A stretch of 47,545 bases of DNA from Synergistes sp. (lineage in GTDB: Bacteria; Synergistota; Synergistia; Synergistales; Synergistaceae), in contig JAFYJW010000022.1 of the NCBI GenBank assembly GCA_017537925.1, positions 1 to 47,545 on the forward strand, read 5' to 3'. The first letter of the stretch is position 1. The number at the start of each line of letters is the position of its first letter. Both the position numbers and the translations under genes were made by a program. This document shows, in pieces, positions 1 to 47,545 of the stretch. The notes under the pieces were generated by a model that saw nothing but the letters and a program-made list of their open reading frames with translations, searched no databases and was not told the DNA's origin.

Positions 1-84
1 CACGATATATTCACTCAGATAGATAATAAGATCAAAGCGGAAAACGCAAAAGCCGTACAGAAGAAAGACAAAAAACGTCCTTAA
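1..84 (+). CDS. C-terminal end of an upstream gene (partial)
   Basis: An open frame enters from the left edge and stops at TAA 82-84, leaving 27 residues that end in a lysine-rich tail (KKDKKRP). It lies 102 bp before the LptA-like gene on the same strand, so it is probably the previous gene of an envelope-related cluster. Too little remains to name a family. Confidence 0.6.
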   Translation, partial: HDIFTQIDNKIKAENAKAVQKKDKKRP

Positions 85-186
85 CGGAAAATGACCCAAT
101 ACATATCGCTCCGAATCATGTAAAATATTAGTATATGCGGTCATGTGCCGCCGTGTCGCTTTAACTTGCCGAAATGAGGGATCGCT

Positions 187-1221
187 GTGGCATTGATTAT
201 AAAAATCAAAAAAGTATGCGCTGCTGCGGCCGTAGCTGTCTTCTGCATGCTCCCTGCGTGCGGGGGGGCTTTTGCGGCCGAAGTAAAAAACTCGCTTTCC
301 GCCGATGACATACGCTATGATACAAACACCGGGGACGCCTTTGCGAAGGGCAACGTCATCATCATCAAGGACAGGTCCGTCGTCAAAGGGGACGAAGCGG
401 ACGGCAATACCGAAAAAGAGATACTCCGCGTCCGCGGGAACGTAGACGGAAAATTCCCGGATGAAGGAATAACGCTGAAAGCCGACCGCGCTTCATGGAT
501 AGGAGAAAGCTCAAAAAAATCCGACGGCTTCTTCGAGGCGCAGGGAAGCGTTAAGCTGACGCGCGCGCCTAAAGACAGGCTCAACGCCGAATATGTGCGC
601 TGGGAGATGGGGACGAAAAACTACTGGGCCAAGGGCAATGTCGACGGGCTGCTTGACGACAGGATAATAGACTCGGATGAGTTTACGAGGATAAACGACA
701 AATTCTGGGCGCGCGGAGTGCGCCGCTATGAGGACAAAAAAGAAAAGTTCTCGCTTTCGGCAAAGACAGTCGAAGGGCGTATCGGCAGCGATCCTAAGAC
801 CGGCGAGGAAGTAATGACGGAAATGACAGCCGATAAAGACGTCGTATTCCACTACGTGGACAACGAGGGCAAGAAAACAAAAATCACAGGCAACAAGGCT
901 GTATATTCAAAAGCCCGCGGCACCGTCGTCGTGTCCGGCAACACAAAGGCGGTCCGCAGCGACGGCAAGACCGTAACGGCTGATACGATGGTCATGCATG
1001 AAGACACCAGGCTCGTAGAGGCAAAAGGCAATTCACGGATAGTATTCTATACGGAAGAAAAAGAAAAGAAGCCGCAGCCTGAAGCGGAAAAGAAGGAAGA
1101 AAAGCCCTCAAAGCCGGCCGGGAAGGAAGCCCCTCAGGAGCCGGCGCCCGAGGAGAGCCGGTTTGAGCGCCCGGATGACCAGCATATCACTGACGAAGAG
1201 GAAGAATGGGTGAATCAGTAA
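187..1221 (+). CDS. lptA: LptA/OstA-like periplasmic LPS-transport protein
   Basis: Likely periplasmic bridge protein that carries lipopolysaccharide from the inner to the outer membrane. The GTG start at 187 follows a GAGGG ribosome site. Residues 1-30 form a signal peptide with an AFA-AEV signal peptidase I-type junction. Residues 31 to about 285 are rich in short beta strands of the OstA fold (patterns such as 'AKGNV' and 'GNKAVYSKARGTVVVSGN'). The last 55 residues are a charged Glu/Lys/Pro tail. At 344 residues it is about twice the length of E. coli LptA, so it may hold a second OstA repeat or combine LptA-like and LptC-like functions. lptB begins 4 bp downstream, which supports the assignment. 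The symbol is less certain than the family. Confidence 0.75.
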   Translation: MALIIKIKKVCAAAAVAVFCMLPACGGAFAAEVKNSLSADDIRYDTNTGDAFAKGNVIIIKDRSVVKGDEADGNTEKEILRVRGNVDGKFPDEGITLKADRASWIGESSKKSDGFFEAQGSVKLTRAPKDRLNAEYVRWEMGTKNYWAKGNVDGLLDDRIIDSDEFTRINDKFWARGVRRYEDKKEKFSLSAKTVEGRIGSDPKTGEEVMTEMTADKDVVFHYVDNEGKKTKITGNKAVYSKARGTVVVSGNTKAVRSDGKTVTADTMVMHEDTRLVEAKGNSRIVFYTEEKEKKPQPEAEKKEEKPSKPAGKEAPQEPAPEESRFERPDDQHITDEEEEWVNQ

Positions 1222-1225
1222 TATC

Positions 1226-1972
1226 ATGATGCAGGCCGACAAAGAAAAAACAAATGTGCTGCGTGCGGAAAAGCTGGTAAAGTCCTTCTCGGGCCGCCGT
1301 GTTGTCGACGAAGTCAGCCTTGAGATAAAAAGCGGCGAGATATTAGGGCTGCTCGGCCCTAACGGAGCAGGAAAAAGCACTACCTTCTATATGATAGTAG
1401 GGCGCATAATGCCCGAAAGCGGCAGCGTGACGCTCGGCGGAGTCTCTCTTGCCGGGCTGCCGATGTACCGCAGGGCGAGGGCCGGCATAGGCTACCTGCC
1501 GCAGGAGCCCTCTGTATTCCGCAGCCTCACGGTGCGCCAGAACCTCGATCTCGTGCTTGAGGAGTCTGGCATGGGGCGCGACGAGCGCGGCGAAAAGATA
1601 ACATACCTGCTCAAAGAGTACGGTCTTTCACACCTTGAAGACACAAAGGCGCAGTCGCTTTCAGGAGGCGAGCGCAGGCGCGTCGAGATAGCGCGCTGCC
1701 TTGCGATCGAGCCTCTTTTTATACTTCTTGACGAGCCGTTCAGCGGCATAGACCCGATAGCTGTGGCGGATCTTCAGTCTATAATCCGCGACCTCAAAGA
1801 GCGCGGCTACGGGATACTTCTGACGGACCACAATGTCCGCGAGACCCTTACCATAACGGACAGAGCGTGCCTTATATATGAAGGCAAAGTGTTCTTGGAG
1901 GGCAAGCCTGACTATATAACCGAAAACAAGGACGCCAGAAAGTTCTACCTCGGAAAAGACTTTACCTGGTAA
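1226..1972 (+). CDS. lptB: LPS export ABC transporter ATP-binding protein LptB
   Basis: Cytoplasmic ATPase that powers extraction of LPS from the inner membrane with LptF/LptG. At 248 residues it has the full ABC ATPase set: Walker A GPNGAGKST (44-52), a Q-loop LPQEPS (91-96), signature LSGGE (145-149), Walker B FILLDE followed by PFSGIDP (165-177), and the switch histidine in TDHNVRET (H202). The 'LLDEPFSGIDPIAV' stretch is characteristic of LptB. ATG 1226 or ATG 1229 could both serve as start. It sits 4 bp after the LptA-like gene and its stop overlaps the murJ start as TAATG, so translation is probably coupled. No lptF/lptG lies nearby. Confidence 0.93.
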   Translation: MMQADKEKTNVLRAEKLVKSFSGRRVVDEVSLEIKSGEILGLLGPNGAGKSTTFYMIVGRIMPESGSVTLGGVSLAGLPMYRRARAGIGYLPQEPSVFRSLTVRQNLDLVLEESGMGRDERGEKITYLLKEYGLSHLEDTKAQSLSGGERRRVEIARCLAIEPLFILLDEPFSGIDPIAVADLQSIIRDLKERGYGILLTDHNVRETLTITDRACLIYEGKVFLEGKPDYITENKDARKFYLGKDFTW

Positions 1973-3903
1973 TGAAAGAAGAAGAGATCAGCAGCGTCTG
2001 CGGGCCGGAAAATACGGCGCCGGAAAACAGCGGTCGTCCGGAAGAACTGTCCGGCTGCGAAGCCCCCTCTTCGCGCGAAGCGCGAAGCGAAGAGACTACC
2101 TCAGGGGGCAAGCGTCCGGATGCGTTATCCGGCTGCGAAGTCCCCTCTTCGCGTGAAGCGCGAAGCGATGAGACTGCCTCAGGGGGCAAGCGTCCGGAAG
2201 AAGAGTTATCGGGCTGCGAAGCTCCCTCTTCGCGTGAAGCGCGAAGCGAAGAGACTACCTCAGGGGGCAAGCGTCCGGATGCGTTATCCGGCTGCGAAGT
2301 CCCCTCTTCGCGCGAAGCGCGAAGCGAAGAGACTACCTCAGGGGGCAAGCGTCCGGATGCGTTATCCGGCATGGTCACGCATGCGATGCGCATGATGGCC
2401 GGAACGCTCCTGAGCCGCGTGCTGGGCCTCGTCCGCGAGATGCTCACAGCGGCGCTTTTCGGCGCAACGCGCCAGCTTGACGCCTTTTTCGTCGCCTATA
2501 CGATAGCGAACCTCTCACGTCAGCTGCTGGCGGAGGGGGCGCTCTCCGCGTCGTTCGTCCCGGTATTTTCCCGTGTGCTTGAAACAGAAGGAAACGAAAG
2601 GGCGCGAAAACTTGCAAATGAAGCCGTTACCGTCCTGATCTGCGGCTGCGCTTTTGTCATAATAGCCGGCATACTGCTCGCTCCTCTGATAGTAGGCATA
2701 ATAGCCCCCGGCTTTGCTCCGGACGAGCGGGCCCTTGCCGTTTCGCTTTCGCGCGCGATGTTCCCGTTCCTTATGCTCGTATCGGCAGCCGCTCTTGCGA
2801 TGGGCGTGCTGAACAGCATGGGCTGTTTCTTTATACCGTCGATAGCCCCGGCTCTGAGCAACCTTGCGTATATACTTTTCCTGCTTGCCGTCAGAAGGCA
2901 TCTTTCCGTATGGAACCTTGCGATGGCGGTCTTGCTCGGAGGCTGCTGCCATATGCTGCTGCAGGTGCTGTGGTGCTATAAACTCAGGATGCCGCTGCGC
3001 CCTGTGATGCCGAGACGGGATGATACGCAGCTCCGCAGCATGATGACGCTCTTTCTGCCCTATGCCGCCGGGCTTTCGCTGAACCAGCTCAACCCTGTTA
3101 TCAGCAGGATGCTCGGCTCATTCCTCTCTGCCGGCTCCATATCGGTGCTGACCTATGCCGACCGCGTGCTGCAGCTGCCGCTTGGGCTGTTCGTTATCAC
3201 TATATCCCAGGCGGTGCTGCCGATGCTGTCGCGCCAGAATCCGGAAAAAACGGCGGAATTCCGTGATTTCGCACGCGACGCGATACGCTTCAACCTCTTT
3301 GTCATTCTGCCCGTCACGGTCGGGCTTGCAATAGTATCAAGGGAAGTTGTGCATATCCTGTTCTTCCGCGGAGCATTTTCGGAATGGGCATGGGGCGCCA
3401 CGTCCACCGCGCTTTCACTGTATGCCCTCGGACTTCCCGGCATGGCGAGCAACACTGTCATCATGCGCGCGATATACGCAAGGCGCCTGCCGCGGGCGGC
3501 AGTCATGGTAACAGGGGTGACCGTATGCGTAAACCTTGCGGCAAGCCTGCTGCTGATGCGCACATTCGGCTATGCAGGGCTTGCGTTTGCGGCATCTTCG
3601 GCATTTACGGCGGCGGCCGTCTTTGCCGCGCATCTGCTTGCGCGCGATATCGGAGAAAAGCTGTCGATACTGGAAACGAAATGGCTCGCGAGGATAGTGC
3701 CGCCTCTGCTTCTGATGGGAGGATTTCTGCTTGCTCTGAAATATTTCTTCCCGTACCCGGTGGATTCCGGCATGACGCGGCGGCTTTTATGGCTTGCCGT
3801 CTCGGTCGCTGGAAGCGCCGCGGTATACGGCGTTTCCACGATAGCCGCGCGCTGCACCGAATGGCAGTGGATAAAGGGCGCGCTTGCCGGAAAGCGCCGC
3901 TGA
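1972..3903 (+). CDS. murJ: Lipid II flippase MurJ with a repeat-built N-terminal extension
   Basis: Integral membrane flippase of the MOP superfamily that moves lipid II across the inner membrane for peptidoglycan synthesis. The conserved protein starts near residue 134: 'TLLSRVLGLVREMLTAALFG' and 'LDAFFVAYTIANLSRQLLAEGALSASFVPVF' are MurJ hallmarks, followed by many hydrophobic helices up to residue 643. Residues 24-133 are four near-identical 26-27 residue hydrophilic repeats plus five residues of a fifth, encoded by 78-81 bp DNA repeats (separate entry). The start at 1972 overlaps the lptB stop. An internal ATG at 2371, immediately after the repeats, would give a normal-length MurJ but has no ribosome site close by. 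The in-frame repeats favour the long form, but I cannot exclude the short one. Confidence 0.9.
   Translation: MKEEEISSVCGPENTAPENSGRPEELSGCEAPSSREARSEETTSGGKRPDALSGCEVPSSREARSDETASGGKRPEEELSGCEAPSSREARSEETTSGGKRPDALSGCEVPSSREARSEETTSGGKRPDALSGMVTHAMRMMAGTLLSRVLGLVREMLTAALFGATRQLDAFFVAYTIANLSRQLLAEGALSASFVPVFSRVLETEGNERARKLANEAVTVLICGCAFVIIAGILLAPLIVGIIAPGFAPDERALAVSLSRAMFPFLMLVSAAALAMGVLNSMGCFFIPSIAPALSNLAYILFLLAVRRHLSVWNLAMAVLLGGCCHMLLQVLWCYKLRMPLRPVMPRRDDTQLRSMMTLFLPYAAGLSLNQLNPVISRMLGSFLSAGSISVLTYADRVLQLPLGLFVITISQAVLPMLSRQNPEKTAEFRDFARDAIRFNLFVILPVTVGLAIVSREVVHILFFRGAFSEWAWGATSTALSLYALGLPGMASNTVIMRAIYARRLPRAAVMVTGVTVCVNLAASLLLMRTFGYAGLAFAASSAFTAAAVFAAHLLARDIGEKLSILETKWLARIVPPLLLMGGFLLALKYFFPYPVDSGMTRRLLWLAVSVAGSAAVYGVSTIAARCTEWQWIKGALAGKRR
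2041..2370 (+). repeat. Four tandem 78-81 bp repeats at the 5' end of murJ
   Basis: Units run 2041-2118, 2119-2196, 2197-2277 (one extra codon) and 2278-2355, followed by the first 15 bases of a fifth. Each encodes a variant of LSGCE(A/V)PSSREARS(E/D)ET plus TSGGKRP, where the second residue of the last block varies. The DNA contains the perfect palindrome CTTCGCGCGAAG in two units and a hairpin CCGGAT-GCGTT-ATCCGG at unit boundaries. Units differ by a few substitutions and one in-frame triplet. Confidence 0.95.
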
Positions 3904-3980
3904 CACCGGCCGTTGTGCTATCATATCCGGGTGGCGGGCGTCTGCCATAAGCTGTCATATGAAGGAGGAGCATTTTTACA

Positions 3981-4538
3981 ATGAAGAAGATCATCTGCCT
4001 GTTCATTGCGCTGACCGCGCTGCTTTTGATCCCCGGCTGCGTCTTTGCGCTCCGTGATGACGGCGCCGCTCCGGATATAGCCTCCGTGGCCGGCCTGACG
4101 GACGAAAGACAGACGGACATCTGGGTCGAGGGAGAGAGTCTCGGCGACATCAGAATCGGAGCGCGCGGCGCTTTGCAGGTAATATATATCGACGAGGCCA
4201 TGGCAAAGGCGATGCGTTCCGACGTGACCGTTCCCCTGCCGGTATTTGACATGGCACAGTTCTACGGATCCGAAGCAGCCCGCGGAAAGAAGCTGTTCAT
4301 TGCTCATGTCGAGACATATAAGCCATGGGATTTCGACTATACGAATGTTTTTATCGGAGATTATCACCTTAAAAAAGGAGATATACTCTCTCCGAGCATG
4401 ACGAACCCGTTCGGGCCGCTCGCCTCCAAGACGGAAGGCTACTTCGCGTTTGCAGTTCCGTCGTCCGTGCTGAAAGAGGGCAAAGAGATACAGATAGGTT
4501 ACGGAGATTACAGCGAAACATGGAAAGCCCTGAAGTAG
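3981..4538 (+). CDS. Exported protein of unknown function, probable lipoprotein
   Basis: I do not recognise the family. The 185-residue product begins with a lysine pair and a hydrophobic stretch ending LIPGC (Cys at about 20), which fits a somewhat atypical lipobox; VFA just after could instead be a signal peptidase I site. The rest is soluble, mixed alpha/beta in character, with 'DIWVEGESLGDIRIGARGAL' and 'VFIGDYHLKKGDILSP', and has no obvious catalytic motif. A strong AAGGAGGAG ribosome site stands before ATG 3981. It lies between murJ and a small zinc-ribbon gene whose start overlaps its last 19 bases, so the two are probably co-translated. Confidence 0.75.
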   Translation: MKKIICLFIALTALLLIPGCVFALRDDGAAPDIASVAGLTDERQTDIWVEGESLGDIRIGARGALQVIYIDEAMAKAMRSDVTVPLPVFDMAQFYGSEAARGKKLFIAHVETYKPWDFDYTNVFIGDYHLKKGDILSPSMTNPFGPLASKTEGYFAFAVPSSVLKEGKEIQIGYGDYSETWKALK

Positions 4539-4729
4539 AAGGTATCGCCGAAGAAAAGCATGTCTACAGGTGCGCTGACTGCGGCCTTGTATTTGAATGC
4601 GATGATTTTGCGGAGAAGTGTCCGAACTGCCGCTGCCGCGTGCTGATACACGAAAAGGGCGAAGCAAGACGCAGCGGCGGAAAATGCTGCAGCGGCAGCT
4701 GCGCCGGATGCGGAGGCTGCTCCCATTGA
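4520..4729 (+). CDS. Small cysteine-rich zinc-ribbon protein
   Basis: A 69-residue protein with a rubredoxin/FmdB-like ribbon near the N-terminus: YRCADCG, then 13 residues on, CPNCRCRV, giving paired CxxC knuckles expected to bind one Zn. The C-terminus is a second cysteine cluster (CCSGSCAGCGGCSH) that could bind another metal. The ATG overlaps the end of the upstream gene by 19 bp, and its stop TGA overlaps the TTG start of tsaD, so it is wedged in a coupled operon. Compositional bias and this tight fit support a real gene. The function is unknown; a nucleic-acid or metal-handling role is only a guess. Confidence 0.7.
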   Translation: MESPEVEGIAEEKHVYRCADCGLVFECDDFAEKCPNCRCRVLIHEKGEARRSGGKCCSGSCAGCGGCSH

Positions 4730-5757
4730 CGCAGGGCAGAAAGGATTTTATCACACTCGCGATAGAAACGAGCTGCGACGACACTGCGGCCGCCGTCGTA
4801 AGCGGCATGCACGGAATACTTGCCGACATGATATCGAGCCAGATAGACTCCCACAGCAAATACGGCGGCGTAGTGCCCGAGCTTGCCTCGCGGATGCATC
4901 AGGAGGCCATGCTCCCGCTTGTTGAAAGCGCTCTTGCGGAAGCAGGCATAAAAGATCCGGCCTCTGAGCTGAGCCTTATCGCGGTCACTTCGGGTCCCGG
5001 GCTAATCGGCTCGCTGATGGTCGGAGTGATGACGGCAAAGGCGCTCTCGCAGGGCTGGAGACTTCCCCTTATAGGCGTAAACCACCTTGAAGGGCATATA
5101 TTCGCGAACGCCGCGGTCTTTGAAGATCTTGTTCCCCCTTTTATATCGCTTATCGTATCCGGAGGGCATACCGAAGTCGTTCTTGTCCGCGAATTCGGAA
5201 ATTACGAGCTTTTGGGCACCACGCGCGACGATGCGGCCGGCGAAGCTTACGACAAGGTATCCAAACTTTTGGGACTCGGCTATCCGGGCGGACCTGTCAT
5301 AGACAGGCTGGCAGCGGAAGGAGATTCCTTCTCCTTTGCTTTTCCCGTGCCGCTCTCGTCGACAGACAAGGTCGAATTCAGCTTCAGCGGTCTGAAGACA
5401 GCGGTTGCCGCCGCAATAGAAAAGGAGCTGCGGGCGGGAAGGACTCTTCCGGCCGCCGACATCTGCGCATCATTTCAGCGCGCGGCCGTTGAGAGCCTTA
5501 TGGGAAAGACGGACATAGCGCTGCGCCGCACGGGCGTGAAGCGGCTGGCCGTATCCGGCGGGGTCGCAGCGAATTCCGCGCTGCGCTCGGCTCTGGAAAA
5601 ATACTCGCGCGACAATGGCATACGCCTCTTTCTTCCTCCGCGCCGCATGTGTACCGACAACGCCGTGATGATCGCCGCGGCCGGATACAGCTCCTATATG
5701 CGCGGAAACGTTTCGGACCTGCGCCTTGCCCCGGATCCCTCGTGGAGCATATGGTGA
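4726..5757 (+). CDS. tsaD: tRNA N6-adenosine threonylcarbamoyltransferase TsaD
   Basis: Transfers threonylcarbamoyl to A37 of tRNAs that read ANN codons, together with TsaB and TsaE. I chose TTG 4726 because GGAGG (4712-4716) lies 9 bases upstream and the product then begins close to the conserved AIETSCDDT (12-20). The length of 343 residues is normal for the family. Metal-binding HLEGH (H120, H124), the glycine-rich 'VTSGPGLIGSL' and 'VSGGHTEVVLV', 'GYPGGPVIDRLA' and 'VSGGVAANSALR' are all present. The start overlaps the stop of the zinc-ribbon gene. In-frame upstream codons back to 4618 would add residues with no family match. Confidence 0.93.
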   Translation: MTQGRKDFITLAIETSCDDTAAAVVSGMHGILADMISSQIDSHSKYGGVVPELASRMHQEAMLPLVESALAEAGIKDPASELSLIAVTSGPGLIGSLMVGVMTAKALSQGWRLPLIGVNHLEGHIFANAAVFEDLVPPFISLIVSGGHTEVVLVREFGNYELLGTTRDDAAGEAYDKVSKLLGLGYPGGPVIDRLAAEGDSFSFAFPVPLSSTDKVEFSFSGLKTAVAAAIEKELRAGRTLPAADICASFQRAAVESLMGKTDIALRRTGVKRLAVSGGVAANSALRSALEKYSRDNGIRLFLPPRRMCTDNAVMIAAAGYSSYMRGNVSDLRLAPDPSWSIW

Positions 5758-5931
5758 TACTCAGAAGAGTTTCAGGCTGACTCATGCCCGTGCTTTAGTG
5801 CAGGAAAAACGCGGCAGTTCTGTTTATCAGCGAAAGATTTATTAAAGTCAAATACTTTTCGAAAAATCGAGAATATATTAGAAAATCATAAAAAAACGGA
5901 TAAAATCGAAAATATTTATTCGTAATTATGT

Positions 5932-5960
5932 TTGATAAAAACTGTACTACAGACTAAAAT
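5932..5960 (+). promoter_or_regulatory. Sigma-70 type promoter of groES-groEL
   Basis: TTGATA (5932-5937), 17 bp, TAAAAT (5955-5960), lying in a strongly AT-rich stretch that begins near 5820. Transcription would start near 5967, just ahead of the CIRCE operator. Confidence 0.8.
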
Positions 5961-5977
5961 CTCATTCGTTAAGAGAA

Positions 5978-6004
5978 TTAGCACTCAACGAAGGTGAGTG
6001 CTAA
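5978..6004 (+). promoter_or_regulatory. CIRCE operator (HrcA binding site)
   Basis: Perfect match to the CIRCE consensus: TTAGCACTC (5978-5986), 9-bp spacer, GAGTGCTAA (5996-6004). HrcA bound here would block the promoter just upstream and release it on heat shock. hrcA itself is not in the window. Confidence 0.97.
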
Positions 6005-6048
6005 CACAAAATATAAAGAGTTAAATTTTAACAGGAGGGATCTCTTAA

Positions 6049-8015
<1,967 letters not shown>

Positions 8016-8044
8016 AACAGCCGCAAAGATATACAGCATTGAAC

Positions 8045-8074
8045 AAAAAGCCGGAAGACCTCTTCCGGCTTTTT
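8045..8074 (+). terminator. Rho-independent terminator of groES-groEL
   Basis: Perfect inverted repeat of AAAAAGCCGGAAGA (8045-8058) and TCTTCCGGCTTTTT (8061-8074), ending in a T tract. The A-rich 5' arm would also let it work in reverse. Confidence 0.9.
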
Positions 8075-8118
8075 CGCTGCTGAGAAAAACGAAAAAGCTG
8101 ATGTTAACGCTTTTTGCC

Positions 8119-8152
8119 GAGCGCGTCTTTATCGAAAACCGCGCTCTTTTTT
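8119..8152 (+). terminator. Second terminator downstream of groEL
   Basis: GAGCGCG (8119-8125) pairs with CGCGCTC (8140-8146) over a 14-nt loop and is followed by six T (8147-8152). It lies 45 bp after the first groEL terminator and no gene lies between them. Confidence 0.75.
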
Positions 8153-8332
8153 ATCCGGAGTATGCTCCTTGCGCCCGCTGCTGCATGATAAAATATATTA
8201 TGTCAACGCAGATGCCCTGCCGTTTATAATGCAGTACGGGCGGAGACATTTTCTGCCGGAGCGCGCCGGCGCCGGTCTCAGGCGCTGAAGCGTCAGGATT
8301 TGTTCAACCTGCATACTTTAACAGAACTGCTA
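8153..8332. other. Gene-free spacer between groEL and pilC
   Basis: No convincing gene or RNA structure is visible. A TATAAT at 8225-8230 has only a poor -35 partner (TGTCAA near 8201), so I do not call a promoter there. Short open frames run into it but have no ribosome site or protein-like composition. Confidence 0.4.
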
Positions 8333-8360
8333 TTGACATTTTGTTTTTTTTGACAATAAT
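8333..8360 (+). promoter_or_regulatory. Probable promoter of pilC
   Basis: TTGACA (8333-8338), 16 bp, AATAAT (8355-8360). A second TTGACA at 8350-8355 has only a weak -10. The 38-nt leader ends in CCGGAGGCGG before the pilC start. Confidence 0.6.
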
Positions 8361-8398
8361 TACTATGTATTTGTATCAGCTTTAACCGGAGGCGGCAA

Positions 8399-9643
8399 AT
8401 GGAATTCTACTATGAGGCGAAAGCAAAAGACGGCAGGAAAGTCAGCGGCGTCCACCGCGGAGACAGCGAAAGCGACATTATCAGCTGGCTTAAGAGCACC
8501 GGTTCCATACCTCTGAAAATAGCAAAGAGCAGCGAGCGGGTTTCCGCCGCAGCGCAGGGAGACGATCTCACGGAACTGAAGGTCCCCGGCTTTTTCACTC
8601 TTGCTCCGAAAGTCAAGCTGCAGGACAAACTTGTATTTTTCCGCCAGCTCGCGACGATGATAGAATCCGGCATCTCCGTGACAGGTTCGCTTATCGTGCT
8701 TGCCGAGCAGACTCAGAACAAGACATTCCGCGCGATACTCGCGCAGGTGTATAAAAAGGTCTCAGCAGGCTCGACGCTTGGGGCCGCAATGGCCGAATAC
8801 CCGAAATGCTTTGATTCGATCACGATACCTTTGGTGCGCGCAGGAGAAGAATCCGGAACTCTTGACAGCAGCCTCGGCAAAATAGCGAAGTTCCTTGAAG
8901 ATCAGAACAATCTGCGCAAAAAGATATTATCGGCCATGACATACCCTGCAGTCGTCATTTCCGTGGCGCTGATCGTACTCGGCGTGATGGTCGTCGTAGT
9001 TATACCGCAGTTCGAAAAGTCCTTCTCCAACCTGAACGTAGAGATGCCTCTTCTTACGAGGACCGCCTTTGCCGTAGGGCGCTGGATGTCGTCCTGGTGG
9101 TACACGATACCGCTTGGCATAATAATCACAGTTGTCGTTCTTATGCGCCTGCGCCATATGGATTCGATGAAGCTGCCTGTGGACAGGATGCTGCTGAAAG
9201 TCCCGATCTTCGGCGACATAATCTTCAAGGCTGCCATGACGCGCTCATTCCGCACGATGAGCTCGCTGCTTCGCTCCGGCCTGCCGGTGCTCAAGGCGCT
9301 TGAGATGACGTCGGAGATATCCGGCAACGAGAAGATAAGAAGGGACTTCCTTACGATTCGCGACGGCGCTTCGATGGGGCAGTCGATGAACGCGATAGTC
9401 AGGGAAAAGAAGCTTTTCCCGCCGATGGTCGGGCATATGATGGCGGTCGGCGAAGAGACCGGGCGCTCCGACGAGATGCTTGACAAGGTAGCCGACTGGT
9501 ACGACTCGGAGCTGTCGGAAAAGATAAAGCGTCTGAGCTCGATACTGGAGCCTGTGATGGTCGTATTTGTCGGCGTCGTGGTCGCATTTATGGCAATGGC
9601 GATATTCATGCCGATATTATCGGCTATACAGGCGTTTCTCTAA
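8399..9643 (+). CDS. pilC: Type IV pilus inner-membrane platform protein PilC (GspF family)
   Basis: Polytopic platform on which the PilB and PilT motors act during pilus extension and retraction. The 414-residue product has the GspF layout: two cytoplasmic helical domains ('FFRQLATMIESGISVTGSLIVLAEQ' near 75-100 and its repeat 'MTRSFRTMSSLLRSGLPVLKALEM' near 280) and hydrophobic segments around 177-204, 232-252 and 380-410. Start ATG 8399 follows GGAGG. It opens the pilus locus with its own promoter. A type II secretion GspF cannot be separated from sequence alone, but the adjacent PilM-N-O and PilT favour a pilus. Confidence 0.9.
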   Translation: MEFYYEAKAKDGRKVSGVHRGDSESDIISWLKSTGSIPLKIAKSSERVSAAAQGDDLTELKVPGFFTLAPKVKLQDKLVFFRQLATMIESGISVTGSLIVLAEQTQNKTFRAILAQVYKKVSAGSTLGAAMAEYPKCFDSITIPLVRAGEESGTLDSSLGKIAKFLEDQNNLRKKILSAMTYPAVVISVALIVLGVMVVVVIPQFEKSFSNLNVEMPLLTRTAFAVGRWMSSWWYTIPLGIIITVVVLMRLRHMDSMKLPVDRMLLKVPIFGDIIFKAAMTRSFRTMSSLLRSGLPVLKALEMTSEISGNEKIRRDFLTIRDGASMGQSMNAIVREKKLFPPMVGHMMAVGEETGRSDEMLDKVADWYDSELSEKIKRLSSILEPVMVVFVGVVVAFMAMAIFMPILSAIQAFL

Positions 9644-9673
9644 AGCTCCGGGTGTTTCTCTAAAGTTCCGGGT
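9634..9673 (+). repeat. 20-bp tandem duplication at the pilC stop codon
   Basis: The 20-mer GTTTCTCTAAAGCTCCGGGT (9634-9653) is repeated at 9654-9673 with one C-to-T change. The first copy contains the pilC TAA. Confidence 0.9.
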
Positions 9674-9676
9674 TTC

Positions 9677-9705
9677 TTTGCAGGCGCGCTGATTTATAGT
9701 ATAAT
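9677..9705 (+). promoter_or_regulatory. Promoter of the major pilin gene
   Basis: TTTGCA (9677-9682), 17 bp, perfect TATAAT (9700-9705). Transcription from about 9712 would give a leader of roughly 210 nt ahead of the pilin ATG. That leader contains a GGACG/CGTCC hairpin around 9810-9830 but no riboswitch that I recognise. Confidence 0.75.
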
Positions 9706-9920
9706 GACTTCAATTGTTTTCAATTGTGAAAATGATGCGGGTAAGTTTTTTAATATATATGTCCTGTAAAGGAGGAGTGCATCGGTAAGTATAAATGTTT
9801 TTTACGGACGGACGGGGTCGCGGCGTCCCGCCTGTGAGGACGGCAGCCGCAGCTTTGCAGCGTCAAACAGGCTTCAATGCTTTTATAAGCAATTAAAACA
9901 GGAAAGAGAGGAAAATTTTT

Positions 9921-10364
9921 ATGAAGAACATGCTCAAAAAGTACCGCAAGGCAAAAGGGTTTACACTCGTTGAACTGCTCATCGTCATCGTTATCATAGG
10001 CATTCTCGCCGGTATGATGATGCTCACGACCGGCTCCGCCACCGACAAGGCCGAGGCCACAAAGATCATAGCCAACCTGAGAGGCCTTAAAGCGGCTGCT
10101 CTTATGTGCTATGCAGATGAGAACGCGTGGCCGACCGACATTGCTTCTCTGGATAAATATGTAGACCAGAGCATAGGAGAGACCTCGGACTACGAGGTCG
10201 GCGACGAGGGAGAGCACCTCTATGTAGCATATGGCGGCGACAAACTGACCGCCGGCGTAAAAGACAAGCTCGCTACCATGGCAGAGGAAGTCGGACTTAA
10301 GGCCGGTGCTGCATCAGCAGACTTTACCAAGGACAGCGACTCTGTAGGCATGATGGTAAAATAG
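9921..10364 (+). CDS. pilA: Type IV major pilin / pseudopilin
   Basis: Structural subunit of the pilus fibre. The 147-residue precursor has a classic class III signal: a basic 13-residue leader ending in Gly13, then F14-TLVELLIVIVIIGIL, with the conserved Glu at mature position 5 (E18) and an N-terminal hydrophobic helix. The globular part is short and acidic, and lacks the paired cysteines of many pilins. An AGAGAGGA-type ribosome site precedes ATG 9921. The gene has its own strong promoter and a strong hairpin after it, so it is probably expressed far above its neighbours. The processing peptidase (PilD) is not in the window. Confidence 0.92.
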   Translation: MKNMLKKYRKAKGFTLVELLIVIVIIGILAGMMMLTTGSATDKAEATKIIANLRGLKAAALMCYADENAWPTDIASLDKYVDQSIGETSDYEVGDEGEHLYVAYGGDKLTAGVKDKLATMAEEVGLKAGAASADFTKDSDSVGMMVK

Positions 10365-10386
10365 GCTTTTTGCCTGAATGTTTCGT

Positions 10387-10425
10387 CCGCCAAGCATCCG
10401 CAGGCCCTGCGGGTGCTTGGCGGCT
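10387..10425 (+). terminator. Strong hairpin after the pilin gene
   Basis: A 17-bp stem with one G-T wobble (10387-10403 paired with 10407-10423) and a GCC loop. It is followed only by CTTT, so it may terminate partially or protect the abundant pilin mRNA from 3' decay. Confidence 0.7.
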
Positions 10426-10651
10426 TTAAAAAAGCGCGGAAGATATTTAACTTCCGTCGTTATCCGTGCAGTACTGGCGGCGCCGCTTAAGCCACAGATG
10501 CGGGCCGCAGATGTTATTTTTTGAAACATTGTGCCTTATACTGTTTTTTGATACGTTTTTTATACGTTTTTTGATTTTTTGATACGGCTGGCTTTTTATT
10601 TTGACGTACGCCTCCTGTGAGGCGTTATGTCTTTGGAAGGGGTATAAGACT

Positions 10652-11590
10652 TTGTTTTTTAAAGCGAAAAACACCTCATCAGGACTTTCGCTGGAGGACG
10701 GGGGGTTCCACCTTCTCACGATAGAAGGGGGCGGCCGAAACCGCGTGCTGAACTCGTCTTACGGCAAATTCCCCGATAAGATTCTGCCGTCCGGCGATAT
10801 TTATGAAAACTCCGGCGCGTATCTGAGTTCTGTTTTCAGGTATGTCGCGGATGAGACCGGCGGCATATCGTCTCCCGTCAATCTGGCTCTGCCGGTCTCG
10901 GAGGCTCTTCTTCGAATCGTCAATATGCCGGATCTTTCGCTTGACGACGCAAGACAGGCCTTTAAGTATGAAGTTGAGAATTATTTTCCGTTTTCCGAAA
11001 GCGAATGCGTATACGATATAGCCGAGATAGACTTTCCGGCCAGGCAGGACAGCTCCGAAAAACGCTTCCTGGTCGCCGCGGCAAGAAAATCCCTTATAGA
11101 CAACATAGCGCACGCCGCGGCTTCAAACGGCATAAGGCTTGCCTCCATCGAGCCGTCGCAGATAGCCCTTGAACGGGCCGCCTCTCCCGACAATCAGGCC
11201 GATGAGACCTGCGTATATATCTATGCCGGGATAGGCCGGTCGGTGCTGGTCGTTTCATGGCGCGGCTGCGGAATCTTCTATCATAACGCGTCGGGCTTCG
11301 GAGACGCGGCAAAGCAGTCCCCGGAAAGCGACGAATATACCGGCGCGGCTCTTTCTTTCTCCCGCGAAGTCCGTTCCTCACTGCAGTTCGCGATGTCGCA
11401 GATACGCTCGATATCCGCAAAAAAAGCGTATATCTTTGGTCCCGGCGCGTCAAAACAGCTTTGTGAAACGCTTGCCGACTGGCTTACACTCGACAGCATC
11501 GAACTGACGGATGTAATGAGGATCCACGGAATAGATTTCGAATACGGCGGAAGCGGATGGGAGACCGCTCTCGGCCTTGCCCTGAGGTAA
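10652..11590 (+). CDS. pilM: Type IV pilus assembly protein PilM
   Basis: Actin-like cytoplasmic protein that binds the N-terminus of PilN and links the motor to the PilNO alignment complex. I chose TTG 10652 because GGAAGGGG lies 9 bases upstream; the product of 312 residues then starts MFFKAK. 'SGLSLEDGGFHLLTIEGG' resembles the phosphate-1 loop of the actin fold, and 'VNLALPVSEALLRIVNMPDLS' with 'ARQAFKYEVENYFPF' is the usual PilM middle section. It starts the pilM-N-O-P-Q run, and pilN begins 5 bp after its stop. An upstream in-frame TTG at 10601 lacks a ribosome site. Confidence 0.88.
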   Translation: MFFKAKNTSSGLSLEDGGFHLLTIEGGGRNRVLNSSYGKFPDKILPSGDIYENSGAYLSSVFRYVADETGGISSPVNLALPVSEALLRIVNMPDLSLDDARQAFKYEVENYFPFSESECVYDIAEIDFPARQDSSEKRFLVAAARKSLIDNIAHAAASNGIRLASIEPSQIALERAASPDNQADETCVYIYAGIGRSVLVVSWRGCGIFYHNASGFGDAAKQSPESDEYTGAALSFSREVRSSLQFAMSQIRSISAKKAYIFGPGASKQLCETLADWLTLDSIELTDVMRIHGIDFEYGGSGWETALGLALR

Positions 11591-11595
11591 CTGCG

Positions 11596-12231
11596 ATGGT
11601 TGTAAAATTAGATCTGCGCATAAATAAACAAAACGAAGCATCCGTAAGCGTGAGCGGCGGCAAAAGCAGGCACTATTACGTGCTTTTCGCCGTAGGAGCG
11701 CTTTTTCTTCTTTCTTCGCTTCTGATCTTTTCAAGAGGCATCTGGCGCAGTTATGAACTGAGAAGCGAAAAAACTGCTTTCGAAAGCCAGGCTGAGAAAA
11801 ATTTAGAGAAGACCGCCGTTATTGACGCGGAATTCAAGCGGCTCGAGGCGCAGAACAAAGACGCTTCCGAAAAGCTTGATTTTGTCCTCTCCGGCGCGCC
11901 CGTTATCGAATTCCTCTACGAGCTTGGCGAACGCACTCCCGACGGAGTGGTGATCGAATCACTTTCGATGTCGCCCGAGTCCGCCGTGCTGAAAGGCGTG
12001 GCCTTTGCCGACGAAGAGGTCCTCGAGCTGGTGGAGGCGCTTTCCTCCGCCGGCAGTGTCGCATCCATTGCGATGCCTGTGATAAACGGCGGGCAGCGCG
12101 AGGGCATATCCCTCAGGCAGTTTTCGATGGAGCTGAAGCTCAACCCTCTTCAGCAGATAGCAAACGGAGGAGAAGGCGCTGACGAAGCGGCAGAGAACGG
12201 AGGTGCGCCGGCTCAAAATGAAAATGACTGA
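11596..12231 (+). CDS. pilN: Type IV pilus assembly protein PilN
   Basis: Bitopic inner-membrane protein of the PilMNO complex. From ATG 11596 (GAGG 8 bases upstream) it has 211 residues: a short cytoplasmic N-terminus 'VVKLDLRINKQN' that fits the PilM-binding motif, one membrane helix at about 28-48 ('YYVLFAVGALFLLSSLLIF'), a coiled coil, and a ferredoxin-like periplasmic domain ('IEFLYELGERTPDGVVIESLSM'). The order after pilM and before pilO supports the call. Sequence identity in this family is low, so the assignment rests on topology plus context. Confidence 0.85.
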   Translation: MVVKLDLRINKQNEASVSVSGGKSRHYYVLFAVGALFLLSSLLIFSRGIWRSYELRSEKTAFESQAEKNLEKTAVIDAEFKRLEAQNKDASEKLDFVLSGAPVIEFLYELGERTPDGVVIESLSMSPESAVLKGVAFADEEVLELVEALSSAGSVASIAMPVINGGQREGISLRQFSMELKLNPLQQIANGGEGADEAAENGGAPAQNEND

Positions 12232-12781
12232 TTCTGATCTCAAAAGCGGACATATATTGGCCATCCTGCTGATAACAGCGGCGGTCGTGGCGGGACAGAT
12301 CTTCCTTATGAACAGGCTCAAGATTCAGGAGAACGCCGCGGCAACGGCGCGGGAGAATGCATCAGCCACCGCCTCGGTGCTTGAGGCGCGTTCGGAAGCC
12401 CTTATGCGCTACAAGAGCACGGTAAAAATAGACGAAAATGAGCTTCCTTCCCCGGTAGAGTCGCAGAGCAGGCTCTATACCGCGCTCATCAACGCGTTTT
12501 CCGCCCGCGGGCTCGACGGGGTAAACGTTGAAAAGGCCTCCGAATCCGGTAAGGTGATCTCTTTCCGCGCGTCGGGAGCTCTTCCGTACGCGTCTTTGCT
12601 CAACGTGCTTTCTTCGTTCAGGCAGAGCCCCTATCTTATTAAGTTAACAGAACTTTCTCTTGACGGAGAGAAAAACAATATCGTCAAATTCGCCTTTTCG
12701 GTATCCGCCATGACAGAAAACGCGGAAGAACCGGCCGATAAGGCTGATAACGGAAAGAAAGCGGGGGGGAAGAAAAAGTGA
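12218..12781 (+). CDS. pilO: PilO-like pilus assembly protein
   Basis: Bitopic inner-membrane partner of PilN. The product of about 187 residues has a short N-terminus, one helix ('ILAILLITAAVVAGQIFLM'), an alanine-rich coiled coil, and a small periplasmic domain; the C-terminus is Lys/Gly-rich. The start overlaps the end of pilN. GTG 12203 sits directly on the GGAGG, so I prefer ATG 12218, with ATG 12224 also possible. Its stop overlaps the next start as GTGA. The PilO name rests on position and topology. Confidence 0.75.
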   Translation: MKMTDSDLKSGHILAILLITAAVVAGQIFLMNRLKIQENAAATARENASATASVLEARSEALMRYKSTVKIDENELPSPVESQSRLYTALINAFSARGLDGVNVEKASESGKVISFRASGALPYASLLNVLSSFRQSPYLIKLTELSLDGEKNNIVKFAFSVSAMTENAEEPADKADNGKKAGGKKK

Positions 12782-13353
12782 AGAGCATCGGTGAATTCAT
12801 CAGTACGGTGCGCGCCAAAGAATCATCGCGTTCCCCCGAAGAAAGAAAGAAGGCCTATGTGCTTTTCTTTCTGATGATAGTTCTTCTTGCGGCAGCTGTT
12901 TTCTCAATGAAGAATTTTATCAAGCTGAGCGCAGAGGAACCGAAGCTTTCATCCCGTGCCGTCCCTAAGAATGGAAGATCCTCTCAGGATGTGGAGAATG
13001 CCGCCAAAGAGCTTAATATGAAGCTCTCAGCGTTCCGGAAATTAAGGGAAGACACTCCGCAGCTGGCGGAGCTTGCGGAAGCGGCAGGGCGTTCTTCTGT
13101 TTCTGTTGTCACGCCGCCTCCGAAGATCGCGCAGGAAACGCGCGTGCCTGAGTTCGTGCCGGAGCTGAAGATAAAGGCTCTCGTGGTCCTGGGAGACAAG
13201 AAGGTCTGTACCCTTGACATAGACGGCGAAGAACCGGGCCAGATATTCGAACAGGGCATGACGTTCGGCGGAGGAAAGGGAAGGATTGTTTCCATCGATA
13301 CAAAAGGAGTGAACTGGAAATGGGCAAACAAGAATTATCGCGCAGATCTCTAA
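12778..13353 (+). CDS. pilP: PilP/GspC-like inner-membrane protein
   Basis: A 191-residue protein with a cytoplasmic N-terminus of about 28 residues, one membrane helix (about 29-48), a flexible linker with a Pro-rich stretch 'VTPPPKIAQ', and a C-terminal beta domain ('LKIKALVVLGDKKVCTLDIDGEEPGQIFEQGMTF') resembling the HR domain of GspC/PilP, which contacts the secretin. GTG 12778 overlaps the pilO stop by 4 bp, and the 3' end overlaps the secretin start by 34 bp. Unlike typical PilP it is anchored by a helix and not a lipid, so GspC-like is an equally good name. Confidence 0.72.
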   Translation: MKSIGEFISTVRAKESSRSPEERKKAYVLFFLMIVLLAAAVFSMKNFIKLSAEEPKLSSRAVPKNGRSSQDVENAAKELNMKLSAFRKLREDTPQLAELAEAAGRSSVSVVTPPPKIAQETRVPEFVPELKIKALVVLGDKKVCTLDIDGEEPGQIFEQGMTFGGGKGRIVSIDTKGVNWKWANKNYRADL

Positions 13354-15170
13354 GCCGCTTCGCGCTGTCGGCGCTGCTGGCGGTGCTTCTCTCTGTTTTT
13401 GCGGCGTCCGGAGCTTCTGCTGTCACGACCGCAGCGCGCAGGATAACATCCAGCGACAAGGCGGTCATAGAGGGGCTCAACCTGACCCAGATAGGTGCGA
13501 ACGAGATAATGATGTCGCTGCGCGGCACGGATCTGCCAATGCCGGAGCCAGTAAGCACCGATCACGCCGCGAAGCTGGTATGGAATAACACGCGCTTCCC
13601 GCAGGATACGGACCGCAAACAGTGGTGGGACGACTTTGAAGGCGACGTGCTAAAGATCAATCTCAAAAAGAGCGATAACTGGACCCGCACATATGATTTC
13701 CCGCTGATCGAGCGCATAACGGTCACCTCGGACGATAAGGGCGGCATAGTGATGGATATAAAAGGCCCGAAGCATCTTAACGTGAAGAGCATCTCAGGAC
13801 TGCCGGGCTCGGAGCGTTTCCGGATACTGCTTGAGGCGCCTTCCGATATCACGCCTCCGCCTCTTATCGCGCCAAAGCCCGCGGTTCCTCAGGGAGACCC
13901 GCTTGCGATATCCACGCCGGTGACTCTCGAACTGCGCGATGTTTCTGCGCGCGAGGTGTTCCGCATGCTTGCGAAGCTCAAGGATCTGAACCTTGTGCTG
14001 GATGCGTCAGTCCCCGATACGCCGATGACATTCTCGTTCAGGAACACCCGCTTCGGAGAGGTATTCGCATATATGCTGCGCATGAACGACCTTTCGTATT
14101 CGATGGCCGGCAATACTCTCGTCATAGGCACTACGGACAGTGTCGGAAAGACGCTGGGGCGCAATGTGACGCGGCAGTACAAGGTCGCGTACGGCGACCC
14201 GACAAAGATGCCCGCCATTATAATGGGCGTAGTGCCGCTTGCGAAGCCTCCGGTAGTCGACGAGCGTCTGCGCTCGCTGTATGTGACCGCGACTCCAGAT
14301 CAGCACCGCCGCATCGAGACGCTGATGAACCGTATAGACCATCCTGGGCGCCAGGTCATGATAGAGGCGCGTCTGATAGAAATATCTGACACCGCAAGTC
14401 AGGAGATAGAATCGATGATCGCCGCGGTATACAAGGGCTGGATATTTACATACGGAGCTACAGGCCTCAGCTCGCGCTACACCTACGGCAACGGGCTCAT
14501 CACTCCGAACCTCGACCCGGCTTCCACCTCTGCATCCACGTCGGGAGGCGTCCCGATCACCGGTTCGGATGCGAAAATGCCTGTCAATATAGTCGACCCC
14601 GCCATGAAGATGCTGGACGCGGGGCTGCGCGCGATGGAATCGGACAACAAGGGCAAGATACTGGCGTCACCGTCTGTCGTTGCCTTAGACGGGCAGAAGG
14701 CTTCCGTGAAGCTTACCCATAACTACCTGTACCAGTCCGGCCTCGACGACAACGGAAACCCTGAATTCTCGAAAGAAGAAACCGGACCTACTCTCGAATT
14801 TACGCCTACGCTCGGACGCGACGGCTTCATCACGATAAAGATGAAGGTATCGACGGGAGATATAGTCGCGTTCAGACGTTCCGGCGAGTCTGAAGCGCCG
14901 GAAACGACGCAGCGTGAGGTCGATACGCAGGTCAGGGTGCGCAACGGAGAAATATTCGTCATAGGCGGGCTCTATCAGGAGAATAAGACGAACAGCATAA
15001 CGCGTGTCCCGATACTGGGCTATATCCCGCTTCTCGGCGAGCTCTTCAAAAGTCGCTCGACCAGCCATACGAAATCACAGCTTGCGTTTATCGCGATTCC
15101 GTATATACTCGACATACCCACCGGAGAGGCTGAGATTCTGGAGATGGCCGATACGTCGCTCTACCAGTAG
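13320..15170 (+). CDS. pilQ: Outer-membrane secretin PilQ
   Basis: Forms the outer-membrane channel through which the pilus passes. The 616-residue precursor has a signal peptide ending near ASGASA (about residue 35), an N-terminal region of unknown fold, an N0/STN-type domain ('VTLELRDVSAREVFRMLAKL', about 200-270), an N1-like domain, and a C-terminal secretin domain with 'LASPSVVALDGQKASVKL' and the highly conserved 'VRNGEIFVIGGLYQENKT' and 'VPILGYIPLLGELFKS'. Its start overlaps the PilP-like gene by 34 bp. The presence of a secretin confirms an outer membrane in this organism. Confidence 0.93.
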   Translation: MGKQELSRRSLSRFALSALLAVLLSVFAASGASAVTTAARRITSSDKAVIEGLNLTQIGANEIMMSLRGTDLPMPEPVSTDHAAKLVWNNTRFPQDTDRKQWWDDFEGDVLKINLKKSDNWTRTYDFPLIERITVTSDDKGGIVMDIKGPKHLNVKSISGLPGSERFRILLEAPSDITPPPLIAPKPAVPQGDPLAISTPVTLELRDVSAREVFRMLAKLKDLNLVLDASVPDTPMTFSFRNTRFGEVFAYMLRMNDLSYSMAGNTLVIGTTDSVGKTLGRNVTRQYKVAYGDPTKMPAIIMGVVPLAKPPVVDERLRSLYVTATPDQHRRIETLMNRIDHPGRQVMIEARLIEISDTASQEIESMIAAVYKGWIFTYGATGLSSRYTYGNGLITPNLDPASTSASTSGGVPITGSDAKMPVNIVDPAMKMLDAGLRAMESDNKGKILASPSVVALDGQKASVKLTHNYLYQSGLDDNGNPEFSKEETGPTLEFTPTLGRDGFITIKMKVSTGDIVAFRRSGESEAPETTQREVDTQVRVRNGEIFVIGGLYQENKTNSITRVPILGYIPLLGELFKSRSTSHTKSQLAFIAIPYILDIPTGEAEILEMADTSLYQ

Positions 15171-15181
15171 GGGGGCTGCTT

Positions 15182-16897
15182 GTGGATAATAAAAATTCAA
15201 AAGTTCTGCATTTAGGCGATATTCTTGTAAACGCAGGGGCGATATCCCAGGAGAACCTTCGTTCGGCGCTCAACGAACAGAAGACATCCCATATGCGTCT
15301 CGGCGAGATACTGATAAAAGAGGGCTATCTGACGGAGAACAATCTTGCCGACGCGCTCTGCCAGCAGCTTGAACTGGAGCCGGTCAACCTGGCCGCGGTC
15401 AGGCCGCAGCAGGAAGCGCTTGCCGCTGTTCCGGAGAACGTGGCCACAAGGCTCAACGTCATTCCTCTGAAGCTGATAGGCAGCGACAAGATCGAAGTCG
15501 CCGTTGCCGACCCTCTTGACGTCTATGCAGTGGACGAGCTGGCGCTCCTTACGAACAGATATGTGGAAATGCGCGTGACTACCGCTTCCGATATCAATAA
15601 GGCCCTCGTGAATTACTACAGGGTCCAGTCGAGCGTTCAGGACGCGATGGAAGATGTCATGAAGTCGGAACTCAGCGGAGACACATCCGATGTTATCACG
15701 ATATCCCAGACCAAGGCGCAGGATGTGACCGACATAGGAGCCGACGCCGCGCCTGTCGTGCGTCTCGTTAACAGCATACTGGAGCAGGGCGTGCGCGAAA
15801 AGGCGTCCGACATCCATATCGAACCAGCCGAAAATATAACGCGCGTACGTTTCCGCATAGACGGGACGCTCTTTCCCAGCATAGAGATACCTACGAACCT
15901 GCACCTTCCTCTGGTAGCGCGCATAAAGATACTTGCGGGGATGGACATAGCGGAAAAACGGCGTCCTCAGGACGGGCGCATCCTGATAAAGGTCGGAGGC
16001 TCGCGCATAGACCTCCGTGTTTCGACGCTTCCGTCCATACTCGGAGAGAAGGTAGTCCTCCGTCTTCTGGATCAGAGCAATGAGAGAGTAGGCATCAATA
16101 AGCTCGGCTTCAGCGAAGCGCATGAGAAGATGCTGAGAGACGCGATCTCCCTGTCAAACGGGATCGTCCTTGTAACAGGCCCGACTGGTTCCGGAAAATC
16201 GACAACGCTCTATTCTCTGCTGGACATCATCAATTCCCCGGGCAAGAACATACTTACTCTGGAAGATCCGGTGGAGTTCACGATAGCCGGTCTGACGCAG
16301 ATTCAGGTAAACGAGAAGATAGGCCTTACTTTCGGCGCTGTGCTGCGCTCGATGCTGCGCCAGGACCCCGATATAGTCATGGTGGGAGAGATGCGTGACA
16401 CGGAGACGGCCCAGCTTGCGGTACGCGCCGCTCTGACGGGACACCTTGTCCTGAGCACTCTGCATACCAACGACGCTCCGAGTTCGATAAACAGGCTGAT
16501 AGATATGGGAGTCCCCTACTACCTGCTCGCCTCCTCACTGCGGGCCGTGCTTGCCCAGAGACTTGTAAAAGCGCTCTGTCCGCACTGCAAAGAACAGATG
16601 ACAGTGACCCCGGCGATGGAACATGAGACGGGCATAGCCGCGGGTACGACGGTATACACGCCGAAAGGCTGTCCGGAATGCCGCTTTACAGGCTACAAGG
16701 GACGCACCGTTATCGCTGAGATAATGCCTGTGGATCTGACTGTGCGCTCGCTGATAAGCAATCAGGCTTCGGAACAGGAGATTCGTGACTATTCACGCAG
16801 CATAGGCATGTCCACGATGCGTGAAGACGCGCGCCGCAAGGTAATAGAAGGCGTGACCAGCATAGAAGAGATGCTGGTCGCCACTTTGATCGATTAG
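15182..16897 (+). CDS. pilB: Pilus extension ATPase PilB (GspE family)
   Basis: Hexameric cytoplasmic ATPase that drives pilus polymerisation. It has 571 residues: an N-terminal GspE-N domain ('LGDILVNAGAISQENLRSAL'), a linker, and the ATPase core with Walker A GPTGSGKST (333-341), Asp box 'LEDPVEF', Walker B 'DIVMVGEMRDTETA' and His box 'LVLSTLHTNDAPSS'. A zinc-binding tetracysteine motif (C466/C469 and C497/C500) marks it as an assembly ATPase and not a retraction ATPase. GTG 15182 is the likely start; the ribosome site is poor (GGGGG), so translation may be coupled to pilQ 11 bp upstream. Confidence 0.95.
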   Translation: MDNKNSKVLHLGDILVNAGAISQENLRSALNEQKTSHMRLGEILIKEGYLTENNLADALCQQLELEPVNLAAVRPQQEALAAVPENVATRLNVIPLKLIGSDKIEVAVADPLDVYAVDELALLTNRYVEMRVTTASDINKALVNYYRVQSSVQDAMEDVMKSELSGDTSDVITISQTKAQDVTDIGADAAPVVRLVNSILEQGVREKASDIHIEPAENITRVRFRIDGTLFPSIEIPTNLHLPLVARIKILAGMDIAEKRRPQDGRILIKVGGSRIDLRVSTLPSILGEKVVLRLLDQSNERVGINKLGFSEAHEKMLRDAISLSNGIVLVTGPTGSGKSTTLYSLLDIINSPGKNILTLEDPVEFTIAGLTQIQVNEKIGLTFGAVLRSMLRQDPDIVMVGEMRDTETAQLAVRAALTGHLVLSTLHTNDAPSSINRLIDMGVPYYLLASSLRAVLAQRLVKALCPHCKEQMTVTPAMEHETGIAAGTTVYTPKGCPECRFTGYKGRTVIAEIMPVDLTVRSLISNQASEQEIRDYSRSIGMSTMREDARRKVIEGVTSIEEMLVATLID

Positions 16898-16910
16898 GAG
16901 ATGACCCTGG

Positions 16911-17981
16911 ATGCCTTTTTCCATAAAGGAACTGCTGCTTGCGTCGATAAATAGCGGGGCAAGCGACGTGCATCTTTCTGTAGGCGAGAAGCCGATGTTC
17001 AGAATCGACGGAGAGCTGAAGCCTGTGCCGAACGCGGAGCCTGTCGGTTCCGCCGATATGGAAAGATCGGTGCGTGAGCTCCTTACGCCCGAACAGAAAG
17101 CGCGCTATGAGGAGCAGCGTGAATTCGACATCAGTTTCAGCCTTGCTACGAACATCAAAGAGCAGCGTTTCCGCGCGAACTTTTTTTACGAAAAAGGCGC
17201 GCCTGCCGTCGCGCTGCGCCTGATAACCGCAAATATCAGGACTATCAAACAGCTTGAGCTTCCGGAAGAGCTGAGAGCTGTAACGAAGCTGAACAACGGA
17301 CTTTTTCTGGTCACGGGTCCTACCGGTTCCGGAAAATCCACGACGCTTGCCGCTATGATCCAGGAGATAAACCTTACCCGCCAGGTGCATATCATAACTA
17401 TAGAAGATCCTATTGAATATTTGTACTCCTCCGAGCTTGCGCTTATACATCAGAGAGAGATCGGGCGCGACACTAAGAATTTCGCAAACGCGCTCCGCGG
17501 CGCTATGCGCGAGGATCCCGACGTGATACTGATAGGAGAGATGCGCGACCTTGAGACGATCGCAGCCGCGGTAACGGCGGCTGAAACGGGGCACCTTGTC
17601 TTCGGCACGCTGCACACGCGCGACGCCGCGCAGAGCATAGACAGAATCATAGACGTATTCCCGCCGCATCAGCAGCGGCAGATATGCGTCCAGCTCTCTC
17701 TTGTCCTGATAGGCGTTCTTTCGCAGCAGCTTATACCGCTCAGTTCTTCCCGCGGGCGTACCGTTGCCACTGAATATCTGATTGCCACCAATGCCGTGCG
17801 CAACTGCATACGCGACGGAAAATCGTCTCAGATCAAAAACACCATCCAGACCGGTTCCTCTCTCGGCATGCATACGATGGACCAGGACCTGGCAAGACTC
17901 TGCAAAAGCGGCGTGATCTCAAAAGAAGCGGCTTTGATGCGCGCTTATGACGTAGATATGTTCAACAGGTATCTGAGCTGA
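16911..17981 (+). CDS. pilT: Pilus retraction ATPase PilT
   Basis: ATPase that depolymerises the pilus for twitching motility or DNA uptake. At 356 residues it has the PilT layout: a PAS-like N-domain ('INSGASDVHLSVGEKPMFRIDGEL'), Walker A GPTGSGKST (136-144), 'IEDPIEY', 'DVILIGEMRDLETI' and 'HLVFGTLHTRDAAQSIDRIIDVFP'. It lacks the tetracysteine zinc motif of PilB. It lies 13 bp after pilB and directly abuts the next gene. The presence of both motors argues for a dynamic type IV pilus and against a pure type II secretion system. Confidence 0.95.
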   Translation: MPFSIKELLLASINSGASDVHLSVGEKPMFRIDGELKPVPNAEPVGSADMERSVRELLTPEQKARYEEQREFDISFSLATNIKEQRFRANFFYEKGAPAVALRLITANIRTIKQLELPEELRAVTKLNNGLFLVTGPTGSGKSTTLAAMIQEINLTRQVHIITIEDPIEYLYSSELALIHQREIGRDTKNFANALRGAMREDPDVILIGEMRDLETIAAAVTAAETGHLVFGTLHTRDAAQSIDRIIDVFPPHQQRQICVQLSLVLIGVLSQQLIPLSSSRGRTVATEYLIATNAVRNCIRDGKSSQIKNTIQTGSSLGMHTMDQDLARLCKSGVISKEAALMRAYDVDMFNRYLS

Positions 17982-18281
17982 ATGAGCGGAAGACGCGCGT
18001 TCATGCTCGCTGAGACTATAGCGGCATCAGTCCTTTGGCTGGTGTCGCTTTTTGCTGTTTTTTCGACGTTTGCCTATGCAGTCGGTTTTTACGCCGCGGC
18101 AGGCAGACGCCTCGAAGCGGAGGAGCATGCCGCGGCCGCGCTTGCGTGCCTTGCGGCCCGCGGCAGTCCGGGCGTATATGCCGGGATAAGCGGCGGCTGC
18201 ACTGTCTGCGGCGTGGCTGCGTCCCGTTACACTTTCAGTGAGGGCGATGAAGAATATTCATTGCTGTGGCCGGACAGCTGA
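17982..18281 (+). CDS. Minor pilin-like protein
   Basis: A 99-residue protein with a prepilin-like start: a basic leader (SGRRA) followed by F7-MLAETIAASVL, placing Glu at +5 of the would-be mature chain, then a hydrophobic helix. The residue before the predicted cut is Ala, not the usual Gly. The short C-terminal part contains CTVC. ATG 17982 follows the pilT stop with no gap and the 3' end overlaps the next gene by 44 bp. Its position in the pilus operon suggests a minor pilin that primes or caps assembly. I cannot assign it to a named subfamily. Confidence 0.7.
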   Translation: MSGRRAFMLAETIAASVLWLVSLFAVFSTFAYAVGFYAAAGRRLEAEEHAAAALACLAARGSPGVYAGISGGCTVCGVAASRYTFSEGDEEYSLLWPDS

Positions 18282-19185
18282 CCGGCGGGGCTTCAGGGCC
18301 TTTCTGTTCATAGATATCCTCTTTTCCGTTTTGATACTTTCTTTTATCTTCATATTGTTCTTCCATCCTTTTAAAAACGGAATAGATCTGCTGTGCCTTT
18401 TGCGCGACAGGCGCATCGCGCAGCAGCGGATACGCACGGTACGCGCGGTCCTTGACGCGCCTCTGCGCTTCTGTGCTCTTGGAGTCCCTCTTGACGCCGA
18501 AGCGTACAAAAAAGCTTTAGGTTCGCGCAGCGGACGCTTTTTCGGCTGGGACGGGCCTCTTTCGGTGACAGACGGCAAAAACGGCGAAGAAGACGCGTGT
18601 CTGCGCATCGTTTTCGCATACCCGGCCGCATGCCGCACGAGCGCTGCGGGCATGACCGGAAAGGAAGCATCGTATGTGAGTTTCAGAAGCAAACTGAGCA
18701 GAACGGATTTTGACCCCGACATATACGATAAGCCGGGGTCGATCAAAAACTGGGTCACTTTCGCAAATTCAGACCCGCCGCGCGCCCCGCTCACAGTTTC
18801 TTCGTTCAGCGAATACTCGCTTAAGCTGAGAAGCTTTGATAATGACGAAGTCCGCATACCGAAAGGAGAAGAGCTCCTTCTTCTGCGCGTGCTGGAATGC
18901 TGGGCAGGCAGAGACGGAATCTTTTACACAAACGATCACCGTGCCTCGGGAGCCCAGCCGAGAGAGAACGGCGTCTGCGATCTGCGCTTCCGGCTTGAAG
19001 AAGGGCTCCTTACGATATATGTCATTGCGCGCGGCGAAGACAAAAGCCTTTCCCCCGGCAGGATAGAAGGAGAGGAAAAGTGTACGCCGGAGATGCTGTC
19101 GCGCTGGAGGGGCGTTTCAGAATATGTGCTTTACTGTGAAAAGTTCGTCGTCTGCATGCCGAATGTGCCTGCCCGATCTCAGTAG
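18238..19185 (+). CDS. Large minor pilin-like protein of the pilus locus
   Basis: A 315-residue protein with a basic N-terminus and one hydrophobic helix, 'AFLFIDILFSVLILSFIFILFF' being split as RA then FLFID. This resembles a prepilin junction with Ala before the cut and Asp at +5 in place of Glu. The rest is a soluble domain with several cysteines and no motif I recognise. Size and loss of Glu+5 recall tip subunits such as GspK/PilX, but that is inference. GTG 18238 and ATG 18247 are both possible starts. It overlaps the previous gene and ends the pilus operon. Confidence 0.65.
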   Translation: MRAMKNIHCCGRTADRRGFRAFLFIDILFSVLILSFIFILFFHPFKNGIDLLCLLRDRRIAQQRIRTVRAVLDAPLRFCALGVPLDAEAYKKALGSRSGRFFGWDGPLSVTDGKNGEEDACLRIVFAYPAACRTSAAGMTGKEASYVSFRSKLSRTDFDPDIYDKPGSIKNWVTFANSDPPRAPLTVSSFSEYSLKLRSFDNDEVRIPKGEELLLLRVLECWAGRDGIFYTNDHRASGAQPRENGVCDLRFRLEEGLLTIYVIARGEDKSLSPGRIEGEEKCTPEMLSRWRGVSEYVLYCEKFVVCMPNVPARSQ

Positions 19186-19219
19186 AGAGCGGCGCCGATG
19201 CATTTATTTATCGCCGGGT

Positions 19220-19249
19220 TTGATTATAAGCATGGTTTTATGTTATGAT
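19220..19249 (+). promoter_or_regulatory. Promoter of efp
   Basis: TTGATT (19220-19225), 18 bp, TATGAT (19244-19249). It precedes the efp start by about 60 bp and separates this gene block from the pilus locus. Confidence 0.6.
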
Positions 19250-19316
19250 TCCGTTGCATGACCAGAATGATATATGCGGGCATTCGGGATTTACGAAAAC
19301 ACAGGGAGGCTTTTAT

Positions 19317-19889
19317 ATGGCGCAGGTAGTTGACACAAGCGATTTCCGTCCCGGTCTTAAGATCAAATGGGAGGGCGGAATGTGGGTCATTCTCGAATGC
19401 TCCCACCACAAGATGGGGCGCGGCGGCGCGATAGTCAGGGGAAAGCTCCGCAACCTTGAAACAGGATCCAGCGTCGACCAGTCGTTTAAATCCGGCGAAC
19501 GCTTCGAGAGGATCATTTTCGATGAAAAGCCGGCGCAGTACCAGTATAAGGACGGGGAGGACTACGTCTTTATGGATATGGAGTCATACGATCAGGTGAC
19601 TCTCTCCGCCGAGGTGCTTGGCGACGCCGTAAAATATCTTATAGACGACCTCGAGGTCAGCTTCGACATGTACGAGGGACGCGTTATGGGAATAGAGCTT
19701 CCCAATCAGGTCGTCATGAAGATAACAGACACGCCTCCCGGCTTTAAGGGAGACACCGCCTCCGGCGGCGGAAAACCGGCCACTACCGAAACCGGCCTTG
19801 TCATCACGGTGCCGTTCTTTGTCGAGAACGGCGAAGAAGTCGTGGTCGACACAAGGACAGGGGAATATCTTGAGAGGGCAAAGAAATAA
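19317..19889 (+). CDS. efp: Translation elongation factor P with Arg at the loop tip
   Basis: Ribosome-binding factor that relieves stalling at polyproline. ATG 19317 is preceded by AGGGAGG, and the product of 190 residues is normal; an in-frame ATG 72 bp upstream has no family match. All three beta-barrel domains are present: KOW-like 'DFRPGLKIKWEGGMWVIL', the OB domain with 'YEGRVMGIELPNQVVMKITDT', and the C-terminal 'ETGLVITVPFFVENGEEVVVDTRTGEYLER'. The domain I loop reads HKMGRGGA, so the position normally modified (Lys34 in E. coli) is Arg35, and the usual Pro two residues before is Met. No modification enzyme gene is adjacent. Confidence 0.95.
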   Translation: MAQVVDTSDFRPGLKIKWEGGMWVILECSHHKMGRGGAIVRGKLRNLETGSSVDQSFKSGERFERIIFDEKPAQYQYKDGEDYVFMDMESYDQVTLSAEVLGDAVKYLIDDLEVSFDMYEGRVMGIELPNQVVMKITDTPPGFKGDTASGGGKPATTETGLVITVPFFVENGEEVVVDTRTGEYLERAKK

Positions 19890-19892
19890 ACA

Positions 19893-19911
19893 AAGCCTTG
19901 CTTTAAGGCTT
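19893..19911 (+). other. Small hairpin between efp and the next gene
   Basis: AAGCCTT (19893-19899) pairs with AAGGCTT (19905-19911) over a 5-nt loop. No T tract follows, so processing or weak attenuation is more likely than termination. Confidence 0.4.
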
Positions 19912-19938
19912 ATATAAATCCAACAGGAGGGATTTCAA

Positions 19939-20391
19939 ATGGGCGCACGTGAGAAAATAGCATATCTGAAGGGTCTGATCGACGGACAGAACCTGGCCGC
20001 CGATTCTGCGGACAAGGCGAAGTTTTACGCGGCACTTGTCGAAGCACTTGAGTCCCTGTCTGTTGCCATCGAGGAGCATGAGGAAGTCCACAAGGAGCTT
20101 GACGACTACCTCACCCAGCTGGATGAGGACGTATCGAAGCTCGAGGACGATTTTGACGAACTGACGGAAGATCTGTACGACGAATGCGATGAATGCTCTC
20201 ATCACCATGACGATGACGATGACGAAGATGATGATGACGAGGATTATGAGGAGTTCGACGAGGAAGAGTACGAATCTGTCACATGCCCGAACTGCCGCAA
20301 CGATTTTTATTACGAACCGGCACTGTACAAGGAAGAAGAGGAACTTGTATGCCCGCACTGCGGCAAGCAGTTCAAACTTCCTGAGGATTGA
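19939..20391 (+). CDS. CD1247-like acidic coiled-coil protein with C-terminal zinc ribbon
   Basis: A 150-residue protein. The first 85 residues are helical and match the pattern of the clostridial CD1247-type N-terminal domain ('REKIAYLKGLIDGQN' then 'LDDYLTQLDEDVSKLEDDFDEL'). Then comes CDECSHHH, a run of Asp/Glu (about 92-115), and a zinc ribbon with CPNC and CPHCG. ATG 19939 follows AGGAGGG. It lies between efp and asp23, the same neighbourhood as in many Clostridia. Its biochemical role is not known; the acidic tract and ribbon suggest a protein- or nucleic-acid-binding adaptor. Confidence 0.8.
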   Translation: MGAREKIAYLKGLIDGQNLAADSADKAKFYAALVEALESLSVAIEEHEEVHKELDDYLTQLDEDVSKLEDDFDELTEDLYDECDECSHHHDDDDDEDDDDEDYEEFDEEEYESVTCPNCRNDFYYEPALYKEEEELVCPHCGKQFKLPED

Positions 20392-20435
20392 GCTGACGCA
20401 TATTTAAACAGCTTAAAAAGGAGGAGGAACAGTAT

Positions 20436-20876
20436 ATGGCCGAACAGTTCAATGAAGAGATAGCAGCCGAAGAAAAAACCGAGGCCGAGCCCGGAGTTGA
20501 CCAGACAAATCTGGAGGGCAAGGTCCGCATCGCAGAAGAAGTTATAGCGCAGCTTGTCGCAAAGGCGCTCAGCAGCGTAGAGGGCGTTTCTCCGGCAAGC
20601 CCCGGCATTATGACGAATCTCAGACTCGGGCGCAAGACCGCAAACGGAGTGCGTATATCGGTATCCGACGGAGACGCCGCTGATATCGTGGTCGACACCT
20701 ATATCTCGGTAAAGTATGGTCTGAGGATACCCGATGTCTGCTGGGACGTCCAGGAGGCCGTCAAAAACCAGGTAGAGCGTTTTACCGGCTATTCTGTTAA
20801 GAACGTGAACGTATATGTTCAGGGCATAACCTTTGCTGAAGACGAGGCCTCGGACGATAAAGAGGAAACAAACTGA
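20436..20876 (+). CDS. asp23: Asp23/Gls24 family envelope stress protein
   Basis: A 146-residue member of the Asp23/Gls24 (DUF322) family. Family marks are 'GKVRIAEEVIAQLVAKALSSVEGV', 'GVRISVSDGDAADIVVDTYISVKYG' and 'VQEAVKNQVERFTGYSVKNVNVYVQGI'. The first 30 and last 15 residues are acidic tails. The start follows AAGGAGGAGG. In Staphylococcus, Asp23 is tethered at the membrane by AmaP; here the following gene encodes a different two-helix membrane protein. A clear terminator lies between them. Confidence 0.92.
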   Translation: MAEQFNEEIAAEEKTEAEPGVDQTNLEGKVRIAEEVIAQLVAKALSSVEGVSPASPGIMTNLRLGRKTANGVRISVSDGDAADIVVDTYISVKYGLRIPDVCWDVQEAVKNQVERFTGYSVKNVNVYVQGITFAEDEASDDKEETN

Positions 20877-20924
20877 TATACGGACGGCGAAGAGGCTTGA
20901 TCTGAGCGTGATGAATCACAGGCG

Positions 20925-20953
20925 GGCCGGTTCCAGTACCGGCCTTCTTTTTT
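20925..20953 (+). terminator. Terminator after asp23
   Basis: GGCCGGT (20925-20931) pairs with ACCGGCC (20938-20944) over a TCCAGT loop, followed by TTCTTTTTT. It would separate efp-CD1247-asp23 transcription from nusB-xseA, or attenuate it. Confidence 0.85.
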
Positions 20954-20970
20954 GAAAGGCGGTGACTGTT

Positions 20971-21444
20971 ATGCTTTTTTTGTGGACTGCCACAAAACTC
21001 GGGAAAATATGGATAGACGGCGACGCGGCTAAGCTGATCATCTCCAAACGCCTTCCCAGAGAGTTCTATGTTCAGGACGTTTCGTTCCTGGGAGAAAAAA
21101 ATCTTCTCAACGCCTATATCGCGGTCTCAGAGGATGTGCCTGCCGAAAAGAAGCAGGCACTTGAGGCTCGTATCGGCGAACTGTTCGAAAGATCCGGAAT
21201 AACTGCCCAGATAAACTGGCTTAATGTTGCGCCTCAGGACAACAAAAAAACGAATCCGCTGTGGACTATGCCTCTTTTCTGGGCGGCTGCCGCCGCTGCC
21301 GCCACTGCGCTTTTCCATATGGGCATAAGGGGCATAGTATGGTCCGTCTTTTCAGCCGTTGCAGCATACGGAGCTGCCTGGGTGCTGGTCACGGAAGACG
21401 GACACAGGCAGATAGCCGCTTTAAAAGAACATTTCAGGAGATGA
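20971..21444 (+). CDS. Membrane protein of unknown function between asp23 and nusB
   Basis: A 157-residue protein from ATG 20971 (AAAGGCGG 8 bases upstream; GTG 20962 lies on that site). The N-terminal 90 residues form a small soluble domain ('KIWIDGDAAKLIISKRLPREFYVQDVSFLG' is a beta-rich start, followed by a helix 'KKQALEARIGELFER'). Two hydrophobic segments follow (about 97-113 and 116-136), with a basic C-terminal tail. I do not recognise the family. In Clostridia and Bacilli this slot often holds AmaP or DUF2273-type Asp23 partners, so an Asp23 anchor is a reasonable but untested guess. Confidence 0.72.
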   Translation: MLFLWTATKLGKIWIDGDAAKLIISKRLPREFYVQDVSFLGEKNLLNAYIAVSEDVPAEKKQALEARIGELFERSGITAQINWLNVAPQDNKKTNPLWTMPLFWAAAAAAATALFHMGIRGIVWSVFSAVAAYGAAWVLVTEDGHRQIAALKEHFRR

Positions 21445-21450
21445 TTCATT

Positions 21451-21987
21451 GTGTTGTCCCGTAAGGCGCAGCTGCGCCGAAGGGCGCGCGAGATAGCGCT
21501 GCAGCTTGTATATATGATCGAGTCAAGGCCTTCTTCCGCCGAGGAGGCGCTTGAGTTTTTCCCGGCGGAGGAGGCTCTCGGGCTCTTCGGCAGAGAACTT
21601 GCCAAAGAGGGTGCCGCCGCCCCTGAAAAGGAAAAGTTCCCGTGCGTCGATTCCTTCGACATCTCTCTTAAAGATGACGAAAAGGACGAGGTGATCTCAT
21701 ACGCCCGGGAACTCTTCTGCGGCATATGCGCCGATTATGCGGAGGTGGAGAATACGCTCCGCATGCATCTTGAAAGCAAATGGCGCTCTGAGAGGCTTGA
21801 TTCCATCGACAAAAGCATAATATCCCTTGCTGTTTATGAGGGAATCATCGCAAAAAAAGTTCCCCGGAACATCGCGATATCGGAAGCAGTACACCTTGCG
21901 AAGCTTTTCGGCGCCGAAGATTCACCGAAGTTTGTGAACGGCGTGCTCGGAAAGATAGCGCGCAGCTGCGATGAAGAGCATAAATAA
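21451..21987 (+). CDS. nusB: Transcription antitermination factor NusB
   Basis: RNA-binding factor that pairs with S10 (NusE) at boxA for rRNA antitermination. The 178-residue product has the all-helical NusB fold: Arg-rich N-terminal helix 'RRRAREIALQLVYMIE' and the conserved C-terminal part 'ERLDSIDKSIISLAVYEGIIAKKVPRNIAISEAVHLAKLFG' ending 'SPKFVNGVLGKIA'. A loop of about 30 residues after helix 2 is longer than usual. GTG 21451 is the chosen start (AGGAG 10 bases upstream); TTG 21454 is adjacent. It overlaps xseA by 17 bp. Confidence 0.92.
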   Translation: MLSRKAQLRRRAREIALQLVYMIESRPSSAEEALEFFPAEEALGLFGRELAKEGAAAPEKEKFPCVDSFDISLKDDEKDEVISYARELFCGICADYAEVENTLRMHLESKWRSERLDSIDKSIISLAVYEGIIAKKVPRNIAISEAVHLAKLFGAEDSPKFVNGVLGKIARSCDEEHK

Positions 21988-23206
21988 CGAGATCATAACC
22001 GTAGACGAAATGACGGCAGGCGTCCGCGACGCGCTGCTTCGCGCCCCCCGCCTCTCCGGCTTCTCCGTGCGAGGGGAACTGCTCGGCTTCAAACTGCATA
22101 CGAGCGGGCATGCCTATTTTACGCTGCTCGGCGAGAATACGCGTGTCGCGTGCGTGCTCTTCAGATCCTATGCCGCTTCGGTGCTCGCATGGCCCAAGGA
22201 CGGAGACGAGGTGCTGGTGCGCGGCAGGATAGACGTATACGGCGCGCGCGGCTCATATCAGATATATGCCACTGCACTGCTGCCTCTGGGCGCCGGCGCG
22301 AAGGCGCGCGCAAAAGAGATGCTCAGACAGCGCCTTGAAAAAGAGGGACTTTTTGATCCGCGCCTGAAAAGACCTCTGCCGCGCTTTCCGGAGCGCGTCG
22401 CGGTCATTACTTCTCCCACGGGCGCCGCGCTTCAGGATATCTTAAAGCTTCATTCGCTCAGGTTCCCTTGTTCCGAGCTGATAGTGGTCCCCAGCCTGAT
22501 GCAGGGGGCGGACGCGGCCGGCGATATAATCAGAGCATTCGCGCGAGTGCGCGGCATCAAAGGCCTTTCGTGCGTCATACTGGCGCGCGGCGGCGGAAAC
22601 AGGGACGACCTGGACATTTTTGACAGTGAGGAAGTCACCCGCGCTGTGCGTCTGTGCCCCGTGCCTGTTATTACGGGGCTCGGCCATCAGATCGACTCCA
22701 CTCTTGCGGATCTTGCCGCGGACGCGTCGGCGCCTACGCCGACAGGCGCGGCCGAGAGGCTCTTTCCCGACGGAAACGCGCTTGACGCGGCGCTTGCTTC
22801 CGCGCGCGGAAAACTTGCAACGCGCATCTCCGCACGTATTTCTTCCGCATTTTCAGCACTTACAGAATCTTTAGAACGCCTGAACCGTTCGGTAATAAAA
22901 AACAAACTGACGCCCGCAGGCGATTTTTTATCGTCCGCTGACGAACGCCTGAACAAAGATATAAGGACTATGCTGAAAGAGGCGGACGCAAGGATCGTAT
23001 CGCTTTCTCAGCGTCTTGAGGCCCGTTCGCCGCTTGCTCTGCTGTCAAAGGGATACAGCATATGCGAAGACGCCGGCGGCAGGATAGTGAGCAGCGCGTC
23101 CGGGCTGTCGCCAGGAGAGAAACTGAAACTGCTTTTCAAAGACGGTTCGGCAGACGTCTCCGTCTGCGGGACGACGCTCGAAAAAATTCACGCGGAGGCC
23201 GGCTGA
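21971..23206 (+). CDS. xseA: Exodeoxyribonuclease VII large subunit
   Basis: Catalytic subunit of the single-strand-specific exonuclease VII. At 411 residues it shows the N-terminal OB domain ('LSGFSVRGELLGFKLHTSGHAYFTLLGEN'), the catalytic core with 'RVAVITSPTGAALQDIL', 'ARGGGNRDDLDIFDSEEVTRAV' and 'VITGLGHQIDSTLADLAADASAPTPTGAAE', a coiled coil, and the C-terminal 'LSKGYSIC' motif. The start overlaps nusB. The small subunit gene xseB, usually the next gene, is absent here: mtnA follows with a 1-bp overlap. Confidence 0.96.
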   Translation: MKSINNEIITVDEMTAGVRDALLRAPRLSGFSVRGELLGFKLHTSGHAYFTLLGENTRVACVLFRSYAASVLAWPKDGDEVLVRGRIDVYGARGSYQIYATALLPLGAGAKARAKEMLRQRLEKEGLFDPRLKRPLPRFPERVAVITSPTGAALQDILKLHSLRFPCSELIVVPSLMQGADAAGDIIRAFARVRGIKGLSCVILARGGGNRDDLDIFDSEEVTRAVRLCPVPVITGLGHQIDSTLADLAADASAPTPTGAAERLFPDGNALDAALASARGKLATRISARISSAFSALTESLERLNRSVIKNKLTPAGDFLSSADERLNKDIRTMLKEADARIVSLSQRLEARSPLALLSKGYSICEDAGGRIVSSASGLSPGEKLKLLFKDGSADVSVCGTTLEKIHAEAG

Positions 23207-24237
23207 TGCTGCCTGAGACTTTAAAGTGGAAAAATAATAAACTTTTTCTTCTCGACCAGAGAGATCTGCCCTTCAATGTGCGTTACGCAGAGTGCGGCAG
23301 CGCGGAGGATGTGGCGCGCGCGATAAGAAACATGACCGTGAGGGGGGCCCCCGCGATAGGCGCGGCGGCCGCCTACGGCCTTGCGATGGCAGCCGCATCG
23401 GAAGACTTTGAAGAATCTGCCGAGACGCTTTTGGCGTCCCGGCCTACCGACGTCAACCTTTCATGGGCCGTTGAGCGGATGAGAAGGCTGTATCACGCAA
23501 ACGCCGGAATGCCGCGGGATCAGATATGCCGCATAATGGAAGCGGAAGCTGTAAAAATACATAAAGAAGATATAGAGATCAACAGGAAAATAGGCTCTTT
23601 CGGGCAGGCGCTGCTTCCCGAAAACGGAACCGTCATAACGCACTGCAACGCCGGAGCTCTTGCTACTGCGGGCTACGGGACGGCGCTCGGCGTCTTCCGC
23701 GCGGCTTCCGAAGCCGGCAAAAAAATAAAAATATACGCCGACGAGACCCGCCCGCGTCTTCAGGGTGCGCGTCTTACAGCCTTTGAGCTTTTCGCCGACG
23801 GTTTTGACGTGACTGTGATAACCGATTCGATGGCGGCGTTCCTTATGTCGCGCCGGAAGATAGACGCCGTCGTCACAGGGGCCGACAGGATAGCGGCAAA
23901 CGGGGACACGGCAAATAAGATAGGCACCTATTCGCTTGCCGTTGCGGCGCGTTTTCACGGAGTGCCGTTTTATATAGCGGCGCCTCTTTCCACGTTTGAT
24001 ATAAAATGCGCTTCCGGCGCAGATATACCGATCGAATACAGAGACGGAAGCGAAGTGCGCGGGCTATGCGGAACACGCGTGCTTCCCGACGAAATAGAAG
24101 TATGGAATCCGTCTTTCGACGTTACGCCCGCGGATCTGATAACAGGAATAATAACGGAACGCGGCGTTATACGGCCCCCCTTTGCCGGGAGCATAAGAGA
24201 ATTGCTGACTGAAGGAGCTGTGACAGATGAAAAATGA
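23206..24237 (+). CDS. mtnA: Methylthioribose-1-phosphate isomerase MtnA
   Basis: Converts 5-methylthioribose-1-phosphate to methylthioribulose-1-phosphate in methionine salvage. ATG 23206 overlaps the xseA stop (TGATG), and GGAGG lies 8 bases upstream. The 343-residue product has RGAPAIG (46-52), the catalytic cysteine in THCNAGALATAGYGTALG (C147) and the catalytic aspartate in GADRIAANGDTANKIGT (D227), all as in MtnA and not regulatory eIF2B subunits. It starts a three-gene run with ahcY (11-bp overlap) and mtaD. A ribose-1,5-bisphosphate isomerase role is the main alternative within this superfamily. Confidence 0.94.
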   Translation: MLPETLKWKNNKLFLLDQRDLPFNVRYAECGSAEDVARAIRNMTVRGAPAIGAAAAYGLAMAAASEDFEESAETLLASRPTDVNLSWAVERMRRLYHANAGMPRDQICRIMEAEAVKIHKEDIEINRKIGSFGQALLPENGTVITHCNAGALATAGYGTALGVFRAASEAGKKIKIYADETRPRLQGARLTAFELFADGFDVTVITDSMAAFLMSRRKIDAVVTGADRIAANGDTANKIGTYSLAVAARFHGVPFYIAAPLSTFDIKCASGADIPIEYRDGSEVRGLCGTRVLPDEIEVWNPSFDVTPADLITGIITERGVIRPPFAGSIRELLTEGAVTDEK

Positions 24238-25474
24238 TTTCAAGATCGCCGACATAAAGCTGGCGCCGGAGGGGCGCAGACGCATCGACTGGGCTTGGGA
24301 ATATATGCCGGTGCTGAAGCTGATAGCGGAAAAGGAAGCTGAGAAGAAACCTCTTTCGGGCGTCACGATAGGTGCCTGTCTGCACCTTGAAGCAAAAACC
24401 GCCTGCCTGCTGAAGGTGCTCGGCACTCTCGGCGCCACAGTCGCAGCGGCCGGAAGCAACCCCCTGTCGACGCAGGATCCGATATGCGCCGCGCTTGCCG
24501 AAAGCGGCATACATGTATTCAGCAGACGCGGCATGAGTGCCGCGGAGTATTCCGATAATCTTCGCGAGATGCTGAACTGGGAGCCGCAGGTAATAATAGA
24601 TGACGGCGGAGACGTAGTCGCGATGCTGATCGAAGAGCGCAAAGACCTTGCCGGAAAGATCATGGGAGGCTGCGAGGAGACCACTACGGGAATCAAGCGG
24701 CTCAAAGCGATGGCTGCGGAAGGCGTGCTGCCTTTCCCGATGCTTGCCGTCAACGACGCTGAGAGCAAGCACCTCTTCGACAACCGCTACGGCACGGGGC
24801 AGTCGGTATGGGATGCGATGCTCCGCACCACAAACCTTATAGTAGCCGGCAAGAATGTCGTGATAGCGGGCTACGGCTGGTGCGGAAAGGGAGCGTCAAA
24901 GCGCGCTGCGGGGCTCGGCGCGCGCGTGATAGTAGTCGAGGTCGACCCGCACCGCGCTCTCGAAGCTCTTATGGACGGCTTCGAAGTTATGAATATGAAC
25001 GAAGCCGCAAAGTTAGGCGACGTTTTCATCTCTGTCACGGGCAACACGAAGGTCATACGCCGCGAACATTTTGAAGTTATGAAGGACGGAGTGCTGCTTG
25101 CGAATGCGGGGCATTTCGACGTGGAGGTCTACGTGCCGGATCTGCGCGAAATGGCGGCCGAAACGTACAGCCCGCGCAGCGGCATAGATACCTATGTGAT
25201 GCCGGACGGCCGCAGGCTGCACCTTCTCGGCGAGGGCAGGCTCGTCAATCTGGCGGCAGGCGACGGACACCCGGTAGAGATAATGGATCTGAGCTTTGCG
25301 ATGCAGCTGCTCTCGGCGCTCTATATCAGTCGGAACAAACTGGCTCCGGGACTCTATAAAGTGCCTGAGGAGCTTGACCGGCGCATAGCGGAACTTAAGT
25401 TGGAGTCGCTCGGGATAACGATCGAAAAGCTGACGCCGGAGCAGGAAGCCTATATGGCAGACTGGAGGGAATAA
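24227..25474 (+). CDS. ahcY: S-adenosylhomocysteine hydrolase (or S-inosylhomocysteine hydrolase)
   Basis: NAD-dependent hydrolase splitting SAH (or its deaminated form) to homocysteine and a nucleoside. At 415 residues it belongs to the shorter prokaryotic type lacking the roughly 40-residue insert of eukaryotic-like enzymes. Visible are 'HLEAKTACLLKVLGTLGATVAAAGSNPLSTQD', 'EETTTGIKRL', the NAD-binding GYGWCGKG and the conserved 'LLANAGHFDVEV'. GGAG precedes ATG 24227 by 9 bases. The deaminase gene mtaD follows 4 bp later; in methanogens a related pair works by deaminating SAH first, so the true substrate may be S-inosylhomocysteine. Confidence 0.93.
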   Translation: MKNDFKIADIKLAPEGRRRIDWAWEYMPVLKLIAEKEAEKKPLSGVTIGACLHLEAKTACLLKVLGTLGATVAAAGSNPLSTQDPICAALAESGIHVFSRRGMSAAEYSDNLREMLNWEPQVIIDDGGDVVAMLIEERKDLAGKIMGGCEETTTGIKRLKAMAAEGVLPFPMLAVNDAESKHLFDNRYGTGQSVWDAMLRTTNLIVAGKNVVIAGYGWCGKGASKRAAGLGARVIVVEVDPHRALEALMDGFEVMNMNEAAKLGDVFISVTGNTKVIRREHFEVMKDGVLLANAGHFDVEVYVPDLREMAAETYSPRSGIDTYVMPDGRRLHLLGEGRLVNLAAGDGHPVEIMDLSFAMQLLSALYISRNKLAPGLYKVPEELDRRIAELKLESLGITIEKLTPEQEAYMADWRE

Positions 25475-25478
25475 AGGA

Positions 25479-26753
25479 ATGAACATCTACCGCGACGTTG
25501 TTGTATGGGATGCTGAATCGGAAGCGGCGCGCCGCTGTGACGTATGCACGGAAAACGGGAAAATATCGGCTGTAAAGCCGGCCGGCACATATGCATACGG
25601 CGCGGCGTACGAGGGCAGGGGCAGGACCGCGCTGATCCCCGGTTTTATAAATGCGCACGGACACGCTGCGATGACGCTGCTGCGCGGCTTCGGAGAAGAC
25701 CTGCCTCTTATGGACTGGCTGCGGAAGAGGATATGGCCGGCGGAGGCAAAGCTTGACGGAGAGCTCGTATACAAAGGCACAATGCTTTCGATCCTCGAGA
25801 TGCTCTCTACCGGGACAACATGCTTCGCTGATATGTATTTCTTTATGGACAGCGTTGCCGAGGCGGCTCTTGCCGCCGGCATAAAGGCTGGGCTCTCACG
25901 CGGCATAGTAGGCGGTGATGACGGCGCTGCCAAGCTTGCCGAGAATCTGAAATTAGCGCGCGATTACAACGGAGCCCGCGGGCTGATAAACGTTCAGCTC
26001 GGGCCGCATGCCCCCTACACAGTGCCGTTTGACCTTATGAAAGATATAGCCGCGGCTGCGAAGGAGAACGACCTCAGCGTACAGCTCCACTGGCTTGAAA
26101 CAAAGGGCGAATGGGATATGGTCGAGACCGGAAAGACTATGGGGCCGGAGGAATACCTTGAAAAGGCAGGGTTCCTCGATGTAAAGCATCTGCTTCTTGC
26201 GCACTGCGTGTGGATGGACAGAGAAAAGATGTCCTTCTACGCAAAGCCGAACATCACAGTGGCGCACAATCCGAAGAGCAATCTGAAGCTCGGAAGCGGG
26301 GTGGCTCCCGTCGCCGCAATGAACGAAGCGCATATCAACGTGGCTTTGGGAACAGACGGCGCTTCGAGCAACAACAGGCTGGATATGTGGGATGAGATGA
26401 GATATGCCGCGCTGCTTCAGAAGGGCGTCAATATGGATCCGTCGCTTCTTTCTGCACGGTACGCGCTGCGGATGGCCACTAAAAACGGCGCGGAAGCGCT
26501 CGGCTTCAGCGATACCGGACTGATAAGGGAAGGCTGGGCCGCTGATTTTATGCTGATAGACCTCGATATGCCGCACTACGCCGGCTGGGACCTCGAAAAC
26601 CTTCCCGGTTACCTTGTATACGCCGGTTCCTCCGCGGATATAATGACCACCGTAGTTGCAGGCAGCCCCCTTTATCACATGGGTGAGTTCCCGGGGCTCG
26701 ACGCTGAGCGGATAATCGCGGAAGCTGCGGAAGCAAGGAAAAAGCTTATATAA
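25479..26753 (+). CDS. mtaD: 5-methylthioadenosine / S-adenosylhomocysteine deaminase
   Basis: Zinc-dependent amidohydrolase of the TrzN/AtzA-like group that deaminates methylthioadenosine and SAH to inosine forms. In the 424 residues the metal ligands are visible: NAHGH (H60, H62), 'QLHWLET', 'LLLAHCVWMD' and the Asp of 'GTDGASSNNRLDMWDEM'. The second position of the first motif is Ala-His-Gly-His where many MtaD have Thr-His-Thr-His. It follows ahcY by 4 bp and is the last gene before a terminator, completing an MTA/SAH recycling operon with mtnA. Confidence 0.92.
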   Translation: MNIYRDVVVWDAESEAARRCDVCTENGKISAVKPAGTYAYGAAYEGRGRTALIPGFINAHGHAAMTLLRGFGEDLPLMDWLRKRIWPAEAKLDGELVYKGTMLSILEMLSTGTTCFADMYFFMDSVAEAALAAGIKAGLSRGIVGGDDGAAKLAENLKLARDYNGARGLINVQLGPHAPYTVPFDLMKDIAAAAKENDLSVQLHWLETKGEWDMVETGKTMGPEEYLEKAGFLDVKHLLLAHCVWMDREKMSFYAKPNITVAHNPKSNLKLGSGVAPVAAMNEAHINVALGTDGASSNNRLDMWDEMRYAALLQKGVNMDPSLLSARYALRMATKNGAEALGFSDTGLIREGWAADFMLIDLDMPHYAGWDLENLPGYLVYAGSSADIMTTVVAGSPLYHMGEFPGLDAERIIAEAAEARKKLI

Positions 26754-26799
26754 AAGCATGCGACAGACTGACGTGCCCGGCGTCCGCCGCGCGCGTAAG

Positions 26800-26840
26800 G
26801 CCGCCCCCTGATATCCGAAAAAGAGGGCGGCTTTGTTTTT
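26800..26840 (+). terminator. Terminator after mtaD
   Basis: GCCGCCC (26800-26806) pairs with GGGCGGC (26825-26831) over an 18-nt loop, followed by TTTGTTTTT. It ends the nusB-to-mtaD run. Confidence 0.82.
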
Positions 26841-26856
26841 GCAGATGTGCTTTTTC

Positions 26857-26885
26857 TGTGCAATACGAAATAAATCGTATATAAT
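26857..26885 (+). promoter_or_regulatory. Promoter of alaS
   Basis: Perfect TATAAT (26880-26885) with a weak -35 TGTGCA (26857-26862) at 17 bp. It lies about 36 bp before the alaS start, directly after the terminator. Confidence 0.55.
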
Positions 26886-26920
26886 ATTCTGTTAGTCTGA
26901 AACAGCAGGGGGAAATCCAA

Positions 26921-29569
26921 ATGGAACGCCGCAGCGGCAAAGAGTTACGCGAACTGTTTTTGAAGTTTTTCGAAGAGAAGGGTTGCAAAAGATATCACAG
27001 CTTTTCACTGGTGCCGGACGATCCGACTCTCTTGTTCACGATAGCCGGAATGGTGCCGTTCAAATCATATTTCCTGGGGCTTAAAAGGCCTGAGGTGACA
27101 AGGGCTACGACGGCGCAGAAGTGCGTGCGCACCAACGATATAGAGAACGTAGGCCACACGGCGCGCCACCACACGTTTTTCGAGATGCTGGGCAATTTCA
27201 GCTTCGGCGACTACTTCAAGGAAGAGATAATCCCGTGGGCGTGGGAGTTTTTGACGGAGCGCGTAGGTCTTGATCCGAACAGGCTTTACGCGACGGTATA
27301 TCTGGATGACGACGAGGCTTTCAACATATGGCACGAAAAAGTGGGACTGCCCAAGGATCGCATATTCCGTCTCGGCGAAGACGATAATTTCTGGGCGGCC
27401 GGCCCCGTAGGCCCCTGCGGCCCCTGCTCCGAGATAATTTACGACCAGGGCGAGGAATTCTCCTGCGGCAAGCCTACATGCACGGTAGGCTGCGACTGCG
27501 ACCGCTATCTTGAGATATGGAATCTCGTATTCATGCAGTACAACCGCGACAAGGACGGCAATCTCACGCCGCTGCCCAAGAAAAACATAGATACCGGAAT
27601 GGGTCTCGAACGCCTTTCCTCCGTGGTGCAGGGCGTCCCCAACGACTTTGAGACCGACCTCTTCCGCCCGATAATGGAAAAGGCCTGCGAGCTTGCCTCG
27701 GTAAAATACGGTGAAGATCCGAAGAAAGATATGGCTGTCAAGATAATCTCCGACCATATCAGAGCCTCCGCGTTCATGATAGCGGACGGCGTGCTGCCGA
27801 CTAACGACGGTACCGGCTATGTGCTGAGACGCCTTATCCGCCGCTCGGTGCGCTTCGGACGTCTGCTCGGAGTTGAGCGTCCCTTCCTCACAGACCTGCT
27901 CCCGGTCGTGCGCGATTCGATAGGCGACGAATACCATGAGCTCGTCGAACAGGCTTCCGCGATAGAACAGGTGCTCAGGACGGAAGAGGAGCGCTTCTCG
28001 CGCACGCTTACGCAGGGAAGCGAGCTTATGTATTCCGAGATAGAAAAGCTTGAGGCTAAGGGCGGCAAAGAGCTGCCCGGAGAAGTGGCTTTCGTGCTCT
28101 ATGACACTTTCGGATTCCCGCTTGAGCTGACGGAGGAGATGTGCGAAGAGCGCGGGATAAGCGTCGACAAGGACGGCTTTGAAGCGGCGATGGAAGAGCA
28201 GCGCGAACGCGCGCGCGCGTCGAGCAAGCAGACTTCAAGCGTTATATCAAAAAATATATACACCGAACTGGCGGATAAACTGGCGCCGACTCAGTTCCTG
28301 GGCTATGAGCAGACCTCCTGCACCGCTCCGCTGAAAGCGATAATAGTAAACGGCGCGTCCGCCGAAAGCGCTGACGCCGGAACCGAAGCCGAACTTGTTT
28401 TCGGGCAGACGCCTTTCTACGGCGAAAAGGGAGGACAGGTCGGAGACAAGGGCGTCATAAAAACAGACAGCGCCGAGTTTGAAGTGACCGACACCGTTTA
28501 TCCGGCGGCAGACCTTATAGTCCACCGCGGGCGCGTCGTGTCCGGCAGCCTGAGAGTCGGAGATACCGCCGCACTGCAGGTGGATGAAAAACGCCGTTCG
28601 GAGATACAGCGCCACCATACCGCGACGCACCTGCTGCATGAGGCGCTGACGCGTGTGCTCGGAAAGCATGTCCGCCAGGCCGGCTCCATCGTCACGCCGA
28701 CCTTCCTGCGCTTTGATTTCAACCATTTCGCTCCGGTGACTCAGGATGAGCTCCGCGAGGTGGAGAGCATCGTCTACGGCCAGGTGCTGGCAAATACGCC
28801 TGTGACCACTGAAGTAATGCAGCTCGACGAAGCGAAAAAGACCGGGGCGCGCGCCCTCTTCGAGGAAAAGTACGGAGACCGCGTCCGCGTGGTCGGCGTA
28901 AAGGACTTTTCAACTGAGCTGTGCGGCGGCACACATGTAAAGAGCACCGGAGAGATAGGTCTTGTGAAGATCATCCGCGAGGAGGGCATAGGCTCCGGCA
29001 TACGCAGGATAACGGCTGTCGCCGGCAGTTCGTCGCTGCCTTTATTCCAGCAGTGGGGTTCGGCGCTTGCAGCCGCTGTCACGATGTTCGGAGGCGACGT
29101 GGATACTCTGCAGGCAAAGCTTGCGTCGATGCTTGACGAAAAGAAGGTCCTCGAGCGCAAAAACCGCGAGCTTCAGGTCAAGGCCGCCATGTCTGATATA
29201 GAAAACAGCGTCAGGCCCTGCGCAAGCGAGAGCGGGGTCGACCTGATCATCGAAAGATTCGACAACATCACTCCTGATCTGCTTCGCCAGATAGGAGACC
29301 GCATACGTCAGAAATATCCGAACGCGCTGCTGCTTCTGGCCGGTGTGGGCGAAGAGAAGCGCGTCATGCTGACGGCTATGGCCTCTGCCGATATAGTAAA
29401 GTCCGGCGCGAACGCGGGCAGGCTCCTTAAAGCCGTGGCGGCCGAGATGGACGGTAAGGGCGGCGGCAGTCCGACGCTCGCACAGGGCGGCGCGCAGAGC
29501 GCCGATAAGCTCGATAAGGCCTTTGCCGCGGCTCCGGCTATATTCAAAGGGCTGATCTCAGGGAAATAA
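26921..29569 (+). CDS. alaS: Alanyl-tRNA synthetase
   Basis: Charges tRNA-Ala and hydrolyses mischarged Ser/Gly-tRNA-Ala. At 882 residues it is full length: class II catalytic core starting 'ELRELFLKFFEEKGC', 'FTIAGMVPFKSYFLG', 'FFEMLGNFSFGDYFK' (motif 2 region) and 'DTGMGLERL' (motif 3); the editing domain has the zinc-site histidines 'HHTATHLLHEAL' and 'CGGTHV'; the C-terminal oligomerisation/DHHA1 domain ends with 'GGGSPTLAQGGA'. A cysteine-rich stretch 'FSCGKPTCTVGCDCDR' is inserted in the catalytic domain. It is followed 2 bp later by ruvX. Confidence 0.98.
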   Translation: MERRSGKELRELFLKFFEEKGCKRYHSFSLVPDDPTLLFTIAGMVPFKSYFLGLKRPEVTRATTAQKCVRTNDIENVGHTARHHTFFEMLGNFSFGDYFKEEIIPWAWEFLTERVGLDPNRLYATVYLDDDEAFNIWHEKVGLPKDRIFRLGEDDNFWAAGPVGPCGPCSEIIYDQGEEFSCGKPTCTVGCDCDRYLEIWNLVFMQYNRDKDGNLTPLPKKNIDTGMGLERLSSVVQGVPNDFETDLFRPIMEKACELASVKYGEDPKKDMAVKIISDHIRASAFMIADGVLPTNDGTGYVLRRLIRRSVRFGRLLGVERPFLTDLLPVVRDSIGDEYHELVEQASAIEQVLRTEEERFSRTLTQGSELMYSEIEKLEAKGGKELPGEVAFVLYDTFGFPLELTEEMCEERGISVDKDGFEAAMEEQRERARASSKQTSSVISKNIYTELADKLAPTQFLGYEQTSCTAPLKAIIVNGASAESADAGTEAELVFGQTPFYGEKGGQVGDKGVIKTDSAEFEVTDTVYPAADLIVHRGRVVSGSLRVGDTAALQVDEKRRSEIQRHHTATHLLHEALTRVLGKHVRQAGSIVTPTFLRFDFNHFAPVTQDELREVESIVYGQVLANTPVTTEVMQLDEAKKTGARALFEEKYGDRVRVVGVKDFSTELCGGTHVKSTGEIGLVKIIREEGIGSGIRRITAVAGSSSLPLFQQWGSALAAAVTMFGGDVDTLQAKLASMLDEKKVLERKNRELQVKAAMSDIENSVRPCASESGVDLIIERFDNITPDLLRQIGDRIRQKYPNALLLLAGVGEEKRVMLTAMASADIVKSGANAGRLLKAVAAEMDGKGGGSPTLAQGGAQSADKLDKAFAAAPAIFKGLISGK

Positions 29570-29571
29570 TA

Positions 29572-29994
29572 ATGCAGAGGGTGGTCGCTCTCGATATAGG
29601 CACGGTCAGGATAGGAGTCGCGGTAAGCGACCCGCTGGGCAGCTTTGCACAGGGACTGACCGTGCTCTCGGCGAAGGGCGACTGGCTCTCGGAACTCGAA
29701 AAAATAACGGTGCGCTACGGCAGTCCCGAGATACTTGTGGGGCTGCCGCGCCGTACCGACGGTACCGAAGGTCCTGAAGCTGAGCGTATGCGTATGATCG
29801 CCGACGGAATAAAAGAGCGTTTCCCCGGGCTTGTTGTCACGCTGTGGGACGAGCGCTTCACTACGACGATCGCGCAGAGGGCTCTCCTTGAGGCCGACGT
29901 TTCGCGTGCCGGAAGAAAGAAAAAAGTAGACGAGATAGCCGCGGTGCTTCTGCTGCAGTCTTATCTGGACAGCAGACGCGCGGCTTCTTTTTGA
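29572..29994 (+). CDS. ruvX: RuvX/YqgF family nuclease (Holliday junction resolvase-like)
   Basis: RNase H-fold protein involved in 16S rRNA 5' end maturation and proposed as a Holliday junction resolvase. The 140 residues carry the family signature 'LDIGTVRIGVAVSDPLG' with the first catalytic Asp, 'ILVGLPRRTDGTEGPEA', 'LWDERFTTTIAQ' and 'KKVDEIAAVLLLQSYLD'. It follows alaS by 2 bp, a common arrangement in bacteria, and precedes mutS by 12 bp. Confidence 0.95.
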   Translation: MQRVVALDIGTVRIGVAVSDPLGSFAQGLTVLSAKGDWLSELEKITVRYGSPEILVGLPRRTDGTEGPEAERMRMIADGIKERFPGLVVTLWDERFTTTIAQRALLEADVSRAGRKKKVDEIAAVLLLQSYLDSRRAASF

Positions 29995-30006
29995 AACGAG
30001 GCCCCA

Positions 30007-32586
30007 GTGGAACTTCCGTCCGGAGTAAAAATGACGCCTATGCTCGAACAGTATACCTACTGGAAGGACAGGTATCCCGACTGCCTTCTTTTTTTCCGCA
30101 TGGGCGATTTTTATGAGATGTTCTTTGACGACGCCGAGACCGCATCTGCGGTGCTCGATATAACGCTTACGTCGCGCTCCAAAGATTCCGACGCAAAAAT
30201 ACCCATGGCAGGAGTGCCGTTCCATGCGGTCGACTCATACCTCGGACGTCTGGTGGCCGCCGGTTACCGCGTGGCTATATGCGAACAGATGACGGAGCCC
30301 GACGGCAGGACGCTCGTCGAACGCGGCGTGATACGTGTCGTGACGCCCGGCACATGGATGCCGGAAAACGCGGAAGGCGACGGAAAGATCGCTGCAGTTT
30401 CATTTTCAGACAAGAATATCTCAGTCGCGCTGCTTGAATCTGCAAGCGGCACGCTTCGCGCCGGGACATTCCCGGCGGACAGGGGCGCTGCTCTGCTTGC
30501 GGCCTTCGCGCCGGCTGAAGTGATTCTTAAACGCGGGCAGACAGCGGAATTTGCCGCGAAATGCCCGCTGCTTGCGGCTTTAAGCACAGCCGAACGCGAC
30601 CGCGGGGATTTTGACCCGCAGCAGGGTTCGGCCTGGCTCTGCCGCAGGTGGGGCATGGCGTCGCTTTCGCCGATGGGCCTTGACGACAGAGACGAAGCGG
30701 CGGGAGCCGCGGCGGCCGCGCTTAAGTATCTTGAAGAGACTCAGTTCTCAAAGGCGTCGCATATAACGTCGGTCACCCCGATACTGCCCCGCGAAAATAT
30801 GATACTTGACCAGAGCACGCAGGCAAACCTCGAACTGACGGACAAAAACAGCGCGTCGCTCTTCTGGTCGCTGAACAGGTGCCGCACGCCGATGGGAAAG
30901 CGCCTTCTTAAGGAATGGATAACATCTCCGCTGCAGGACATAGAGCAGATAGAACAAAGACAGGACATAGTGGAGCGTCTTGTAAAAGAGGCAAAACTGT
31001 GTGAGAAGCTCTGCGGTCTGCTTGCGGGCTGCCGCGACATCGGCAGGGCGCTCTCGCGCCTTACGCTGAAGATGGGACAGCCCGGGGATCTGCTTGCGAT
31101 CAGAGAGACGCTTGCCGTGCTGCCTTCGATAATAAACCTGATAAGTGACGACGGCAGACTTTCCGCCCTTGTCCCCAAAAGCAGCACTGCGGAGATATCG
31201 GACCTTTTGTCATCTGCGCTCAATGATACGGTGCCTAAGTTCGTGCGCGACGGAGGCGTTATAAGGCCGGGCTACAGCGCAGAATTGGACAAATGGCGCG
31301 ATACGGCATCCGGTTCCTCGGCGCGTCTTGCGGCATTTGAAGAGAGGGAGCGTGAAGCAAGCGGCATAAAGAATCTTAAAGCCGGAGTGAACAAAGTATT
31401 CGGCTATTACATAGAGATTCCGAAAGGCGCTCTTTCGCGGGTGCCTGAAGGCTATATAAGAAAGCAGACCCTTGTCAATGCCGAGCGTTTTATCACGGAA
31501 GAACTGAAGAAATTCGAGGAAGAGATATTCCGTGCGGAGGGCGAGATCCTTTCCATAGAGGCGGAACTGTACGCTGATCTGGTGGAAAAGACGCTTGCGG
31601 CCTCCGGGGCTCTTAAAGACGCGGCCCGCTTCACGGCGGAGCTCGACGTATACGCGTCGCTTGCGTCCGTTGCGCGTGAACGCGGCTATACGCGGCCCCA
31701 TATAGACATGAGCAAGGATTTTATCGTAAAAAACGCGCGTCACCCCGTGATAGAGCTGACCCTCGGGAAAAATCCGTTCACACCGAACGACTTTGATTTC
31801 AGCGCGGAGAACGGCCGCCGCATAGCCCTTATCACGGGTCCCAACATGGCAGGCAAATCGACATATCTGCGCATGGCGGCGCTGATCGCGATAATGGCCC
31901 ACACGGGTTCCTTCATACCCGCAGAAAGCGCGAAGATCGGCCTGATAGACAGAGTGTTCACAAGGATAGGCGCGCGCGACGAACTTGCAAAAGGGCAGAG
32001 CACATTCATGGTCGAGATGGTTGAGACGGCAGGCATCCTGCGCCACGCGACGGACAGGAGCCTTATCATACTTGACGAAGTGGGGCGCGGTACGTCCACC
32101 TACGACGGGCTGAGCATAGCATGGGCCGTCGTGGAGTTCCTGCAGGGACAGGAACATTCAAAGCCGCGCGTATTCTTTGCCACTCACTACCACGAGCTTA
32201 CACAGCTGGCTGAACTGCTTCCCGGCATAGTCAACCTGAGCATGGGCGTCGCCGAAAGCGAAAAGGGGATAGTATTCCTGCACAAGATAGTGGAAGCCCC
32301 CTCCGACCGCTCCTACGGGATAGAAGTGGCCCGCCTGGCCGGCATCCCTTCGGCCGTGCTGCGCCGTTCGCAGGAGCTGCTTGCGAAATTCGAGGAAGAG
32401 GGGACCATGAAGAACGAAGAGATGAAAAATTCCGGCGGCAGCCAGCTTACGCTCTTTGATATAAGGCAGGAGGCCATCCTTGAAGAGCTGTCCGCCTGCG
32501 ACCCGAACAACATGACTCCGCTTGCCGCGCTTGAGCTTGTAAGCAGGCTTCGCGAAGAGAGCAGAAAGGCGCTTGGTTTCAAATGA
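30007..32586 (+). CDS. mutS: DNA mismatch repair protein MutS
   Basis: Mismatch-recognition ATPase. GTG 30007 starts an 859-residue protein with the mismatch-binding 'LLFFRMGDFYEMFFDDA' (Phe-x-Glu motif F-Y-E near residue 38), connector and lever domains, the clamp, and the ATPase with Walker A 'TGPNMAGKSTYLRM' and 'DELAKGQSTFMVEMVETA', 'LIILDEVGRGTSTYDGLSIAWAV' and 'FFATHYHELTQL'. It is MutS1 type, not the MutS2 form. Its stop overlaps the mutL start as ATGA, so both repair proteins are made in a coupled way. Confidence 0.98.
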   Translation: MELPSGVKMTPMLEQYTYWKDRYPDCLLFFRMGDFYEMFFDDAETASAVLDITLTSRSKDSDAKIPMAGVPFHAVDSYLGRLVAAGYRVAICEQMTEPDGRTLVERGVIRVVTPGTWMPENAEGDGKIAAVSFSDKNISVALLESASGTLRAGTFPADRGAALLAAFAPAEVILKRGQTAEFAAKCPLLAALSTAERDRGDFDPQQGSAWLCRRWGMASLSPMGLDDRDEAAGAAAAALKYLEETQFSKASHITSVTPILPRENMILDQSTQANLELTDKNSASLFWSLNRCRTPMGKRLLKEWITSPLQDIEQIEQRQDIVERLVKEAKLCEKLCGLLAGCRDIGRALSRLTLKMGQPGDLLAIRETLAVLPSIINLISDDGRLSALVPKSSTAEISDLLSSALNDTVPKFVRDGGVIRPGYSAELDKWRDTASGSSARLAAFEEREREASGIKNLKAGVNKVFGYYIEIPKGALSRVPEGYIRKQTLVNAERFITEELKKFEEEIFRAEGEILSIEAELYADLVEKTLAASGALKDAARFTAELDVYASLASVARERGYTRPHIDMSKDFIVKNARHPVIELTLGKNPFTPNDFDFSAENGRRIALITGPNMAGKSTYLRMAALIAIMAHTGSFIPAESAKIGLIDRVFTRIGARDELAKGQSTFMVEMVETAGILRHATDRSLIILDEVGRGTSTYDGLSIAWAVVEFLQGQEHSKPRVFFATHYHELTQLAELLPGIVNLSMGVAESEKGIVFLHKIVEAPSDRSYGIEVARLAGIPSAVLRRSQELLAKFEEEGTMKNEEMKNSGGSQLTLFDIRQEAILEELSACDPNNMTPLAALELVSRLREESRKALGFK

Positions 32587-34304
32587 TAAAAAAACTTGCC
32601 CCGGATGTGTCGATGAGGATAGCGGCCGGCGAAGTAATAGAACGCCCCTCGTCTCTTGCGAAGGAGCTTATAGAGAACTCTCTTGACGCCGGGGCTTCCA
32701 GTATATCTGTTCAGACTGAACAGGGCGGAAAGAGCTCGTTCGTGATAGAAGACGACGGATGCGGGATATCCTTTGAGGAGCTCCCGCTTGCTCTTGAACG
32801 CTATGCGACGAGCAAGATATCCGGCATAGACGATCTTGACAGGATATCCACGCTCGGCTACAGGGGAGAGGCTCTGGCAAGCATCGCCGCCGTTTCACGC
32901 CTCGAGATAAGAAGCAGGACGGCAGGCGAAGAGAGCGGAGGCCTTATCAGATGCGAGGCCGGGGAGATAACCCTTCACTGCGAAACGCCCGCAAAAGCCG
33001 GCACCCGCGTGCAGATAGACGATCTTTTCTTCAATCTGCCCGCGCGCAGAAAATTCTTAAAGACATCATCTGCCGAACTTCGCCGCATCGTCCAGATTAT
33101 AAACGACTACGCGCTGATATATCCGGATGTCGCTTTCCGTCTTGCCGAAGGAAGCAGAAAGATAGTTGAATACGGCTGCGCCGACAGCGTGGAAGAGCGC
33201 CTGCAGCGGCGCTGGGGAAAGCAGGCTCTTATCCGCTTTTCAGAGGCGCAGAGCGGCGGACTTTCGGTGCGTATGTGGTGGAACCCGATGCCTGACTCAA
33301 GAAGGGTCTCGCTTACGCTTTTTGTAAACGGCAGACGCGTGCAGGACGCTTCGGTAAAAGCCGCGATATCCTCGCAGGACGCGGCTGCTTTCGGAGAATG
33401 GCTGGTGATGCTGGCACTTCCCCCGGATGAAGTCGACGTGAACATCCATCCGACAAAGGAGGAAGTCCGCTTCCGCAAAAGCGGAGATATATTCAAAGCT
33501 GTCTTCAACTGCGCGAAGACGATCTTCGCGGACAGGCTCTCAATAAAAGGCGACAGTCCCGCAGCACAGCAGAGCAACATGGGCGGCATGCCCTCAGAGC
33601 AGCCCGGCGGAGCGGAAGCGTGGAGCTTTTACAGGAAGGAACGCTGGCGTGCGGCAAGCCCGCTTTCTTCACAGCCGGCCCAAACCGCCAATATATTCAC
33701 GCCGGCCGCGGAGACTGCCGTTCCCCAGGAAAGCTTTAACGGGGATGCTTTCGGCAAGCGCTATATAGGGCAGTCTGCGAACGGCTTTTTGATATTTGAT
33801 TTTCCTGACGCGATCTGTCTGCTCGATCCGCACGCAGCGCACGAGAGGATACTGTACGAGGAGATATGCGCGGCTTTCAGCAGGGGAACTGCGGTGCAGC
33901 AGCTGGCTGTCCCGCAGGAGATACCGCAGGCTGCAGCGGCCGAAGCGTCGCTCTACCGGAAGGAGCTCGAAGAGCTCGGCTTTATGACCTCAGGCGACAT
34001 GCTGACGGCGGTACCCGCGATAAAGGGAAAGGGACACCTGTCGCCTGTCGATATGCTGCGCTCTGCCATCCGCGGGATAGAGACGGAAAACGACCCGGGA
34101 AAGCGCGACAGGGAAGTCTGGTGGCGCATGGCGCGCCTTGCGTGCCGCGACGCGGTGAAGTTAGGGCAGCGTTTCGAACGCGAAGAGGCGGAAGAACTCC
34201 TGTCCCGCCTTGAGAGCTGCGATACCCCCTGCACATGCCCGCACGGAAGACCTACGGTCTTCCTGATAGAGAACAAAAAGCTCTTTGAGTGGTTCGAAAG
34301 GTAA
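32583..34304 (+). CDS. mutL: DNA mismatch repair protein MutL (endonuclease type)
   Basis: Partner of MutS. The N-terminal GHKL ATPase is complete: 'RIAAGEVIERPSSLAKELIENSLDAGA', 'DDGCGI', 'TLGYRGEALASIAAVS' and 'GTRVQIDDLFFNLPARRKFLK'. After a variable linker (about 320-390), the C-terminal domain carries DPHAAHERILYE, matching the DxHAxxExxxxE metal-binding nuclease motif, and CPHGRP near the end. This MutL should therefore nick DNA itself, as in bacteria without MutH. It has 573 residues. ATG 32583 overlaps the mutS stop. Confidence 0.97.
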   Translation: MIKKLAPDVSMRIAAGEVIERPSSLAKELIENSLDAGASSISVQTEQGGKSSFVIEDDGCGISFEELPLALERYATSKISGIDDLDRISTLGYRGEALASIAAVSRLEIRSRTAGEESGGLIRCEAGEITLHCETPAKAGTRVQIDDLFFNLPARRKFLKTSSAELRRIVQIINDYALIYPDVAFRLAEGSRKIVEYGCADSVEERLQRRWGKQALIRFSEAQSGGLSVRMWWNPMPDSRRVSLTLFVNGRRVQDASVKAAISSQDAAAFGEWLVMLALPPDEVDVNIHPTKEEVRFRKSGDIFKAVFNCAKTIFADRLSIKGDSPAAQQSNMGGMPSEQPGGAEAWSFYRKERWRAASPLSSQPAQTANIFTPAAETAVPQESFNGDAFGKRYIGQSANGFLIFDFPDAICLLDPHAAHERILYEEICAAFSRGTAVQQLAVPQEIPQAAAAEASLYRKELEELGFMTSGDMLTAVPAIKGKGHLSPVDMLRSAIRGIETENDPGKRDREVWWRMARLACRDAVKLGQRFEREEAEELLSRLESCDTPCTCPHGRPTVFLIENKKLFEWFER

Positions 34305-34390
34305 AACGGAAAACAGGGGCATCCGGCTTCCGCGGAATATATACACTGTTTTGACGGGACATGATACAGGCGTAAAGAGCCGTACCTGAT

Positions 34391-35341
34391 ATGAACGATG
34401 AGAGAATAAAGGCGATCGCGATAATAGGGCCCACAGCCGTAGGCAAGACGAATTTCAGTCTTTCGCTTGCGGCGTCGCTCGGAGCCGAGATAATATCGGT
34501 AGATTCACGTCAGGTCTACCGCTACCTTGACGTGGGCACGGACAAGGTCTCCCGCGAGATACGGCGCCGTATCATCCATCACCTTATAGACATAGCCGAT
34601 CCCGATCAGGTATATTCCGCCGCCGATTTTGCGGTGGACGCGGCAGACGCCGCGCGCCGCATATATGCCCGAGGGCGCGTGCCTCTTCTTATCGGAGGAA
34701 CGCCTTTTTATTACCGCGCGCTTGAAGGCGCTCTTTCGGACAACCTGCCGAAGGATGAAAACGTGCGCGCCGCGCTTGAAAATGAAATAAAAGAAAGAGG
34801 GCTTGACGCCCTGCACGGCGAGCTCGAGGGCATAGACCCCGAGTCTGCCGCAAGGATACATCCGCACGATCCGGTGCGCACGATGCGGGCGCTTGAGATA
34901 TTCCGGATAACCGGCAAAAGCGCCTCCTGGTGGTACGGAAGCGCGGGCAAGATGGAATCCCCGTGGGATATACTCTATATCGGGCTTACGAGGGACCGTG
35001 CCGTGCTGTACGAAAACATCGCGCGCCGCGTCGGGGAACAGTTTGCGAACGGCTATCCGGAAGAAGTTAAATGGCTGCTTGACAACGGCTATTCTCCCGA
35101 CCTTCCCGCGCTTCAGGGCTTTGGCTACAGGGAACTGGTCGAATATATCATGGGGAAAGTGACGCTTGAAGAGGCGGAGGAAGGCGACATAAGATCCACA
35201 AAAGCCTTTTCGCGCCGCCAGATGACCTGGTTCAAACATTTTGAGCCGGCCGTATGGTATGACCTGGGCACGGCGTCGGGAGATGACGTGATCTCAGACG
35301 TTCTTTCACGCTCCCTCTCTCATCTGGAAGGAAGAAAATGA
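34391..35341 (+). CDS. miaA: tRNA dimethylallyltransferase MiaA
   Basis: Adds the dimethylallyl group to N6 of A37 in tRNAs reading UNN codons. The 316-residue protein has the P-loop 'IIGPTAVGKTNFSLSLA', 'SVDSRQVYRYLDVGTDKVS', 'HHLIDIADPDQVYSAADF' and 'PLLIGGTPFYYRALEGAL', all diagnostic. Its start lies 86 bp after mutL without a clear ribosome site; a TTGACG at 34351 has only a poor -10. The stop overlaps ispH by 4 bp, placing it with the gene that completes synthesis of its isoprenoid substrate. Confidence 0.96.
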   Translation: MNDERIKAIAIIGPTAVGKTNFSLSLAASLGAEIISVDSRQVYRYLDVGTDKVSREIRRRIIHHLIDIADPDQVYSAADFAVDAADAARRIYARGRVPLLIGGTPFYYRALEGALSDNLPKDENVRAALENEIKERGLDALHGELEGIDPESAARIHPHDPVRTMRALEIFRITGKSASWWYGSAGKMESPWDILYIGLTRDRAVLYENIARRVGEQFANGYPEEVKWLLDNGYSPDLPALQGFGYRELVEYIMGKVTLEEAEEGDIRSTKAFSRRQMTWFKHFEPAVWYDLGTASGDDVISDVLSRSLSHLEGRK

Positions 35342-36171
35342 GAATAATAACCGCGGAACCAACCGGACTCTGCTTCGGGGTGAGGCGCGCAGTAGCCGCG
35401 CTGGAAGAAGCTCTTAAAAAATACGGGCGTGTCTATTCGCTCGGCGCCCCGATACACAACCCGCAGGAGACGAAGCGTCTTGAAAAGCTCGGTCTTGAGG
35501 TCGTGGAAGATCCGTCTTACGTCCCGAAAAACGCGGCGGCCTTTGTGCGGGCGCACGGTGTTTCGCCGGAAATCTTATCCGCGCTGAAGGAAAGAAGCAT
35601 AAATATTACAGACGGAACATGTCCTTTTGTAAAAAACGCGCAGGAAAAAGCAAAAGCCCTTTCACAAGAAGGCTATATCGTGATAATATTAGGCGATGTG
35701 TCGCACCCCGAAGTCAGGGGGATCACGGGCTGTGTTTCCGGAGAGGTGCATGTGCTTTCCGGCGCGGCGGAGATAACTGAGTATTTCCGCGGAAAACGCT
35801 GCGGGATACTTAGCCAGACGACGCAGCGCGTTGAAGATTTTTCTGCGCTTGCCGCGGGATTTGTATCTGTCGCTCCGGAGGTAAAGGTATATAATACGAT
35901 ATGCCGCGCAACGCTTGAGCGCCAGCGGTCTGTATGCAGGCTTGCAGGCGAGGCCGACGGAATAATAATCCTCGGCGGTAAAGACAGCGCAAACACTAAG
36001 AAGCTTGCGGAAATAGGCTGTTCATCCGGAGTTCCGACGCTCTGGATAGAGCACGCCGGCGAGCTGGAAAGGAGTTGGGTGCAGGACAGGAAAGCAATAG
36101 GAATAGCTGCGGGAGGCAGCACTCCCGACTGGCTGTTAAAAGAACTGATTCAAAAATTAAAGATGATGTAA
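35338..36171 (+). CDS. ispH: 4-hydroxy-3-methylbut-2-enyl diphosphate reductase IspH
   Basis: Last enzyme of the MEP isoprenoid pathway, an iron-sulfur reductase that makes IPP and DMAPP. The 277 residues contain the three cluster cysteines: 'GLCFGVRRAV' (C12), 'TDGTCPFVKNA' and 'YNTICRATLERQ', plus 'RAHGVSPE' and 'HPEVRGI'. It overlaps miaA by 4 bp and is followed 17 bp later by rpsA; in several Clostridia these two are fused into one protein, but here they are separate frames. Confidence 0.97.
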   Translation: MRIITAEPTGLCFGVRRAVAALEEALKKYGRVYSLGAPIHNPQETKRLEKLGLEVVEDPSYVPKNAAAFVRAHGVSPEILSALKERSINITDGTCPFVKNAQEKAKALSQEGYIVIILGDVSHPEVRGITGCVSGEVHVLSGAAEITEYFRGKRCGILSQTTQRVEDFSALAAGFVSVAPEVKVYNTICRATLERQRSVCRLAGEADGIIILGGKDSANTKKLAEIGCSSGVPTLWIEHAGELERSWVQDRKAIGIAAGGSTPDWLLKELIQKLKMM

Positions 36172-36188
36172 GCAGGAGGATGTTGGGT

Positions 36189-37781
36189 ATGGCAGACGAG
36201 CTTCGCACAGAAGACGCAGCAGTTGAAACAGAAACACCGGAAAAAGAAGAAACAATGGAAGAAATGATGCAGCAGTACGACGTGATGGGCGATTTCCACC
36301 GCGGCAAGGTCGTGGAGGGAACTATCGTCGATGCGCGTGAGGACGGCTGGCTCGTGGACGTGGGCTACAAATGCGAGGGATTCCTGCCCCGCAAAGAGTG
36401 GTCTCACAAAGTGCTTGTCGAAGAGACGCAGGAACCGGAGAACGGCTCAAAGGTCAGAGTGCAGATAACGAATATCGGCACCGGCGAAGACGCCCAGCTC
36501 GGTCTGTCCCGCTGGCGCTGCGAGTTCGACGAGCGCTGGGACAAGCTTGAGAAAGAAGCAGAGGCAAACGAGACGATCACGGTCAGAGGTCTCCGCAAGG
36601 TAAAGGGCGGCCTGATCGTAAGCTGCTGCGGCATCGAGGGCTTCATCCCCATTTCGCACCTTACGCAGGAAGGTCACGGCATAGCGCCGGCTAAGCTCGT
36701 CGATCAGGACTTCCAGGTCAAGCTTATCGAAAAAGACCGCCGCAAACGCCGTCTCGTATTCTCGCGCCGCAGCCTTATCGAAGAAGAAGTCGCCGGAATC
36801 CGCCAGGCATTCTACGATCAGGTCCACGAGGGAGACGTACTTGAGGGAGACGTAAGCAGCATCACATCATTCGGTGTTTTCGTCAATCTGGGCGCTATGG
36901 AAGGGCTCGTTCACATCAGCGAACTTTCCTGGCAGCGCAATGCAAAGGCCAAAGATATCGTTTCCAAGGGCGACCATGTGAAGGTGAAGGTCATAGGGAT
37001 CGACAAAGAGAACAACAGAGTCTCCCTCTCGCTCCGCCAGACACAGGAAGATCCCTGGACCACTGCGGCTGAGCGCTGGACACCGGGAACGGTAACTGAA
37101 GGCACTGTAACCAACCTTACAGACTTCGGCGCATTTGTTGAGATAGAGCCCGGCGTTGAGGGTCTCGTTCATATAGGAGATCTGAGCTGGACACGCATCA
37201 AGCATCCGAAAGAAGTACTTAAGAAAGGTCAGAAGATAGAAGTTTCGATCATCGAAGCGGATAAAGACCGCAAGCGCATCAGCCTGGGCTACAAGCAGCT
37301 CCATGACCCGTGGAAGGACGCCGTGGAGAAGTATCCGAAGGATGCGGAGATTCCTGTCAAGGTCGTCCGTATCGCCGACTTCGGCGCTTTTGTGGAGCTC
37401 GAGGAAGGCGTCGAGGGACTTATCCATATCTCCCAGCTCTCGAATCAGCATGTGGAGAATCCGAGAGACGTGCTCACAGAGGGACAGGAAGTTACTGCCA
37501 GGGTTCTGGAGGTCAACCCGGCAGAGCGCCGTATCCGCATGAGCCTGCGCCCCGCCCGCGAAGAGCCTGTAAAGCGCGAACGCCCGCAGCGCGAAGAGCG
37601 CAGAAGCGACAAGCCGGCCGAACAGGGCGAAGAGCACCAGAGACAGCATGAAGACCGTCCGCGCCGTCCGCGCCGCGAAGGCGGAGAGCGCAGACGCCAG
37701 GAGAGCCAGAACAGCGCGCTTCCTCAGGAAGAGATCAATTTCTCTCTCCGCGACCTCCTGAATCAGAAAGAGGCCGAGTAA
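36189..37781 (+). CDS. rpsA: 30S ribosomal protein S1 (five S1 domains)
   Basis: RNA-binding ribosomal protein that helps mRNAs load on the 30S subunit. I chose ATG 36189 (AGGAGG 9 bases upstream), giving 530 residues; upstream in-frame codons overlap ispH and lack a match. Five S1/OB domains can be read, starting near 'KVVEGTIVDAREDGWLVDVG', 'NETITVRGLRKVKGGLIVS', 'GDVLEGDVSSITSFGVFVNL', 'GTVTEGTVTNLTDFGAFVEI' and 'IPVKVVRIADFGAFVELEEG'. The last 75 residues are an Arg/Glu/Gln-rich disordered tail ending in 'FSLRDLLNQKEAE'. A strong terminator follows. Confidence 0.95.
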   Translation: MADELRTEDAAVETETPEKEETMEEMMQQYDVMGDFHRGKVVEGTIVDAREDGWLVDVGYKCEGFLPRKEWSHKVLVEETQEPENGSKVRVQITNIGTGEDAQLGLSRWRCEFDERWDKLEKEAEANETITVRGLRKVKGGLIVSCCGIEGFIPISHLTQEGHGIAPAKLVDQDFQVKLIEKDRRKRRLVFSRRSLIEEEVAGIRQAFYDQVHEGDVLEGDVSSITSFGVFVNLGAMEGLVHISELSWQRNAKAKDIVSKGDHVKVKVIGIDKENNRVSLSLRQTQEDPWTTAAERWTPGTVTEGTVTNLTDFGAFVEIEPGVEGLVHIGDLSWTRIKHPKEVLKKGQKIEVSIIEADKDRKRISLGYKQLHDPWKDAVEKYPKDAEIPVKVVRIADFGAFVELEEGVEGLIHISQLSNQHVENPRDVLTEGQEVTARVLEVNPAERRIRMSLRPAREEPVKRERPQREERRSDKPAEQGEEHQRQHEDRPRRPRREGGERRRQESQNSALPQEEINFSLRDLLNQKEAE

Positions 37782-37807
37782 CCTTTAATACGTCAGCACA
37801 GACGTCA

Positions 37808-37839
37808 GGGGTCCCGCTTATTGAGCGGGGCCCTTTTTT
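37808..37839 (+). terminator. Terminator after rpsA
   Basis: GGGTCCCGCT pairs with AGCGGGGCCC (one G-T wobble) over a TATTG loop, followed by six T (37834-37839). Confidence 0.92.
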
Positions 37840-37884
37840 ACGTTAAAATATCTGAAAAAGAAATAACGGCAGGAGGTCATCGTA

Positions 37885-38376
37885 ATGGCCGTCAGGACGA
37901 TATGCGTATACCCGGACGCTGCGCTTCGCAGAGAGACCGAGGATGTAACTGTTTTTGACGACGAGCTTAAAGCGCTTGCCGCGGACATGTTCGATACCAT
38001 GTATGAGAGCGAAGGAATAGGCCTCGCGGCTCCGCAGATCGGAGTATCGAAAAAGATCGTGGTGATAGATTACCGCGGCGACAAAAATGTGCTTGTAAAC
38101 CCCGTCATCACCGCGGAAGAGGGCTCCGTTACCCGCGAGGAGGGCTGCCTGAGCTTCCCCGGCATATACGAAAAAGTGGAGTCGCCGGAAAAGATCTCGG
38201 TGGAATATTTTGACGAGAACGGAGAAAAGCACGTCCGTGAGCTGGACGGCTTTACCGCCTGCGTTTTTCATCATGAGATCGATCATCTTAACGGGCGTCT
38301 TCTGATAGACCGCGTATCCCCGCTGAAACGAGCGTTTCTGAAAAAGAAAATGACAAAAAGAGCGGGCGGCAGATAA
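37885..38376 (+). CDS. def: Peptide deformylase
   Basis: Metalloenzyme that removes the formyl group from nascent proteins. At 163 residues all three motifs are present: GIGLAAPQIG (motif 1), EGCLSFPG with the metal-binding Cys (motif 2) and HEIDHLNG with both metal-binding His and the catalytic Glu (motif 3). The start follows AGGAGG. The stop overlaps fmt (TAATG), so the enzymes that add and remove the formyl group are co-expressed. Confidence 0.97.
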   Translation: MAVRTICVYPDAALRRETEDVTVFDDELKALAADMFDTMYESEGIGLAAPQIGVSKKIVVIDYRGDKNVLVNPVITAEEGSVTREEGCLSFPGIYEKVESPEKISVEYFDENGEKHVRELDGFTACVFHHEIDHLNGRLLIDRVSPLKRAFLKKKMTKRAGGR

Positions 38377-39308
38377 TGGCGCTCTCACTGGGCTTTATTG
38401 GTTCCGGCCGCTTTGCCGCGCGCTGTCTTGAGATAATATCGGAGCGGGTCCGTCCGCTCTGGGTCATTACAAATGCGCCTGCCGCATCCGGGAGAGGGCT
38501 TAAGCTTCAGGATACTCCTGTATTTGAAACGGCACAGAAGCTCGGGCTGCCCGTCTTTAAAACAGAAAGGCTCTCCGCGGACGCGGAGCGCATAGAATGG
38601 CTCAAGGCAAACGCTCCCGACGTGATACTCGTCATAGACTTCGGCCAGATAATAAAAGAGCCCGTGCTTTCGGCAGCGCCGCTCGGCTGCATAAATATAC
38701 ACCCGTCGAAAGTGCCGCAGTACCGCGGCTCCGCGCCGCTTCAGCGCGCCATAATGGACGGGCTGTCAAAGACCGCCGTGTCTATCTTCCGTCTGGACGC
38801 CGGCATGGATACAGGTCCGCTGCTTGCTCAGCCCGAGCTTGAGATATCTCAGACGGACACGGCGTCTTCTCTTTCCGAGAAAGCGGCGGTGCTCGGCTGT
38901 GCGGAACTGCTGCGCTATATATGCGAAGTGCCGACAGAGGAGTGGAGATTTAATCCTCAGAGCGAAGAAGGCGCGTCTTTGGCTCCAAAAATAGAAAAAT
39001 CCGAGGGAAAGATAGACTGGGAGCGTGAAAGCGCAAGAAAAACAGCCGACAAGATACGCGGAATAGGCGAGAACCCGGGCGTCTTCTGTATGCTGCGCGG
39101 GAAAAGGCTGCGCATAAGAAGCGCGGAATGCGCGGAAGAGGCCCGCGGAGAAGCGGGGTGCTGCGAAATGGCAGGAGACTGGCCGATGGTATTCTGCGCG
39201 AAGGGAGCCCTTGTGCTTAAAGAAGTGCAGCCGGAGGGCAAAAAAACAGTATCGGCGGCAGACTGGGCGCGCGGCGCGCGCCTTCAGAAGGGTGAAAAAT
39301 TCGCGTAG
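38376..39308 (+). CDS. fmt: Methionyl-tRNA formyltransferase
   Basis: Formylates initiator Met-tRNA using 10-formyl-THF. The 310-residue protein has the catalytic stretch 'GCINIHPSKVPQYRGSAPLQRAI' (Asn and His of the active site), 'FRLDAGMDTGPLL' with the catalytic Asp, 'KSEGKIDWERESA' of the linker, and the small C-terminal OB domain. It begins inside the def stop codon. A Nudix gene follows 12 bp later. Confidence 0.95.
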   Translation: MALSLGFIGSGRFAARCLEIISERVRPLWVITNAPAASGRGLKLQDTPVFETAQKLGLPVFKTERLSADAERIEWLKANAPDVILVIDFGQIIKEPVLSAAPLGCINIHPSKVPQYRGSAPLQRAIMDGLSKTAVSIFRLDAGMDTGPLLAQPELEISQTDTASSLSEKAAVLGCAELLRYICEVPTEEWRFNPQSEEGASLAPKIEKSEGKIDWERESARKTADKIRGIGENPGVFCMLRGKRLRIRSAECAEEARGEAGCCEMAGDWPMVFCAKGALVLKEVQPEGKKTVSAADWARGARLQKGEKFA

Positions 39309-39320
39309 GGAGGCGTCGTG

Positions 39321-39866
39321 ATGAACGAAAAGAATCCGCTGCGAAATATAATAGAGACAAAATATTACTACAAGGGGCATATAGGCAACCTGCGCGTAGA
39401 CATGGTGCGCTTCCCATCCGGGAGCGTGAAGCCAAGGGAGATACTGGAGCACAGGCCCTGCGTCGCCGTCCTTCCGGTGACCGAAACGGGACGCATAGTG
39501 CTTATCAAACAGTACCGCCATGCCGTGGACGAGGAGATATTTGAGATACCTGCCGGCATAATGGAAGAGGGAGAGGAGCCGCGCGCTTCGGCATGCCGCG
39601 AGCTGCGCGAAGAGACCGGCTTCAAACCCGGAAAATTGGAAGAGATAGCCGAGATATATACTTCCCCCGGATTCTGCGACGAAAAGATACATATATATAT
39701 CGCCACGGAACTTTCCGTATCGCCGCTTCAGCAGGATGACGACGAGTTTATCAAAACGTTTGACTTCAGCGTGGAAGAACTCGAAAAAATGATAGCGGAG
39801 GGAAAAATAGCCGACGGCAAGACTCTGCTTGCCTATTACTGGTACAGGGCCGTATGCGCAAGATGA
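39321..39866 (+). CDS. Nudix hydrolase, probable ADP-ribose pyrophosphatase
   Basis: A 181-residue hydrolase of nucleoside-diphosphate-linked compounds. The Nudix box is complete: GIMEEGEEPRASACRELREE followed by TGF (G-x5-E-x7-REL-x-EE-x-G). The upstream 'RIVLIKQYRHAVDEEIFEIPAG' is typical of ADP-ribose pyrophosphatases (NudF-like), where the Arg and Glu contact ADP-ribose. ATG 39321 has GGGAGG 7 bases upstream; GTG 39318 is too close. It overlaps the recombinase gene by 13 bp. Confidence 0.92.
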   Translation: MNEKNPLRNIIETKYYYKGHIGNLRVDMVRFPSGSVKPREILEHRPCVAVLPVTETGRIVLIKQYRHAVDEEIFEIPAGIMEEGEEPRASACRELREETGFKPGKLEEIAEIYTSPGFCDEKIHIYIATELSVSPLQQDDDEFIKTFDFSVEELEKMIAEGKIADGKTLLAYYWYRAVCAR

Positions 39867-40768
39867 AGATGGAATTCGAAGGAGAACTGGGAAAGACCAT
39901 CGGGCGCTTTATCGATTATATGCGCCTTGAGCGCGGCTGCAGCGAAAACACGCAGCGGGCGTATATGTCCGACCTGAAGCTCTGGACCGGCTACTGCGGC
40001 GAAGAGGGGCGGGATCCGCTCGATCTGCGGGAGGAGCCTGTCTCGCGTTTTCTGCTGTCGCTTCAGGCCGGGGCAAGAAAGAAGTCGTCAGTTCAGAGGG
40101 CAGGAGCGATGCTGCGCTCTTTCGCGCGCTTCCTGCAGTACGACGGCGTTACCGACAATCTGCCTGTTTTAGTGCCGCTTCCTTCGCGTGAAAAAACTCT
40201 TCCGCAGGTAATGACCGAGGGGGAGATACAGCGTATCATGAACGCGTGCGAAGACGGGACCGCCTTAGGGAAGCGTGACCGCGCATTTATAGAGCTGGCC
40301 TACGGAGCGGGCATGCGGGCCTCTGAGCTCTGCGGTATAAGGCTCAGGGATCTTGACGCTTCAAACGGGATACTCTACGCCAGAGGCAAGGGCGACAAGG
40401 AACGCACCATCCCGTATATAGGGGCGGTACGTACTCTTGTAGAGGAATATATATCCGAATACCGCCCGAAACTGGACAAGCGCGGTGAAGAGTGGCTGTT
40501 TCTTTCGCGCAGCGGCAGACAGCTGCACAGGGAGACTCTGTGGGTGATTCTGCACAAGCGCGGCATAGCGGCAGGCATTCCCCGCGACCGTCTGCACCCG
40601 CATGTGCTGCGCCATACCTTTGCGACGCACCTTCTCCGCAACGGCATGGACCAGAGGACGCTGCAGGAGATAATGGGACACAGCTCTATAATGACGACGG
40701 AAAAATACACTCACCTCGATATGGAGCTGCGCGATAATTACGACAGATACCATCCGCTTGCGCGGTAA
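39854..40768 (+). CDS. xerD: Tyrosine recombinase XerC/XerD family
   Basis: Site-specific recombinase, probably the chromosome-dimer resolution enzyme acting at dif. In 304 residues there is a SAM-like N-terminal DNA-binding domain ('FIDYMRLERGCSENTQRAYMSDLKLW') and the catalytic domain with Arg in 'YGAGMRASELCGIRLRDLD', 'ARGKGDKERTIPY', HxxR in 'HPHVLRHTFATHLLRNG', 'GHSSIMTTEKYTH' with the nucleophilic Tyr. Alternative starts at 39863 and 39869 exist. It sits in a housekeeping operon with no integration module next to it, so Xer is favoured over a phage integrase. XerC versus XerD cannot be decided here. Confidence 0.9.
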   Translation: MRKMKMEFEGELGKTIGRFIDYMRLERGCSENTQRAYMSDLKLWTGYCGEEGRDPLDLREEPVSRFLLSLQAGARKKSSVQRAGAMLRSFARFLQYDGVTDNLPVLVPLPSREKTLPQVMTEGEIQRIMNACEDGTALGKRDRAFIELAYGAGMRASELCGIRLRDLDASNGILYARGKGDKERTIPYIGAVRTLVEEYISEYRPKLDKRGEEWLFLSRSGRQLHRETLWVILHKRGIAAGIPRDRLHPHVLRHTFATHLLRNGMDQRTLQEIMGHSSIMTTEKYTHLDMELRDNYDRYHPLAR

Positions 40769-40830
40769 CCGTTTGCCTGATTCGAAACGGAAGACCGCGC
40801 GCTTATCCTGGATCTTACGGAGGGACGAAA

Positions 40831-41658
40831 ATGTATTACTGGGACAAGGTCGACGAAGCGCAGAGATTTATAGAAAAAAGGAGCGGCGGCGTACCGATCA
40901 AAGCCGCCGTTGTGCTTGGCTCCGGGCTTGGGCGTGTCTCGGACGAGATCGAAAAAACTGAGGTAATAAAATACGAAGATATACCCTACTGGCCCAGATC
41001 TACCGCGCCGGGGCATGAAGGAAAGCTTATCATAGGCACGCTGCGCGGCGTTCCCGTCGCGGCGATGCAGGGGCGCGTGCACTATTACGAAGGCTACAGC
41101 ATGGCGGAAGTCACGTTCCCGGTGCGCGTCTTAGGGCAGCTCGGCATAAAGGCGTTCGTCGCGACGAACGCGTCAGGAGCGGTCAATCTGGACATAAAAC
41201 CCGGCTCCATGGTCGCTATAAAGGACCATATAAATTTTATGGGCGCCAACCCGCTGACAGGCGTCAACAACGACAAGTGGGGAGAGCGCTTCCCGGATAT
41301 GACTAAGGCCTACGACCACGAATTCCTTGATATCCTTGATAAGGTGGCGGAGAAGGAGGGCATAGCGGTCAGGCGCGGAGTATACATGGCCTTCAGCGGC
41401 CCGTCCTTTGAGACGCCGTCGGAGGTGCGCGTGGCCCGCATGCTGGGCGCCGACGTGGTCGGGATGTCAACGGTCCCGGAAGTGATCGCTGCAAACCATA
41501 TGGGCATACGGGTGCTCGGCATCTCCTGCGCCGCGAACTACGGCGCCGGCATAACGATGCAGAGGCTCACGCACCGTGAGGTACTTGAGGCTATGGCAAA
41601 GGCCGGCGACGATTTGTCAAGGCTCGTAAGAGGATTTATAGGGGAGGTTAAATTATGA
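40831..41658 (+). CDS. punA: Purine-nucleoside phosphorylase
   Basis: Phosphorolysis of purine (deoxy)nucleosides to base and (deoxy)ribose-1-phosphate. The 275-residue sequence is of the trimeric PNP/MTAP family: 'AAVVLGSGLGRVSDEIE', 'GRVHYYEGYSMAEVTFPVRVL', 'ATNASGAVN', 'SGPSFETPSEVRVARMLGADVVGMSTVPEVIAANHMGI', and the purine-binding Asn in 'SCAANYGAGI', which indicates specificity for 6-oxopurines. The start follows GGAGGGACG. It overlaps the pyrimidine enzyme gene by 4 bp. Use of methylthioinosine from the mtaD pathway is possible but not shown. Confidence 0.95.
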   Translation: MYYWDKVDEAQRFIEKRSGGVPIKAAVVLGSGLGRVSDEIEKTEVIKYEDIPYWPRSTAPGHEGKLIIGTLRGVPVAAMQGRVHYYEGYSMAEVTFPVRVLGQLGIKAFVATNASGAVNLDIKPGSMVAIKDHINFMGANPLTGVNNDKWGERFPDMTKAYDHEFLDILDKVAEKEGIAVRRGVYMAFSGPSFETPSEVRVARMLGADVVGMSTVPEVIAANHMGIRVLGISCAANYGAGITMQRLTHREVLEAMAKAGDDLSRLVRGFIGEVKL

Positions 41659-42962
41659 CCTTCAACATGCTGGATTTCATCGAAAAAAAACGCACAGGAA
41701 AGCCGAACACGGAAGAAGAGCTGAAGACGCTTGTAGCAAAAACCATGTCGAAAGAGCTGCCGGACTACCAGCTCGCGGCATGGCTGATGGCGGTATGCTT
41801 CAACGGCCTGAACGACGATGAGCTGATGTACTTTACACAGGCTCTTGCCGACTCGGGGGAAAGATACACGTTCCCCGCCGATATGCACATCGTCGACAAA
41901 CACAGCACCGGCGGCGTAGGCGACAAGGCCACGCTGATACTCCTGCCGCTTGCGTCATGCTGCGGCGCTTCCGTTTCAAAGCTTTCCGGCCCCGCGCTCG
42001 GCTATACTGGCGGTACTGTCGACAAATTCGAATCTATACCGGGGATGAATATGAAGCTTGATTCCGCGGAATTCCTCTCGCAGGTAAGACGGATAGGATG
42101 CGCGGTATCCGGGCATTCGAAAGAACTTGCCCCGGCGGAGGGGATATTCTACAAGCTCCGCGACGTTACCGGCACAGTGCCTTCGATACCGCTCATCACG
42201 TCGAGCATCGTCAGCAAAAAGCTTGCCGGCGGCGCGGCGTCTTACGTCTTCGATGTGAAGTGCGGGAGCGGAGCGTTTATGAAAGACAGGGTTTCCGCCG
42301 AGGCTCTTGCCCGCAGCCTTGTCGGAGTGTCAAAAAAACTCGGCAAAAACGCTGTGGCGGTGCTTACCGACATGGAGCAGCCGCTCGGTGAATGGGTAGG
42401 AAACGCGGCGGAAGTTTACGAAGCCATAGAAGTGCTGAGCGGGCGCGGCCCTGACGATACAAAGGAGCTCTGCGTCACTCTCTGCGGCCATATGCTTGCG
42501 CTCTCGGGCGCCGCCGCATCTGCAGAAGAGGGCAGGAAAAAAGCTGAGCAGGCGATCGCGGACGGTTCCGCTCTCTCAAAATTCAAAGAGATAGTAGCCT
42601 CTCAGGGAGGCGATGCCGAAGTCGTGCGCCATCCTCTCGAAATACTGCCTAAGGCGTCGAAGAAATATCAGCTTAAAGAAACAAAGGGCGGCGTGATATC
42701 AAGACTCGACGCGCTGTCCGTCGGGGAAGCGCTGCGCGCGCTCGGCGGCGGAAGGATGAAATTAGGCGACAAAATAGACTATTCCGCGGCAATACGCCTT
42801 AATAAAAAGATCGGATGCGCGGTGGATGCGGGAGAGAGCGTTATCGACGTATTCTACAACGACGGGGAGAAGCTGAAAGACGCGATCTCTCTGCTTGAGG
42901 GATGCTGGAGCACTGAAGCTTCCGCAGAAAAACGTTCTCTGATAATAGAAACTATCGCGTAA
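41655..42962 (+). CDS. deoA: Pyrimidine-nucleoside / thymidine phosphorylase
   Basis: Phosphorolyses thymidine, deoxyuridine and possibly uridine. The 435-residue protein belongs to the DeoA/Pdp group: 'FIEKKRTGKPNTEEEL', the phosphate loop 'DKHSTGGVGDKATLILLPL', the signature 'SGPALGYTGGTVDKFESIPG', and 'KKLAGGAASYVFDVKCGSGAFM'. Length and the KHSTGGVGDK loop fit bacterial Pdp as well as DeoA. It is translationally coupled to punA (ATGA overlap) and followed by a terminator, forming a nucleoside salvage pair. Confidence 0.94.
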   Translation: MTFNMLDFIEKKRTGKPNTEEELKTLVAKTMSKELPDYQLAAWLMAVCFNGLNDDELMYFTQALADSGERYTFPADMHIVDKHSTGGVGDKATLILLPLASCCGASVSKLSGPALGYTGGTVDKFESIPGMNMKLDSAEFLSQVRRIGCAVSGHSKELAPAEGIFYKLRDVTGTVPSIPLITSSIVSKKLAGGAASYVFDVKCGSGAFMKDRVSAEALARSLVGVSKKLGKNAVAVLTDMEQPLGEWVGNAAEVYEAIEVLSGRGPDDTKELCVTLCGHMLALSGAAASAEEGRKKAEQAIADGSALSKFKEIVASQGGDAEVVRHPLEILPKASKKYQLKETKGGVISRLDALSVGEALRALGGGRMKLGDKIDYSAAIRLNKKIGCAVDAGESVIDVFYNDGEKLKDAISLLEGCWSTEASAEKRSLIIETIA

Positions 42963-42973
42963 CAGGATAAAAC

Positions 42974-43023
42974 AGGCGCCGCTGCCGCTTCAGAGCAACG
43001 TCAATTGCGGCGCCTTTCGTTTT
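42974..43023 (+). terminator. Terminator after the nucleoside phosphorylases
   Basis: AGGCGCCGC (42974-42982) pairs perfectly with GCGGCGCCT (43007-43015) over a 24-nt loop, followed by TTCGTTTT. Confidence 0.8.
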
Positions 43024-43062
43024 CTGATATACTTTTCAAATAAAATCAACGCGCCATGATGC

Positions 43063-43159
43063 GGAGGCGCTTTTCGGCCGGTGCCGGGCCCGGACTTCAA
43101 ATCCGGTGGAAGGGGTTAACGGCTTCTTCGGTGTGTTCGACCCACACACGCCTCCGCCA
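43063..43159 (+). tRNA. selC: tRNA-Sec (anticodon TCA), selenocysteine tRNA
   Basis: Reads UGA as selenocysteine with SelB. The 97-nt gene, with encoded CCA, has acceptor GGAGGCG (43063-43069) pairing with CGCCTCC (43149-43155), a discriminator G, a D arm of six pairs with a 4-nt CGGT loop, an anticodon arm CCGGA-CTTCAAA-TCCGG (TCA), a long variable arm (GAAG with CTTC) and a T arm GTGTG-TTCGACC-CACAC. The extended D stem, long variable arm and UCA anticodon are diagnostic. The eighth acceptor pair is a C-A mismatch. A possible promoter is TTGCGG (43005) - 17 bp - TATACT (43028). No selA, selB or selD is in the window. Confidence 0.95.
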
Positions 43160-43260
43160 TTCAAATATACTCATTGCCTCATAAACCGGGAATTCCCTTG
43201 CCATCTGACAATAATACGGCAGCAGATACCGTTCCGTGACTGTTTTCAGCATGCGGCAGC

Positions 43261-43527
43261 TTATTTGTATATGTATCTGCGGTGGCAGATCTGCACCGCG
43301 AGGACAAGGGGCCGCCCGTCCTCTATACGGCACAGCACGCTCCGGTCGCCGGCACGATAACGCCAAAGCCCGGAGAGGTCACAAAAGAGGGATTTGCCGC
43401 GAAGCCCCGGATCCTGCAGTTTTTCTTCCTCAAGATATCCGGTGATGCGTACAGCGTCCGGTCTGCCCACCGCCGCATCCTTCATATTCAGCCGGTTATG
43501 ACCATTTTCAAAGCAAAAACCGCCCAT
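43261..43527 (-). pseudogene. RelE/ParE-family toxin remnant (N-terminus degraded)
   Basis: Read on the minus strand, the last 60 residues closely follow the RelE/StbE toxin pattern: 'GYLEEEKLQDPGLRGKSL', 'LSGLWRYRAGDRSVLCRIEDG' and the terminal 'LVLAVQICHRRYIYK'. The part that should form the first beta strand and helix does not match: from ATG 43527 the protein would start MGGFCFENGHNRLN, and 'AVGRPDAVRITGY' looks disrupted. Six bases separate it from the stop of the TetR-GNAT gene and no antitoxin gene is present. I read it as a decayed toxin, possibly truncated when the neighbouring gene arrived; an 88-residue expressed variant is not excluded. Confidence 0.55.
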
Positions 43528-43532
43528 GCCTG

Positions 43533-44576
43533 TCAGACGTTTTCTTTGTATTCCATCGGTGTAAAGCGGATGCCGTCGACCGTCTGTTCGCTGCCTGTCG
43601 CCGTAAGGCCGAGTGTATCGTAAAAAGGCAGACCGTACGGAGAAGAGTTGAGCGTGATCGTCCGGCCGTGGAAGTCCTCCAGCATCCGCTTGAAGAGTTT
43701 TGTCCCAATGCCGCACCGGTGGTGCTGCCCGTCTACAAATAAGAAACAAATGTGACGCTTTTCTCTCCGGATGCCGAGCACGCCCACGATATCCTCTCCA
43801 TCGAACGCACCGTAGTAGACGATGTCCTTAAGATAGGTTTCGTCCTTCAGGCTCTTGCGGAATACCTCAGTTCCTTCCGGGGCATAGTCGGGGGATTCAT
43901 ATTCGGCGAATACCTTCCACACAAGCGCAAGCGCTGCCGGGACTTCATTTTTTGTCACTCTCCGGATCGATATGCCGTCCTGTGTCTGTCTTCCGTATGT
44001 CTTTATGAAATGCCGGCTGAACGCCTCTATCTGCTCCAGCGCCCACTCAGTTTTTCCCGGCTCACGGTCGCACATCTGAATAAGCGACGAGATCGGCGCG
44101 GTATACGCAAAGGCGAGCATTGCAGGATCACCCCGTCGGAAAAGCTTCTTGTCCGTCATGTCGGCAAATATCTGCGTGAACATCTTCGCGGGTCCGGTGA
44201 GAAAATGCTTTGCTGCCAGATCTCTCGCACGGTCATCCCGAAACTGCTCGATAGAAAGCAGTCTGCGCATCTTTACAATATTTTCGTCGCGGATCGTAAG
44301 ATCCGCCATCCGCACCGTCACCCGGACCAATTCTTCCAAAGACTCCGGAGCAGGCAGCAGACGCCCGGGGGAAGCGAAGCGTTCGTCATAACAGACCGAC
44401 ATCCTGTCCAGCAAAGCGTTCCAGATTTCCTCTTTGCCTGCATAATGTTTATAGACCGACGACTTGACAAGCCCGAGTGATTCGGTGATCTCACGGATAT
44501 TTGTGCCGGCATAGCCGTTCTCAGAGAACTTTGTGAGCGCCGTTTCCAGAATTCTTTCTTTTGTATCCTTCGCCAT
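43533..44576 (-). CDS. TetR-family regulator fused to a GNAT acetyltransferase
   Basis: A 347-residue two-domain protein. Residues 1-60 are a TetR helix-turn-helix ('RILETALTKFSENGYAGTNIREITESLGLVKSSVYKHYAGKEEIW'); 60-200 form a helical ligand/dimer domain; 204-347 form a GNAT domain with 'ISIRRVTKNEVPAALAL', 'YYGAFDGEDIVGVLGI' and an acetyl-CoA loop resembling RxxGxG/A ('HHRCGIGTKLFKRMLED'), then 'LPFYDTLGL'. AGGAG lies about 8 bases before ATG 44576. It is one of the few minus-strand genes in the window. A perfect inverted repeat overlaps its promoter, so it probably represses itself. The regulated partner genes and the acetylation substrate are unknown. Confidence 0.9.
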   Translation of the reverse strand: MAKDTKERILETALTKFSENGYAGTNIREITESLGLVKSSVYKHYAGKEEIWNALLDRMSVCYDERFASPGRLLPAPESLEELVRVTVRMADLTIRDENIVKMRRLLSIEQFRDDRARDLAAKHFLTGPAKMFTQIFADMTDKKLFRRGDPAMLAFAYTAPISSLIQMCDREPGKTEWALEQIEAFSRHFIKTYGRQTQDGISIRRVTKNEVPAALALVWKVFAEYESPDYAPEGTEVFRKSLKDETYLKDIVYYGAFDGEDIVGVLGIRREKRHICFLFVDGQHHRCGIGTKLFKRMLEDFHGRTITLNSSPYGLPFYDTLGLTATGSEQTVDGIRFTPMEYKENV

Positions 44577-44605
44577 GAGGGATCTCCTTCAGCAAGAACA
44601 GTGAC

Positions 44606-44635
44606 CGTTTGTTCACTTATTATAGTGAACAAACG
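44606..44635. promoter_or_regulatory. 12-bp inverted-repeat operator for the TetR-GNAT gene
   Basis: CGTTTGTTCACT (44606-44617), 6-bp TATTAT spacer, AGTGAACAAACG (44624-44635): a perfect 12-bp palindrome of the kind TetR dimers bind. It covers the -10 box of the minus-strand promoter. Confidence 0.85.
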
Positions 44636-44647
44636 ATCTCTTATCAA
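44619..44647 (-). promoter_or_regulatory. Promoter of the TetR-GNAT gene
   Basis: On the minus strand, TTGATA (44647-44642), 17 bp, TATAAT (44624-44619). The -10 lies inside the operator palindrome. Confidence 0.8.
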
Positions 44648-44794
44648 GGCCGTTTAAAACTTTACATCTGTCTTAAATAACCCATGGAAGGGGGAGGTGG
44701 GGAGCATATCGAATTCAATGATTTGCCGCTTCCCGGCATGATCTGGCTCCGCCATGATCTCCCGCGCGCTTACGTGAATTTGATGGTTCCGCCA

Positions 44795-44882
44795 TGCGCT
44801 TCAGCGCAGTTCATGCCATTGGGCAATTCATGACGCGAAGCGTCAATTCACGCGGCGTCAGGCGCAGTTCATGTCCGCAGGA
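44795..44882. repeat. Array of short hairpins separated by a TTCATG-like word
   Basis: Small, different palindromes alternate with (A/G)TTCA(T/C)G: TGCGCT-TC-AGCGCA (44795-44808), gttcatg, CC-ATT-GG, aattcatg, GACGC-GAA-GCGTC (44832-44844), aattcacg, an imperfect GCG/CGC stem, agttcatg, GTCC-GCA-GGAC (44872-44882). Word spacing is about 17-21 bp. The rest of the gap 44648-44930 holds no gene that I can support. Confidence 0.6.
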
Positions 44883-44930
44883 CCTTCCGCAGGTACAGTG
44901 TTCCCGGCGCTGTCCGGCATGTGTGAATGT

Positions 44931-44958
44931 TTGAAAAAAGGGGGTTTAATGTTATAAT
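44931..44958 (+). promoter_or_regulatory. Promoter of tRNA-Pro
   Basis: TTGAAA (44931-44936), 16 bp, perfect TATAAT (44953-44958), ending 10 bp before the tRNA. Confidence 0.8.
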
Positions 44959-44967
44959 CCCGTTGTT

Positions 44968-45045
44968 CGGGATGTAGCGCAGTCTGGTTAGCGCACCTGC
45001 TTTGGGAGCAGGGGGTCGTCGGTTCGAATCCGACCATCCCGACCA
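44968..45045 (+). tRNA. tRNA-Pro (anticodon TGG)
   Basis: 78 nt with encoded CCA: acceptor CGGGATG/CATCCCG, D arm GCGC...GCGC, anticodon arm CCTGC-TTTGGGA-GCAGG (TGG), T arm GTCGG-TTCGAAT-CCGAC, discriminator A. It is followed by TTTTT. Confidence 0.97.
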
Positions 45046-45094
45046 TTTTTATGCGTTCGTTTCAACTTTGTGCCCCGGCTGTACGCCGGCTTCG

Positions 45095-45134
45095 GCAAAA
45101 GTAAATCCCCACCCCTGCGGGAATTTACTTTTGC
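45095..45134. other. Perfect 12-bp inverted repeat between tRNA-Pro and tRNA-Gln
   Basis: GCAAAAGTAAAT (45095-45106) and ATTTACTTTTGC (45123-45134) flank a 16-nt GC-rich loop. No T tract follows. It could be a processing stem, a terminator remnant or a protein-binding site. Confidence 0.75.
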
Positions 45135-45169
45135 AATTAACCCGTGACGCGCGCCCTATGCGCCGGCAG

Positions 45170-45197
45170 TTGACAATATCGCAGAATTCTATATAAT
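45170..45197 (+). promoter_or_regulatory. Promoter of tRNA-Gln and tRNA-Glu
   Basis: Perfect TTGACA (45170-45175), 16 bp, perfect TATAAT (45192-45197), 17 bp before tRNA-Gln. One of the strongest promoters in the window. Confidence 0.88.
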
Positions 45198-45214
45198 AGC
45201 CATGTTTGTTCCGT

Positions 45215-45288
45215 TGGGGTATGGTGCAACGGCAGCACGCCTGACTCTGGATCAGGTAATCGAGGTTCAAATCCTTGTACCCCAGCCA
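45215..45288 (+). tRNA. tRNA-Gln (anticodon CTG)
   Basis: 74 nt with CCA: acceptor TGGGGTA/TACCCCA, D arm GTGC...GCAC, anticodon arm CCTGA-CTCTGGA-TCAGG (CTG), T arm closing TTCAAAT, discriminator G. Confidence 0.96.
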
Positions 45289-45299
45289 TACCGAGGTAT

Positions 45300-45375
45300 G
45301 GTCCCTTCGTCTAGGGGCCCAGGACGGCGGGTTCTCAGCCCGTTAACAGGAGTTCAAATCTCCTAGGGACTACCA
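45300..45375 (+). tRNA. tRNA-Glu (anticodon CTC)
   Basis: 76 nt with CCA: acceptor GGTCCCT/AGGGACT (first pair G-U), anticodon arm GCGGG-TTCTCAG-CCCGT (CTC), T arm AGGAG-TTCAAAT-CTCCT, discriminator A. It lies 11 bp after tRNA-Gln, so both probably come from one transcript. Confidence 0.95.
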
Positions 45376-45414
45376 ATATATGCGCCGCGTGCCTGAGAGA
45401 CGCGGAAGTTTTCG

Positions 45415-45448
45415 GGGAGAAGGCGTCATGCGCGTTCTCCCTTTTTTT
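45415..45448 (+). terminator. Terminator after the tRNA-Gln/Glu pair
   Basis: GGGAGAA (45415-45421) pairs with TTCTCCC (45435-45441), followed by seven T. Confidence 0.88.
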
Positions 45449-45484
45449 GTACAACCAACATCATGATGCGAAGGTGACTCGCTT

Positions 45485-46189
45485 ATGACCGTGAATGCAG
45501 CGGAAAAGGGCAATGCCGCACCGGGGCTGTCCGCTTCACCGGACGGCAGGATAATTTATTTCGTGCGCCACGGAAGGACTGAATGGAACGACCAACTCCG
45601 CTATCAGGGCGCCGTTGACATCCCGCTTAACGAAGACGGGCGGATGCAGGCGCGGAAAGCGGCGCTGCGTTTTTCATCCGCGGATATAGACGCGGTCATA
45701 TCAAGCCCGCTCTCAAGAGCCGTCGAAACGGCGGAGTGCATAGCTTCCTTCCATAAGGAGCTGAAGGTCGAAAGCACGCCGCTTCTTACTGAAGTAGATT
45801 TCGGCAAATGGGAGGGGCGTACGGTCCCGGAGATAAAGGCGGAATACGCGGATGTATTCGCGGCGTGGAGGAACGACCCTCTGAATGTCGCCGCGCCGGG
45901 AGGGGAGAGCATGGACTCTCTTTACGAAAGATGCGGACTATTTGCAGAGCAGCTGCTTGCAAGGCATGAGCGCAGGACCGTCGTGGTCGGGCACGGAGCT
46001 ATGCTGCGCGCGCTTTTCCCGCGCATGCTTCAGCTTCCCCGCGTAAGCTATTTCTGGAAGACCCGGCTGGACAACTGCTCGATAACGGCGTTCAGCGCAG
46101 ACGCCGGCAGATTTGCGCTTATCTATCAGAACGACACTTTGCATCTTAAGGTCGCAAACGATAAAATAGCGTATCTGCCGATTATGTAG
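45485..46189 (+). CDS. Histidine phosphatase family protein (phosphoglycerate mutase-like)
   Basis: A 234-residue member of the RHG phosphatase family. The active-site motif is 'YFVRHGRTEWN' (phosphoacceptor His near 29), with 'YQGAVDIPLNEDGRMQARKAA', 'VISSPLSRAVETAE' and the second catalytic His in 'VVVGHGAMLRALF'. The first 20 residues look like an unstructured extension. Candidates include alpha-ribazole phosphatase (CobC-like), a broad-specificity phosphatase or a phosphoglycerate mutase; 'LTEVDFGKWEGRT' is typical of CobC/PhoE-like members. Context does not decide. Confidence 0.88.
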   Translation: MTVNAAEKGNAAPGLSASPDGRIIYFVRHGRTEWNDQLRYQGAVDIPLNEDGRMQARKAALRFSSADIDAVISSPLSRAVETAECIASFHKELKVESTPLLTEVDFGKWEGRTVPEIKAEYADVFAAWRNDPLNVAAPGGESMDSLYERCGLFAEQLLARHERRTVVVGHGAMLRALFPRMLQLPRVSYFWKTRLDNCSITAFSADAGRFALIYQNDTLHLKVANDKIAYLPIM

Positions 46190-46258
46190 CGAAAATTTTC
46201 TTAATCTGTGGTAGAATTAAACAGATATTGAATTTGCCAAAGACAGGATGTGATTCTG

Positions 46259-46861
46259 ATGCGCGGCGAGACGGAAAAATTCAGCGTAATAGACGATGAA
46301 CCGCAGCTGTGGAAGGACTGTTCCGCCGGCAGCGCAGAGGCACGGGAAAAGCTTATTCTTGCGAACCGTCCCATGGTCTACTGGCTGGCAAAGAAATTAA
46401 AAGTTCCCTATGACACATATCAGGATCTGATTCAGGAGGGCATGCTCGCGCTTATAGGCGCCGTGGATTCTTTTGACACGGAGCGCGGCGTGCGCTTTTC
46501 CACGTTTGCCTATTACAGGATACGCGGGCGCATGATAAATTTCCTCCAGCGCGTCGAAGCGAAGGCGCCGGCGCCTGTGGACGATACCGAGCTTGCCGGC
46601 GGCAGTTATGACAGTCAGATCGCGTTCGGCGAAGCGGACCGCAGCGAATGGTCGATAGACCTTGAGAACGCGCTCTCACAGCTTTCCGAGCGTGAGACCG
46701 AGATCATCAGCGCGCTGATAATGGAAGGCCGCATAGCGCGTGAAGTGGCGGATGAGAAAAACATCGACGTGAGCCACGTCTACAGGATAAGAAGAAAAGC
46801 TCTCGCGAAACTGAAATCATGGCTCGGGATACAGCCGGGCAATGCCACAGACGAGGCTTAA
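46259..46861 (+). CDS. Sigma-70 family RNA polymerase sigma factor (FliA/SigB-like)
   Basis: Alternative sigma factor of 200 residues from ATG 46259 (AGGA 11 bases upstream; GTG 46250 is too close). Region 2 is clear: 'LILANRPMVYWLAKKLKVPYDTYQDLIQEGMLALIGAVDSFD' followed by 'RGVRFSTFAYYRIRGRMINFLQ', with region 2.3/2.4 residues for promoter melting. A short region 3 follows ('EWSIDLENALSQLSERETEII'), then region 4 with a helix-turn-helix ('REVADEKNIDVSHVYRIRRKALAKLK'). Size and layout resemble the FliA/WhiG/SigB group 3 class. No flagellar or sporulation genes are in view. A membrane protein gene follows 44 bp downstream. Confidence 0.88.
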   Translation: MRGETEKFSVIDDEPQLWKDCSAGSAEAREKLILANRPMVYWLAKKLKVPYDTYQDLIQEGMLALIGAVDSFDTERGVRFSTFAYYRIRGRMINFLQRVEAKAPAPVDDTELAGGSYDSQIAFGEADRSEWSIDLENALSQLSERETEIISALIMEGRIAREVADEKNIDVSHVYRIRRKALAKLKSWLGIQPGNATDEA

Positions 46862-46905
46862 ACAGGGATAATGTTTTATCTTTGTCCGTGGAGTGAGTTG
46901 ACAGC

Positions 46906-47538
46906 ATGAAACAGAAGACTATCAGACTTCAGAGATGGCTCGACAGACTGACCGCAGCATGCGACAGCCGCAGGTGGAAGTCTGCCGTGGCGGAGGCGGA
47001 TTGTCTTTCTGCCGAACTTAAACAGGTGCGGGAAGAACTCTGGAAAGAAGCCGAGAACGAGACCGTAAAAACTCCGTTTTCCGTAAGAGCCGGAGGCGCG
47101 GTCTTCTTCGGGGCAAGATCCGTTGTTATCGCGCTTCTGATAATCTGCCTTACGACGATTCCCATCTCCGTTGAAAGCGGTAAACCGTCACAGTCGGCGC
47201 CCCGGACTATTTCTTCCGTTCCCGCAGGGAACTACGGGGAGTTTGCGATAGTGACCGCAGAGGAAAAAGAGCTTATCACGATGCTGCGCAGAAGCCTTAA
47301 CGACAGCAATGTAGCCGCCGTGCGCGCGGCCGAGGTCAGACCTCAGACGCCGAAGAAAGCTCCTGTCCCTGCAGTTAAGGCCGCAGTCCGCGAGATGCCG
47401 GCCAGGCAGCCTGTCCAGCAGGCTCAGATACCTCAGAAACCGGAAAACAGAATAAAAACAGAAGAGCTCCTGACCCTTATACAGATAGGAGAGAAGAATC
47501 TGAGGGGCGGAGAGCCGGCTATCAGGATAATAAACTGA
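46906..47538 (+). CDS. Single-pass membrane protein of unknown function next to the sigma factor
   Basis: A 210-residue protein I cannot assign to a family. Residues 1-55 are helical and charged, with 'LQRWLDRLTAACDSRRWKSAVAEADCLSAELKQVREELWKEAE' resembling a short coiled coil or TPR-like hairpin. One membrane helix lies at about 68-88 ('FFGARSVVIALLIICLTTIPI'). The extracytoplasmic part is Ala/Pro/Gln-rich and ends with a conserved-looking 'LLTLIQIGEKNLRGGEP'. The topology (cytoplasmic helical head, one helix, extracytoplasmic tail) would suit an anti-sigma factor, but this rests only on position. Confidence 0.7.
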   Translation: MKQKTIRLQRWLDRLTAACDSRRWKSAVAEADCLSAELKQVREELWKEAENETVKTPFSVRAGGAVFFGARSVVIALLIICLTTIPISVESGKPSQSAPRTISSVPAGNYGEFAIVTAEEKELITMLRRSLNDSNVAAVRAAEVRPQTPKKAPVPAVKAAVREMPARQPVQQAQIPQKPENRIKTEELLTLIQIGEKNLRGGEPAIRIIN

Positions 47539-47545
47539 TTTTTAC

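Follow-up and report, generated by a model that had tools for sequence, protein, structure and literature searches.

An arginine-type elongation factor P in Synergistales without EarP, resembling that of Thermus and Deinococcus and probably working unmodified

Elongation factor P (EF-P) assists the synthesis of proteins rich in proline. In a survey of 1166 EF-P sequences described in PMC6544042, 14.75% carry arginine at the tip of the loop, and proline at position -2 from the tip occurs in 2.33% of these Arg-type proteins. According to the same paper, Pro at -2 nearly inactivated the EF-P of Pseudomonas putida, and the K34R variant of Escherichia coli EF-P had 20% activity; the modification system, as the authors infer, came later than Arg without Pro. 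PMC2821294 gives Arg for 24.1% of the organisms lacking yjeA/yjeK, and describes as not known how Thermus thermophilus and others manage without modification of the tip. Arg-type EF-Ps of organisms without EarP are reported for T. thermophilus, Deinococcus radiodurans and Borrelia burgdorferi in PMC4739656, where the unmodified EF-P of Neisseria meningitidis, an EarP substrate, is described as inactive in E. coli and weak at home. EfpL of E. coli is active with an Arg tip that was found to be unmodified by mass spectrometry (PMC11611912).

The stretch of DNA analysed here, termed the window, comprises 47,545 nucleotides of a Synergistes sp. contig (JAFYJW010000022.1) and contains an efp gene with the following features.

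19317..19889, + strand: efp, encoding an elongation factor P of 190 aa; the range includes the stop codon (ORF, domain and profile matches)
19404..19430, + strand: EF-P tip loop HHKMGRGGA (translation, alignment, model)
19413..19415, + strand: Met33, codon ATG, equivalent to E. coli Pro32, two residues before the tip (alignment)
19419..19421, + strand: Arg35, codon CGC, the tip, equivalent to E. coli Lys34 and to Arg32 of T. thermophilus (alignment)

The gene starts with ATG, is preceded by AGGGAGG and ends with TAA. Scans of residues 2–190 of its product identified the three EF-P Pfam domains PF08207 (KOW-like), PF01132 (OB) and PF09285 (C-terminal) and yielded 238.1 bits on TIGR00038 (cut-off 185.8), which assigns the protein to the elongation factor P family. 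When aligned with an enterobacterial EF-P (L281, loop FVKPGKGQA), Met33 fell on Pro32 and Arg35 on Lys34. Translation and alignment thus confirmed the first-pass annotation, which had read Arg at the modified loop position and Met in place of Pro; the interval it gave (19401–19430) contains the loop, but begins one codon early, at Ser29. The AlphaFold model of the protein (mean pLDDT 90, input alignment of 30 sequences) places the tip loop between predicted strands at residues 21–32 and 38–46, with residues 33–37 in the turn. In a Foldseek search with this model, 1ueb_A, the EF-P of T. thermophilus, came second, and 4v6a_AV, bound to the ribosome, came fifth; by sequence, 1ueb is the nearest solved structure, and its sequence is identical to that in the 70S complex 4v6a. 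The Arg tip is shared with EfpL/YeiP, in whose EfpL member it works unmodified (PMC11611912), but the window protein scored below both model cut-offs (135 bits on NF003392, cut-off 216; 128 bits on TIGR02178, cut-off 264.05), and this identity was ruled out. The presence of a second, Lys-type EF-P was likewise ruled out, as the genome of the window gave one EF-P match only. Directly 3' of efp, positions 19939–20391 of the window encode a protein of 150 aa that has an N-terminal CD1247 domain and ends in CxxC pairs, and a selenocysteine tRNA gene is located at window positions 43063–43155 (67.6 bits, gathering score 47).

The closest likeness is to T. thermophilus EF-P, with which the window protein shares about 48% sequence identity, the Arg tip, a hydrophobic residue at -2 (HHKMGRGGA versus HQKLGRGGA in T. 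thermophilus), the grouping in trees, and the lack of EarP, which PMC4739656 states for T. thermophilus and which also holds for the search of genome G183, where none was found. The two differ in the residue at -2, which is Met here and Leu or Ile there, and in their gene neighbours, as judged by eye. With an Arg tip, no Pro at -2 and no EarP found in its genome, the window protein belongs to the Thermus type. The first-pass annotation had pointed to the loss of Pro and to the lack of an adjacent earP. Losing Pro is not odd, given its rarity in Arg-type EF-Ps (PMC6544042), and Arg without EarP is not new, given the published cases of Thermus, Deinococcus and Borrelia (PMC4739656).

Two trees, calculated without the loop columns from thinned rows and without L313 and L315, which were left out for their long branches, united the EF-Ps of Synergistales and Deinococcota with bootstrap/SH-aLRT values of 98/96 and 98/91, so that both support common descent with the Deinococcota protein. 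Synergistales EF-Ps formed one group with a support of 100 in a tree without loop columns. In a quick tree, the grouping of Synergistales with Deinococcota had an SH-aLRT value of 90 and was not starred. A single origin of all Synergistota EF-Ps was rejected by the AU test in the tree of 70 rows (p 0.0095), but not in that of 73 rows, which included more Deinococcota (p 0.204); hence, neither transfer nor a change in place is established.

To see the loop across the phylum, 149 Synergistota genomes were searched; eight had no EF-P match, and the loops were read from the remaining 141. The tip residue is Arg in 136 and Lys in five, and the residue at -2 is Met in 131, Lys in five and Pro in five; none of the 136 Arg-type proteins has Pro at -2 (131 Met, five Lys). 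The Arg tip is a real and conserved feature, neither a chance finding nor a quirk of the strain, and a strain-specific substitution was ruled out by its occurrence in 136 of the 141 proteins. Relatives with the canonical Lys, as the first-pass annotation had envisaged, do exist, but they are restricted to five genomes (G002, G003, G005, G007 and G009; loop VKPGKGQA), the only searched Synergistota genomes outside Synergistales, the order of the window. In five Arg-type genomes of one genus (L113, L133, L134, L135 and L138), the two residues before Gly are swapped, giving MKGRGG for KMGRGG. The Arg-type EF-P without EarP is a widespread kind that has already been described, for Thermus among others; what is newest is that a single phylum is split between a Lys/Pro/EpmA form and an Arg/Met form with no known enzyme.

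Similar loops were found in other phyla when the genome collection was scanned for the pattern H-x-K-[codon NTG]-G-[R/S]-G-G-A. Of the 80 loci listed, 70 encode an EF-P carrying this loop (KMGRGG 66, KLGRGG 3, KVGRGG 1), and by title these belong to Nitrospirota (30), Synergistota (15), Patescibacteria (11), Chloroflexi (2), Deinococcota (2) and others (10), the latter including Deferribacteraceae, Margulisiibacteriota and Neomarinimicrobiota; because an NTG codon was demanded at -2 and only the matches listed were counted, these tallies indicate breadth rather than frequency. EF-P is present in all 61 Deinococcota genomes searched, and the best-scoring 30 of these 61 proteins have the loops KIGRGGA (26), KMGRGGA (3) and KLGRGGA (1). 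Bacterium UBA2214 (G170; L301, L316) has two EF-Ps, with the loops KMGRGGA and VTPGNWRA, and the EF-P loop in a genome titled Acidobacteria (L314) is RTPGNKRG, with Asn at the tip.

An Arg tip without Pro at -2 is also typical of EarP substrates (PMC6544042), as in Pseudomonas, Neisseria and Shewanella, which would suit rhamnosylation of the window protein by a divergent EarP. The ORFs and domains around efp bore out the first-pass observation that no earP is adjacent, and the genome-wide search for which that annotation had called was run with two models, TIGR03837 and PF10093. With E values up to 0.001 admitted, neither matched anything in the 149 Synergistota genomes, that of the window included, and an EarP elsewhere in the latter genome was ruled out. 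Since the built-in controls of both searches were silent, further positive controls were added. A Burkholderiales genome gave an EarP match of 2.3e-121, and three of 56 genomes of its class had EarP matches, two of them over the cut-off; the Pfam model recognised two of these control-class proteins. Two further possible controls, L171 and L163, gave no EarP match; a genome of Enterobacteriaceae would not be expected to encode EarP. EarP was also not found in any of the 46 Arg-type genomes searched outside Synergistota (46 of 55 such loci; by title 25 Nitrospirota, nine Patescibacteria, two Chloroflexi, two Deinococcota and eight others). Beside each of the three control-class earP genes, the fetched stretch contains efp, with the loops KSGRNAA, KSGRNAA and RGGRNSA. 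KMGRGGA differs from these in having Met instead of Ser or Gly at -2, and Gly-Gly instead of Asn-Ala or Asn-Ser after Arg; with no EarP found in its genome, no small residue at -2 and no Asn following Arg, the window protein is not of the EarP type. RmlD is needed for dTDP-rhamnose. In the genome of the window, the best RmlD match reached 48.5 bits, against a cut-off of 224.05, so that dTDP-rhamnose is apparently not the donor; RmlD was over the cut-off in 19 of 56 Synergistales genomes (one of which, G058, has no EF-P match) and in two of the five Lys-type Synergistota. Taken with the silence of both EarP models, the differing loops and the low RmlD score strongly disfavour a divergent EarP, which we regard as very improbable.

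Lys-type EF-Ps with EpmA, as in E. coli and in Synergistota outside the order, share the EF-P fold and the loop position with the window protein, but have a Lys tip and Pro at -2 where the latter has Arg and Met. The EpmA model gave nothing over the cut-off either within Synergistota or among 48 Arg-type genomes from outside it, and its control, an Enterobacteriaceae genome, was over the cut-off; with Arg at the tip, Met at -2 and no EpmA over the cut-off, the window protein does not belong to the Lys-type/EpmA group. Among the EpmA-model matches listed for Synergistales, the full-length ones are in frames of at least 487 aa, as expected of lysyl-tRNA synthetase, except for a 358-aa frame (G041) that runs into the contig end. 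For EpmB, no match was over the cut-off in the 149 Synergistota genomes. The deoxyhypusine synthase family gave weak matches in nine of 21 genomes, none over the cut-off (19.9 bits in the genome of the window, cut-off 27), and proteins over the cut-off were found in two Deinococcota control genomes.

In all five Lys-type Synergistota genomes, efp overlaps by 4 bp with the next gene, an epmA-like gene of 300–327 codons. Two of the five epmA-like proteins were scanned; each has one PF00152 domain and matches TIGR00462 (EpmA) best, with scores (248 and 268.5 bits) that fall slightly short of its cut-off, 286.9. The tag in these Lys-type Synergistota may be other than beta-lysine. The efp-epmA pairs (L008, L013, L016, L026, L141 and L145) occur without EpmB over the cut-off. 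Three of the five Lys-type genomes (L008, L013 and L026/L145) have a gene for L-lysine 6-transaminase convergent with epmA; the full gene, at L145:107-1480, gave 663.9 bits on TIGR03251 (cut-off 520.8).

The first-pass annotation had left the choice between modification of Arg by a new route and function without modification. Modification of Arg35 by an enzyme not yet described, encoded elsewhere in the genome, would agree with the strong conservation of the tip Arg and its neighbours, and with reports that in most EF-Ps studied in depth the tip residue has to be extended (PMC4739656, PMC6544042). Inspection by eye of the gene families around efp, however, revealed no recognisable modifier, although one mixed cluster of 47 ORFs was left unsorted; these families vary between phyla, and the RmlD result speaks against dTDP-rhamnose as the donor. 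We therefore keep this route as an unlikely alternative, and function without modification fits best. A speculative and rather improbable reading takes the loop K-[hydrophobic]-G-R-G-G-A, which occurs in Synergistota, Deinococcota, Nitrospirota, Patescibacteria and others, either for a common self-sufficient design, in which the hydrophobic residue at -2 and Gly-Gly after Arg would replace the tag, or for the substrate of a widely shared Arg-modifying enzyme not yet described.

The EF-P could also be unmodified and weak, with Uup/YfmR, YebC or similar factors bearing most of the polyproline load. Backup factors of this kind have been described (PMC11611912), and the unmodified Arg-type EF-Ps of proteobacteria are weakly active (PMC4739656, PMC6544042). 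The ratio of observed to expected Pro-Pro was 0.91 (0.81–1.02) in the sampled Arg-type genomes, slightly under expectation, versus 1.16 (1.02–1.27) in the Lys-type genomes, at G+C contents of 56% and 37%, respectively. Per 1000 residues, however, both Pro-Pro (4.0 versus 2.1) and Pro-Pro-Pro (0.35 versus 0.09) were more frequent in the Arg-type sample, a comparison confounded by G+C. Due to this confounding and to the simple ORF calling on which the counts are based, polyproline content does not settle the question of modification. We consider a weak EF-P relieved by such factors quite unlikely.

Overall, the EF-P of the window is best explained as an ordinary Arg EF-P of the Thermus/Deinococcus type that works unmodified, a reading to which we assign a probability of roughly 75%. 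Arg35 would stay unmodified and would touch the tRNA in the way known from the ribosome complex of Thermus, and the protein would be active on polyproline in this form. The weakness of unmodified N. meningitidis EF-P and the 20% activity of E. coli K34R count against this reading, and the absence of the known enzymes leaves room for another one. The occurrence of a Lys/Pro/EpmA form and an Arg/Met form without a known enzyme in one phylum provides a matched pair for probing how EF-P works without a tag, and the loop signature of a hydrophobic residue at -2 and Gly-Gly helps to separate EarP substrates from other Arg EF-Ps.

Follow-up and report, generated by a model that had tools for sequence, protein, structure and literature searches.

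Positions 43063–43159 on the plus strand of the window, the whole 47,545-nucleotide stretch of DNA analysed here, almost certainly hold selC, a gene that this Synergistaceae bacterium has in one copy and the tRNA product of which feeds selenocysteine (Sec) to the UGA codons of a small number of transcripts, among them the mRNAs of selD and grdA. The genes of the pathway and the in-frame UGA codons are present in the genome. The reactions themselves we infer from the established bacterial pathway: the selC transcript would be charged with serine by SerRS (to our knowledge, an enzyme essential in all bacteria), SelA would turn the resulting Ser-tRNA into Sec-tRNA using selenophosphate made by SelD, and SelB would then bring the Sec-tRNA to the UGA codons of the few mRNAs concerned.

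The tRNA-Sec gene and its surroundings

ARAGORN, run on the window, called a tRNA-SeC with anticodon tca at 43063–43159 of the plus strand, exactly where a preliminary description of the window had placed a tRNA-Sec gene. The covariance-model check proposed in that description was passed as well: positions 43063–43155 of the plus strand matched the Rfam model RF01852 with 67.6 bits (E 9.2e-12), the gathering score of the model being 47 bits. Standard tRNA finders thus pick up the gene. The spurious open reading frames (ORFs) said to cover it on both strands are indeed there, but they are just 36–89 amino acids long and need no explanation.

The gene is 97 nucleotides long, and all of its elements lie on the plus strand. 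The UCA anticodon (43097–43099, ARAGORN position 35), the complement of UGA, the D arm of six pairs and a 4-nt loop (UUCGGC-CGGU-GCCGGG, 43073–43088) and the long variable arm (43108–43127, from the fold and the cloverleaf; stem of at least five pairs) had all been recognized at the outset and were confirmed by ARAGORN and the cloverleaf. The anticodon and T stems have five pairs each. The acceptor and T region is spaced as 8+5; seven acceptor pairs are followed by an eighth position at which C8 (43070) stands opposite A86 (43148), a combination that is neither Watson–Crick nor G–U. G73 (43156) and the terminal CCA (43157–43159) are both encoded. The fold had been called 'textbook'; the other stems are all intact, but the C·A at the eighth acceptor position makes that word a little too strong. 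Unconstrained folding of the gene gave an unexceptional z of −1.24. The evidence for selC is, therefore, the covariance model and conservation rather than folding energy, and we dropped folding energy alone as a proof because it was uninformative.

A UCA anticodon alone is no proof of Sec, and ordinary tRNA-Ser genes also match RF01852 weakly, as might be expected if the gene encoded a suppressor-type or serine-like tRNA that reads UGA as some other amino acid. We regard this as exceedingly improbable. In the whole genome selC is the only RF01852 match above the cut-off, its 67.6 bits comparing with about 40 bits for the weaker ones among the matches listed, and the 6/4 D arm together with G73 is typical of tRNA-Sec. 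In addition, the genome has a complete selABD set (see below), and TGA ends 22 of the 52 main ORFs of the window, indicating that UGA is an ordinary stop codon.

Upstream of selC lies a gene for a pyrimidine-nucleoside/thymidine phosphorylase (41655–42962, plus strand; 478.7 bits against TIGR02644, above the cut-off). This neighbour is conserved: in eight relatives, too, tRNA-Sec comes after a pyrimidine-nucleoside phosphorylase gene, and in seven of them the gap between the two genes is about 70 bases or less. Comparison with relatives puts the window in the Synergistaceae. Between phosphorylase and selC, at 42974–43015 of the plus strand, an inverted repeat (AGGCGCCGC/GCGGCGCCT) is followed by a T-rich stretch. 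Judged from its sequence, it is probably the terminator of the phosphorylase gene; a simple terminator scan missed it because of its long loop.

Several other features of the window were noted. Genes for tRNA-Pro(TGG), tRNA-Gln(CTG) and tRNA-Glu(CTC) are clustered downstream of selC at 44968–45375 of the plus strand, and in a genome of the same genus (locus L055) tRNA-Sec is likewise near tRNA-Pro, tRNA-Gln and tRNA-Glu. A 347-amino-acid ORF on the minus strand (43533–44576) combines an N-terminal TetR-type DNA-binding domain with a C-terminal GNAT acetyltransferase domain. At 1972–2400 of the plus strand there is an ORF that, judged by eye, is MurJ-like (lipid II flippase type); its start consists of several imperfect repeats of about 26–31 residues (SGCEAPSSREARSEETTSGGKRP...), which seems unusual for the family.

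Selenocysteine machinery and selenoprotein genes

The genome from which the window comes (77 contigs totalling 1.98 Mb, with a listed completeness of 100%) contains selA, selB and selD, the three genes that the preliminary description had suggested looking for and the absence of which it would have taken as a refutation. In profile searches of the genome, selA scored 565 bits against TIGR00474 and selB 369.9 bits against TIGR00475, both above the curated cut-offs; the two genes adjoin each other on contig C30, and Pfam finds the SelA domain and SelB-specific domains in their products. A second SelB-like match, on contig C8, was rejected, as its translation identifies it as EF-Tu at a contig end. 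The third gene, selD, scored 321.2 bits against TIGR00476, above the cut-off, and has one in-frame TGA, which falls at the N-terminal Sec site (context RTSG-U-AAKI). Read through this TGA, the selD product passes the NCBIfam cut-off of TIGR00476.

An in-frame TGA was also found in grdA (902–1375, minus strand, of locus L235, contig C42:15000–30000), a gene that matches PF04723 and lies beside a thioredoxin-like gene. Its single TGA stands in the context ECPD-U-SAAGAMD, which gives a CxxU motif, and the read-through product passes the cut-off of NF040748 (glycine/sarcosine/betaine reductase selenoprotein A). In-frame TGA codons at known Sec sites of selD and grdA, along with the presence of selABD, support the earlier proposal that UGA is read as Sec in some genes of this organism. 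At least these two UGA-interrupted genes almost certainly encode selenoproteins, and annotating them as truncated would be wrong. Within the window itself we saw no gene ending in TGA that could be convincingly extended beyond it. Single-sequence folding against shuffles revealed no convincing SECIS hairpin after the UGA of either gene; the fold downstream of the grdA UGA was somewhat more stable than the shuffles (z −1.6), and that downstream of the selD UGA was not (z +0.26).

Glycine reductase and formate dehydrogenase had been offered as examples of selenoproteins to be expected here. The first example stands by half: the genome has selenoprotein A (grdA), but neither of two models found its partner GrdB there. 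Either GrdB is missing from the assembly, or the species has kept grdA without it. An orphan selenoprotein A of this kind would be unusual. The second example was rejected, as formate dehydrogenase alpha was not found in the genome by a search that did find it in control genomes.

We surveyed 53 Synergistaceae genomes with RF01852 and for the GRDB family. A tRNA-Sec above the cut-off was found in 28 of the 53, and so was a GRDB-family gene; 26 genomes had both and 23 neither. Two had tRNA-Sec without GRDB (the present genome and G018), and the two with GRDB and without tRNA-Sec are incomplete genomes. The co-occurrence (Fisher p 1.3e-10, uncorrected for shared ancestry) fits a Sec trait that would be kept mainly for glycine-reductase-type reductases. 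One genome of the same genus as the present one, G049 (89% complete, 280 contigs), has selA and no tRNA-Sec above the cut-off; the missing tRNA-Sec is probably an assembly gap.

Synergistetes have been reported to be rich in selenoproteins, with Sec used by 13 of 14 organisms (PMC5029168), and a 2026 review repeats this status for Synergistota (PMC13188914). As the phylum is already known to use Sec, the identification of selC is correct but ordinary, and beyond the annotation of the interrupted genes it adds little.

The eighth acceptor pair

In E. coli the eighth pair, C7–G66, is one of three that act as determinants for SelB and antideterminants for EF-Tu (PMC9976931). We compared this position across bacteria. 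Among Synergistota (loci L014–L154) it was non-canonical, mostly A·A, in 98 of 101 distinct tRNA-Sec sequences. In controls from Alphaproteobacteria plasmids and viral contigs (E. coli-like and other sequences) it was paired wherever the gene was complete. These paired, proteobacterial-type controls suggested an acceptor mismatch specific to Synergistota, an idea given up on a wider sample: outside the phylum the pair was non-canonical, mostly G·A and G·G, in 23 of 49 tRNA-Sec sequences, a sample biased to high model scores. We therefore claim only that such pairs are enriched in Synergistota, not that they are peculiar to them, and for the same reason strict 8+5 pairing is an unsafe criterion for tRNA-Sec. 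A limited literature search, with partial coverage, returned no published description of the non-canonical eighth pair.

These counts bear on whether selC could be a decayed, non-functional gene of a lineage on its way to losing selenocysteine. The C·A at the eighth acceptor position might be taken for a sign of such decay, as might the lack of a GRDB match here against three copies (PF07355) in a same-genus genome; the 67.6 bits of selC are below the scores of most relatives, and several Synergistaceae are wholly without tRNA-Sec. However, a non-canonical eighth pair is the rule in Synergistota and common outside them, so the C·A is not decay, and every other stem of selC is intact. Moreover, selA, selB, selD and grdA are all open frames except for the expected UGA. 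We thus consider decay highly improbable and retain the reading of selC as a working tRNA-Sec gene.

Judging by the tRNA-Sec sequences compared, the E. coli-derived definition of an '8 base-pair acceptor stem' would not apply strictly in all bacteria. If the non-canonical position is functional, many bacteria might keep Sec-tRNA off EF-Tu by an unpaired or purine–purine step instead of an eighth pair, a proposal that we put forward tentatively and think rather unlikely to be right.

Comparison with known tRNA-Sec systems

The tRNA encoded at 43063–43159 resembles bacterial tRNA-Sec (selC; RF01852) in its UCA anticodon, its D arm with a 6-pair stem and 4-nt loop, its long variable arm and G73, as well as in its length of 97 nucleotides and the 8+5 spacing of its acceptor and T region. 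It differs in the first pair of the T stem, which is G–C and not G·U, and in the eighth acceptor pair, which is C·A where E. coli has C7–G66. With other Synergistota tRNA-Sec it shares the overall shape, the site downstream of the phosphorylase gene (as in the eight relatives) and a non-canonical eighth pair, although here this is C·A and not the commonest A·A, and the sequence of the variable arm differs. A bacterial tRNA-Sec with 12 bp (7/5), in which seven residues separate the T stem from G73, has been described with Secmarker (PMC5330540). The present tRNA likewise has just 12 canonical acceptor and T pairs; unlike the 7/5 form, however, it retains all eight residues on both sides of the acceptor stem, and it is the pairing alone that fails.
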